Source: Terriglobia bacterium
GTDB lineage: Bacteria; Acidobacteriota; Terriglobia; Terriglobales; SCQP01
NCBI GenBank assembly: GCA_021323595.1
Contig: JAJPKR010000051.1
Span: 1-37,219, forward strand
Length of the DNA stretch: 37,219 nucleotides
Reading direction: 5' to 3'
How positions within the stretch are numbered: the stretch's first letter is position 1; every line of letters starts with the position of its first letter. The notes beneath the pieces are model-generated. The model saw only the letters and a program-made list of their open reading frames with translations, had not been told where the DNA came from and ran no database searches. The translations under genes and the position numbers were made by a program. Below are positions 1 to 37,219 of the stretch, one piece after another.

Positions 1-1550
1 GTGTGCTGCACGATCATCGAGGCGGCGATCATCGCGAACGCCTCGTAGGTCACGAACATGCCGTGGCGGCCGGTGAGCACGTAGCCTTCGAGCCAGCCCT
101 CGCACAGATGCTCGCTCAAGACCTCGAAGACGCGGCCGTCGGCGGCGATATGGTCGTCGATCGAGATGGTGGGCCCGACGAAGCAGCGGTCGGTGACGTC
201 GAGCACGGCGTTGAGGCGGTTGGAGGTGAGTTCGTCGGGACAAAAGATGCGGAAGTTATGCGGATTGCGCTGATAGACATCGCGCAGCATCGTCCCCAGC
301 ACGCGGGTGGATTCCCGCCGCTCGCGCGCCGGCTGCGGCACCGGCACGTCGTAGGCGGTGCGCGGCGGCAGATCGAGCGCGCGCAGCACGCGGCCGCCGT
401 TGGCGTGCGGGTTGGCGCCCATGCGGCGGTCGCCGCGCGGGGCGGCGGCGCGCAGGTCGGCGGCGGGCGCGCCATCGGCGTCGAAGAGCTCCTTGGGGCG
501 ATAGGAGCGCATCCAGGCTTCCAGCATGGCGAGCTGCCGGGCATCGGCGCGCACATTGGGCAGCGGCACCTGATGGGCGCGGAAGGTGCCCTCGATCGGC
601 ACGCCGTCGAGTTCCTTGGGCCCGGTCCAGCCCTTCGGCGAGCGCAGCACGATCATCGGCCAGGGCGGCGGCAGCTCGCGCACGCCGCCGTCGCGCGCCG
701 CGCTTTGAATCGCGCGGATGCGCTGATAACACAGCGCCAGGGCGGCAGCGAAGGCTTGATGCATTTCCCCCGGGTCGCTGCCTTCCAGGAAATGCGGCTC
801 GTAGCCGAGGCCGAGGAAGAACTGCTCGAGCTTGCGATCTTCCGTGCGTCCGGCCACGGTGGGATTGGCGATCTTGTAGCCGTTGAGATGCAAGATCGGC
901 AGCACCGCCCCGTCGCGGGCGGGGTTCAAGAAATGGATGGACGGCCAGGAGCCGGCCAAGGGGCCGGTTTCGAATTCGCCGTCGCCGACGACGGCGACGG
1001 CGAGCAGATCGGGGTTGTCGAAGACGGCGCCGAAGGCATGGCTGAGCACATAGCCGAGTTCGCCGCCTTCATGGATCGAGCCCGGCGTGGGCACGCTGAC
1101 GTGACTAGGCACGCCGCCCGGCGTCGAGAAGCGGCGGAACAGCCGCGTCAGGCCGGCGAGATCGAGCGTGACCTCGGGATAGATTTCCGTGTAGGTGCCT
1201 TCCAGATAGACGCTCGCCAGCACCGCGGGACCGCCGTGACCGGGGCCGGCGAGAAAGATCGCGTTGACGTCGCGCTCGCGAATCAGGCGGTTGACGTGCG
1301 CATAGATGAAGGTCAAGCCGGGCGACGTGCCCCAGTGGCCGAGCAGGCGCGGCTTGATGTCGGCGGGCCGCAAAGGCTCGCGCAGCAGGGGATTGGCCTG
1401 CAGGTAGATTTGACCGACGGTCAGGTAGTTGGCCGCGCGCCAGCAGCGGTCGATGAGGGCGAGCTCGTTCGCGGGCAGGGGACCGGGCGCGGCTTGGCCG
1501 GGCGCCGGCGCGGGCACGGCGGTCGAGATGGCCTGGTCAAAACGATACAT
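1..1550 (-). CDS. xfp: Phosphoketolase (xylulose-5-P/fructose-6-P), 3' end beyond window
   Basis: Thiamine-diphosphate enzyme that cleaves xylulose 5-phosphate (and often fructose 6-phosphate) with phosphate to give acetyl phosphate plus glyceraldehyde 3-phosphate or erythrose 4-phosphate; cytosolic. Starting at the ATG at 1550, about 516 codons are visible and the frame is open at the left edge; the family is about 800 residues, so the C-terminal third is missing only because of the window. Both family signatures are visible: EGGELGY and GDGEFETGPLAGSW, the second being the ThDP/Mg region. The N-terminal LIDRCWRAANYLTVGQIYL and GHWGTSPGL stretches are also typical. The start lies inside the end of ackA (14-base overlap), so translation is probably coupled to ackA, whose product uses the acetyl phosphate made here. 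Family assignment is very secure; the C5/C6 substrate preference cannot be read from the sequence. Confidence 0.97.
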   Translation of the reverse strand, partial: MYRFDQAISTAVPAPAPGQAAPGPLPANELALIDRCWRAANYLTVGQIYLQANPLLREPLRPADIKPRLLGHWGTSPGLTFIYAHVNRLIRERDVNAIFLAGPGHGGPAVLASVYLEGTYTEIYPEVTLDLAGLTRLFRRFSTPGGVPSHVSVPTPGSIHEGGELGYVLSHAFGAVFDNPDLLAVAVVGDGEFETGPLAGSWPSIHFLNPARDGAVLPILHLNGYKIANPTVAGRTEDRKLEQFFLGLGYEPHFLEGSDPGEMHQAFAAALALCYQRIRAIQSAARDGGVRELPPPWPMIVLRSPKGWTGPKELDGVPIEGTFRAHQVPLPNVRADARQLAMLEAWMRSYRPKELFDADGAPAADLRAAAPRGDRRMGANPHANGGRVLRALDLPPRTAYDVPVPQPARERRESTRVLGTMLRDVYQRNPHNFRIFCPDELTSNRLNAVLDVTDRCFVGPTISIDDHIAADGRVFEVLSEHLCEGWLEGYVLTGRHGMFVTYEAFAMIAASMIVQH

Positions 1551-2730
1551 GGCCTTCCTCCTTGGCGCCCAGCAGCGCGGCCGCATGGCGGGCCAGCATG
1601 CGGTCCTCGTCGGTGGGAATCACGCGCACGGCGACCCGGCTCTCGCGGTGCGATATCAGGGCGGCGCCGCGGCGATTGCTGTCGGGGTCGAGGCGGATGC
1701 CCATCCACTCCATGTCGCGGCAAATGCCGGCGCGGATCACGTCCGAGTGCTCGCCGATGCCGCCGGTGAAAACCAGCGTGTCGAGGCCGCCGAGCGCGGC
1801 GGCCATGGCGGCGACGAACTTCTTCGCTTGGCGGACGAAGCACGCCACCGCCAGAGCCGAGGCCGGCCGGCCGGGCTGGGAGAGGAGCACTTGCATGTCG
1901 CCGCTCGAGCCGGAGAGTCCCAACAGGCCGGATTCATGATTCAGCAGCCGGTTGAGCGCGGCGGCGTCGAGGCCGCCCGCGGCTTGCAAATAAATTACGA
2001 TGCCGGGATCGAGGTCGCCGCTGCGGCTGGACATGAGCAAGCCGCCGGCCGGGGTCAGGCCCATGGTGGTATCCACGCTGCGGCCGTCCTGCACCGCGGT
2101 GAGGCTGGCGCCGTTGCCCAGATGGGCGATGACAAGGCGGCCGGCGGCGGCGGCGGGATCGAGAGCACGCAGGCTCGCGAGCACGGACTCGCAGGAGAGG
2201 CAGTGGAAGCCCCAGCGGGCGACGCCGCGCTGGCGCCAGATTGCAGGCAGCGGCAGGGCGCGCGCGGCGGCGGGCAGATCGCGGTGGAAATAGGAATCCG
2301 AGCAGGCGATCTGCACGGCGCCGGCGCGGGCGCGGGCGACGGCGGCGATGGCGGCGCGCGCCTGCGGCAGATGGTCGGGCGCCAGCGGCGTCAGCGCGTC
2401 GAGCCGCGCCAGGGCGGCGTCATCCAAGCGCCGCGGCGCCAGGAACTCGGCGCTGCCGACGACGATGCGATGGACGGCGGCCTGCCAGGCGCCGGCCGCG
2501 CCCTGCGCGGCGAGCCAGGCGAGAAAGCGCTCGAGCGCGGCGGCATGGGTGGCGATGGGCGCGGCCGTCTCCTCCGCCGCGCCGCCGGGCCCGCGGATGC
2601 GAAAGCGGCCCTGCGGCGCGCCGATCGCCTCCGCCACGCAGGTGAAGAGCGCCACGACCGCATCGCCGGCCTCATAGAGGCCGGCTTTCAGGCTCGAGGA
2701 ACCGGTATTGACGGTGAGCACTCGCACCAC
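1537..2730 (-). CDS. ackA: Acetate kinase (divergent form)
   Basis: Makes ATP and acetate from acetyl phosphate and ADP, here fed by the overlapping phosphoketolase gene. The 397-residue length is normal. N-terminal VNTGSSSLK is the phosphate-binding signature; HLGNGASL (about 203-209), SRSGDLDP (Arg226) and the C-terminal TDEDRMLAR are also in place. The usual active-site residues can be matched (Asn8, Arg88, His120, Asp145, Arg226). Two normally invariant stretches differ: GFHGTSH reads GFHCLSC (174-180) and APLHNP reads APDHLP. It may therefore belong to a phosphoketolase-associated subgroup or have altered kinetics. The start is GTG at 2730 (a second GTG follows directly) behind an AAAGG motif. 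It lies 22 bases after the reductase gene, so the three minus-strand genes look like one operon. Confidence 0.95.
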   Translation of the reverse strand: MVRVLTVNTGSSSLKAGLYEAGDAVVALFTCVAEAIGAPQGRFRIRGPGGAAEETAAPIATHAAALERFLAWLAAQGAAGAWQAAVHRIVVGSAEFLAPRRLDDAALARLDALTPLAPDHLPQARAAIAAVARARAGAVQIACSDSYFHRDLPAAARALPLPAIWRQRGVARWGFHCLSCESVLASLRALDPAAAAGRLVIAHLGNGASLTAVQDGRSVDTTMGLTPAGGLLMSSRSGDLDPGIVIYLQAAGGLDAAALNRLLNHESGLLGLSGSSGDMQVLLSQPGRPASALAVACFVRQAKKFVAAMAAALGGLDTLVFTGGIGEHSDVIRAGICRDMEWMGIRLDPDSNRRGAALISHRESRVAVRVIPTDEDRMLARHAAALLGAKEEGHVSF

Positions 2731-2752
2731 GCGGCCTTTCCGGCGCGCGGCC

Positions 2753-3970
2753 TCAGGCGATCGCGCCCTGCAACTGCTGCGCGGTCACGGGCCGCTGGGC
2801 GCGGATCAGGGCCCGCGCCGCCTCCACCTTCTCCCAGACGTTGCACATCATGGCGCCGCGCAGGCGGCCGTGCGCCAGGTAATAAATGACGCCGGTCTTG
2901 TTCTCCTCTTGCCAATCGGCGAAGGTTTCATGGCGGGTATCCACGTCGCCGACGGCTTCATAGCCGAATTCGAAGAGGTCGGAATAGAAGAAGGGCAGGT
3001 CGGTGAAGGGCTGACCGGCGCCGGCCAGATTGCGTCCCGCGTGCTTGCCCTGGGAGACGGCGTTGTCCCAATGCTCGATCCGGCGCGGGCCGAGGGTCGC
3101 TTCCGGGAAAAAGGCGTTGTCGCCGGCGGCAAAGATGTCGGGATCGGAGGTTTGCAGGCGCTCGTTGACGACGATGCCGTTGCCGACTTCCAGGCCGGCG
3201 GCGCGGGCGAGCTCGACGTTGGGCGCGATGCCGATCCCCACCACGACCAGGTCGGCGGCCAGCGAGCGCCCGGCGCGGGTACGAACGCGGTAGGCGCCGT
3301 GGGCGGTCTCGATCGCCGTGGGCGCGTCCTCGGCGACCACCTCCACGCCCTTGGCGCGATACGCGGCGTTGAGCGCCAGGCCGAGGCTTTCGGGAAACAC
3401 CCGCGACACCAAGTAACGCTCGGGGAAGAGCATGGTCACGCGCAGCCCCGCGATGGTCAGCGCCGCCGCCATCTCCGAGCCGATGAAGCCGCCGCCGATG
3501 ACGAGGGCCGAGCGCCCGGCCCGAGCCGCCTCGCGCAGGGTGCGGTAATCATCCGCGGTGCGGTAGTAGCAGAGGCCGGGCAGATCGCCGCCGGGCAGCG
3601 GCAAGCGGCGCGGCGCGCCGCCGGTGGCGAGCAGGAGCTTGCCATAGAGGTACTCGCCGCCGCTTTCGTCGCGCAGGCGATGCTCGCGCCGGTCGAGGGC
3701 GGCGATGCGCGTGCCAAGTTTCACGACGACGTGGTTTTGCGCGTAATACTCCGGCGGCTGGACGTAGATCTTGTCGAGCGTAGTGTCGCCCTTCCAGAGC
3801 TGCTTCGAGAGCGGCGGCCGATCGTAGGGCAGATCGTTTTCCGCGCTGAAGAGCACGATCGAGCCGCTCTGATCCCGCTCGCGAATGCCGCTGACGGCCC
3901 AGCCGCCGGCCAGGCCGCCGCCAATGACTGCGTAGTCGAACCGTTCTTGCGTCACATTCCTATTGTGCAC
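2753..3970 (-). CDS. FAD-dependent pyridine nucleotide-disulfide oxidoreductase (ferredoxin/rubredoxin-reductase type)
   Basis: Two-dinucleotide-fold flavoprotein of 405 residues. The FAD-binding motif is VIGGGLAGG near residue 15, followed by the PYDRPPLSK loop typical of ferredoxin/rhodocoxin/rubredoxin reductases. A second Rossmann motif VIGGGFIGSEMA (about 156-167) binds NAD(P)H, and the second FAD motif is SDPDIFAAGDN. No CxxxxC redox pair is present, so it is not a lipoamide, glutathione or mercuric reductase. The electron acceptor is unknown: no ferredoxin or rubredoxin gene is adjacent. It is the first gene of a probable operon with ackA and xfp. The GTG at 3970 is the upstream start; another GTG at 3955 gives VTQERFDYAVIGGG, which fits family N-termini equally well. 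Confidence 0.9.
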   Translation of the reverse strand: MHNRNVTQERFDYAVIGGGLAGGWAVSGIRERDQSGSIVLFSAENDLPYDRPPLSKQLWKGDTTLDKIYVQPPEYYAQNHVVVKLGTRIAALDRREHRLRDESGGEYLYGKLLLATGGAPRRLPLPGGDLPGLCYYRTADDYRTLREAARAGRSALVIGGGFIGSEMAAALTIAGLRVTMLFPERYLVSRVFPESLGLALNAAYRAKGVEVVAEDAPTAIETAHGAYRVRTRAGRSLAADLVVVGIGIAPNVELARAAGLEVGNGIVVNERLQTSDPDIFAAGDNAFFPEATLGPRRIEHWDNAVSQGKHAGRNLAGAGQPFTDLPFFYSDLFEFGYEAVGDVDTRHETFADWQEENKTGVIYYLAHGRLRGAMMCNVWEKVEAARALIRAQRPVTAQQLQGAIA

Positions 3971-4040
3971 CCCAGCGGCGGCGCGCCGCCGCCGGGACGG
4001 GGGCCGGGGCGGCCGGCGCGGCGCGGCGGCGGCTCGCGTC

Positions 4041-4046
4041 TATACT
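4041..4046 (+). promoter_or_regulatory. Possible -10 box upstream of the CBS-domain gene
   Basis: TATACT matches the sigma-70 -10 consensus at five of six positions in otherwise very GC-rich DNA and lies 37 bases before the start codon at 4084. No convincing -35 box is seen at 16-18 bases, so this is tentative. Confidence 0.35.
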
Positions 4047-4083
4047 GAGGGAGTTCGCGCCGCGCGCGGCGCGACCGGAGCCG

Positions 4084-4521
4084 ATGCCCGCGATGAACAG
4101 CGCCAGCCCCGCCGGCCCCCGTCATTTGCGCGCCCCCGATGCGAGCCGCCGCGCCGCCGAGGTGATGCGCACGGTCGCGGCGTGGTGCACCGCCGAGCAG
4201 AGCGCGCAAGTGGTGGCCGGCATCATGCGCGACTACGAGGTGTACCGGGTGTCGGTAATCGATCCGCAGACCGACCGTTTGCTCGGCACGATCTCGCAGC
4301 GGGAACTGTGCCTGCGGGTGGTCGCGGCCGGGCTCGATCCGAAGGCGGTGACGGCGGGCGAGATCATGCACACGCAACCGCCGCAGTGCCGCCCGGAGGC
4401 CGATTTGGCCTCGGTCGCCAAGCTGATGCTGCGGGAACGCGCGCACCAATTGCCGGTCGTGGACGCGGAAAACCGCTTGCTCGGGACGATCTTTCTCGCC
4501 GACCTTTTCGTTCACGAGTGA
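4084..4521 (+). CDS. Tandem CBS-domain protein
   Basis: A 145-residue protein made almost wholly of two CBS motifs (a Bateman module), which typically bind adenine nucleotides and sense energy state. CBS1 covers about residues 24-78 (VMRTVAAWCTAEQSAQVV to DPQTDRLLGTISQRELC). CBS2 covers about 90-143 (GEIMHTQPPQCRPEADL to QLPVVDAENRLLGTIFLADL). No catalytic or membrane domain is attached, so it is a stand-alone regulator or metabolite-binding protein. A GGAG motif sits just before the ATG at 4084; the ATG nine bases later is possible. It diverges from the reductase-ackA-xfp operon, and its last ten bases overlap the end of the convergent gene at 4512-4859. Confidence 0.88.
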   Translation: MPAMNSASPAGPRHLRAPDASRRAAEVMRTVAAWCTAEQSAQVVAGIMRDYEVYRVSVIDPQTDRLLGTISQRELCLRVVAAGLDPKAVTAGEIMHTQPPQCRPEADLASVAKLMLRERAHQLPVVDAENRLLGTIFLADLFVHE

Positions 4522-4859
4522 TGTTCGGCGCCGCCGGCGGCGCTGCCGCGATCGGCGGCGATGGCGGCGCAAACCGCCTTCACCGCGCGTCCCAGCGTGA
4601 CGCTGGCGCCGGCCGCGACGAGATCGCCGCCGGCGCGGGCGAGCTCCCAGCGATCGTGCTTCCAGCGATGCAAGCTCCAAGCGCGCGGATCGAAGGCGAG
4701 TAGATAGTCGGCGGCGCGCCGGTTCGTCGTGATTTGCACCGCGGGGCAGGAGCGCAGGAAGGCGCGGGCCAGGGAGGCGGTCTCCGCGCCTGCCGGCAGC
4801 GCCAGCCGCGGCCGTGGCGGCGCGGCGAGGACCAAGCCCAGCAGCAGCAGCACGAGCAT
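4512..4859 (-). CDS. Small exported protein of unknown function
   Basis: 115 residues with a hydrophobic N-terminus (MLVLLLLGLVLAAPPRPR) that looks like a Sec signal peptide or short anchor. The remainder contains CPAVQITTNRRAADYLLAFDP and a KHDRWELARAGGDLVAAG stretch; no family is recognised. The frame is open further upstream to 5069, but the hydrophobic start supports the ATG at 4859. It lies 97 bases downstream of lysC on the same strand and may be read through from that operon. It converges on the CBS gene with a 10-base overlap. Confidence 0.6.
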   Translation of the reverse strand: MLVLLLLGLVLAAPPRPRLALPAGAETASLARAFLRSCPAVQITTNRRAADYLLAFDPRAWSLHRWKHDRWELARAGGDLVAAGASVTLGRAVKAVCAAIAADRGSAAGGAEHHS

Positions 4860-4956
4860 GGGTTCGAGGCTAGCGCGCGCGGCGGGCGGCGGCAATTCCC
4901 CCGTTCGCGGGGGCGGGCGGGGCGCGGCCGCGATGGGGCCGGGACTGTAGACGGTG

Positions 4957-6411
4957 CTACGGCGCGCCGGTGGCGGCGCCGAGCGCGCGCGGCGGCGCCG
5001 GCGCGACGTCGGTGCGCGCATCGGCGAAAAAGCGCCGGTGCAGGCGCTCGACCGCCACGGGCAAATCATCGTCTTCGATCACGAAGCCGATATTCACCTC
5101 CGAGGCGCCCTGCGAGATCATGCGCACGTTTACGCCGTCCAAGGCGCTGAAGACCGCCGCCGCCACGCCCGGCGTGTTGCGCATGCCTTCGCCGACGAGG
5201 CAGACCAGCGCCTTGCGCCCTTCATAGCGCACTTCCGCGAAGCGGCTGAGATCATCCACCAAGCCGGGAACGCGATCGAGGGCGCTGATGGCCAAGGACA
5301 CGCTGACCTCCGAAGTCGAGATCATGTCGATGGGGCACTGATGGACGGCGAAGACCTCGAAGATGGCCTTCATGAAGGCATGCGCCTGCAACATGCGGGT
5401 GGAGACGATGTCGAGCAAGGCGATGCGGCGCTTGGAGGAGATGCAGGCGACCATGCCCGCGCGCGGGCTGGCCTTGCCGCGCGGCGCCAGCGGCCGGGCG
5501 GTGATCAGCGTGCCCGAGTGGCGGGGATCGGGCGGGCCCGGCAGCCAGCGGCGCGAGTTCAAGACCCAGACGGGAATGTTCTTGAGCATCGCCGGCTGCA
5601 AGGTGGCTTGGTGCAGCACCTTGGCGCCGTAGTAGGCGGATTCGGCGGCTTCGACGAAGGAGATGCGCGGGATGCGCCGCGCCAGCGGGCAGACGCGGGG
5701 ATCGGCGGTGAGCATACCGTCCACGTCGGTCCAGATCTCGATGCGCTCGGCGCCAAGCGCGCCGCCGAGGATGGAGGCGGAGAAGTCGGAGCCGCCGCGG
5801 CCGAGCGTGGTGGGCACGCCGCGCACGGTGGCGGCGATGAAGCCGCCGAGGACGGGAATCGAGGCCGCGTCCACCAGCGGCCGCAAATGCTCTTCCGCGC
5901 GGCGCTGGGTTTCGGCGAGCAGCGGCTTGGCTTCGGTGAAGCGCTCGTCGGTGGCGATGACCTGGCGCGAATCCACCAGCACCGCGGGCAGACCGCCGCG
6001 CGCCAGCGCCAGGCGCACCAGTACCGGCGACATGCGCTCGCCGAACGAGAGCAGCGCATCGTGCGAGCGGGGCGTGAGTTCGCGCAGCGCCATCACCCCG
6101 CGCAGCAACTGGCGGAGTTCCTCGAGCAGGCCGTCGAGCGCCTGGGCCTCGGGCGGCGCGGGGGCGCCGGCGGCCAGCTCCGCGAGCACGGCCAAGTGGC
6201 GGCCGCGGAGCGCCTCCCAGCCGCGCTTGCAGGCTTCCGTCTCGCGGGCCAGGGCCAGCCGGCCCAGGCGCACGAGCTGGTCGGTGACGCCGGCCAGCGC
6301 GGAGACCACCACGATGGGGCGCTCCGGGCGGCGGTCGCGCACGATGCCGCACACGCGCTCGATGGCGGCGGCGTTTTCCACCGACGTGCCGCCGAATTTC
6401 ATGACGATCAT
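4957..6411 (-). CDS. lysC: Aspartokinase
   Basis: Phosphorylates aspartate to 4-phosphoaspartate, the entry to lysine, threonine, methionine and diaminopimelate synthesis. The 484 residues begin with the kinase motif MKFGGTSV (residues 4-11). The substrate region RGGSDFSASILGGALGAE and the motif IEIWTDVDGMLTADPR follow, typical of the amino-acid kinase fold. From about residue 310 there are two ACT domains, for example VSLAISALDRVPGLVDDLS and NVRMISQGASEVNIGFVIE, which normally carry feedback inhibition. There is no C-terminal homoserine dehydrogenase, so it is monofunctional. It starts 13 bases after asd, which encodes the next enzyme of the pathway, in one transcription unit. Confidence 0.97.
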   Translation of the reverse strand: MIVMKFGGTSVENAAAIERVCGIVRDRRPERPIVVVSALAGVTDQLVRLGRLALARETEACKRGWEALRGRHLAVLAELAAGAPAPPEAQALDGLLEELRQLLRGVMALRELTPRSHDALLSFGERMSPVLVRLALARGGLPAVLVDSRQVIATDERFTEAKPLLAETQRRAEEHLRPLVDAASIPVLGGFIAATVRGVPTTLGRGGSDFSASILGGALGAERIEIWTDVDGMLTADPRVCPLARRIPRISFVEAAESAYYGAKVLHQATLQPAMLKNIPVWVLNSRRWLPGPPDPRHSGTLITARPLAPRGKASPRAGMVACISSKRRIALLDIVSTRMLQAHAFMKAIFEVFAVHQCPIDMISTSEVSVSLAISALDRVPGLVDDLSRFAEVRYEGRKALVCLVGEGMRNTPGVAAAVFSALDGVNVRMISQGASEVNIGFVIEDDDLPVAVERLHRRFFADARTDVAPAPPRALGAATGAP

Positions 6412-6424
6412 GGCGGCCCCGGCC

Positions 6425-7477
6425 TCAGTAGCCCTCGGCGTGCGCCAGCTCGGCGTTCAGCAACGCCGCTCCGGCCGCGCCGCGGATGGTGTTGTGGGAA
6501 AGCACCGTGAACTTCCAGTCGAGCAACGGGCAGGGGCGCAGCCGCCCCACCACCGCGCTCATGCCGGCGCCGCTATCGACATCCGCGCGCGGCTGCGGAC
6601 GATCGGGCGCGCCGGTGACCAGCACCGGCTGCGGCGGCGCCGTCGGCAAGCCCAGCTCCTGCGGGCGGCCGCGGAACTCGCTCCAGGCTTGCTGAATTTG
6701 CTCCCGGCTGGCCGCCCGGGCCAGCTTGACGGAGACGGATTCGGTGTGGCCGTCCTCGACGGCGACGCGGTTGCAGTGCGCCGAAACCACGAAGGGAGCG
6801 GGCGCGACCGCCGCCGCGCCATCGAGGCGGCCGAGAATCTTCGCCGCTTCGCTTTCGACCTTCTCTTCTTCCTTGGCGATATAGGGGATGACGTTGCCCA
6901 GAATGTCGAGCGAAGCGACGCCCGGATACCCCGCCCCGGAGACCGCCTGCATCGTCACCACGAAGACGCGTTCGATGCCGAAGGCGCGCGCCAGCGGCGC
7001 CAGCGCCAGCACCAAACCCACCGTCGAGCAGTTGGGGTTGGTGATGATGCCGCCGCGCCCGGCGCGATACTCGGCCTGGCCGCGCAGCAGCGCCAGATGA
7101 TCGGGATTGACTTCCGGAATCACCAGCGGCACGTCGGCGCGCATGCGAAAGGCGCTGGCGTTCGAGATGACGAGATGCCCCGCCGCCGCGAAGCGCGGCT
7201 CGACTTCGCGGGCCACGGCGGCGTCCAAGGCGGAAAAGACGTAGCGGGCCGGACAGCCTTCAGGCCGCGCGTCTTGGACCGGCAGCGCCGCGAAGCGCGC
7301 GGGCAAGGGCGTCTTGAGATGCCAGCGCACGGCTTCGCCATAGCTCAAGCCGCGGGAGCGCTCGGAGGCCGCGAGCCAAACCGGCTCGAACCAGGGATGG
7401 GCATCGAGCAGGCCCAACAGCCGCTGCCCGACTACGCCCGTGGCGCCGAGTATTCCGACCGGGATCCGTTCCTGCAT
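6425..7477 (-). CDS. asd: Aspartate-semialdehyde dehydrogenase (archaeal/fungal-type)
   Basis: NADPH-dependent reduction of 4-phosphoaspartate to aspartate semialdehyde. 350 residues with the N-terminal Rossmann motif GILGATGVVGQ (about 9-19) and the catalytic cysteine in NPNCSTVG (Cys150). The motif MQAVSGAGYPGVASLDILGN and the block YIAKEEEKVESEAAKILG resemble the archaeal/fungal branch of the family more than the E. coli Asd branch. The order on the minus strand is prolyl isomerase, asd, lysC, with 20 and 13 base gaps, so the two pathway enzymes are co-expressed. Confidence 0.96.
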   Translation of the reverse strand: MQERIPVGILGATGVVGQRLLGLLDAHPWFEPVWLAASERSRGLSYGEAVRWHLKTPLPARFAALPVQDARPEGCPARYVFSALDAAVAREVEPRFAAAGHLVISNASAFRMRADVPLVIPEVNPDHLALLRGQAEYRAGRGGIITNPNCSTVGLVLALAPLARAFGIERVFVVTMQAVSGAGYPGVASLDILGNVIPYIAKEEEKVESEAAKILGRLDGAAAVAPAPFVVSAHCNRVAVEDGHTESVSVKLARAASREQIQQAWSEFRGRPQELGLPTAPPQPVLVTGAPDRPQPRADVDSGAGMSAVVGRLRPCPLLDWKFTVLSHNTIRGAAGAALLNAELAHAEGY

Positions 7478-7497
7478 GGCCGCGTGCCTTGCCCGCG

Positions 7498-9435
7498 CTA
7501 CGAGCCCTGGCTCAGAGTGCCGATCGTCTGTTTCAGCAAAGACGCGTTGATCTTGATCGTGCCCTCTTTTTTCAGTTGGTCGTAGAGCTGATCGGCGAAG
7601 GCGGAAAATGCGGTCTGCTGCTTCTGCGCCAGCAGCATGTCGCGAATCCCCGGCGCTTGCTTGGCGTACTCGCCGGGCGGCGGCTGCTGGATCGAAACCA
7701 ACTGATAGACCAAATGGGTGTTGTCGGGCAGGCTGGCGACGGGACCGACCTGGCCGGGGTGGAGCGCGAAGAGCGAGGTGGCGAAGCTCGAGATCGAGCC
7801 GGCGTCGGGCAGGGAACCGTCGCTCCCCAGCGCCGGGCTGCGCTCCAGCTTCAGGTGCAGGGAAGCGGCAGCGCGTTTCAGGCCGACGCTCTGCGCCTGC
7901 TGGTGCAGATCCGCGGCCAAGGTGGCCGCCAGGCGCACGGACTGCTCCTGCTTGAAGTCGCGCTCGACCTGGTCTTGCACGGCGCTGAGCGGCTGGATCT
8001 GCCGCGGCACGATGGCCGTAACCTTGGCGAGGGCGAAGCCCGCCGGCACCTTCACCACCGGGGTGATGCCGTTCAGCGGCGCGGAGAAGATGTCGTTCTC
8101 GAACTCCTCGTTGATGCCGACGCCGGTGATGGGGTCGGTTTCGGCGAGCGGCGGCGTGGTGATGAGCTGCAGCCCCAGCGTTTTCGCCAGCTGCGGCAGC
8201 GGCGTGGTCGCCGCCTCGAGCTGCGCTTGGTTGATCGCCCGCTGCGCCTGATCGAGCGCTTGCTGCTGCTGCAATTGCCGCACGATCTGCGGCTGCACTT
8301 GCGCGAAGGAGTCGACGTGCGCCGCCTGGTGCGCCTCGACTTTGATGATCTCGAAACCGTAGGGCGTCTGAATCACGCCGCTGATTTGGCCGGGGGCAAG
8401 GCTGAAGGCCGCCTGCTCGACGGTGGGGTACATGCGCCCGCGCGTGATCCAGCCCAATTCGCCGCCTTGGCCGGCGGAGGCGTCGTCTTGCGATACCTGC
8501 TTCGCCAGGTCGGCGAAGTTGGCGCCGCCGCGCAGCTTGGCCAGGGTGGCTTCCGCCTGCTGCTTGGCCTTGGCCACGTCGGCGGCGGATTCGCCGGCGG
8601 TCTTGAAGAGGATGTGCGCCACTTGCACGCGATCGGGAAAGGTGTAGTTGGCGATATTCGCCTGGTAATACTGGCGCGCGTCGGCAGGGGTGACCTGCAC
8701 CCGCGCCGCGAACTGGGTGAGATCGGCGAGCAGCAGCTGCAGCGACCGGCGCTCCGGCGCCATGTATTTGCTCATGTTCGCCTTGTAATACGCCGCGAGC
8801 GCCGCGGGCGTGACCTTCACCTGCGCGGTGAGATCGGCCGGCTTGAGCGCCACGTAATCGAAGACGGCCTTCGCGTATTGCCGCTCGAAGGCCTGATGCA
8901 CCTCGGCGTCGCTGACGCGGACTCCGTCGGTGATCAGGTTGTACAGCTTGCGCTCGGCGACTTGATCCTTGACCTGCTGCTCGAACTGCCCCACGGTCAT
9001 CTGCTCGGCGTTTTGGACGTAGTCCTCGTAGGCGGTTTCACCCACGAACTGGCCGTTGGGGAACAACTGCGGGAGCTGCTGGCGAATGGCTGCCGCGACC
9101 TCGCTGCTGGTCGCGGTGAAGCCCATGCGCTGCGCCTCGAGGGCCAGCGCCTTCTCCATGATCATGTTCTGCAGGATGCGCTGGCCGTAGAGCGGCAGCA
9201 GCTGCGACGGCAAGGGCCCGGTCTGCTGCATCCGGCTCATCTGATTGTCGAAGTCGGTGACGGAAACCGAGCGCGGGCCGATCGTCGCCAGGAAGGTGTC
9301 GCTGCCCGGCTCGCCGGTGTTGCCGCCGCCGAGGCCGGGGATGAGGAACAGCACCATGGCGAAGCAAATGATCACCAAGATGCCGCCGAGCAACCAGCGC
9401 GCGGTCGCGTCTTTGCGGCGAAAAAAATTCAGCAT
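7498..9435 (-). CDS. PpiD/SurA-like membrane-anchored peptidyl-prolyl isomerase
   Basis: 645 residues: a positively charged N-terminus (MLNFFRRKDATARW), one membrane helix at about 14-35, then a SurA_N-like chaperone region (about 45-240). A parvulin PPIC domain starts near residue 248 (RVQVAHILFK) and ends with PYGFEIIKVE. A second chaperone-like region follows to the C-terminus. This is the architecture of PpiD, which holds newly exported proteins near the Sec translocon, so the bulk should be periplasmic. The start at 9435 is preceded by GGAG at suitable spacing. As first gene of a transcript with asd and lysC, its link to amino-acid synthesis is probably one of shared promoter rather than function. 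Confidence 0.9.
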   Translation of the reverse strand: MLNFFRRKDATARWLLGGILVIICFAMVLFLIPGLGGGNTGEPGSDTFLATIGPRSVSVTDFDNQMSRMQQTGPLPSQLLPLYGQRILQNMIMEKALALEAQRMGFTATSSEVAAAIRQQLPQLFPNGQFVGETAYEDYVQNAEQMTVGQFEQQVKDQVAERKLYNLITDGVRVSDAEVHQAFERQYAKAVFDYVALKPADLTAQVKVTPAALAAYYKANMSKYMAPERRSLQLLLADLTQFAARVQVTPADARQYYQANIANYTFPDRVQVAHILFKTAGESAADVAKAKQQAEATLAKLRGGANFADLAKQVSQDDASAGQGGELGWITRGRMYPTVEQAAFSLAPGQISGVIQTPYGFEIIKVEAHQAAHVDSFAQVQPQIVRQLQQQQALDQAQRAINQAQLEAATTPLPQLAKTLGLQLITTPPLAETDPITGVGINEEFENDIFSAPLNGITPVVKVPAGFALAKVTAIVPRQIQPLSAVQDQVERDFKQEQSVRLAATLAADLHQQAQSVGLKRAAASLHLKLERSPALGSDGSLPDAGSISSFATSLFALHPGQVGPVASLPDNTHLVYQLVSIQQPPPGEYAKQAPGIRDMLLAQKQQTAFSAFADQLYDQLKKEGTIKINASLLKQTIGTLSQGS

Positions 9436-9489
9436 GAAAGTGCTCCGCTTCGCCGCGCCTGCAGCCGGCGCAAGCGAGCGAATCTCTTT

Positions 9490-9519
9490 ATTATAGGTAG
9501 CTTTGTTTTAGGCCGCCAA
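9490..9519 (-). promoter_or_regulatory. Sigma-70-like promoter for the PPIase-asd-lysC operon
   Basis: Reading the minus strand: TTGGCG (9519-9514) and a perfect TATAAT (9495-9490) with an 18-base spacer. It sits about 55 bases before the isomerase start, in a short AT-rich island of the 145-base divergent gap shared with pheA. The -10 is excellent; the -35 matches at four of six positions. Confidence 0.6.
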
Positions 9520-9580
9520 CGGCGGCGGCAAAGTTCGGTACACTGAGCCCTCTTGCCGGCGGGGAGGGCCGCGGAGGCGC

Positions 9581-10390
9581 ATGCGCATCGCAATTCAAGG
9601 CGAGCGGGGCTCGTTCAGCGACGAGGCGGCGCGCCGGCTGCTTGCGCGCCCGCGGCTGGTTTGCCTGCCGAACTTCGAGGAAGTCTTTCGGGCCCTGGCC
9701 GGCCGCCAGGCCGATGCCGCCGTCGTGCCGATCGAAAACACCTTAGCGGGCTCGGTCGGAGCCAATTACGATCTGCTGCGCCGCGAGTCGGTATGGATCG
9801 CCGGGGAAACGCGCGTGCGCATCGCCCATCAGCTCATGGCCGCGCCCGGCGTCGCCCTCGCGCAAATCCGGCGCGTGCTCTCGCATCCCGTCGCCCTCGA
9901 ACAATGCCGCAAATTCCTCGCCCGCCACCGCACGTGGGAGGTGGTGCCCTTTTATGACACCGCAGGCAGCGCCAAGCACGTGATGGCGAACCGTCCGGAC
10001 GATACCGCCGCGATCGCCAGCCTGGCGGCGGCGCGCGAATACGGCGCGCGCATCCTGAGCCGCGGCATCGAAGACGACAAGAAGAACTTCACGCGCTTCG
10101 TTCTGCTCTATCGCGAGCGGCGGGCGGTTCCGGGCGCCAATAAAATCTCGATCGTTTTCACGACCCGGGACCGCCCGGGAGCCCTCTTTCGTGCCTTGGC
10201 CGTCTTTGCGCTGCGCGACCTCAGCTTGACGCGTATCGAATCCCGCCCCATCACCGGCCGGCCTTGGGAATATCATTTTTATTTGGACTTCCTGGGGCAT
10301 CTCAATGAAAAACGGGTGCAAAACGCCCTGGCGCACCTCGGCGAGCTGGCCGAGGAGGTCAAGGTTCTGGGGTGGTATCGGCAGACTTGA
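9581..10390 (+). CDS. pheA: Prephenate dehydratase
   Basis: Converts prephenate to phenylpyruvate, committing chorismate to phenylalanine. 269 residues. The catalytic periplasmic-binding-protein-like fold starts at once (IAIQGERGSFSDEAA) and contains VVPIENTLAGSV and the TRF motif in KKNFTRFVLL (Thr171-Phe173). A C-terminal ACT domain (about 185-265) carries the ESRP motif at 220-223, the phenylalanine-binding feedback site. No chorismate mutase domain is fused, so it is the monofunctional form. A GGAGG lies just before the ATG. It diverges from the asd-lysC operon and is followed by lon on the same strand. Confidence 0.96.
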   Translation: MRIAIQGERGSFSDEAARRLLARPRLVCLPNFEEVFRALAGRQADAAVVPIENTLAGSVGANYDLLRRESVWIAGETRVRIAHQLMAAPGVALAQIRRVLSHPVALEQCRKFLARHRTWEVVPFYDTAGSAKHVMANRPDDTAAIASLAAAREYGARILSRGIEDDKKNFTRFVLLYRERRAVPGANKISIVFTTRDRPGALFRALAVFALRDLSLTRIESRPITGRPWEYHFYLDFLGHLNEKRVQNALAHLGELAEEVKVLGWYRQT

Positions 10391-10412
10391 GCTTGACATC
10401 ATCAACTTTTAT

Positions 10413-10430
10413 GCTTAGCCTTTACTAAGC
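10413..10430 (+). promoter_or_regulatory. Inverted repeat in the lon leader
   Basis: GCTTAG-CCTTTA-CTAAGC, a perfect 6-base inverted repeat with a 6-base centre, lies between a TTGACA at 10393-10398 and the AGGGG ribosome site at 10431-10435 of lon. With a 17-base spacer the -10 would be TAGCCT (10416-10421), inside the repeat, so a bound regulator could block transcription. It matches neither the CIRCE nor the HAIR heat-shock operator. It could instead be a small leader hairpin. Confidence 0.4.
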
Positions 10431-10439
10431 AGGGGATTC

Positions 10440-12854
10440 ATGTCAACAACTCCAAACGTCAAGCTGCCGGATTTTCCGGCTGTTCTGCCGGCTTTGCCGG
10501 TGCGCGACACGGTTCTGTTTCCCCACGCGGTGTTGCCGTTGACGGTCGGGCGCCAGTCCTCGATCAATTTGGTCAACTCGCTGGGAGAAGAGAAGCTGAT
10601 TTGGGTGGTGGCGCAGCGGGACGCCCACGTGGACAACCCGCAGCCGGCCGACATGTGTTCGGTAGGCACGATCGCGCTCGTGCACAAGATCGTGCGCATG
10701 CCCAATCAGAGCTTGTTCATCTTCACCGAAGGCCTGATGCGGGCCAAGGTGCGCAACTGGGTGCAGACCGAGCCCTATTTGCGCGCGGAACTCGAAGAAC
10801 TGCCCGAGATTCCGGCGCCGGCCGAGACCGCGATCGAGGCGCTGCAGCGCAATGTGGTCGCGCTGTTTCAGCAGGTGGTGGCGCTGTCGCCGACGCTTTC
10901 CGACGAGCTGCAGACGCTGGTGCTGAGCATCGAGGAGCCGGGGCGGCTGGCGGATTTCATCGCCTCGTCGCTGCCGTCGCTCTCGACCAAGGACCGGCAG
11001 GAATTGCTGGAGACGCCCAAGATCGCCGAGCGGCTGGAGGCGGTGAACCGGCATCTCACGCGCGAGCTGCAGGTGCAGCAGTTGCGGTCGAAGATCCAGA
11101 CCGAAGTGCAAGATCAAGTGCAGCAGTCGCAGCGCGAGTACTACTTGCGCGAACAGCTCAAGGCGATTCAGAAGGAGCTGGGCGAAGGCGACGAGAACCA
11201 GCGCGACATCGAGGAGCTGCGGCAAAAGATCGAGGCCGCAGGCATGCCCGAGGAGGTCAAGACCGAGGCGCTGCGGGAGTTGCAGCGGCTGAGCCGGATG
11301 TCGCCGGCGGCGGCCGATTATTCAGTGACCCGCAACTATATCGAGTGGCTGGCGGTGCTGCCCTGGAGCAAGGGCTCGGCGCAGGAGATCGATCTGGCCA
11401 AGGCGGCGGCGATCCTCGATGAGGACCACTACGATCTCGAAAAGGTCAAGGAGCGCATCCTCGACTATCTCGCCGTGCGGCGGCTGCGGCCGACGATGAA
11501 GGGGCCGATCTTGTGCTTCGTGGGGCCGCCGGGCGTGGGCAAGACCTCGCTGGGCCGCTCGATCGCGCGGGCGCTCGGCCGCAAGTTCTTCCGCCTGTCG
11601 CTGGGCGGGGTGCATGACGAGGCGGAGATTCGCGGGCACCGGCGCACGTATATCGGCGCGCTGCCGGGGCAGATCATCCAGGGCATTCGCCGCGCCGGCA
11701 CCAACGACCCGGTGTTCATGCTGGACGAAGTGGACAAGATCGGACGCGATTTCCGCGGCGATCCCACCTCGGCGCTGCTGGAGGTACTCGATCCCGAGCA
11801 GAACTTCAGCTTCCGCGACAACTATCTGGACGTGCCCTTCGATCTGTCGAAGGTCCTGTTCATCACCACCGCCAACATGCTCGACACGATTCCCGAGCCG
11901 ATGCGCGACCGCATGGAGACGATCGAGCTGAGCGGCTACACCGAAGAGGAGAAGCTGCACATCGCGTTCCGCTACCTGATTCCCAAGCAAGTGGAGGAGA
12001 ACGGGGTGGCGAAAGACCGCATCGTCTTCGAGGAGGAGGCGGTGCGGCGGCTGGTGCGCAACTACACCCGCGAAGCGGGCGTGCGCAACCTCGAGCGCGA
12101 GATCGGCACGGTGGTGCGCAAATACGCGCGCCGCGTCGCCGAGCGGCAGGCCGACGCGCCGCTGACGGTGACGCCCGACGTGGTGCGCGAGTTCTTGGGC
12201 GGGCCGAAGGTGCGGGTGGAGACCGAAATCGCCGAGCGCACGCGGCGCCCGGGGGTGGCGGTGGGCTTGGCCTGGACGCCGACCGGCGGCGACGTGCTCT
12301 TCATCGAGGCCAACAAGATGAGGGGCGGCAAGGGATTCACGATGACCGGCCATCTCGGCCAAGTCATGCAGGAGTCCATGCAGGCGGCGCTGACTTGGGT
12401 GCGTTCCCACGCCGCCGAACTCGGCATCGCCGAGGATTTCTTCAAGGATCACGACCTGCACATCCACGTGCCGGCGGGCGCGATCCCCAAGGACGGTCCT
12501 TCGGCCGGCATCACCATGGCGACGGCGCTGGCCTCGCTGCTCACCGACAAGCCGGTGCGGGCGCGTCTGGCGATGACCGGCGAGCTGACGCTCTCCGGCG
12601 ACGTGCTGCCGATCGGCGGGGTGAAAGAAAAGGTGCTGGCGGCCAAGCGCGCCGGAATCGAGCAGGTGATCCTGCCGGCGGAAAACCGCCAGCAAGTCGA
12701 GGAAGACCTCAAGCCGGAGCAACTGCAGGGCATCGAGGTGCACTATGTCCGGCGCATGGAGGAGGTGTTGAAGCTGGCGCTGCCGGAGACCGAGAGCCAG
12801 CGCCGCGACGACGAACGCGAGAAAGAGGCCGTGCTCGAGCACCAGCCGGCGTGA
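10440..12854 (+). CDS. lon: ATP-dependent Lon protease
   Basis: Cytosolic AAA+ serine protease that degrades misfolded and regulatory proteins. 804 residues with the usual order. The LON substrate domain runs from about 15 to 210 ([17 protein letters not shown]), followed by a coiled-coil segment. The AAA+ domain has Walker [10 protein letters not shown] near 362 and Walker [13 protein letters not shown]. The protease domain has the Ser-Lys dyad at Ser688 ([14 protein letters not shown]) and Lys731 ([12 protein letters not shown]), 43 residues apart as in other LonA proteins. The charged C-terminal tail (about 20 residues) is family-variable. The ATG at 10440 follows AGGGG. It lies 49 bases after pheA with its own probable promoter region. 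Confidence 0.98.
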
Positions 12855-12903
12855 GCGCGATGCTAACCGGGGCGCGGATGCGGGCGGCTAGGCGCGGGGC
12901 GGC

Positions 12904-13944
12904 TTACGCGTTCTGACCGGCGGCAGGGGCATCGGCGACATGACCGGGCTGGCCGTCGGCGGTGAACGGCGCGCTGGCCGCTTCGTTGCGCAGGTAGCCG
13001 AGCGCGGCGGTTTGGCCGTCGGCGAGCGGCGCGGCGCTGGTGACTTCGCCGACTTCGCGATCGGCGGCGACGATCTTGGCGCCGGCGGCGACGGGGCCGG
13101 CGAAGCGCAGCCGCCGCAGTTGGCGATGCACGGCGCCGCGGGCGCGCACGCGCTCGACGATCTCTTGCCCCACGTAACAACCTTTAGCCAAACCCACGGC
13201 CGCAAACAGTCCGGTTTCGGGCGCGAGGTCGGTCGGGCGCAGATCCAGGCCGGGGCGGGCCACGCCGCCGGCGATGCGCTGCCGCTCTTGCGCCTCGGCG
13301 CCGGCCGGCTGGGCGACGGCGGCGAGGCGCGACCATAGCCCACCCGCCGAGGTGCCGCCTACCAAGATCTCGAACGTTACAATTCCGCCCCACACCCAGC
13401 GCAGGACGCGCGCGGTGATGCCCGGCTGAAACGTCGTTTCCGTCCACGTCCCCGCGGCCGTGGGGAGGTTGACGGGGCCAAGGCGGCCCAGCGCCGCTTC
13501 CGCCTCCGGCCCGCACACCCCCAAAGAGATGCCCTCATCGGTGCGATCGGCGATTTCGACCTGAGCGCGAAAGACGTAGCGGCGCAATTGCGCCGCCAGG
13601 TCGCCGGCCGCGCTCTGGTCGCAGAGCAGCAAGAAGCCGTCGTTGGCGGCGGCGACGACGTCGAAATAGCTCAGCACCCGGCCCTTCGGATCGAGGAAGA
13701 AGGACGGCGTCGCCCGCCCCGGCGCCAGGTCGCGCACGTTGGCGCTGATGATGCCGTTGAGCCATTTCCGGGCTTCCGGACCGGTGACCGCAAGCCGGGC
13801 GCGCCAGCTCCAATCGCACAGCGCGGCGGCCCAAAAGGGGTCGGCTACCTCATGGGGAAAGCGCAAAGCCGTCTGTGCGCCCCGGTAGTCCCCGATTGCG
13901 GCGCCCGCGCCGGTGAAAAGCGCGAGCAGCGGACTTTCTTTCAT
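12904..13944 (-). CDS. ygfZ: YgfZ/GcvT-like folate-binding protein
   Basis: 346 residues of the aminomethyltransferase-like folate-binding family, needed for repair or assembly of certain Fe-S enzymes. The diagnostic motif KGCYVGQE is at residues 254-261, with the conserved cysteine. The N-terminal half shows LAVTGPEARKWLNGIISANV and FFLDPKGRVLSYFDVV, typical of YgfZ rather than true GcvT. The frame is open upstream to 14316, but that extension is low-complexity and the ATG at 13944 fits family N-termini. It converges on lon, 49 bases from its stop. Confidence 0.9.
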   Translation of the reverse strand: MKESPLLALFTGAGAAIGDYRGAQTALRFPHEVADPFWAAALCDWSWRARLAVTGPEARKWLNGIISANVRDLAPGRATPSFFLDPKGRVLSYFDVVAAANDGFLLLCDQSAAGDLAAQLRRYVFRAQVEIADRTDEGISLGVCGPEAEAALGRLGPVNLPTAAGTWTETTFQPGITARVLRWVWGGIVTFEILVGGTSAGGLWSRLAAVAQPAGAEAQERQRIAGGVARPGLDLRPTDLAPETGLFAAVGLAKGCYVGQEIVERVRARGAVHRQLRRLRFAGPVAAGAKIVAADREVGEVTSAAPLADGQTAALGYLRNEAASAPFTADGQPGHVADAPAAGQNA

Positions 13945-14266
13945 GCCATCAGAATAGCTTCCGCGGCCAGAGCCAGAGCGGGAAACCGGTTCAGAAAGAG
14001 GACTGGGCCAAGGCTCGCCAATTCGCGATTTGCTCCCGCTTCGGGAAAAGTTTGCGAGCTGCGGCGGCGGGGCGGGCGTGCCGGCGCGAGTGGATGGCGC
14101 GGGGGCGGAGCGGCACGTTGGGCTAACTCCCTCCATTTGCGGCTGCCCGCGGGCCGTGGCGCGCCGGGTTTGCACGCGCCGACGGCCAGGCACGCAGGGG
14201 CGGGATTGGCGGGCGACGTGCACCGTCGAAGGCATAACCGAATTTGTGGGGTGGTGAGCAAAGAAA
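13945..14266. other. Divergent intergenic region, no gene seen
   Basis: This 322-base gap separates the divergent ygfZ and sigma-like genes. Open frames crossing it have arginine/alanine-rich low-complexity translations and no ribosome sites. No clear -35/-10 pair or RNA gene was found. Confidence 0.5.
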
Positions 14267-14737
14267 ATGGGCGCCAAGGCACACGCGCTGAATCCGTCGA
14301 ATCCCTCCAACCGCAAAACGCGGGCGCCGCTGCCGCCGGGTCCCTGGGAGCAGGCCTATCGCGATCACTGGAGTTTCGCGTATCGCCTGGCCCAAGCGCT
14401 TTCGAAGGGCGATGCGGCGTCGGCGCGGCGCTTGGCCGCCGGCGCGTTCTGCGAGGCGGCGCGGCAGGGCTCGAGCGAGGGCGCGGCCAATATCGCGCAG
14501 CGCTGGGCCGCGGCCTGCCTGGCGCTCGCCAACCCGGCGGCGGAGGCCATGCCGTTGCTCGTCGGCGCGCGCGCGTTGCCGCGGCAACAGCAGGCGGCCT
14601 TCTTGGCCTTCGACATTTGCGGCATCGAGGCGCGGCAAGCCGCGGCCATCGCCGGCGCCAGCGCGGCGGAGTTCGGCCGCCTGCTGCTGCAGGCGCGGCT
14701 GGCGCTGCGCGGCGCCTTGCGCTCCGCCGCCTCGTAA
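14267..14737 (+). CDS. Degenerate ECF-sigma-like / sigma region 4-like protein
   Basis: 156 residues. The segment WEQAYRDHWSFAYRLAQALSKGDAASARRLAAGAFCEAAR resembles ECF sigma region 2 but lacks the acidic -10-binding face. The C-terminal half (about 95-152), ending EFGRLLLQARLALRGAL, has the pattern of sigma region 4: LPRQQQAAFLAFDICGIEAR, a short turn, then a recognition-like helix. The linker is shorter than usual, so this is either an atypical, possibly inactive sigma factor or a regulator derived from one. This is a family-pattern call by eye, not certain. There is no strong ribosome site; GGTGG lies about 11 bases upstream. No anti-sigma gene is adjacent. Confidence 0.6.
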   Translation: MGAKAHALNPSNPSNRKTRAPLPPGPWEQAYRDHWSFAYRLAQALSKGDAASARRLAAGAFCEAARQGSSEGAANIAQRWAAACLALANPAAEAMPLLVGARALPRQQQAAFLAFDICGIEARQAAAIAGASAAEFGRLLLQARLALRGALRSAAS

Positions 14738-15334
14738 ATTCGCGCTTTCCGGAAAGCCTGCGGCGCTCCGCGCTCGCCCGCCGGGCTGGTCTGCACCGAT
14801 GAGCGGCAGATCTCCTTCCGTGAGGCAATGCGCGAGCGGATGCGCCCTTCACCGCCGACGCGCGCCGCCAGCCGGCGCAGCGGCGCTACGCCCGCCGCGG
14901 GCGTTCTTCGCGGCCCAATCGACGCGGCCGCGGCGATTTCCCGCGGTGCTGGGGCTGCGGCCACCGCTGCCGTGGCCGCCACCTAAACTGCCAGCGCGGA
15001 ACAAAGCACGTGCGACAGTGTGATGGCAACTCGCCTCCGGCCTTGCCGGAGCGCGCCGCGTATCCGGAACAGGCCGGTCGCCCGAATTCAGTGAATTTGC
15101 GGGCCACGACTCACCGGAGCAGGCGAACAACGGGGGCCGGGCTGTGGCGAGTTCCAGATGACCTAAGGCGAGGCGCCGCCGGGACGCCAGCGGCCGTGAG
15201 GGGGGCTAAGCGAGTCGCCAGAGCGGGCGCTGGTGCGGATAAGTCATTACCCCACGTGTGGGTGGTGACCAGGATGATACTTGACGACCTATCGCGCGTC
15301 GAAAATCGTCCCGTGCTGACAGGAGGACATCGCG
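14738..15334. other. Intergenic leader of RHS locus 1
   Basis: 597 bases with no convincing gene. Two palindromes stand out: GCTTTCCGGAAAGC (14744-14757), seven bases after the sigma-like gene stop, and AATTCA-G-TGAATT (15085-15097), an AT-rich operator-like site. A TTGACG at 15281-15286 could be a -35 for the RHS gene, but no good -10 follows. Short reverse-strand frames here have low-complexity translations. Confidence 0.5.
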
Positions 15335-15808
15335 GTGGCAACCCACCGCGTTCATCGCGCGATCGGCACGGCACTTCTTATGTTCCTCGTCTGGGCAGCG
15401 GCCGCCGGATTTGCGGCAGCCCAGGCCACGCCTGGCGCCCCCCCGTTTAGCTCGCTGGCGCAGGTACCTGAGGGCCACCTCGATCTCGCTGACCTCAACA
15501 TTCACTCGATTTACCCGGTGCTGCTCAAGGGCGGCCTCATCCCGTTCGACTTCCGGCTCACGTCGAATTCCCTGGTGAGCAGCCCCGCTGGCGGCGCATG
15601 GTCGGCGGGAGCGACGCTCGTTTACAACGCTGGCGCCGCCGTGGGCGAAGCCTTCCCCAACCGAACGGTGCAGGCACTCTGCCCCGGCGAGAAGAGCACC
15701 TGCGTGACCTATGGGACGTGTACCTGGGTCAACGAGTACAGCCAGTGGGAATACGACGATCGGCTTGGCACGCCGCACCCGCTTCAGGCCGGCACCGTCT
15801 ACGGCTGA
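15335..15808 (+). CDS. Exported RHS N-terminal fragment
   Basis: 157 residues starting at GTG 15335 behind a perfect AGGAGG (15321-15326). It has a Sec signal peptide (about 1-30, hydrophobic GTALLMFLVWAAAAGFAAAQ). The mature part (LADLNIHSIYPVLLKGGLIPFDFRLTSNS, CTWVNEYSQWEYDDRLGTPHP) looks like the N-terminal beta-rich region of exported RHS/YD-repeat proteins, but the frame stops at TGA 15806-15808 before any YD repeat. Six bases later the RHS C-terminal half begins in another frame. A normal RHS gene would have kilobases of YD repeats between these parts. This therefore looks like the 5' end of a gene that lost its middle, or an assembly collapse. The relation to RHS proteins is by pattern. 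Confidence 0.75.
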   Translation: MATHRVHRAIGTALLMFLVWAAAAGFAAAQATPGAPPFSSLAQVPEGHLDLADLNIHSIYPVLLKGGLIPFDFRLTSNSLVSSPAGGAWSAGATLVYNAGAAVGEAFPNRTVQALCPGEKSTCVTYGTCTWVNEYSQWEYDDRLGTPHPLQAGTVYG

Positions 15809-15813
15809 ATTCG

Positions 15814-17271
15814 ATGTCCACTTCCAATTCCACGTTCGTCTATGATCGCTGGGGCAACCTGACACAGGCCACCGGCGCGCAAAACTGGAACGTCAGCTTC
15901 AACGGCGCCAACCAGGTTGCCGGGTTTTCCTACGACAGCGACGGCCGCCTGACCAACGACGGTTCGGCCGCCTACAGTTGGGACGACCTCAACGAGATGA
16001 CCGGCTACAATTCCAGCTCGACGAGCAGCTACGACTATGACCCGCTTGGCCGCCGCAGCCGCTCCGCTACGCCGTCGGGCAGCTTCGACTACTTGTACGG
16101 GGTCGGCGGGTCGCTGCGGGGCGTGTGGAGCGAATCGGCGGGGGGCTGGTCGCGTCTGGAAATCGGCGTGGCGGGGCTGGAGCTGGAGACCTACGATGCT
16201 TCGCCGCCGAGCGGCTACTCGGCTTTCACCTACAACGCCGTCAACGCGCTTGGCTCGGAGTCGTTCCGCTACAACGCCGGCGCCGGCGCGCTGAACTACC
16301 ATTACCTGCCCTTCGGTTTGGGCTCGCCGGGCCAAGGGAGCGACCCGACCACGAATTTGCACTGGACCGGGCAAGAGCAGGACGGCGAGAGCGGGCTTTA
16401 TCATTTTCGCTACCGCAACTACTCGCCGCTCGAGAGCCGCTGGCTCTCGCCCGATCCTGCCGGCTGGGCGGCGGCGGACCCGGCCGATCCACAGAGCTTC
16501 AATCGCTACAGCTACGCCGGCAAAAGCCCCTGCTCGGCCACCGACCCACTGGGCCTCGCCAACTGCCCGCCCGGCTACCACGTGCTGACCGCACGGGAAG
16601 CGACAGACGTCGTCGCCGCGGCTGCGGCGCTGGCGAGGCAGACCAACCTAAGCATGTGGAAATGCGGTGAGGGCGGAAACGAAATCGCCGGGACGCGGGG
16701 CCATCCGAATCCCATAGACTGCACCCACTTCATCCACCTAGCCATCCAGGACGCCGGGCTGTGGACGCCGTACGAAAACACTGCGCAAATGGCGAGATTC
16801 GGCGGTTCCCTCAGCTACAACTATTACCTTCCGGACCCGACGCCGGGCGGGCAAGTCGGCGACGTCGTGGTGCTCGACGCGGGCGGCGGCTTCGCGACCC
16901 ACGCCGTACTAATCGGCGGCACAAACCCGCTTAAGCTGTACGCAAGCAACGAGCATCGCGGCTACTTACCGCCCGGCGGCCCGCAGCGTGGTGTAGGCGG
17001 CCCGCAGGAGGTCGGAGATTCCTGGTGGACCGGCCGCGCCAATAGCGGGTTGGTGTTGCGGCCCTGTGTGAAGTTGGCGCTCCCGCCGAGCCGGGTGGAG
17101 GGCGGCGGGGGCGGCCCGATCTTCTTCCAGCCGACCGGCGCTGCCGGCCAGTGGCGGTTCGACTGGTGGGTGGAGTTCGGCACGGACGAAGAGACGGGCG
17201 AGCCCTTTGTTATCGGCCTCGGCGGCATGTGGCAGTGGGCGCCGAATGCAGACTGGCGACCGACGCTATGA
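15814..17271 (+). CDS. RHS core protein with NlpC/P60-like C-terminal tip (putative polymorphic toxin)
   Basis: 485 residues from ATG 15814. Residues 1-240 are YD repeats (FVYDRWGNLTQ, FSYDSDGRLTNDG, YDYDPLGRRSR). The RHS-associated core follows: LYHFRYRNYSPLESRWLSPDP near 195, and NRYSYAGKSPCSATDPLGLA ending at 249. DPLG is the usual boundary of RHS toxins. The tip (250-485) carries IDCTHFIHLAIQDAGL (Cys303), then GDVVVLDAGGGFATHAVLIGG (His363) and YASNEH, the Cys-His order and spacing of NlpC/P60 or CHAP peptidoglycan hydrolases. Inferred role: a cell-wall-degrading effector. It has no signal sequence of its own; the signal lies in the preceding out-of-frame gene. It may start by re-initiation six bases after that gene's stop. 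The next gene overlaps its stop by ATGA. Confidence 0.82.
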   Translation: MSTSNSTFVYDRWGNLTQATGAQNWNVSFNGANQVAGFSYDSDGRLTNDGSAAYSWDDLNEMTGYNSSSTSSYDYDPLGRRSRSATPSGSFDYLYGVGGSLRGVWSESAGGWSRLEIGVAGLELETYDASPPSGYSAFTYNAVNALGSESFRYNAGAGALNYHYLPFGLGSPGQGSDPTTNLHWTGQEQDGESGLYHFRYRNYSPLESRWLSPDPAGWAAADPADPQSFNRYSYAGKSPCSATDPLGLANCPPGYHVLTAREATDVVAAAAALARQTNLSMWKCGEGGNEIAGTRGHPNPIDCTHFIHLAIQDAGLWTPYENTAQMARFGGSLSYNYYLPDPTPGGQVGDVVVLDAGGGFATHAVLIGGTNPLKLYASNEHRGYLPPGGPQRGVGGPQEVGDSWWTGRANSGLVLRPCVKLALPPSRVEGGGGGPIFFQPTGAAGQWRFDWWVEFGTDEETGEPFVIGLGGMWQWAPNADWRPTL

Positions 17272-18206
17272 GGTCTCGGTGGCTGTGGACTTTCATCTGC
17301 CTTGGGGTGCTCTCGCCGTCGGCGGGCGTCGCGGGTGCGTGCCAGGCAGGCGGCATCCCCTCCTCGAGTTTGCGTTCCCGGCAAGTCGGTTGGAGAGAAG
17401 CTGGCACCAAAGAATGCTTCGTCTTCGGGCGCGGGGGTGGGGCCTGGGTATCCTGTGGGAACCAAATTCACCGGATTTCAACGGCAGCCTGGCATGGCCT
17501 CGTTGTTGCTCCCCGGGGAGATTTCGTGCTAATCTTCGCGGCCCGTGGGAGGCCGCTGGTGGTTGCCCTCCGACCTCCATACCGGGTCCACCAGCCGCCC
17601 TACCCCGGGCGCTTCGACTGGTGGAACGGGGATTACTATATGGCGCCGACCTGCGGTACGATCCTGGCCGACCAGGAGCAGTTCGATATTCTCGCCGGCC
17701 GCCACGTTGCATTCGACGACTACGGCAGCGTCCGCTGCAGTGACGACCGCCGCGTCGTCGTCGGGATGTGGCGTTCCAATCTGGCTTTTTCCGAATTTGA
17801 GCTAAGGCAGGGCGCCGAGGTCCTCGATCGGCACGTGGATGGGCTCAGCTATGCGGTTAGCCCCAACGGTCGTTTTATCGCGTGGCTGGCCGAGCCTACG
17901 CCCTTCAAGCTACAGGTCGCCGTTCGTTCGGCCGCCGGAGCCACCTTGATGGCGCCATTGCGGAGCGACCTGTATAGCCCAAATCTCAGCACTGTGTCCG
18001 ATGGGGGCGATGCCATCTTCGACGCTGCTTGGGGCGATCTCCCCTATCAGGTCGGGGTGTTCCACTGGCACCCCGGCATGAGCCAACCGGCGTTGCTGCT
18101 AACTGACGCCGATGGCCCGCAGTGGGTCACGCCGGCAACGGCGCGGGCGCTGATCGCCCGCTACGAGTACCTGGGCAAGCATCCGCAGCCGGGACAGCCG
18201 CGCTAG
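17268..18206 (+). CDS. Exported protein, probable immunity partner of the RHS tip
   Basis: 312 residues beginning at ATG 17268 inside the stop of the RHS gene (ATGA), a sign of translational coupling. The N-terminus MRSRWLWTFICLGVLSPSAGVAGA reads as a Sec signal, possibly followed by a cysteine at the cleavage site. The mature part has propeller-like strands such as YAVSPNGRFIAWLA and several tryptophan/tyrosine-rich turns; no named family is recognised. A toxin that attacks peptidoglycan acts outside the cytoplasm, so an exported immunity protein would be in the right place. Immunity is inferred from position and compartment only. The frame extends upstream to 17151, but that part lies inside the RHS gene. 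Confidence 0.8.
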   Translation: MRSRWLWTFICLGVLSPSAGVAGACQAGGIPSSSLRSRQVGWREAGTKECFVFGRGGGAWVSCGNQIHRISTAAWHGLVVAPRGDFVLIFAARGRPLVVALRPPYRVHQPPYPGRFDWWNGDYYMAPTCGTILADQEQFDILAGRHVAFDDYGSVRCSDDRRVVVGMWRSNLAFSEFELRQGAEVLDRHVDGLSYAVSPNGRFIAWLAEPTPFKLQVAVRSAAGATLMAPLRSDLYSPNLSTVSDGGDAIFDAAWGDLPYQVGVFHWHPGMSQPALLLTDADGPQWVTPATARALIARYEYLGKHPQPGQPR

Positions 18207-18303
18207 ACGCTCAGCGCATCCGGCGCCGACCTATCGCAGTTTGGGCGCGTCGCTCCCGATCCGCCGCTCCGCCCGATGGCAGCGACCGAACCATCGTTCG
18301 CGG

Positions 18304-19434
18304 CTACTGCGCCGCCTTGGCGATTTCGCCGGCGAGTTCGGCGAAGCGGAGGTCGGCGGGCGCCAGGGCTTGCGCGCGGCCGGCGGCGGCGAGCGCGCCG
18401 GCGTAGTCGCCGAGGTCGCGCCGCGCCAGCGCGAGTTGCGCGTGGTTTTCCGGATCGTCGGGCGCAAGCGCCAAGGCGCGCTCGATCAAGGCCAGGGCCT
18501 CGCGCGGCCGCTGCGCGGCGATGTGGCTGGCGGCGGCGTCTTTGAGCAGATGCGGCGCCTCCGGGGCCAACCGCAGGGCGGCGTTGTAATAGAACGCGGC
18601 TTGCCGAGGGTCGCCCAGGGCGCGATGCGCATCGCCGAGCGCCGACCAGCTCCGATAATCGTCGGCGATAAGCGTAGTCGCGCGCGCCGCGAGCAGCAAG
18701 GCCTCCTGCGCCTCGCCCTGCCGCGCCCATAAGGCCGCCAGCGCCGCATGCGCCAGGCCGTCGTCGGGATTGCGGCTGACCGCGACGCCCAGCAATTCGG
18801 CGGCGAGGCCGGCTTCGCCGTGCTCCCAGCAGGCCAGCCCCAATTCGCGGGCCCGCTCGGGATCGTTAACGGTCACGCCGGCCAGCAGGGCGGCGGCCGC
18901 GGCGCCATCTCCGGCGGCGAGGCGCTCCTCGGCCAGCGCGAGCCGCGGCGCGACGAAACCGGGATCGAGTTCGAAGGCGCGGATGAGCGCCCGCCGCCGC
19001 CTCTCGCCGGTTTGCCCCAGAGCGGAAAAATACGTCAGCAGCGCCAGCGGCGTGCCCGCGCGCAAGTCGTCGAAGGCGTGGGCGAGCGCCGTGGGCACCG
19101 CCAGCCCGCGGCTCTGGGCGGCGGCTTCGAGCAGCCGAAACAACAAATGATTCGCCGTGTCCGCCTCGCCCGCCTGCCGTAGCGGCGCGTCCGCATCGAG
19201 GCGGAGCTCGCCGATCCATTGCGCGCCCAGCCAGAGCGCCAAGGAGAAGCGCAGCGGACCGGTCGCCATCGGCGCGCCGCCGCCCAGGCGGCCCAGCCAA
19301 TCCGTGAACAGCGCGGCCAGGCCCGCGGCCGCGCCCTCCGGTACGGCGGCGGCCGGTGGCGGCAGGGCGCGTTCGGGCTGGACGTCGGCCGGCGGCAAGA
19401 AGTCCACCAGACAGGACTCGCAGGTGATCGTCAT
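18304..19434 (-). CDS. TPR-repeat protein
   Basis: 376 residues. The N-terminus MTITCESCLVDFLPP has a CxxC pair, followed by an alanine-rich domain of unknown type (about 45-140). From about residue 150 to the end there are repeated TPR helices (for example AFYYNAALRLAPEAPHLLKDAAASHIA and ALALIERALALAPDDPENHAQLALARR). Such proteins are scaffolds; the partner is not evident. The ATG at 19434 follows GGGAAGG; an in-frame GTG at 19443 directly abuts the stop of the upstream hydratase. It is the last gene of the TetR-led minus-strand cluster and may be a passenger there. Confidence 0.85.
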   Translation of the reverse strand: MTITCESCLVDFLPPADVQPERALPPPAAAVPEGAAAGLAALFTDWLGRLGGGAPMATGPLRFSLALWLGAQWIGELRLDADAPLRQAGEADTANHLLFRLLEAAAQSRGLAVPTALAHAFDDLRAGTPLALLTYFSALGQTGERRRRALIRAFELDPGFVAPRLALAEERLAAGDGAAAAALLAGVTVNDPERARELGLACWEHGEAGLAAELLGVAVSRNPDDGLAHAALAALWARQGEAQEALLLAARATTLIADDYRSWSALGDAHRALGDPRQAAFYYNAALRLAPEAPHLLKDAAASHIAAQRPREALALIERALALAPDDPENHAQLALARRDLGDYAGALAAAGRAQALAPADLRFAELAGEIAKAAQ

Positions 19435-19443
19435 CCTTCCCAC

Positions 19444-20211
19444 TTAAGCATGTTTCCAGGCGGGCGCGCGCTTCTCCAGGAAGGCGGCCACGCCTTCGCG
19501 GGCATCCGCGAGCGGCAATATTTCGCTACGATAGAGCGCTTCGGCCGCCTCGAGATCGGCCATCCAATCGCGCCGCAACGCCCGCCGCGTCACGCGCAGC
19601 ACCGCGCTCGACAGCCGAAGCCAATCCTGGCGAACGCGCGCCGCCGCCTCTTCCAGGTCGCCCTCCGGCGCCAGCCGCGCCAGGCCGGCGGCGGCGGCTT
19701 CGGCGGCGGAAACATTTCTGCCGGAGAGGATCCAATCCTCGGCCCGCCGCAGGCCGACCAGGCGAGGCAGCAAGGCCATCGCCAGCGGCGGAAAGCAGCC
19801 GACTTTGATCTCGGGGAAACCGAACACCGCCGCCTCGCCCGCCACCACCGCGTCGCAGGCGATCGCCAATTCGGCGCCGCCGCCCAGCGCCGCGCCGCGC
19901 ACGACGGCCAGCGTCATGAAATCGGCCGCAGCCATCTCGCGGAAAATGGCGTCGAAACGCGCGAGCATGGCCGGCGCGCGCTCGGGCAGATGGTCGGCGA
20001 CCTCGACGCCGGCGGAAAAGGCGCGGCAATCGGGCGCGGCCTCGACCTGCACCACGCGCGCCGCGCCGCGGCATGCGGCGAGCGCGGCGGCGATCTCCTC
20101 CGCCATCGGCGCATCCACGACATTCAGCGGCGGCCGGCGCAGGATCAGGCGCGCCCACTCGCCCTCCTCGCGCAGCTCAATCGAGCGCCATGAAGCGCGA
20201 AGCGTCTTCAT
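19444..20211 (-). CDS. Enoyl-CoA hydratase/isomerase family protein (ring-CoA hydratase-like)
   Basis: 255 residues of the crotonase fold. RRPPLNVVD near the N-terminus, the oxyanion-hole segment VVRGAALGGGAELAIACDAVV, and FPEIKVGCFPPLAMALLP are family hallmarks. Both glutamates of the classical hydratase pair are present, in GGGAELA and FPEIK. The PPLNV start and overall pattern recall cyclohexadienoyl-CoA hydratase-type crotonases, which would suit an aromatic-CoA pathway, but substrate is not decided by sequence alone. ATG 20211 is preferred over an in-frame upstream start at 20274 because the extension is low-complexity. It is separated from the oxygenase gene by 339 bases containing a strong hairpin. 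Confidence 0.85.
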   Translation of the reverse strand: MKTLRASWRSIELREEGEWARLILRRPPLNVVDAPMAEEIAAALAACRGAARVVQVEAAPDCRAFSAGVEVADHLPERAPAMLARFDAIFREMAAADFMTLAVVRGAALGGGAELAIACDAVVAGEAAVFGFPEIKVGCFPPLAMALLPRLVGLRRAEDWILSGRNVSAAEAAAAGLARLAPEGDLEEAAARVRQDWLRLSSAVLRVTRRALRRDWMADLEAAEALYRSEILPLADAREGVAAFLEKRAPAWKHA

Positions 20212-20550
20212 TTCAGCGCGGCCGTCGTCCCGCTGCCGCCGCGCGCGACCGGCGGCAGGCCCCGAGTCCACCACTGAAAATCCAGCCAGCCGGGGCCGAG
20301 GGCAAATGCGCAGCGCAGCGAAGCGCCCGAGAGAAGACCTGCGAAATTCCGCAGGGCGGGTCGCTGCCAGCTAACCACGCCGGAGCGGGGCGAGAAGCAA
20401 GTGGGGCGAGGCCGCGGGCTGGGAGGGGCGGGAGGAATACACGGATGGATCCGATCCGCCCGACCCGCCGAACCGGGGCCCCCGGCGCGCGATGTTGGCG
20501 CGCTGGGGTGGGAGAACGAAGCCCTGCGAAGCTTATCGCCCCGCCCACCA
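20212..20550. other. Intra-cluster gap with hairpin
   Basis: 339 bases between the BoxB-like gene and the downstream hydratase. Frames crossing it translate to low-complexity arginine/proline-rich sequence and show no ribosome sites. The only structure seen is the inverted repeat at 20480-20508. Confidence 0.5.
20480..20508 (-). terminator. Strong hairpin downstream of the BoxB-like gene
   Basis: CCCC-G-GCGCGC, a 7-base loop, then GCGCGC-T-GGGG: an 11-base-pair stem with one G-T pair, 43 bases after the BoxB-like stop on the transcribed minus strand. No U-run follows, so it could be an mRNA-stabilising or attenuating hairpin rather than a classical terminator. Confidence 0.4.
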
Positions 20551-21678
20551 TTACAGCGGCGACCACTTGGCTTCCGCGCCCTTGGGCTCGATCCAGTCGT
20601 TGTCGGCCGCCAGCAGTTCATTCACCGCGGCGATGTCGGCGGGGCTGGGCAAGACCGCCGCCAGATGGCGTGCGTGTTCCTCGGCCGTTTGCGGTTCGCC
20701 GGTGAGGCTGAAGCACTTGCCGGCGTATTGGCCGATGTGGCGGTTGAACTTGATGTCGGGCGCGAACAGCTTCTCTTGCCCCTCGGGGATCAGCCGATTC
20801 AGCGACTGGATCAGGCTGTTGACCTCCTCGAAATAGAGACGCCGCGCCGCGTCGTTCAGCGTGTCGAGGTCGGCGGGCTGGGCGTTGGTGTGCTCGTCGT
20901 AGCGTCCCTTCAGACCCCAGACATACGCCCAATGCGCCGAGGAAGAGAAGTCGGTGCCGAAGAGATCGTAGGCGGTCGGGATCCACTTGTTGAAGTACTT
21001 CTGGATGTAGCGCAGCGGCACGCGGCCGCGCTTGACGATGCGCCGCAGCCCATCGTTGCCGGTGCCGAGATGGAACGATTCCTCCTTGAGCATCGGCACC
21101 ATGCTTTGCGCCAGCGGCGCGAAGGCGGAGTGGCTCAGCATCTGCAACTGGAACTTGCCGTCGCGATCGATGAACTGCGTATAGGTATAGAAGTCGAGCC
21201 AGTTCTCGACGCTCTCGTTGAAGGAGCCGAGCAGGCGCTCGGCGTTGAAGGCGCGCCGCTCGAGCAGCTTTTGCGCTTCGATGCGGCCGGCATGGCCGAA
21301 ATGGCCGATCAGCAGATGGCACATCTGGAAGCCGTGCCGCATCTCTTCGGTCATCACCCGCGCCAGCGCCTTGCGGTCGTATTCGGTGGGCGCGCCGATA
21401 AACAGGTTGCGCTGCTGCTCGACGGAGGCGAACTCGGTGTCGCCTTGATAGACGATGAGGTTGAGCAGCGCGTCCTGCGCGCGTTGATCGGGGATTTGCC
21501 GCACGCGCTGCCAGCGCGCCTGCCCGCGATAGGCGCCGAATTCGATCTCGGTGCTGTGCAGCGGCCCGTACTTGGCCTCGAACTGATATTGCTTGAGCTC
21601 GGGATAGTCGAGGCCGATGTCTTTTTGCCAGCCCTGGAACAGGTCAACCCAATCGTCGAAGGTGGAAATCTTGGCCAT
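20551..21678 (-). CDS. BoxB-like di-iron aryl-CoA oxygenase (PaaA/BoxB family)
   Basis: 375-residue ferritin-like di-iron protein. QGDTEFASVEQQR, EEMRHGFQMCHLL, FIDRDGKFQLQMLSHSAFAPLA and LKEESFHLGTGN match BoxB, the oxygenase component of benzoyl-CoA 2,3-epoxidase. Probable iron ligands are Glu82, Glu112, His115, Asp171, Glu200 and His203. Their spacing (30, 3, 56, 29, 3) agrees closely with the BoxB ligand set as I recall it. Classical BoxB is about 470 residues; this one lacks roughly 40 at the N-terminus and more at the C-terminus, so it may be a separate clade with another aryl-CoA substrate. A GGAGG precedes ATG 21678. It is 27 bases after the aldehyde dehydrogenase gene. The reductase partner (BoxA) is not in the window. 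Confidence 0.85.
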   Translation of the reverse strand: MAKISTFDDWVDLFQGWQKDIGLDYPELKQYQFEAKYGPLHSTEIEFGAYRGQARWQRVRQIPDQRAQDALLNLIVYQGDTEFASVEQQRNLFIGAPTEYDRKALARVMTEEMRHGFQMCHLLIGHFGHAGRIEAQKLLERRAFNAERLLGSFNESVENWLDFYTYTQFIDRDGKFQLQMLSHSAFAPLAQSMVPMLKEESFHLGTGNDGLRRIVKRGRVPLRYIQKYFNKWIPTAYDLFGTDFSSSAHWAYVWGLKGRYDEHTNAQPADLDTLNDAARRLYFEEVNSLIQSLNRLIPEGQEKLFAPDIKFNRHIGQYAGKCFSLTGEPQTAEEHARHLAAVLPSPADIAAVNELLAADNDWIEPKGAEAKWSPL

Positions 21679-21705
21679 GGCGCGCCTCCTCGTGTTGCGC
21701 TCGCT

Positions 21706-23202
21706 TCACTCCTGCAAATTCACCCACACGCACTTGGTCTCGGTGTAGAGATCGAGCGCTTGCTTGCCCAGCTCGCGCCCGAAGCCGCTCTGGCGGAAGC
21801 CGCCAAAGGGCGCGGCGGGATCGTATTGGTTATAGGTGTTCACCCACACCGTGCCCGCCTTCAAGGCGCGGGCGGCGCGATGGGCGAGCGCGAGATCGCG
21901 CGTCCAGACCGCCGCCGCCAGCCCGTAGCAGGTGTCGTTGGCGCGGGCGATGGCCTCCTCGAAGTCGTGGAACTCGAGGGTGGCCAGCACCGGGCCGAAA
22001 ATCTCTTCGCGGGCGATCCGCATCTCCGGCCGCACGCGGTCGAAGATGGTGGCTTGCACGAAGTTGCCGTGCTCGAGCCCGGGGACGGCGGCGCGCTCGC
22101 CGCCCAGCACCACCGCCGCGCCTTCGCTGCGGCCGCTGGCGATGTAGCCGAGCACGCGCTCCATCTGCTCGGCGGAGACGAGCGCCCCCAGCTTGGTCTT
22201 GGGATGCATGGGATCGCCGGGCACGAGCTTGCGCGTGCGCTCGACCAGCTTTTCCAGGAAACGATCGTGGATCGAGCTGGCGACCAGCAGGCGCGAGCCG
22301 GCGGCGCAGACTTCGCCTTTGCCGTAAAAGATGGCGTTGTAGGCGCCGCGCACGGCGGCGTCGAGATCGGCGTCAGGAAAGACGAGGTTGGGCGACTTGC
22401 CGCCCAGCTCCAGCGAGATGCGCTTGTTGGTCTCCGCCGCCAGCCGCATCACCTCATGGCCGACCGCGGTCGAGCCGGTGAAGGCGATCTTATCCACGCC
22501 GGGATGCCGCGCCAGCGCCGCCCCGGCGGTGGGGCCGAAGCCGGGCACGACGTTGAGCACGCCCGGCGGCACGCCCGCCTCGGCCGCCAGCTCCGCCAGC
22601 CGCAGCGCGGAAAGCGGCGTCTGCTCGGCGGGCTTGAGCACGACGGTGCAGCCGCAGGCGAGCGCGGGGGCGATCTTCCAGGACGCGAGCAGCAGCGGAA
22701 AATTCCAGGGCGTGATCGCGCCCACCACCCCCACCGGCTCCCGCCGCGTGTAGGCGTGATAGGGGCCGGCGACGGGCACGACGCTGCCCTCGATCTTGTC
22801 CGCCCAGCCGGCATAGTAGTCGAAGACGGCGGCGGCCTCGGGCAGGTCGATCTGGCGGGATTCGAAGATGGGCTTGCCGTTGTCGCGGGTCTCGATCTCG
22901 GCCAATTCGTCGGCGTGGCGCTCGATCGCCTCGGCGAGGCGGCGCAGCAGGCGGCCGCGCTCGCGCGCCGGCAGCGCCGGCCAAGGGCCCGCGTCGAAGG
23001 CCTGCCGCGCCGCCGCGACGGCGCGATCCACGTCGGCGGCGCCGGCCTCGGCGACCTCGGCCAGAAGCGCGCCGGTGGCGGGATCGCGCGTGGCGAAGGT
23101 CTTGCCGCTGGCGGCGGCTTCCTCGCGGCCGCCGATGAACAGGCCGCGGCGGCGCGGCGCCGCGTCCGCGATCACGCTGGTGTTCGGGGCCGCTTCGCTC
23201 AT
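21706..23202 (-). CDS. NAD(P)-dependent aldehyde dehydrogenase
   Basis: 498 residues of the ALDH superfamily. ITPWNFPLLLASWKIAPALACG, FTGSTAVG, LELGGKSPN (general base Glu265) and GEVCAAGSR (nucleophile Cys299) are in order, and the C-terminal PFGGFRQSGFGRELG is intact. The cysteine motif has Glu where Gln is usual (GQxC). In this cluster a semialdehyde formed after ring cleavage is a likely substrate, by analogy with the dehydrogenases of the box and paa pathways; overall it looks like the general betaine/phenylacetaldehyde-type ALDH class. It lies 12 bases from the upstream hydratase and 27 from the oxygenase. Confidence 0.95.
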   Translation of the reverse strand: MSEAAPNTSVIADAAPRRRGLFIGGREEAAASGKTFATRDPATGALLAEVAEAGAADVDRAVAAARQAFDAGPWPALPARERGRLLRRLAEAIERHADELAEIETRDNGKPIFESRQIDLPEAAAVFDYYAGWADKIEGSVVPVAGPYHAYTRREPVGVVGAITPWNFPLLLASWKIAPALACGCTVVLKPAEQTPLSALRLAELAAEAGVPPGVLNVVPGFGPTAGAALARHPGVDKIAFTGSTAVGHEVMRLAAETNKRISLELGGKSPNLVFPDADLDAAVRGAYNAIFYGKGEVCAAGSRLLVASSIHDRFLEKLVERTRKLVPGDPMHPKTKLGALVSAEQMERVLGYIASGRSEGAAVVLGGERAAVPGLEHGNFVQATIFDRVRPEMRIAREEIFGPVLATLEFHDFEEAIARANDTCYGLAAAVWTRDLALAHRAARALKAGTVWVNTYNQYDPAAPFGGFRQSGFGRELGKQALDLYTETKCVWVNLQE

Positions 23203-23214
23203 CGCCCGCTCCGG

Positions 23215-24045
23215 CTATTTCCCCTGGAAGTGCGGCTGCCGCTTTTCGTTGTAGGCTGCCAAGCCTTCCTTGGCGTCCTCGCTAGTGAACAGCAGTTGCT
23301 GCAATTCGCGCTCCACCGCCAGCGCCTCCTGCAAGGACACCTCGGCGCCGGTCTGCACCGCGCGCTTGATGTTGCCGACGGCGCGCGGCGCCTTGTGCGG
23401 CGGGCAGAACTGGCGGGCGTAGTCGAGCACCTGCGGCAAGAAGTCGTCGCGGTCGTAGATGTCGTGCACCAGGCCCGTCTCTTGCGCCTCCTCGAAGGAA
23501 AACGTGCGGCCGGTGATCATCAGCTCCAGCGCCCGCGCCTTGCCCAGCACCCGCGCCAGCCGCTGCGTGCCGCCGGTGCCGGGCAGCACCCCCAGCGTCA
23601 CCTCCGGCAGCCCGATTTTGCCCGCGTCGCGGCGGGCGATGCGCAGGTCGCAGGCCAGCGCGATCTCCAGGCCGCCGCCGACGGTGTGGCCGTTGAGCGC
23701 CGCGATCACCAGCTTCGGCGTCTGCTCCAGGCGGCACAGCGTCTCGTTGGCGTGCAGGCAGAAGTAGTACTTGAACTGCGGCGTGACGCTGCCCAGCATG
23801 CGAATGTTGGCGCCGGCGGAGAAAAACTTCTCGCCGGCCCCGGTCAGCACGAGCACGTGGATGGCGTCGTCGAAGCGGGCGCGCAGGATCGCCTCGTCCA
23901 GCTCGCGCATCATTTCGTAGGTGTAGGTGTTCGCCGGCGGATCGTCCATCGTCAAGATCGCGATCGGGCCTTCGGTGCGGTAGCCGACCAGCGGCGGGCG
24001 CGCCGCGGCGGCTTCAGCGCCTTGCGGTTGCGTGACGGTTGCCAT
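23215..24045 (-). CDS. Enoyl-CoA hydratase
   Basis: 276 residues, crotonase fold. The oxyanion segments FSAGANIRML and AALNGHTVGGGLEIALACD are present, with catalytic Glu127 (GGGLEIA) and Glu148 (GLPEVTLGVLPGTGGTQRL), so hydratase activity is expected. An N-terminal extension of about 18 residues is variable. Start ATG 24045 follows AAGGAG and lies inside the end of tetR (32-base overlap), so the two are coupled. It is a probable beta-oxidation-like step acting on CoA esters from the BoxB-like oxygenase. Confidence 0.93.
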   Translation of the reverse strand: MATVTQPQGAEAAAARPPLVGYRTEGPIAILTMDDPPANTYTYEMMRELDEAILRARFDDAIHVLVLTGAGEKFFSAGANIRMLGSVTPQFKYYFCLHANETLCRLEQTPKLVIAALNGHTVGGGLEIALACDLRIARRDAGKIGLPEVTLGVLPGTGGTQRLARVLGKARALELMITGRTFSFEEAQETGLVHDIYDRDDFLPQVLDYARQFCPPHKAPRAVGNIKRAVQTGAEVSLQEALAVERELQQLLFTSEDAKEGLAAYNEKRQPHFQGK

Positions 24046-24706
24046 GATTGCTCCTTTTCGTTGCCACGGGGACGGGCGCGGCGCCGGCCCGGACCGGCGT
24101 CCAGCCGTCGAGAAACAGCGCGCTCATCTCCGCCGCCAGGGTGGCGGCGTCGGGATCGCGCCGCTCGCGATGCCAGGTGTAAATCCAATTGAGCATGCCG
24201 AACAGGCTCATCACCGCCGTGCGCGCTTCCCGCGCCGCGCCGCCGTTCGCCGCGGCGGGCGCGAGCGCCGCCACCAGCGCCAGGCATAGCTCGTAATACT
24301 GATGTTTCAGCCGCGCGATCTCCTCGCCGCGCGCGCCCGACAACACCGCGGCTTCGTGCGACAGCACCTTCATCGCCGCGCGGTTGGCGAGGAAATAGCG
24401 CAAATGGTTGGCGATCACCGCCTCGAGCGCCGCGCGCGGCGCTCGGCCCTCCGCCGCGGCGCGCGCCCCGGCGAGGACAGTCTCGAGCGTGTGCTTTTGC
24501 AGCGCGTGCAGCAGCGCTTCCTTGCTGTCAAAATAGTGATACAGGCCGGCGAGGCTGATGCCGGTGGCGCGCGCCAGGTCGCGCAGGCTCGCGCCTTCGT
24601 AGCCCTTCTCCGCGAAGAGCCGCGCCGCGTGGTCGAGAATCGCCGTCCAGCGGCGGTCGCGGGCGGTGGCGGGCGGGGCAACGAGGGCGGGCGCGGACGC
24701 GGGCAT
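24014..24706 (-). CDS. TetR-family regulator of the aromatic-CoA cluster
   Basis: 230 residues. The N-terminal helix-turn-helix is clear (ILDHAARLFAEKGYEGASL, LARATGISLAGLYHYFDSKEALL, about 22-70), followed by a helical ligand domain with LRYFLANRAAMKVLSHEA and MLNWIYTWHRERRDPD, as in FadR/PaaR-like members that sense acyl- or aryl-CoA. It heads the operon, overlaps the hydratase start, and has a TetR-type palindrome 12 bases before its own start, so autorepression relieved by a CoA ester is the simple model. The ligand is inference. Confidence 0.92.
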   Translation of the reverse strand: MPASAPALVAPPATARDRRWTAILDHAARLFAEKGYEGASLRDLARATGISLAGLYHYFDSKEALLHALQKHTLETVLAGARAAAEGRAPRAALEAVIANHLRYFLANRAAMKVLSHEAAVLSGARGEEIARLKHQYYELCLALVAALAPAAANGGAAREARTAVMSLFGMLNWIYTWHRERRDPDAATLAAEMSALFLDGWTPVRAGAAPVPVATKRSNHGNRHATARR

Positions 24707-24718
24707 GGCGGCTGGGGA

Positions 24719-24738
24719 CCGTTCGAACGTTCGTTCGG
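24719..24738 (-). promoter_or_regulatory. TetR operator
   Basis: The 20-base imperfect palindrome CCGTTCGAACGTTCGTTCGG has 8 of 10 symmetric pairs matching and a perfect CGAACGTTCG centre. It lies just downstream of the predicted transcription start of tetR, a typical repressor position. Confidence 0.7.
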
Positions 24739-24747
24739 CCCAAGGGC

Positions 24748-24777
24748 ATTATAGTCAACCGCGGCGCAGGCAAACAA
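24748..24777 (-). promoter_or_regulatory. Promoter of the TetR-led operon
   Basis: On the minus strand a perfect TATAAT (24753-24748) lies about 42 bases before the tetR start. A weak -35, TTGTTT (24777-24772), is 18 bases upstream. The start of transcription would fall near 24741, directly before the operator. Confidence 0.6.
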
Positions 24778-24805
24778 GGGCCTTGACGCCGCGCCGTCCG
24801 CCACA

Positions 24806-24824
24806 TACTCTGCGCCGCAGAGTA
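24806..24824 (+). promoter_or_regulatory. Perfect palindrome before the membrane-protein gene (PadR-type operator)
   Basis: TACTCTGC-GCC-GCAGAGTA has fully matching 8-base arms and ends five bases before the ATG at 24830. It overlaps the best -10 position for a TTGACG at 24783-24788. The form resembles PadR-family operators of the TACT-N-AGTA type; no PadR gene is present in the window. Confidence 0.55.
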
Positions 24825-24829
24825 CAGCC

Positions 24830-25462
24830 ATGACGCTCTTCGATTTGCTTTTCCTGGCGGTGCTAGTGCTGGCCGCCGCCGCCCTGGCCGGCGCTCTGGC
24901 GCTGGCGGGAGCCGGCCGCCGCCGCGCGGCCGGCCGGCTCGCGGCGGCGGCGGCGATCGGCGCGGCCGTTTATCTGGGCGTCGTGGGCGTCGTGGCGCGG
25001 GCCGCTCCGGCCCGCGTCATCGCCGCGGGCCGCTTGCGCTGTTACGACGACTGGTGTTTCGGCGTGGCGGGCGCCGAGCGCACCGCCGCGATCGGCGGCG
25101 TGCGGGCGCAGGGCGGCTTTTATGTCGTTCACCTGGTGCTGCACAGCCGCGCCCTCAAGCGCGCGCAGCGCGAGCGCGGCGATCGGGTGTTCCTGCTGAT
25201 CCCGGCAGGACGAATTGTTGTCTCCGGCGACGGCCAGCGCGCTTGGCAGGCGCTGCATGGACTGGCGCCGGGCCTGGATGCCTGGCTGCAGCCCGGCGCC
25301 ACTGTGGCGACCGTTCGCGTCTTCGACGTTCCCGAGGGAATTCAGCCCACGGGCCTGACCCTGGTGCATCCGCCCGGGCCGGGGAAGCTGGTGATCGGCG
25401 ACGACGATAGCTTCGGACACCGTCCGGCGATCTGGCTTCTGGGCCCAGCCCAAGTTCCTTGA
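24830..25462 (+). CDS. Small membrane protein with C-terminal extracytoplasmic beta domain
   Basis: 210 residues: two hydrophobic helices (about 4-28 and 38-59) joined by an arginine-rich loop, then a soluble domain. The soluble part has a short cysteine pair (RCYDDWCFGV), strands FYVVHLVLHSRA and TVRVFDVPEGIQPTGLTLVHP, and a conserved-looking IGDDDSFGHRP end. It recalls DUF4352-like beta-sandwich domains, but I do not recognise a definite family. It has no close Shine-Dalgarno sequence and may be leaderless or weakly translated. It diverges from the TetR operon and is probably controlled by the palindrome at its start. Confidence 0.75.
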   Translation: MTLFDLLFLAVLVLAAAALAGALALAGAGRRRAAGRLAAAAAIGAAVYLGVVGVVARAAPARVIAAGRLRCYDDWCFGVAGAERTAAIGGVRAQGGFYVVHLVLHSRALKRAQRERGDRVFLLIPAGRIVVSGDGQRAWQALHGLAPGLDAWLQPGATVATVRVFDVPEGIQPTGLTLVHPPGPGKLVIGDDDSFGHRPAIWLLGPAQVP

Positions 25463-25486
25463 GCGGCGCGGCCTCGCAAGTTCTGG

Positions 25487-25504
25487 GAGCCGGCGCGCCG
25501 GCTC
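25487..25504. terminator. GC-rich palindrome between convergent genes
   Basis: GAGCCGGCG-CGCCGGCTC, an 18-base perfect palindrome in the 145-base gap between the convergent membrane-protein gene and the GH31 gene. It could form a bidirectional stop hairpin, although no T-run flanks it. Confidence 0.4.
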
Positions 25505-25607
25505 GTCCCGCCGCTGCGTCCCGCTTGTTCGTGGGCTGGCGTCGTGCCGCGCCCCGCGACCGCGACTGCTGCGCTGCGCCTGCTGCGCTCCGCGCCCTGC
25601 TGCCGCG

Positions 25608-28094
25608 TCAGCGCCAGCGAATCACGAGACGCTGGGCGGCGGCGGACCAGGGCAGCGTGATCGTCAATTGGCGCGTGCCGGAGTAGCTGAGCGCCGCGGG
25701 CGCCAGCGGCACGCCGTCGAGCGTGGCGGCGGCGGGAGCGGCGACGTCGTGCAACACCACCTGCGCCGACGGATGGCGGGGGCGGTACGAGCCCTGCGCG
25801 GCCGAAAGCGTGACGGTGGTCGCGAGCGCGCCGGGCGCATAGGCGACCGTGCGCAGAAAATAGACGCCGCGCCGGTAGGCGAAGGTCGCGCCGTCGTCTT
25901 CGTAATATTGGCGTGCGGTCGCTTGCCGCGAGCGCACGTCGAAGATCAGCGGCGCCGTTTGCCATTCCGCGGTGTTGGCGCGCGGCGGCGACAAGAAGAG
26001 GATGGCGCCGTCGCGCGCGAAGAGCGGCAGTTGCGCTGCCTCCGCCGTCACCTGCACCGTCGCCGGCCCGGCGAACACGGCGTCGCTCGCGTCGGCGGCG
26101 ATGCGGTGCCAGCTCCCGGCGGGCAAGTATACCGAGCGGCTGGTGGCGTGCGGCGCAAGAATGGGCGCGACCAGCAGATCGTCGCCGAAGAGAAACTCAC
26201 TCGCCAGATCGTAGGTCTGCGGGTCGTCGGGGTAGTCGAGGACGAGCGCGCGCATCATCGGCAGGCCGCTGCGCGAGCTTGCGTAGAACGCATCGTAAAT
26301 ATAGGGAAGGTAGCGATAGCGGCGGTCGATGGCGGCGCGATTGGCGGCCTCGGCGGCGGGGCCGAAGGCCCAGGGTTCCTTGGGCGGGGTGTCAATCATG
26401 GCGTGGCCGCGCATGAAGGGGAAGAAGGCCGCGGCCTCGGCCCAGCGCGTCCAGAGATCGGCGGAGCTGACGCCGGCAAAGCCGCCGATATCGTTGCCGA
26501 CGAAGGGAAAGCCGGAGAGGCCGAGGCCGAGCAGGGTGGTGATGCCGTTGCGCAGGTGGCCCCAATCGGCGGTGTTGTCGCCGGTCCAGAGCGCCGCATA
26601 GCGCTGGCCGCCGGCATAGGTGTCGCGCGTCAGCACGAACGGCCGCGCCTCCGGATGCAGTTCCAGCAGCCCCGCCTGCGTCGCGCGCGACATCTGCTGC
26701 CCGAAGACGTTGTGCGTTTCCGCGGCGGTGCTGGGCGCGCCCGCGTTGGCGAAGCGCACGTCGTCGGCCATGGTGCCGGAGGGGGTATCGAAGACCGACG
26801 GCTCGTTCATGTCGTTCCAGATGCCGCTCAAGCCGGCCGCGGCGAAGCTCGCGATCTCGTGCGCCCACCACGCCCGCGCCGCCGCATCCGTGAAGTCGGG
26901 AAACACGGCCGGCCCGGGCCACACCGGGCCGACGAACAAGCTGCCGTCCGGCCGGCGAGCGAAGACGCCCGCTTGCAGGCCGCTGTCATAAACCGCATAG
27001 CCGGGATCCTGCTTCACGCCGGGATCGATGATCGCGACCGCATGGAAGCCGAGGCCGTGAAGCTGCGCCAGAAGCTGCCGCGGCTGCGGGAATCCGGTCG
27101 GATCCCAGGTGAAGACGCGGTAGCCGTTCATGTAGGCGATATCCAGCCAAATGCCGTCGGCGGGAATGTCGCGCTGGCGGAACTGCCGCGCGATCTCCAA
27201 CACCTGGCTCGCCGGATAGTAGCTATAGCGGCTCTGCTGGTAGCCGATCGCCCATAGCGGCGGCAGCGGCATCGTGCCGGTCAGCCGCGCGTAGCGCTCG
27301 AGCACGTCCCGCGGCGTGGGGCCGGCGATGAAGTAATAGTTGAGTTCGCCCCCCTCCGCGCCGAAGTCGAAGTATTGCCGGCTCCGCCGCCCGAGATCGA
27401 AGCTGGCGCGAAAGGTGTTGTCGAAAAAGAGGCCGTGCGCCAGGGCCGGCGCATCGGGCGCTTTGTGCAGCACGATCAGCAGCGGGATATCGGCATAGAG
27501 GGGATCGGTGGAGTTGTCGTAACCGAAGACGTCGGAGTTCCACATCACGTAGGACGTGCCGCCCAGCTTCATGCCGCGTTTGTCGAGCGGTCCGGTCTTT
27601 TCGCCGAGTCCGAAGAAGTGGTCGTAGTCGTCGAGTTGCTTCCACACCCGCACGCGCGCGCCGCCGCCCGCGGCGGCATCGGCGGTGTCGAAGGCCATGC
27701 CGTCGCCCGCATCGGCGCCGAGCAGGCGGCCGTCGCGATCGTAGAACGCGAGGCGCACGGGATTGCGGGCGATGCGCAGCGTCAGCAGGGAAGTCGTCAG
27801 CTCGTCTTGATCGGCGCCGGGCACGAACGTGAACTCGCCGCCGGCGGGCGCGGCGGCGGCGAGCGCGTAGGAATGGTCGCGGCCGGCGCGGGCCAGTTCC
27901 GCCGCCGGCGTGAAGCGCACGCGGATGATCCCCGGCGCCGGCGCCGACAGGCGCAGCAGCCCGCGCTCGTTCTGATAGACGACGCTGCCGGCTTTGCGCC
28001 GCCCGGCGGGCATGGCGCCGATCGCCGTCCACTGCGCCGCGGCGGCCAGCGCCAGCAGCAGCGCGACACCCAGGCTTCGGGCAATGATTTTCAT
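25608..28094 (-). CDS. Exported glycoside hydrolase family 31 (alpha-glucosidase/xylosidase type)
   Basis: 828 residues. A Sec signal peptide (MKIIARSLGVALLLALAAAAQ) sends it to the periplasm or outside. An N-terminal galactose-mutarotase-like beta domain (FFGLGEKTGPLDKRG, YVMWNSDVFGYD) precedes the (beta/alpha)8 barrel. The barrel shows GYQQSRYSYY, IWLDIAYMNGYRVFTWDP and the nucleophile motif GIWNDMNEPSVF (Asp428). Further on are TRDTYAGGQRYAALWTGDN, with the probable acid/base region, and FPFVGNDIGGFAG. C-terminal beta domains follow. The sequence fits alpha-glucosidase or alpha-xylosidase; substrate is not decided. ATG 28094 follows AAGGAG. A PfkB-type sugar kinase lies upstream on the same strand, 226 bases away. 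Confidence 0.95.
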   Translation of the reverse strand: MKIIARSLGVALLLALAAAAQWTAIGAMPAGRRKAGSVVYQNERGLLRLSAPAPGIIRVRFTPAAELARAGRDHSYALAAAAPAGGEFTFVPGADQDELTTSLLTLRIARNPVRLAFYDRDGRLLGADAGDGMAFDTADAAAGGGARVRVWKQLDDYDHFFGLGEKTGPLDKRGMKLGGTSYVMWNSDVFGYDNSTDPLYADIPLLIVLHKAPDAPALAHGLFFDNTFRASFDLGRRSRQYFDFGAEGGELNYYFIAGPTPRDVLERYARLTGTMPLPPLWAIGYQQSRYSYYPASQVLEIARQFRQRDIPADGIWLDIAYMNGYRVFTWDPTGFPQPRQLLAQLHGLGFHAVAIIDPGVKQDPGYAVYDSGLQAGVFARRPDGSLFVGPVWPGPAVFPDFTDAAARAWWAHEIASFAAAGLSGIWNDMNEPSVFDTPSGTMADDVRFANAGAPSTAAETHNVFGQQMSRATQAGLLELHPEARPFVLTRDTYAGGQRYAALWTGDNTADWGHLRNGITTLLGLGLSGFPFVGNDIGGFAGVSSADLWTRWAEAAAFFPFMRGHAMIDTPPKEPWAFGPAAEAANRAAIDRRYRYLPYIYDAFYASSRSGLPMMRALVLDYPDDPQTYDLASEFLFGDDLLVAPILAPHATSRSVYLPAGSWHRIAADASDAVFAGPATVQVTAEAAQLPLFARDGAILFLSPPRANTAEWQTAPLIFDVRSRQATARQYYEDDGATFAYRRGVYFLRTVAYAPGALATTVTLSAAQGSYRPRHPSAQVVLHDVAAPAAATLDGVPLAPAALSYSGTRQLTITLPWSAAAQRLVIRWR

Positions 28095-28320
28095 CGGCAG
28101 CTCCTTCGCGCGTTCCGGCGCATGACGCGGCGGCATCCTGCGCGCGGGCCGGCGCGCGGCCCGGAGCGCGGTGTGGTGGCAATCGTCGGCGCTGAACGCA
28201 GTCCGCCAGTGTACCGCATACCGGCCCCGTACCGGCCGTTGCCACGGCTGCGCCCCGGGCGAAGAGCCGGGAGCCGGCCGCCGCCGCGCGGCGCCGATCG
28301 TCCCGGCCGCCCGTTGGCAG

Positions 28321-29292
28321 CTACGCGAGACCCGGGCGGGCGCGGCGCGGCGCCGCGCGCAGCAGCGCCGCGACTTCTTCGTCGCCGGCGATGTGGCCGC
28401 GCGCGCCCGGCGCCGTGCAGTTGAGCGCCGCCAGCGCGCACGCGAACTCCAGCGCGCGCGCCGCCGCCCAGCCGCGCAGCAGGCCGACGAGAAAGCCGCC
28501 GTGCAGGACGTCGCCGGCGCCGGTGGTATCGACGGCGGCGACCGCGAAGCCCGGTATGTAGGCGCGGCCGCCGGGCAGTTGCGCGGCGCCGGCGCGCGCC
28601 AGCACGCCCTCCGCGCCCAGCGTGAGCGCGGCGAAGCCGATGCCGAACTCGCCCCGCAGCCGCTGCAGCGCCGCATCGGCGGGCAGCGGCCCGAAGAGCT
28701 GGCGGGCGAAGCCCTCGGATGCGATCAAGTAATCGGCGGCGCGCAACAGGCGGAGCGTGTCGGCGCGCTGGCGCTCGTAAAGATTCGCCAGATCCGCGGA
28801 GACGGGCACGCCGGCGGCGCGGGCCAGTTCCGCCGCGCGCGCGGCGGCGGCACCGTCGTGGCCGTCGAGATGGAGCAGGCGCCCGGAGGCGATCCAGCCC
28901 GCATCCACCTCGGCGGCGGGAAACGCGAGCGCCGCCGCCCGCTCGTACACGATGGTGCGCTCGCCGCTCGCCTCCTCGACGAAGATCCACGCGCGCTGCG
29001 AGCGGCAGCCGGCGACGCGCCGCAGCCGCGACGCGTCGATGCCCTCGCGCGCCAGCTCCGCCGCCTGCCAGCCGCCTTCCTCGTCGTCGCCCACCGAGCC
29101 GCCGAACGAGGCGCGGAAGCCGAATCGCCGCGCCACTACGCACGCCCCCGCCACCTGCCCGCCGGGCAACACCTGCTCCCGGCTGTAGGCGACCTTGTCC
29201 CCCGGACGAGGAAAGCGCGGCACGGTGATGAGGCGATCCGTCGCGATCAGCCCCAGCCCCACCACGTCGAACGCTTTTTCCTCCGCGGCCAT
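28321..29292 (-). CDS. PfkB-family carbohydrate kinase
   Basis: 323 residues of the ribokinase fold. The N-terminal substrate region has VVGLGLIATDRL and RPGDKVAYSREQVLPGGQVAGAC, with FGFRASFGGSVGDDEEG next. The C-terminal ATP/anion-hole signature is AAVDTTGAGDVLHGGF (catalytic Asp261). Such kinases phosphorylate sugars or nucleosides; the substrate is not readable. It could act on sugars released by the nearby glycosidase, but that is only context. It diverges from recO across a 179-base gap in which no clear promoter was found. No good ribosome site precedes the ATG at 29292. Confidence 0.93.
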   Translation of the reverse strand: MAAEEKAFDVVGLGLIATDRLITVPRFPRPGDKVAYSREQVLPGGQVAGACVVARRFGFRASFGGSVGDDEEGGWQAAELAREGIDASRLRRVAGCRSQRAWIFVEEASGERTIVYERAAALAFPAAEVDAGWIASGRLLHLDGHDGAAAARAAELARAAGVPVSADLANLYERQRADTLRLLRAADYLIASEGFARQLFGPLPADAALQRLRGEFGIGFAALTLGAEGVLARAGAAQLPGGRAYIPGFAVAAVDTTGAGDVLHGGFLVGLLRGWAAARALEFACALAALNCTAPGARGHIAGDEEVAALLRAAPRRARPGLA

Positions 29293-29471
29293 GTCGTACC
29301 AGAGTACCCGCGCCGCCGCCGCGCCGCGCCGCTCCGCCGCACCCCCGCCGCCCGCTCCCCGGGTCCCGGCACTCCGGCCCCGAGCGCGCGCGCCGCGCCG
29401 CCGGCCGGCGCGGGCGCTGCGGGTTGCGATTCCGCCGTGCCGCCGCCCGCACGCTCGGTTACGCTGGAACC

Positions 29472-30221
29472 ATGCCCGCCCGCCAGGCCGACGCGATCAT
29501 CCTGCGCACCTATCCGCTGCGCGAGGCCGATCGCATCGTCAGCTTCTTCACCCGCCAGTACGGCAAGTGCCGGGGCGTGAGCCGCGGCGCGCGGCGTCCC
29601 CAGAGCGGCTTCGGCGCGGCGCTGGAACCGCTGACGCAGGTGCAGGTGTCGTTTTTCGAGCGGCCCAATCGCGACTTGGTGGCGATCGATCGCTGCGAGG
29701 TGGTGCGCTCGATGCTGGCCACCCACGCCGGCGGCTACGAATCGGCGGTGATCCTGGGGTATATCGCCGAGCTCGCCGAGCGGCTGCTGCCCGAGCATCA
29801 GGTCAACGACGCCGCCTTTCGCCTGCTGGTCGCGGTGCTGGCGGGGTTGCAAGCCGGCGTGCCGCCCTGGCTGGCGCTCCTTTATGATTTGTATTGGATG
29901 GTGCGGCTCGAAGGCTTCTTGCCCGACCTGGCGCACTGCCAAGTTTGCGGCCGGGCGCTGGCGGCGGAGGAAGAAGCCGCCTTCGGTCCCGGCATCGAAG
30001 GCGTGGCCTGCCGCGGCTGCCGTCCCGCCGGCGGATCGCGCCTGAGCGGCGGCGGCCGCGCCTGGGCGCTCGTCTTCGCCAAGACGCCGCTGGCCGCGAT
30101 CGCGCCCGCCGGTTGGGAGACCGGCGCCCAGGCCGCGGATTTGCGGCTGCTGTTGCATCAGCGCGTCGAAGCCCATCTCGAGCAGCGCATGCAAAGCTGG
30201 AAGTTATTGCAGGAACTCTAA
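29472..30221 (+). CDS. recO: DNA repair protein RecO
   Basis: 249 residues. The N-terminal OB fold is typical ([40 protein letters not shown]), followed by a helical part ([21 protein letters not shown]). A CxxC...CxxC zinc-binding set, CQVC (156-159) and CRGC (180-183), is intact. RecO works with RecF/RecR to load RecA at gaps. The ATG at 29472 matches the family N-terminus ([11 protein letters not shown]). It is 10 bases from glyQ, which it probably shares a transcript with. Confidence 0.96.
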
Positions 30222-30231
30222 GGATCTGCCC

Positions 30232-31182
30232 GTGATCGCCGAAACCACCGCCGCCCTTGCCGCTCCTGCGGCCGAGCTGCGCCCGCGCGAGTTTTTCCAG
30301 GATTTGATGCTGGCGCTGCAGTGCTATTGGGCGGTGCAGGGTTGCGCGCTGCTCTTGCCCTATGACCTTGAGGTCGGCGCCGGCACCATGTCGCCCGACA
30401 CGTTTCTGCGGGTGCTCGGCCCCGCGCCCTGCCGCGTCGCCTATTTGCAGCCGAGCCGCCGCCCCGCCGACGGCCGCTACGGCGAGAACCCCAACCGGCT
30501 CTACAAACACACCCAGTTGCAGGTGATCTTGAAGCCGCCGCCGGAGAATGTGCAGGATCTCTATCTTCAGAGCCTGCAGGCGATTGGCATTGAATTGCGC
30601 AAGCACGACATCAAGTTCGAGGAAGACAACTGGGAGTCGCCGACGCTCGGGGCCTGGGGCCTGGGCTGGCAGGTGATGCTCGACGGGCTGGAGATCACGC
30701 AGTTCACCTATTTCCAGCAGTGCGGCGGCTTCGATCTCGACCCGGTCTCGGCCGAGCTGACCTACGGCATGGAGCGCATCGCGGCCTTCCTGCAAGACGT
30801 GGATTCGATCTACGACATCCGCTGGTCGCCCGCGCTTTCCTACCGCGACGTGCGCCTGGCCGACGAGGTGCAGATGTCGGCTTACAACTTCGAGCGCGCC
30901 AATGTCGAGTATCTGTGGCAGCACTTCCGGCTGTGCGAAGCCGAGTGCCAGGAACTGCTGCGCGGCTTCGCGGCGGAAGCCGCCGAAGGCGCCGGCGGGG
31001 CGCGCGCGCCGATGCTCGCCGCCTATGAGCTGTGCCTGAAGTGCTCGCACCTGTTCAATCTCCTCGACGCCCGCGGCGCGATCTCGGTGACCGAGCGCGT
31101 CGGCGTCATCCAGCGCGTGCGCAACCTCGCCGTCGGCGTGGCCCGCGCCTGGGTGGCCGCCGAGGTCCCCGCGCCCCGCTGA
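30232..31182 (+). CDS. glyQ: Glycyl-tRNA synthetase alpha subunit
   Basis: 316 residues of the alpha chain of the bacterial alpha2beta2 glycyl-tRNA synthetase, which carries the catalytic class II core. Signatures include [80 protein letters not shown] and [16 protein letters not shown]. It starts with GTG 30232 behind AAGGA. The beta subunit gene glyS, commonly next in bacteria, does not follow here; an 803-base gap and an RHS gene do. GlyQ needs GlyS for activity, so glyS should lie elsewhere. Confidence 0.97.
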
Positions 31183-31348
31183 CCGCGCGGCCGCCGCGCC
31201 GGCTGGCTCAGCCGCGAGCGCGTGCGCGAAGCGCCGGAGGCGGCTCTGCGGGCGTGCGGCAAGCCGCTTTCGGTCACGGCAAATGATGGCGCCCAGTCCG
31301 CCAGTTCTGCACTCGGGGCCCGGGCGCACCGGCACGGCATCGAGCTGC

Positions 31349-31389
31349 AGTCGACCCGGTCTGGCCAGCCGGCGGAAGGCGGGTCGACT
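31349..31389. repeat. Spaced inverted repeat
   Basis: The arms AGTCGACCCG (31349-31358) and CGGGTCGACT (31380-31389) match perfectly and are separated by 21 bases rich in CTGGCCAG and GCCGGC. It could form a cruciform or hairpin in the glyQ-RHS gap; no T-run follows. Confidence 0.6.
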
Positions 31390-31737
31390 CGAGACCTTCA
31401 GCGACCCCACCGCGCAACGAAATCCTGAACGCGCACCCTTCCCTGAGCCTGGGACAGGCGCGCACGCGCTCGCGGGCCTGGATGGCTGATTGCAACCGCG
31501 CCCGCCCGCACAGCGCGCCGGACGACGATGCCCCGTAAAAGCCCCGCCGCCGGGCTGATCGTGGCGGCTCCCAGTCAAGTCCCTAAAGACTCGCCCGGCC
31601 GCTAACTGGGGCAGTTTCAGAGCCATACCTTTCCCTTAGACCCTTAAGCGGGGCTGAGCAGCCGGGGCGAGCCTTTGGGCCCCGACTGTGGGGAGCGGCC
31701 GCCCTGGCAATCAGCGGCCATAAATTGCAGTTTTGCC

Positions 31738-31777
31738 GATTTTTTTTCTTGACAAAGGCCGTCGCATTGCGTCCTAC
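31738..31777 (+). promoter_or_regulatory. Possible promoter for RHS locus 2
   Basis: A T-run that could act as an UP element (31738-31747) precedes a perfect TTGACA (31749-31754). The -10 at 17 bases would be TCCTAC, which is poor. It would leave a leader of about 200 bases before the start at 31986. Confidence 0.35.
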
Positions 31778-31985
31778 TTCGGCCGTAGCCGATTCAGTCG
31801 AACCGGCCGCGAAGAGAGCCGGGAGACGAGGAGCGAGTTACCGGCCGACCCAGATAAGGCGGGAAGCGCTGGGGCTCGCTGGGGAGTACAGCACGATCTC
31901 GGCGGCGCCGGGGCAGGCGCCGCGGCACCGGACCTGGGTCGGGGCGGGAGATACCCATCCCCGGACCAGGAAGAGGGGGCATATC

Positions 31986-34900
31986 ATGACCGGCCTTTCG
32001 CGCCTCCGCTGCGGCGCCCTTGCGGGCCTTGCCACCGCTGTCGCGATTCTGATAGTTCCGTCCCGCGTGGCTGCCCAGGTCCCCGACCCGGTACTAGCCG
32101 CGTCGGCTCCGGTTCCGGGATCGGGGCATCACTATCTCGGCGCCCCGGCGGAGACCGTCAACCCTGCCGACGGCTCGGTATCGCTGGAAATCCCGGTTCT
32201 GTTGCCGGGAGGCCGCCGACTAACCTTGCCCTTCGGGTTCCGCTATAGCAGCCGCGAGGATACCTATTTGGGGCGGCAGCAGGGCTCGGGGCCTTACGAG
32301 ATTAGCTGGATCCAGAGTCCGCCCTCCGCTTTTCAGGTGGGCGGTTGGGGCTACGACCTGCCGGTGTTGACCGTGAGCGCGGTCATAGCCGCAGCCCACG
32401 CGCAACCCACCTGCACGCAGAACAACGGGCCGGGATGCTGGGTCGTCTATCAAGAAGACGCCACCACGAATTATGTTTTTCGGGGCGTGGACGGGTCCGA
32501 ACACACGCTGTGGATCGGCGTCATGGAGCCCGACGCCCAGAGCGCAGCGGGCGACACCACCTATTCGCTCGTTAGCCCCGGCAACGCGCAGGGTGTGCTG
32601 GCAAGCACCGCCGGCTGCCAGGGCTGCGGCTTTAACGGCGCGCCGGCGGTGACGGTGACCGATGGCTCCGGGACCGTTTATCAGTTTGGCCAAATGGGAC
32701 TCGGCGTGACCCACCTGGATCCCAACGGCATCTACCGTTGGGGCGAGGCGGCGAGCTCGATCACCGACCGCAACGGCAACCAGATCGTCGCCACCGGCAC
32801 CGGCATCACCGGCACCAACGGCTATCGCGACGCGCTAGGACGGCAGGTTCTGGCTTGGACCGGTATCGGCAATAACGGCGATACAGTCAGCGTCGCCGGC
32901 CTGGCGACGCCCTTCACGCTGCACTGGGGCAATGCGACCGAGACTTTTCCCGAGCAGATGACCAATCTGGGCCCGGGCGCTTGCACGCTGGCCTCGGGAG
33001 GATCCGTGTCGGTCCCAGCGGTGACGGAAATTGACCTGCCCAACGGCCAGAAGTGGACTTTTGCCTATGAGTCGACCTACGGGCGCCTGGCTCAAGTCAA
33101 CTACCCCACGGGCGGCTACGTGCGCTACGTGTGGGGCCTGAACAGCCAGGCCGCCGCGTCGCTTTTCCCTTCGGTGCCGCTGCCGAATTACGACGACCCG
33201 CAGACGACCACCAGTTCGGATCCGTGCTCAGTCCTATTCGACGAGCCGGCGGTGACCGACCGCTACGTGAGCTACGATGGCACGCAGGAGGTGCTCCACC
33301 AGCACTTTGCCTATACGACCACCTGGGACGGGAAGAACGACGGGTATTGGACCAGCAAGCAAACCACGGTAACCAGCACCGACCTACTCACCGGCCTGGT
33401 AGCCGTTACGGTTTACAACTACGCGCCGATGGCCGAGTCGACGCCGCCCTTCCAGCAGGACACGCTCGCGCCCCAAATCCCGGTCGAGACCAGCGTGGTT
33501 TACCAGGATGGCGGCGGCCACACGCTGCGCACGGTTTACCAGACCTGGGCCAATGAGCGCGAGCTCGCCGGCCAGCAGACACAGCTCGATAACGGCCAGA
33601 GCTCGGCCGCGCTCTATTGCTACAACTCCGACGAACAGAGAACGGAGAGCGACCAGTTCGATTTCCAGCGCCAAGGGGCTGCCGGGTCGGCGCCCGGCTG
33701 CTACAGCACGGCCAGCCCCGCCCTACCGGGTGGCTGGGGCCCGTTGCTTCGACGTACCGTCACCGCCTACCACAACTTCATGGGCGGCGCCCCCTCCACC
33801 CACATCGTGAATGCGCCCGACAGCATCACAGTTTACGATGGCTCCGCGAACACCGTGGCCGCCACGACGTTCGCGTACGACGCAGGCGCGCCGGCTGCCT
33901 CGGGTGCCATCAACCTGGTCGCCCCGCCGGGTTTGCGCGGCAACCCAACCTCGGTGGCGAGGTGGGTCGGCGGAAGTAATTGGCTCACTACCAACTACGC
34001 CTGGTTCGACGACGGTCAACTGGCACAGCTAACCGACCCCGCCGGCGACGCCACCAACTGCGGCTACAATGACGCTTGGGCCAGCGGCTCTTCTCCCGGC
34101 CAGACCCACGCCTACCCCACGCTGATCACGGACGCGCTCGGCCACACGCGCAGCTACACTTGGAACTACGCGAGCGGCGAACTGGCCACCGCCAAGGACG
34201 AGAACGGCCAGACCACCAGCTTCACATACAACGATCCGCTGCTGCGGCTCACCCAGACGAACTTTCCCGACGGCGGCGAGACCACCTATGCCTACAACGA
34301 CGCTGCGCCTTCGCCCAGCCTCACCATCTCGCGCGAAATTTCCTCCGGCATTTGGGACACCAGCGTCCACACCTTCGACGGCCTCGGCCATCTGGTCGAA
34401 GCCGAGCACACCAGCGACCCGGCTGGCACCGATTACGTGCAAACAACGTATGACGGCGAGGGCCAGGCGTGGAAGGTCACGAATCCATATCGCTCGACGA
34501 GCGATCCGACCTACGGCGTTACTACGACGAACTACGACGCGCTGGGGCGCGTGACGCAAGTCACTCACCCCGACGGCAGCAGCATTTTGACCAGCTACGC
34601 CGGCGCCGCCACCGAGGTGCAAGATGAGGGCAACGGCGCCTCGCGCGTCGCGCGCATCTCGCAAGCCGACGGGCTTGGCCGCGTGATTTCCGTGTGCGAG
34701 GTGACCTCGGCCTCGCTGCCGGGCACCGGCGGCACGCCGGCAGCCTGCAACCTGGATATCGCCGCCACGGGATTCCTAACCAACTACGGCTACAGCGCCC
34801 TGGGCGACTTGACCTCGGTTGCGCAGGCCGGCTTGAACAATCGCACGTTCACCTACGACGGCCTCTCGCGGCTCACCAGCGCCGCCAATCCCGAGAGCGG

Positions 34901-37219
34901 CGCCGTGCAGTACACCTACGACGCCGCCGCCTGCGGCGCGCCGGCCTCGGCGGGCGATCTCACCTGCCGCACCGACGCGCGCGGCATCACCACCGCCTAC
35001 AGCTACGACCACCTTCACCGCCTTACCCAGAGGGCCTACTCCGACGGGACGCCGACGGTCCAGTTGGCCTATGACCAGAGCTCGGAGTGGGGCGTCGCGA
35101 CGGGCTACCCGGTCGGCCGGCTCACCGAAGAGCAGACGCTGGCCAACGGGGCGGTTCAGACCGGCGAGATCTTCGCTTATGACCCGATGGGACGCGTCAC
35201 GCGCAACGATCAATGCACGCCCTCGAACTGCGGCTCTACGTCTTGGCCGGTCAGCTACACCTACGACCTGGCCGGCGACCCGCTCACGTCAACCGACGGC
35301 GCCGGCGCCAGCTTCACCTATGGCTACGTCGGCAACTCCAGCGGGGGCGTCGCGGGTCAGCTCGCGAGCGTCACCAGCAGCCTTTCCGACTCGCAGCATC
35401 CGGCAGGGCTTCTCTCCGGAGCCGGCTACAACCCGCTTGGCGAGCTCGCCTCCGTAGATTTCGGCAACGGCGCCATCGAGACCGACACCTACGACAACCG
35501 CGGCCGGCTCACCGAGCGCCTGGTGAACGGCAACGATACCCACGCCACCGGCTCGATTTCGATCACCGGCACGGAAAGTACGAAGGGCACGCCGACCGCC
35601 GGCAGCGGCTCGGTCACGATTGGTGGCGGTCCCGACCAGAGCCTAACGCTCGGGACCAGCTCCGGCAGCGGCTCCGTCACGATCTCCGGCAGCGAGCGCA
35701 CGATCCAGCATGCTGCCACGCCCGGCACAGGGTCAGTCACGATCTCCGGGTCTGACCAAACCATAACAATCTGCAATCCGTACTGCCACACCCAGCCGGA
35801 TCAGGGTACTGTGACCGTTACGGTAAATGGCCATTCCGATACCGCAAGCTACGGCGCTGAGACTTCGGGTAATTTAGCCACAGGGCTGGCGTATACGATC
35901 AATGGCGACTCGGCCGCACCGGTTACCGCCTCCGCATCGGGCAGCACGGTCTACCTTACCGCCAAGGCCTCTGGGGCGGCCACGAACTATTCGCTCGCCA
36001 CCTCCGTCCAGTCTGACTTTGGAGTGCAATCGTTTTATGCCAACGCGTCAGGCGGCGCACTGACGGGCGGCACGGACGCCGTGACGTATTACGATTCCGG
36101 CACGCTTTCGCTCACCGTAAACGGGCAGACCTTCTCGACCGGCTATGGGCAGTCGAGCAGCAGCAGTTCTTTGGCCTCGGCGCTGGCCAGCGCCGTGCAG
36201 TCGGGCTCGGGTTACGTGAACGCTTCGGCCTCCGGCTCGACCGTTAGCCTCGTCGCCAAGACCAAGGGCGCCAGCACGAACTACTCCCTCTCGGCCAGCT
36301 CCGCAACGACGGACACCTCGCAATTTTCCGGGACCTCGTTCCCGGCCTCGCCCTCCGGCTCGACGCTGACCGGCGGCGCCAATACAACCTACTACGATAC
36401 CGGCACGGTCTCGCTCACGGTGAACGGCCAGACGTTCTCGGCCAGCTACGGCCAATCGAGCACGACCAGCTCGCTGGCCACGGCGCTGGCCAGCGCCGTG
36501 CAGTCGGGTTCGAGCTACGTCAACGCCTCGGCCTCGGGCTCAACCGTGGACCTCACGGCCAAGACCACGGGCGCGAACACCGACTACTCTCTCTCAGCGA
36601 GCTCGGCCACGGGCGACTCCTCGCAGTTCTCGAGCGCGTCGTATTCCGCCAGTGCCTCCGGATCCTCGCTCACTGGCGGCGGCTCGGAAACCTACGACTC
36701 GGGCACGGTGACGGCGACGGTGAACGGCGTGGCCGAATCGGTCAGCTATGGTCAGAACTCGACGCCCAGCTCGATCGCGAGCGCGCTCGCAAGCGCCTTC
36801 TCCGGCGATTCCAGCGTGACGGCGGCAGCCAGCGGTTCGACGGTGACCTTCACCTCGACCGCGACCGGCTGGTACACAAACTACAGCCTCTCCGCCGCCA
36901 GCGCAACGAACGATCCGGGCGCTTTCCCCTCGGGCTCGTTCACCGCGTCGCCGAGCGGATCGGCCTTGACCGGCGGGGCGGCGGCGAGCTATAGCTTCGT
37001 GTTGGGCTTTGCGCCCGACGGCGACGTGACGAGCGCCAACGACAGCGTCAACGGCGATGGGACGAGCTTCCAATACGACGGGCTCAACCGGCTGGTAGCC
37101 AGTTCCTGCACCGCCCAGTGCCCCGACGGCCAAAACACGCAGGCCTTCCGCTACGTTTACGACCGCTTCGGCAATCGCTGGCAGCAGAACGTGACGGCGG
37201 GCGCGGGCCCGAGCCCGCA
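31986..37219 (+). CDS. Exported RHS/YD-repeat protein, 3' end beyond window
   Basis: More than 1,740 residues, open to the right edge. ATG 31986 follows GAGGGGG (31973-31979). A Sec signal peptide (MTGLSRLRCGALAGLATAVA to VAAQ, residue 31) precedes an N-terminal beta-rich region, and many YD repeats begin near residue 640 (for example YTYDAAACGAP, FAYDPMGRVTRND, YTYDLAGDPLTSTDG, DTYDNRGRLTERL). From about 1188 to 1673 the YD repeats are interrupted by short GSVTISGS repeats and then four modules of about 100 residues. YD repeats resume at SYSFVLGFAPDGDVTSANDSV and YVYDRFGNRWQQNV. The RHS core and toxin tip must lie to the right. Codon use is richer in A/T than in neighbouring genes, suggesting separate ancestry. 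Confidence 0.93.
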   Translation, partial: MTGLSRLRCGALAGLATAVAILIVPSRVAAQVPDPVLAASAPVPGSGHHYLGAPAETVNPADGSVSLEIPVLLPGGRRLTLPFGFRYSSREDTYLGRQQGSGPYEISWIQSPPSAFQVGGWGYDLPVLTVSAVIAAAHAQPTCTQNNGPGCWVVYQEDATTNYVFRGVDGSEHTLWIGVMEPDAQSAAGDTTYSLVSPGNAQGVLASTAGCQGCGFNGAPAVTVTDGSGTVYQFGQMGLGVTHLDPNGIYRWGEAASSITDRNGNQIVATGTGITGTNGYRDALGRQVLAWTGIGNNGDTVSVAGLATPFTLHWGNATETFPEQMTNLGPGACTLASGGSVSVPAVTEIDLPNGQKWTFAYESTYGRLAQVNYPTGGYVRYVWGLNSQAAASLFPSVPLPNYDDPQTTTSSDPCSVLFDEPAVTDRYVSYDGTQEVLHQHFAYTTTWDGKNDGYWTSKQTTVTSTDLLTGLVAVTVYNYAPMAESTPPFQQDTLAPQIPVETSVVYQDGGGHTLRTVYQTWANERELAGQQTQLDNGQSSAALYCYNSDEQRTESDQFDFQRQGAAGSAPGCYSTASPALPGGWGPLLRRTVTAYHNFMGGAPSTHIVNAPDSITVYDGSANTVAATTFAYDAGAPAASGAINLVAPPGLRGNPTSVARWVGGSNWLTTNYAWFDDGQLAQLTDPAGDATNCGYNDAWASGSSPGQTHAYPTLITDALGHTRSYTWNYASGELATAKDENGQTTSFTYNDPLLRLTQTNFPDGGETTYAYNDAAPSPSLTISREISSGIWDTSVHTFDGLGHLVEAEHTSDPAGTDYVQTTYDGEGQAWKVTNPYRSTSDPTYGVTTTNYDALGRVTQVTHPDGSSILTSYAGAATEVQDEGNGASRVARISQADGLGRVISVCEVTSASLPGTGGTPAACNLDIAATGFLTNYGYSALGDLTSVAQAGLNNRTFTYDGLSRLTSAANPESGAVQYTYDAAACGAPASAGDLTCRTDARGITTAYSYDHLHRLTQRAYSDGTPTVQLAYDQSSEWGVATGYPVGRLTEEQTLANGAVQTGEIFAYDPMGRVTRNDQCTPSNCGSTSWPVSYTYDLAGDPLTSTDGAGASFTYGYVGNSSGGVAGQLASVTSSLSDSQHPAGLLSGAGYNPLGELASVDFGNGAIETDTYDNRGRLTERLVNGNDTHATGSISITGTESTKGTPTAGSGSVTIGGGPDQSLTLGTSSGSGSVTISGSERTIQHAATPGTGSVTISGSDQTITICNPYCHTQPDQGTVTVTVNGHSDTASYGAETSGNLATGLAYTINGDSAAPVTASASGSTVYLTAKASGAATNYSLATSVQSDFGVQSFYANASGGALTGGTDAVTYYDSGTLSLTVNGQTFSTGYGQSSSSSSLASALASAVQSGSGYVNASASGSTVSLVAKTKGASTNYSLSASSATTDTSQFSGTSFPASPSGSTLTGGANTTYYDTGTVSLTVNGQTFSASYGQSSTTSSLATALASAVQSGSSYVNASASGSTVDLTAKTTGANTDYSLSASSATGDSSQFSSASYSASASGSSLTGGGSETYDSGTVTATVNGVAESVSYGQNSTPSSIASALASAFSGDSSVTAAASGSTVTFTSTATGWYTNYSLSAASATNDPGAFPSGSFTASPSGSALTGGAAASYSFVLGFAPDGDVTSANDSVNGDGTSFQYDGLNRLVASSCTAQCPDGQNTQAFRYVYDRFGNRWQQNVTAGAGPSP
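35547..35790 (+). repeat. Four short GSVTISGS-type protein repeats in RHS 2
   Basis: Within the RHS frame the lines TGSISITGTE, GSGSVTIGGGPDQS, GSGSVTISGSERT and GTGSVTISGSDQT recur about every 20-24 residues. They form a degenerate beta-strand repeat leading into the larger modules, with a CNPYCH linker at the end. Confidence 0.8.
35805..37001 (+). repeat. Four tandem modules of about 100 residues in RHS 2
   Basis: The modules start at 35805, 36099, 36402 and 36702 (294, 303, 300 and about 300 bases). Each has the order GTVSLTVNGQTF, SYGQSS, SSLASALASAVQSGS, VNASASGSTV, LTAKTTGANTDYSLS, then SGSTLTGG. The second and third are nearly identical over long stretches, including at DNA level; the first and fourth are more diverged. 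They look like immunoglobulin- or adhesin-type beta-sandwich repeats that lengthen the exported protein; no named domain is claimed. Confidence 0.9.

Follow-up and report, generated by a model that had tools for sequence, protein, structure and literature searches.

Toxins with NlpC/P60 domains (Tox-NLPC/P60) have been described from RHS, PVC and T6SS polymorphic systems of Bacteroidetes and deltaproteobacteria, and NlpC/P60 RHS tips were already listed there in 2012, and no family was named for their immunity (Zhang et al. 2012, PMC3482391). Canonical NlpC/P60 members are peptidoglycan peptidases, and permuted NlpC/P60 toxins are phospholipases (PMC12994826). In Pseudomonas aeruginosa, the NlpC/P60-like enzyme Tse1 (Tae1) is met by the periplasmic partner Tsi1, which blocks the Tse1 active site and consists of three sheets, reminiscent of a propeller in fragments, with a short helix at the C-terminus (PMC3391265). 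Orphan rhs-CT/rhsI and cdiA-CT/cdiI cassettes, with a cut-down core, a tip and an immunity gene, lack the part for delivery (Poole et al. 2011, PMC3150448), and orphan immunity genes have also been described from Rhs systems (PMC10539506).

We examined a window of 37,219 nucleotides (the whole stretch of DNA that was analysed) from a Terriglobia bacterium, and identified an RHS core ending in DPxGL, then a variable tip and, directly 3′ of the tip ORF, a candidate immunity gene, as is the layout of RHS polymorphic toxins (Table 1). The ORF matched TIGR03696 with 63.9 bits (cut-off 32.5). Like Tox-NLPC/P60, the locus has a predicted papain-like NlpC/P60 domain as putative RHS C-terminal toxin, expected to cut the wall; unlike Tox-NLPC/P60 (PMC3482391), it belongs to Acidobacteriota, with a Sec-signal RHS protein and a linked exported partner. 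We consider it moderately probable that the pair is a peptidoglycan-hydrolase RHS tip and a periplasmic propeller immunity protein, with the window copy being orphan-like. The kind of toxin is thus already known, and it is the partner, the putative antidote, whose family is new to the libraries searched. A first-pass annotation of this DNA had pointed out the DPLG boundary, DCTHFIH and, 60 residues on, GDVVVLD...ATHAVLIGG, all of which we found in place. It had also noted an ATGA overlap with an exported, unrecognised next gene; indeed, the stop of the tip ORF overlaps the start of the partner ORF at 17268-17271, and the partner has a signal-like start and no credible family match.

Table 1 Features of the RHS locus in the window (tip residue 1 is the Leu at 16555)
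Feature	Position	Strand	Details
N-terminal fragment of a Sec-signal RHS protein	15335-15808	+	157 codons, then TGA; frame differs from the rest
Apparent deletion junction, out of frame	15797-15813	+	homology to the L048 RHS protein stops at residue 155 and resumes at 1071
C-terminal RHS core and tip ORF	15814-17271	+	485 aa counted from ATG
RHS-associated core domain TIGR03696	16303-16557	+	closes at DPLGL
DPLGL boundary	16543-16557	+	
Variable tip	16555-17268	+	238 aa; NlpC/P60-like domain at residues ~10-175, Gly-rich C-terminal part
DCTHF motif	16717-16731	+	candidate catalytic Cys56 (codon 16720-16722)
GDVVVLD strand (16858-16878) and THAVLIGG strand	16858-16920	+	candidate catalytic His116 (codon 16900-16902)
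Exported partner, candidate immunity protein	17268-18206	+	312 aa; predicted beta-propeller and C-terminal helix
Probable Sec signal peptide	17268-17339	+	MRSRWLWTFICLGVLSPSAGVAGA/C; from sequence and hydrophobicity
TCGT motif	17649-17660	+	invariant in six partner homologues
C-terminal motif PQWVTPATARALIARYEYL	18117-18173	+	predicted helix

Among 60 near genomes, convincing relatives of the tip were found in one sister MAG (G002, Acidobacteriota; records DAHVCP010000038 and DAHVCP010000053), at two loci referred to here as L048 and L049 (also numbered L021 and L026), so that three tip loci are known. A tip profile run on 397 genomes of the order recovered the same three loci, in addition to three exported NlpC/P60 proteins of ~190 aa at the threshold. 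No relatives were detected in a single-sequence scan of the genome contigs with the tip or in viral contigs with the tip profile, and phylum-wide searches with the tip and partner profiles (396 genomes each) gave no convincing new relatives, the partner profile having two matches near E 1e-3. The ordinary exported NlpC/P60 proteins of the order (L029, L030 and L031) resemble the tip in their DCSHF, PGDLIVW and HVGI-type motifs; unlike the tip, they are stand-alone proteins of ~190 aa without RHS.

The candidate catalytic residues of the tip, Cys56 within DCTHFIH and His116, are 60 residues apart. D55, C56 and H58 are invariant across the three tips, with L049 reading DCSHE where the window has DCTHF. 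All three tips matched PF00877 (NLPC_P60, cut-off 23 bits), although only L048 exceeded the cut-off (28.4 bits), with L049 (17.2 bits) and the window copy (14.0 bits) remaining below it. Since the Cys-His frame is kept in both relatives, one of which is above the NLPC_P60 cut-off, the motif goes beyond chance. The tip also has the canonical traits of the family, namely DC[ST]xF with the Cys at a helix N-terminus, and a GD-hydrophobic strand followed by a His-initial strand (H116AVLI), with the Cys before the His. A match of the L048 tip to the NCBIfam entry EntFM_CwpFM (14.9 bits against a cut-off of 720) was rejected as an identity, as it reflects the NlpC/P60 domain at most.

The AlphaFold model of the tip, built from an alignment of three sequences, was weak (mean pLDDT 46). 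In this low-confidence model, Cys56 lies just ahead of a helix (58-66) and His116 starts a strand (116-120). VIA-align listed 15 PDB entries for the model, of which at least 11 were NlpC/P60 or Tae1/Tae4 enzymes (2hbw, 4fdy, 4xcm, 3i86, 2xiv, 4q4g, 4eob, 4fge, 7tvh, 4fgi and 4jur; Z 4.5-8.7), including 2hbw (Z 8.7, rmsd 4.8, 126 aligned), 4xcm (Z 7.1, rmsd 3.7, 112 aligned) and Tse1 itself (4eob; Z 5.3, rmsd 3.9, 116 aligned). These 11 entries were assigned by their titles or as well-established members of these families. The remaining four entries were a diffocin baseplate chain, an autolysin domain, an unnamed bacterial peptidase and an integrative YjcM-YjcN model. Foldseek with the same weak model (pLDDT 46) returned no significant match. 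Where NlpC/P60 enzymes usually have a His as third catalytic residue, the tip has an aromatic residue in the alignment, which makes the catalytic triad uncertain; the invariant Asn132 near this position is a candidate third polar residue only.

Judged by sequence, the tip family is homologous to NlpC/P60, and the window tip would act as a canonical cysteine peptidase of this family, with the Cys before the His. The NlpC/P60 likeness proposed in the first-pass annotation thus stands through L048, which passes PF00877, while the window copy scores below the cut-off and the structure comparison uses a low-confidence model. As permuted NlpC/P60 toxins are phospholipases, and papain-like RHS tips are known from several other clades (PMC3482391), the tip might instead be an enzyme of the NlpC/P60 superfamily that acts on lipids or proteins and not on peptidoglycan; we find this very unlikely, considering that the Cys-then-His order of the tip is the canonical one, tied to peptidoglycan peptidases (PMC12994826), and that the partner is exported.

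A partner homologue lies directly after the tip in all three loci, with an ATGA overlap in the window, a TTGA overlap in L048 and an ATG 8 nt past the stop in L049. When L048 is compared with L049, protein identity amounts to 93% in the RHS core (658/714 at the DNA level), falling to 57% in the tip and 47% in the partner, and the drop occurs at the DPTGL boundary. Such a conserved core beside a diverging tip and partner is a mark of a polymorphic toxin/immunity cassette. We therefore propose that the tip would be the toxin domain of a polymorphic RHS protein, cutting peptidoglycan peptides in the periplasm of the target cell. In the intact form, from the sister MAG, this domain would make up the last ~230 residues of an RHS shell protein that is exported through Sec and has no PAAR, and its release would occur at the conserved DP(L/T)GL boundary. 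The immunity protein would be the coupled exported propeller: like Tsi1 with Tse1, it would bind the peptidase within the periplasm of the producing cell and plug it.

The partner starts with a charged stretch, followed by a hydrophobic one ending in AGA/C. A second Cys is likewise common to all six homologues, and the Cys of TCGT and Cys157 are a candidate disulfide pair; a C-terminal PQW...ALIARY stretch is present in most of them. No credible family match was obtained in Pfam, NCBIfam or PADLOC (a weak match to Pfam HAD_PNKP, E 0.32, was judged as noise), and by its sequence the family is new to these libraries. In this respect, the undescribed immunity family announced in the first-pass annotation held up, its immunity role being what we infer. 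The partner model, built like that of the tip from a three-sequence alignment (mean pLDDT 46-47 for the two), is all-beta, with residues 289-304 forming a C-terminal helix, and has fair confidence only at residues ~190-280. The closest folds to this weak model were TolB and other propellers (2ojh: Z 10.4, rmsd 4.0, 143 aligned), and the partner is accordingly predicted to be a beta-propeller with a C-terminal helix. Like Tse1/Tsi1 (PMC3391265), the locus would hence pair an NlpC/P60-like enzyme with a periplasmic partner of propeller plan, the latter predicted here; unlike the window tip, Tse1 is not part of an RHS protein but a free effector of a T6SS. The partner profile credibly matched no chain among PDB sequences, and the likeness in predicted plan to Tsi1 may therefore be convergent or reflect distant homology to the Tsi1/Tai1 family. 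A second propeller-type guard of an NlpC/P60 toxin would suggest that the propeller shape suits that cleft, and the locus offers a candidate immunity family for NlpC/P60 RHS tips.

The first-pass annotation asked whether the partner always follows this tip in other genomes, which is the case in 3/3 tip loci; from the side of the partner, three of the six homologues (in G010, G125 and G011) stand alone, without an RHS neighbour. Their homology is solid (hhalign probability 97-99.9%), and no RHS core match was detected in G011. Perhaps, then, the partner is a general exported propeller, such as a periplasmic binding or scaffold protein or an aid in export or folding, rather than an immunity protein. 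We regard this as unlikely, since the stop-start overlap or 8-nt spacing is kept in 3/3 loci, and the tip and the partner diverge together beside a 93% identical core. Furthermore, only 6 of the 397 genomes of the order had any match to the partner profile, a rarity which fits orphan immunity, with its precedent in Rhs systems (PMC10539506), better than housekeeping. The partner match in G131 (E 1e-4) falls within a 544-aa protein made up of YVTN-like repeats, and we disregarded it. At the stand-alone homologue in G125 (L040; C67, 5437-6495 and neighbours), the ends of the flanking genes have a similar stretch, GMVYD.GE, as if genes had been inserted in series.

Unlike L048, in which the full-length export-competent RHS shell is intact, the window has a broken RHS gene. 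The ORF at 15335-15808 aligns with residues 2-155 of the intact L048 RHS protein at 54% identity, and the ORF at 15814-17271 is 51% identical to its residues 1071-1492; relative to L048, ~915 internal codons are absent. By this comparison, the window RHS gene is an out-of-frame internal-deletion derivative, and its toxin is therefore probably silent and undelivered. As the full-length shell is absent, we classed the window copy as a broken or orphan RHS form and not as a working toxin gene. The toxin would be devoid of signal and shell, and the partner has its own signal; if this copy has a function at all, it is thus most likely that of an orphan immunity cassette, in which the toxin would probably stay unexported and immunity could still be made. 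It is similar in this to the cassettes of Poole et al. (PMC3150448), which likewise lack the delivery part; unlike them, it has an RHS N-terminal fragment directly upstream, out of frame. The toxin-immunity pair acting outside the cytoplasm, as proposed in the first-pass annotation, is thus favoured by the adjacency in 3/3 loci, the core/tip divergence and the layout with an envelope partner, with the immunity itself inferred; that annotation had missed the break, which makes delivery of the toxin from this copy improbable.

The loss of ~915 codons out of frame, and a search upstream of 15814 in which no Shine-Dalgarno-like sequence was seen, could also mean that the window locus is a decaying pseudogene, whose tip and partner are functionless remnants in this strain. 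This reading is unlikely: the ORFs of 485 and 312 codons are both uninterrupted with the motif residues intact, and orphan CdiA-CT/CdiI modules elsewhere stay functional with an expressed immunity gene (PMC3150448). In addition, the TGA at 15806-15808 is only 5 nt upstream of the ATG at 15814, so coupled re-initiation at 15814 is possible. On the other hand, the break might be an assembly chimera and the organism might carry an intact gene, given that this is a metagenome assembly in which many RHS genes stop at contig ends. However, no second full copy of the 201-bp junction region was found in the genome (the best was a 78% match over 67 bp), so no long shared word accounts for a misjoin, and we consider a chimera quite unlikely. 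The orphan immunity cassette remains our preferred reading of the window copy.

VipB (PF05943, T6SS sheath) had no match in the 97.6% complete genome, and no PAAR was found in the intact L048 RHS protein, of which the N-terminus is Sec-type; neither the sheath nor the PAAR/VgrG link of T6SS effectors was thus found. Among the RHS tips surveyed in the bacterial family, the next ORF starts near or before the tip stop in 27/27 (distances are approximate, as partner starts were set by a mechanical rule). An N-terminal hydrophobic or membrane segment was detected in 23 of these 27 following ORFs; the same hydrophobicity test, a crude one, was also passed by 9 of 20 ordinary genes of the window. In bacteria in which we found no gene for a T6SS sheath, RHS tips hence routinely come with an envelope protein as partner, and one may ask by what route such toxins are delivered. 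Tentatively, and with more doubt than confidence, we suggest that this Acidobacteriota family has a Sec-exported, T6SS-independent RHS system with envelope-attacking tips, each having an exported or membrane antidote, and that the propeller family would be an independent counterpart of Tsi1, which would also occur as stand-alone antidotes against toxins of neighbours.

Arrays of truncated RHS cores are common in the family, which recalls the orphan cassettes of Poole et al. (PMC3150448); in G002:C27 (L097) and G010:C222 (L095), 4-5 such cores are spaced at ~2 kb, and most of them have their own tip and downstream gene. The tips at G000:C6 (L126) and G005:C16 (L114) are 40% identical over 171 aa, core end included, and an exported propeller-looking protein follows each. 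We considered them as a second propeller-partner pair and rejected this, since their partners are unrelated in sequence to each other and to the window partner family, so the pair was not used as support.

Other tips in the family had different motifs. On the minus strand of G000:C28 near 58455 (L058/L124), an RHS tip with the L,D-transpeptidase-like motif DIHGGGHSLG...PTMGCTRACNADVIRL and no Pfam match is followed by a coupled exported ORF. Near 20718 of G000:C32 (L051/L127), the tip, also with no Pfam match, ends in ISEGCSVVACSMY, and its stop coincides with a coupled gene for a lipoprotein-like product of 204 aa. The tips at G002:C5 (L096) and G002:C45 (L102) are related, have a Cys-rich end and are followed by small ORFs without signal, which suggests action in the cytoplasm. 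Two RHS cores (1317 and 2858) with identical tips share the small contig G000:C23 (L122), either through recent duplication or as an assembly effect. Finally, the RHS tip at G006:C46 (L100) differs from the others of the family: its motif, SHEIGHIFGIRHH, resembles that of a zinc metallopeptidase, and it lies in AT-rich DNA.
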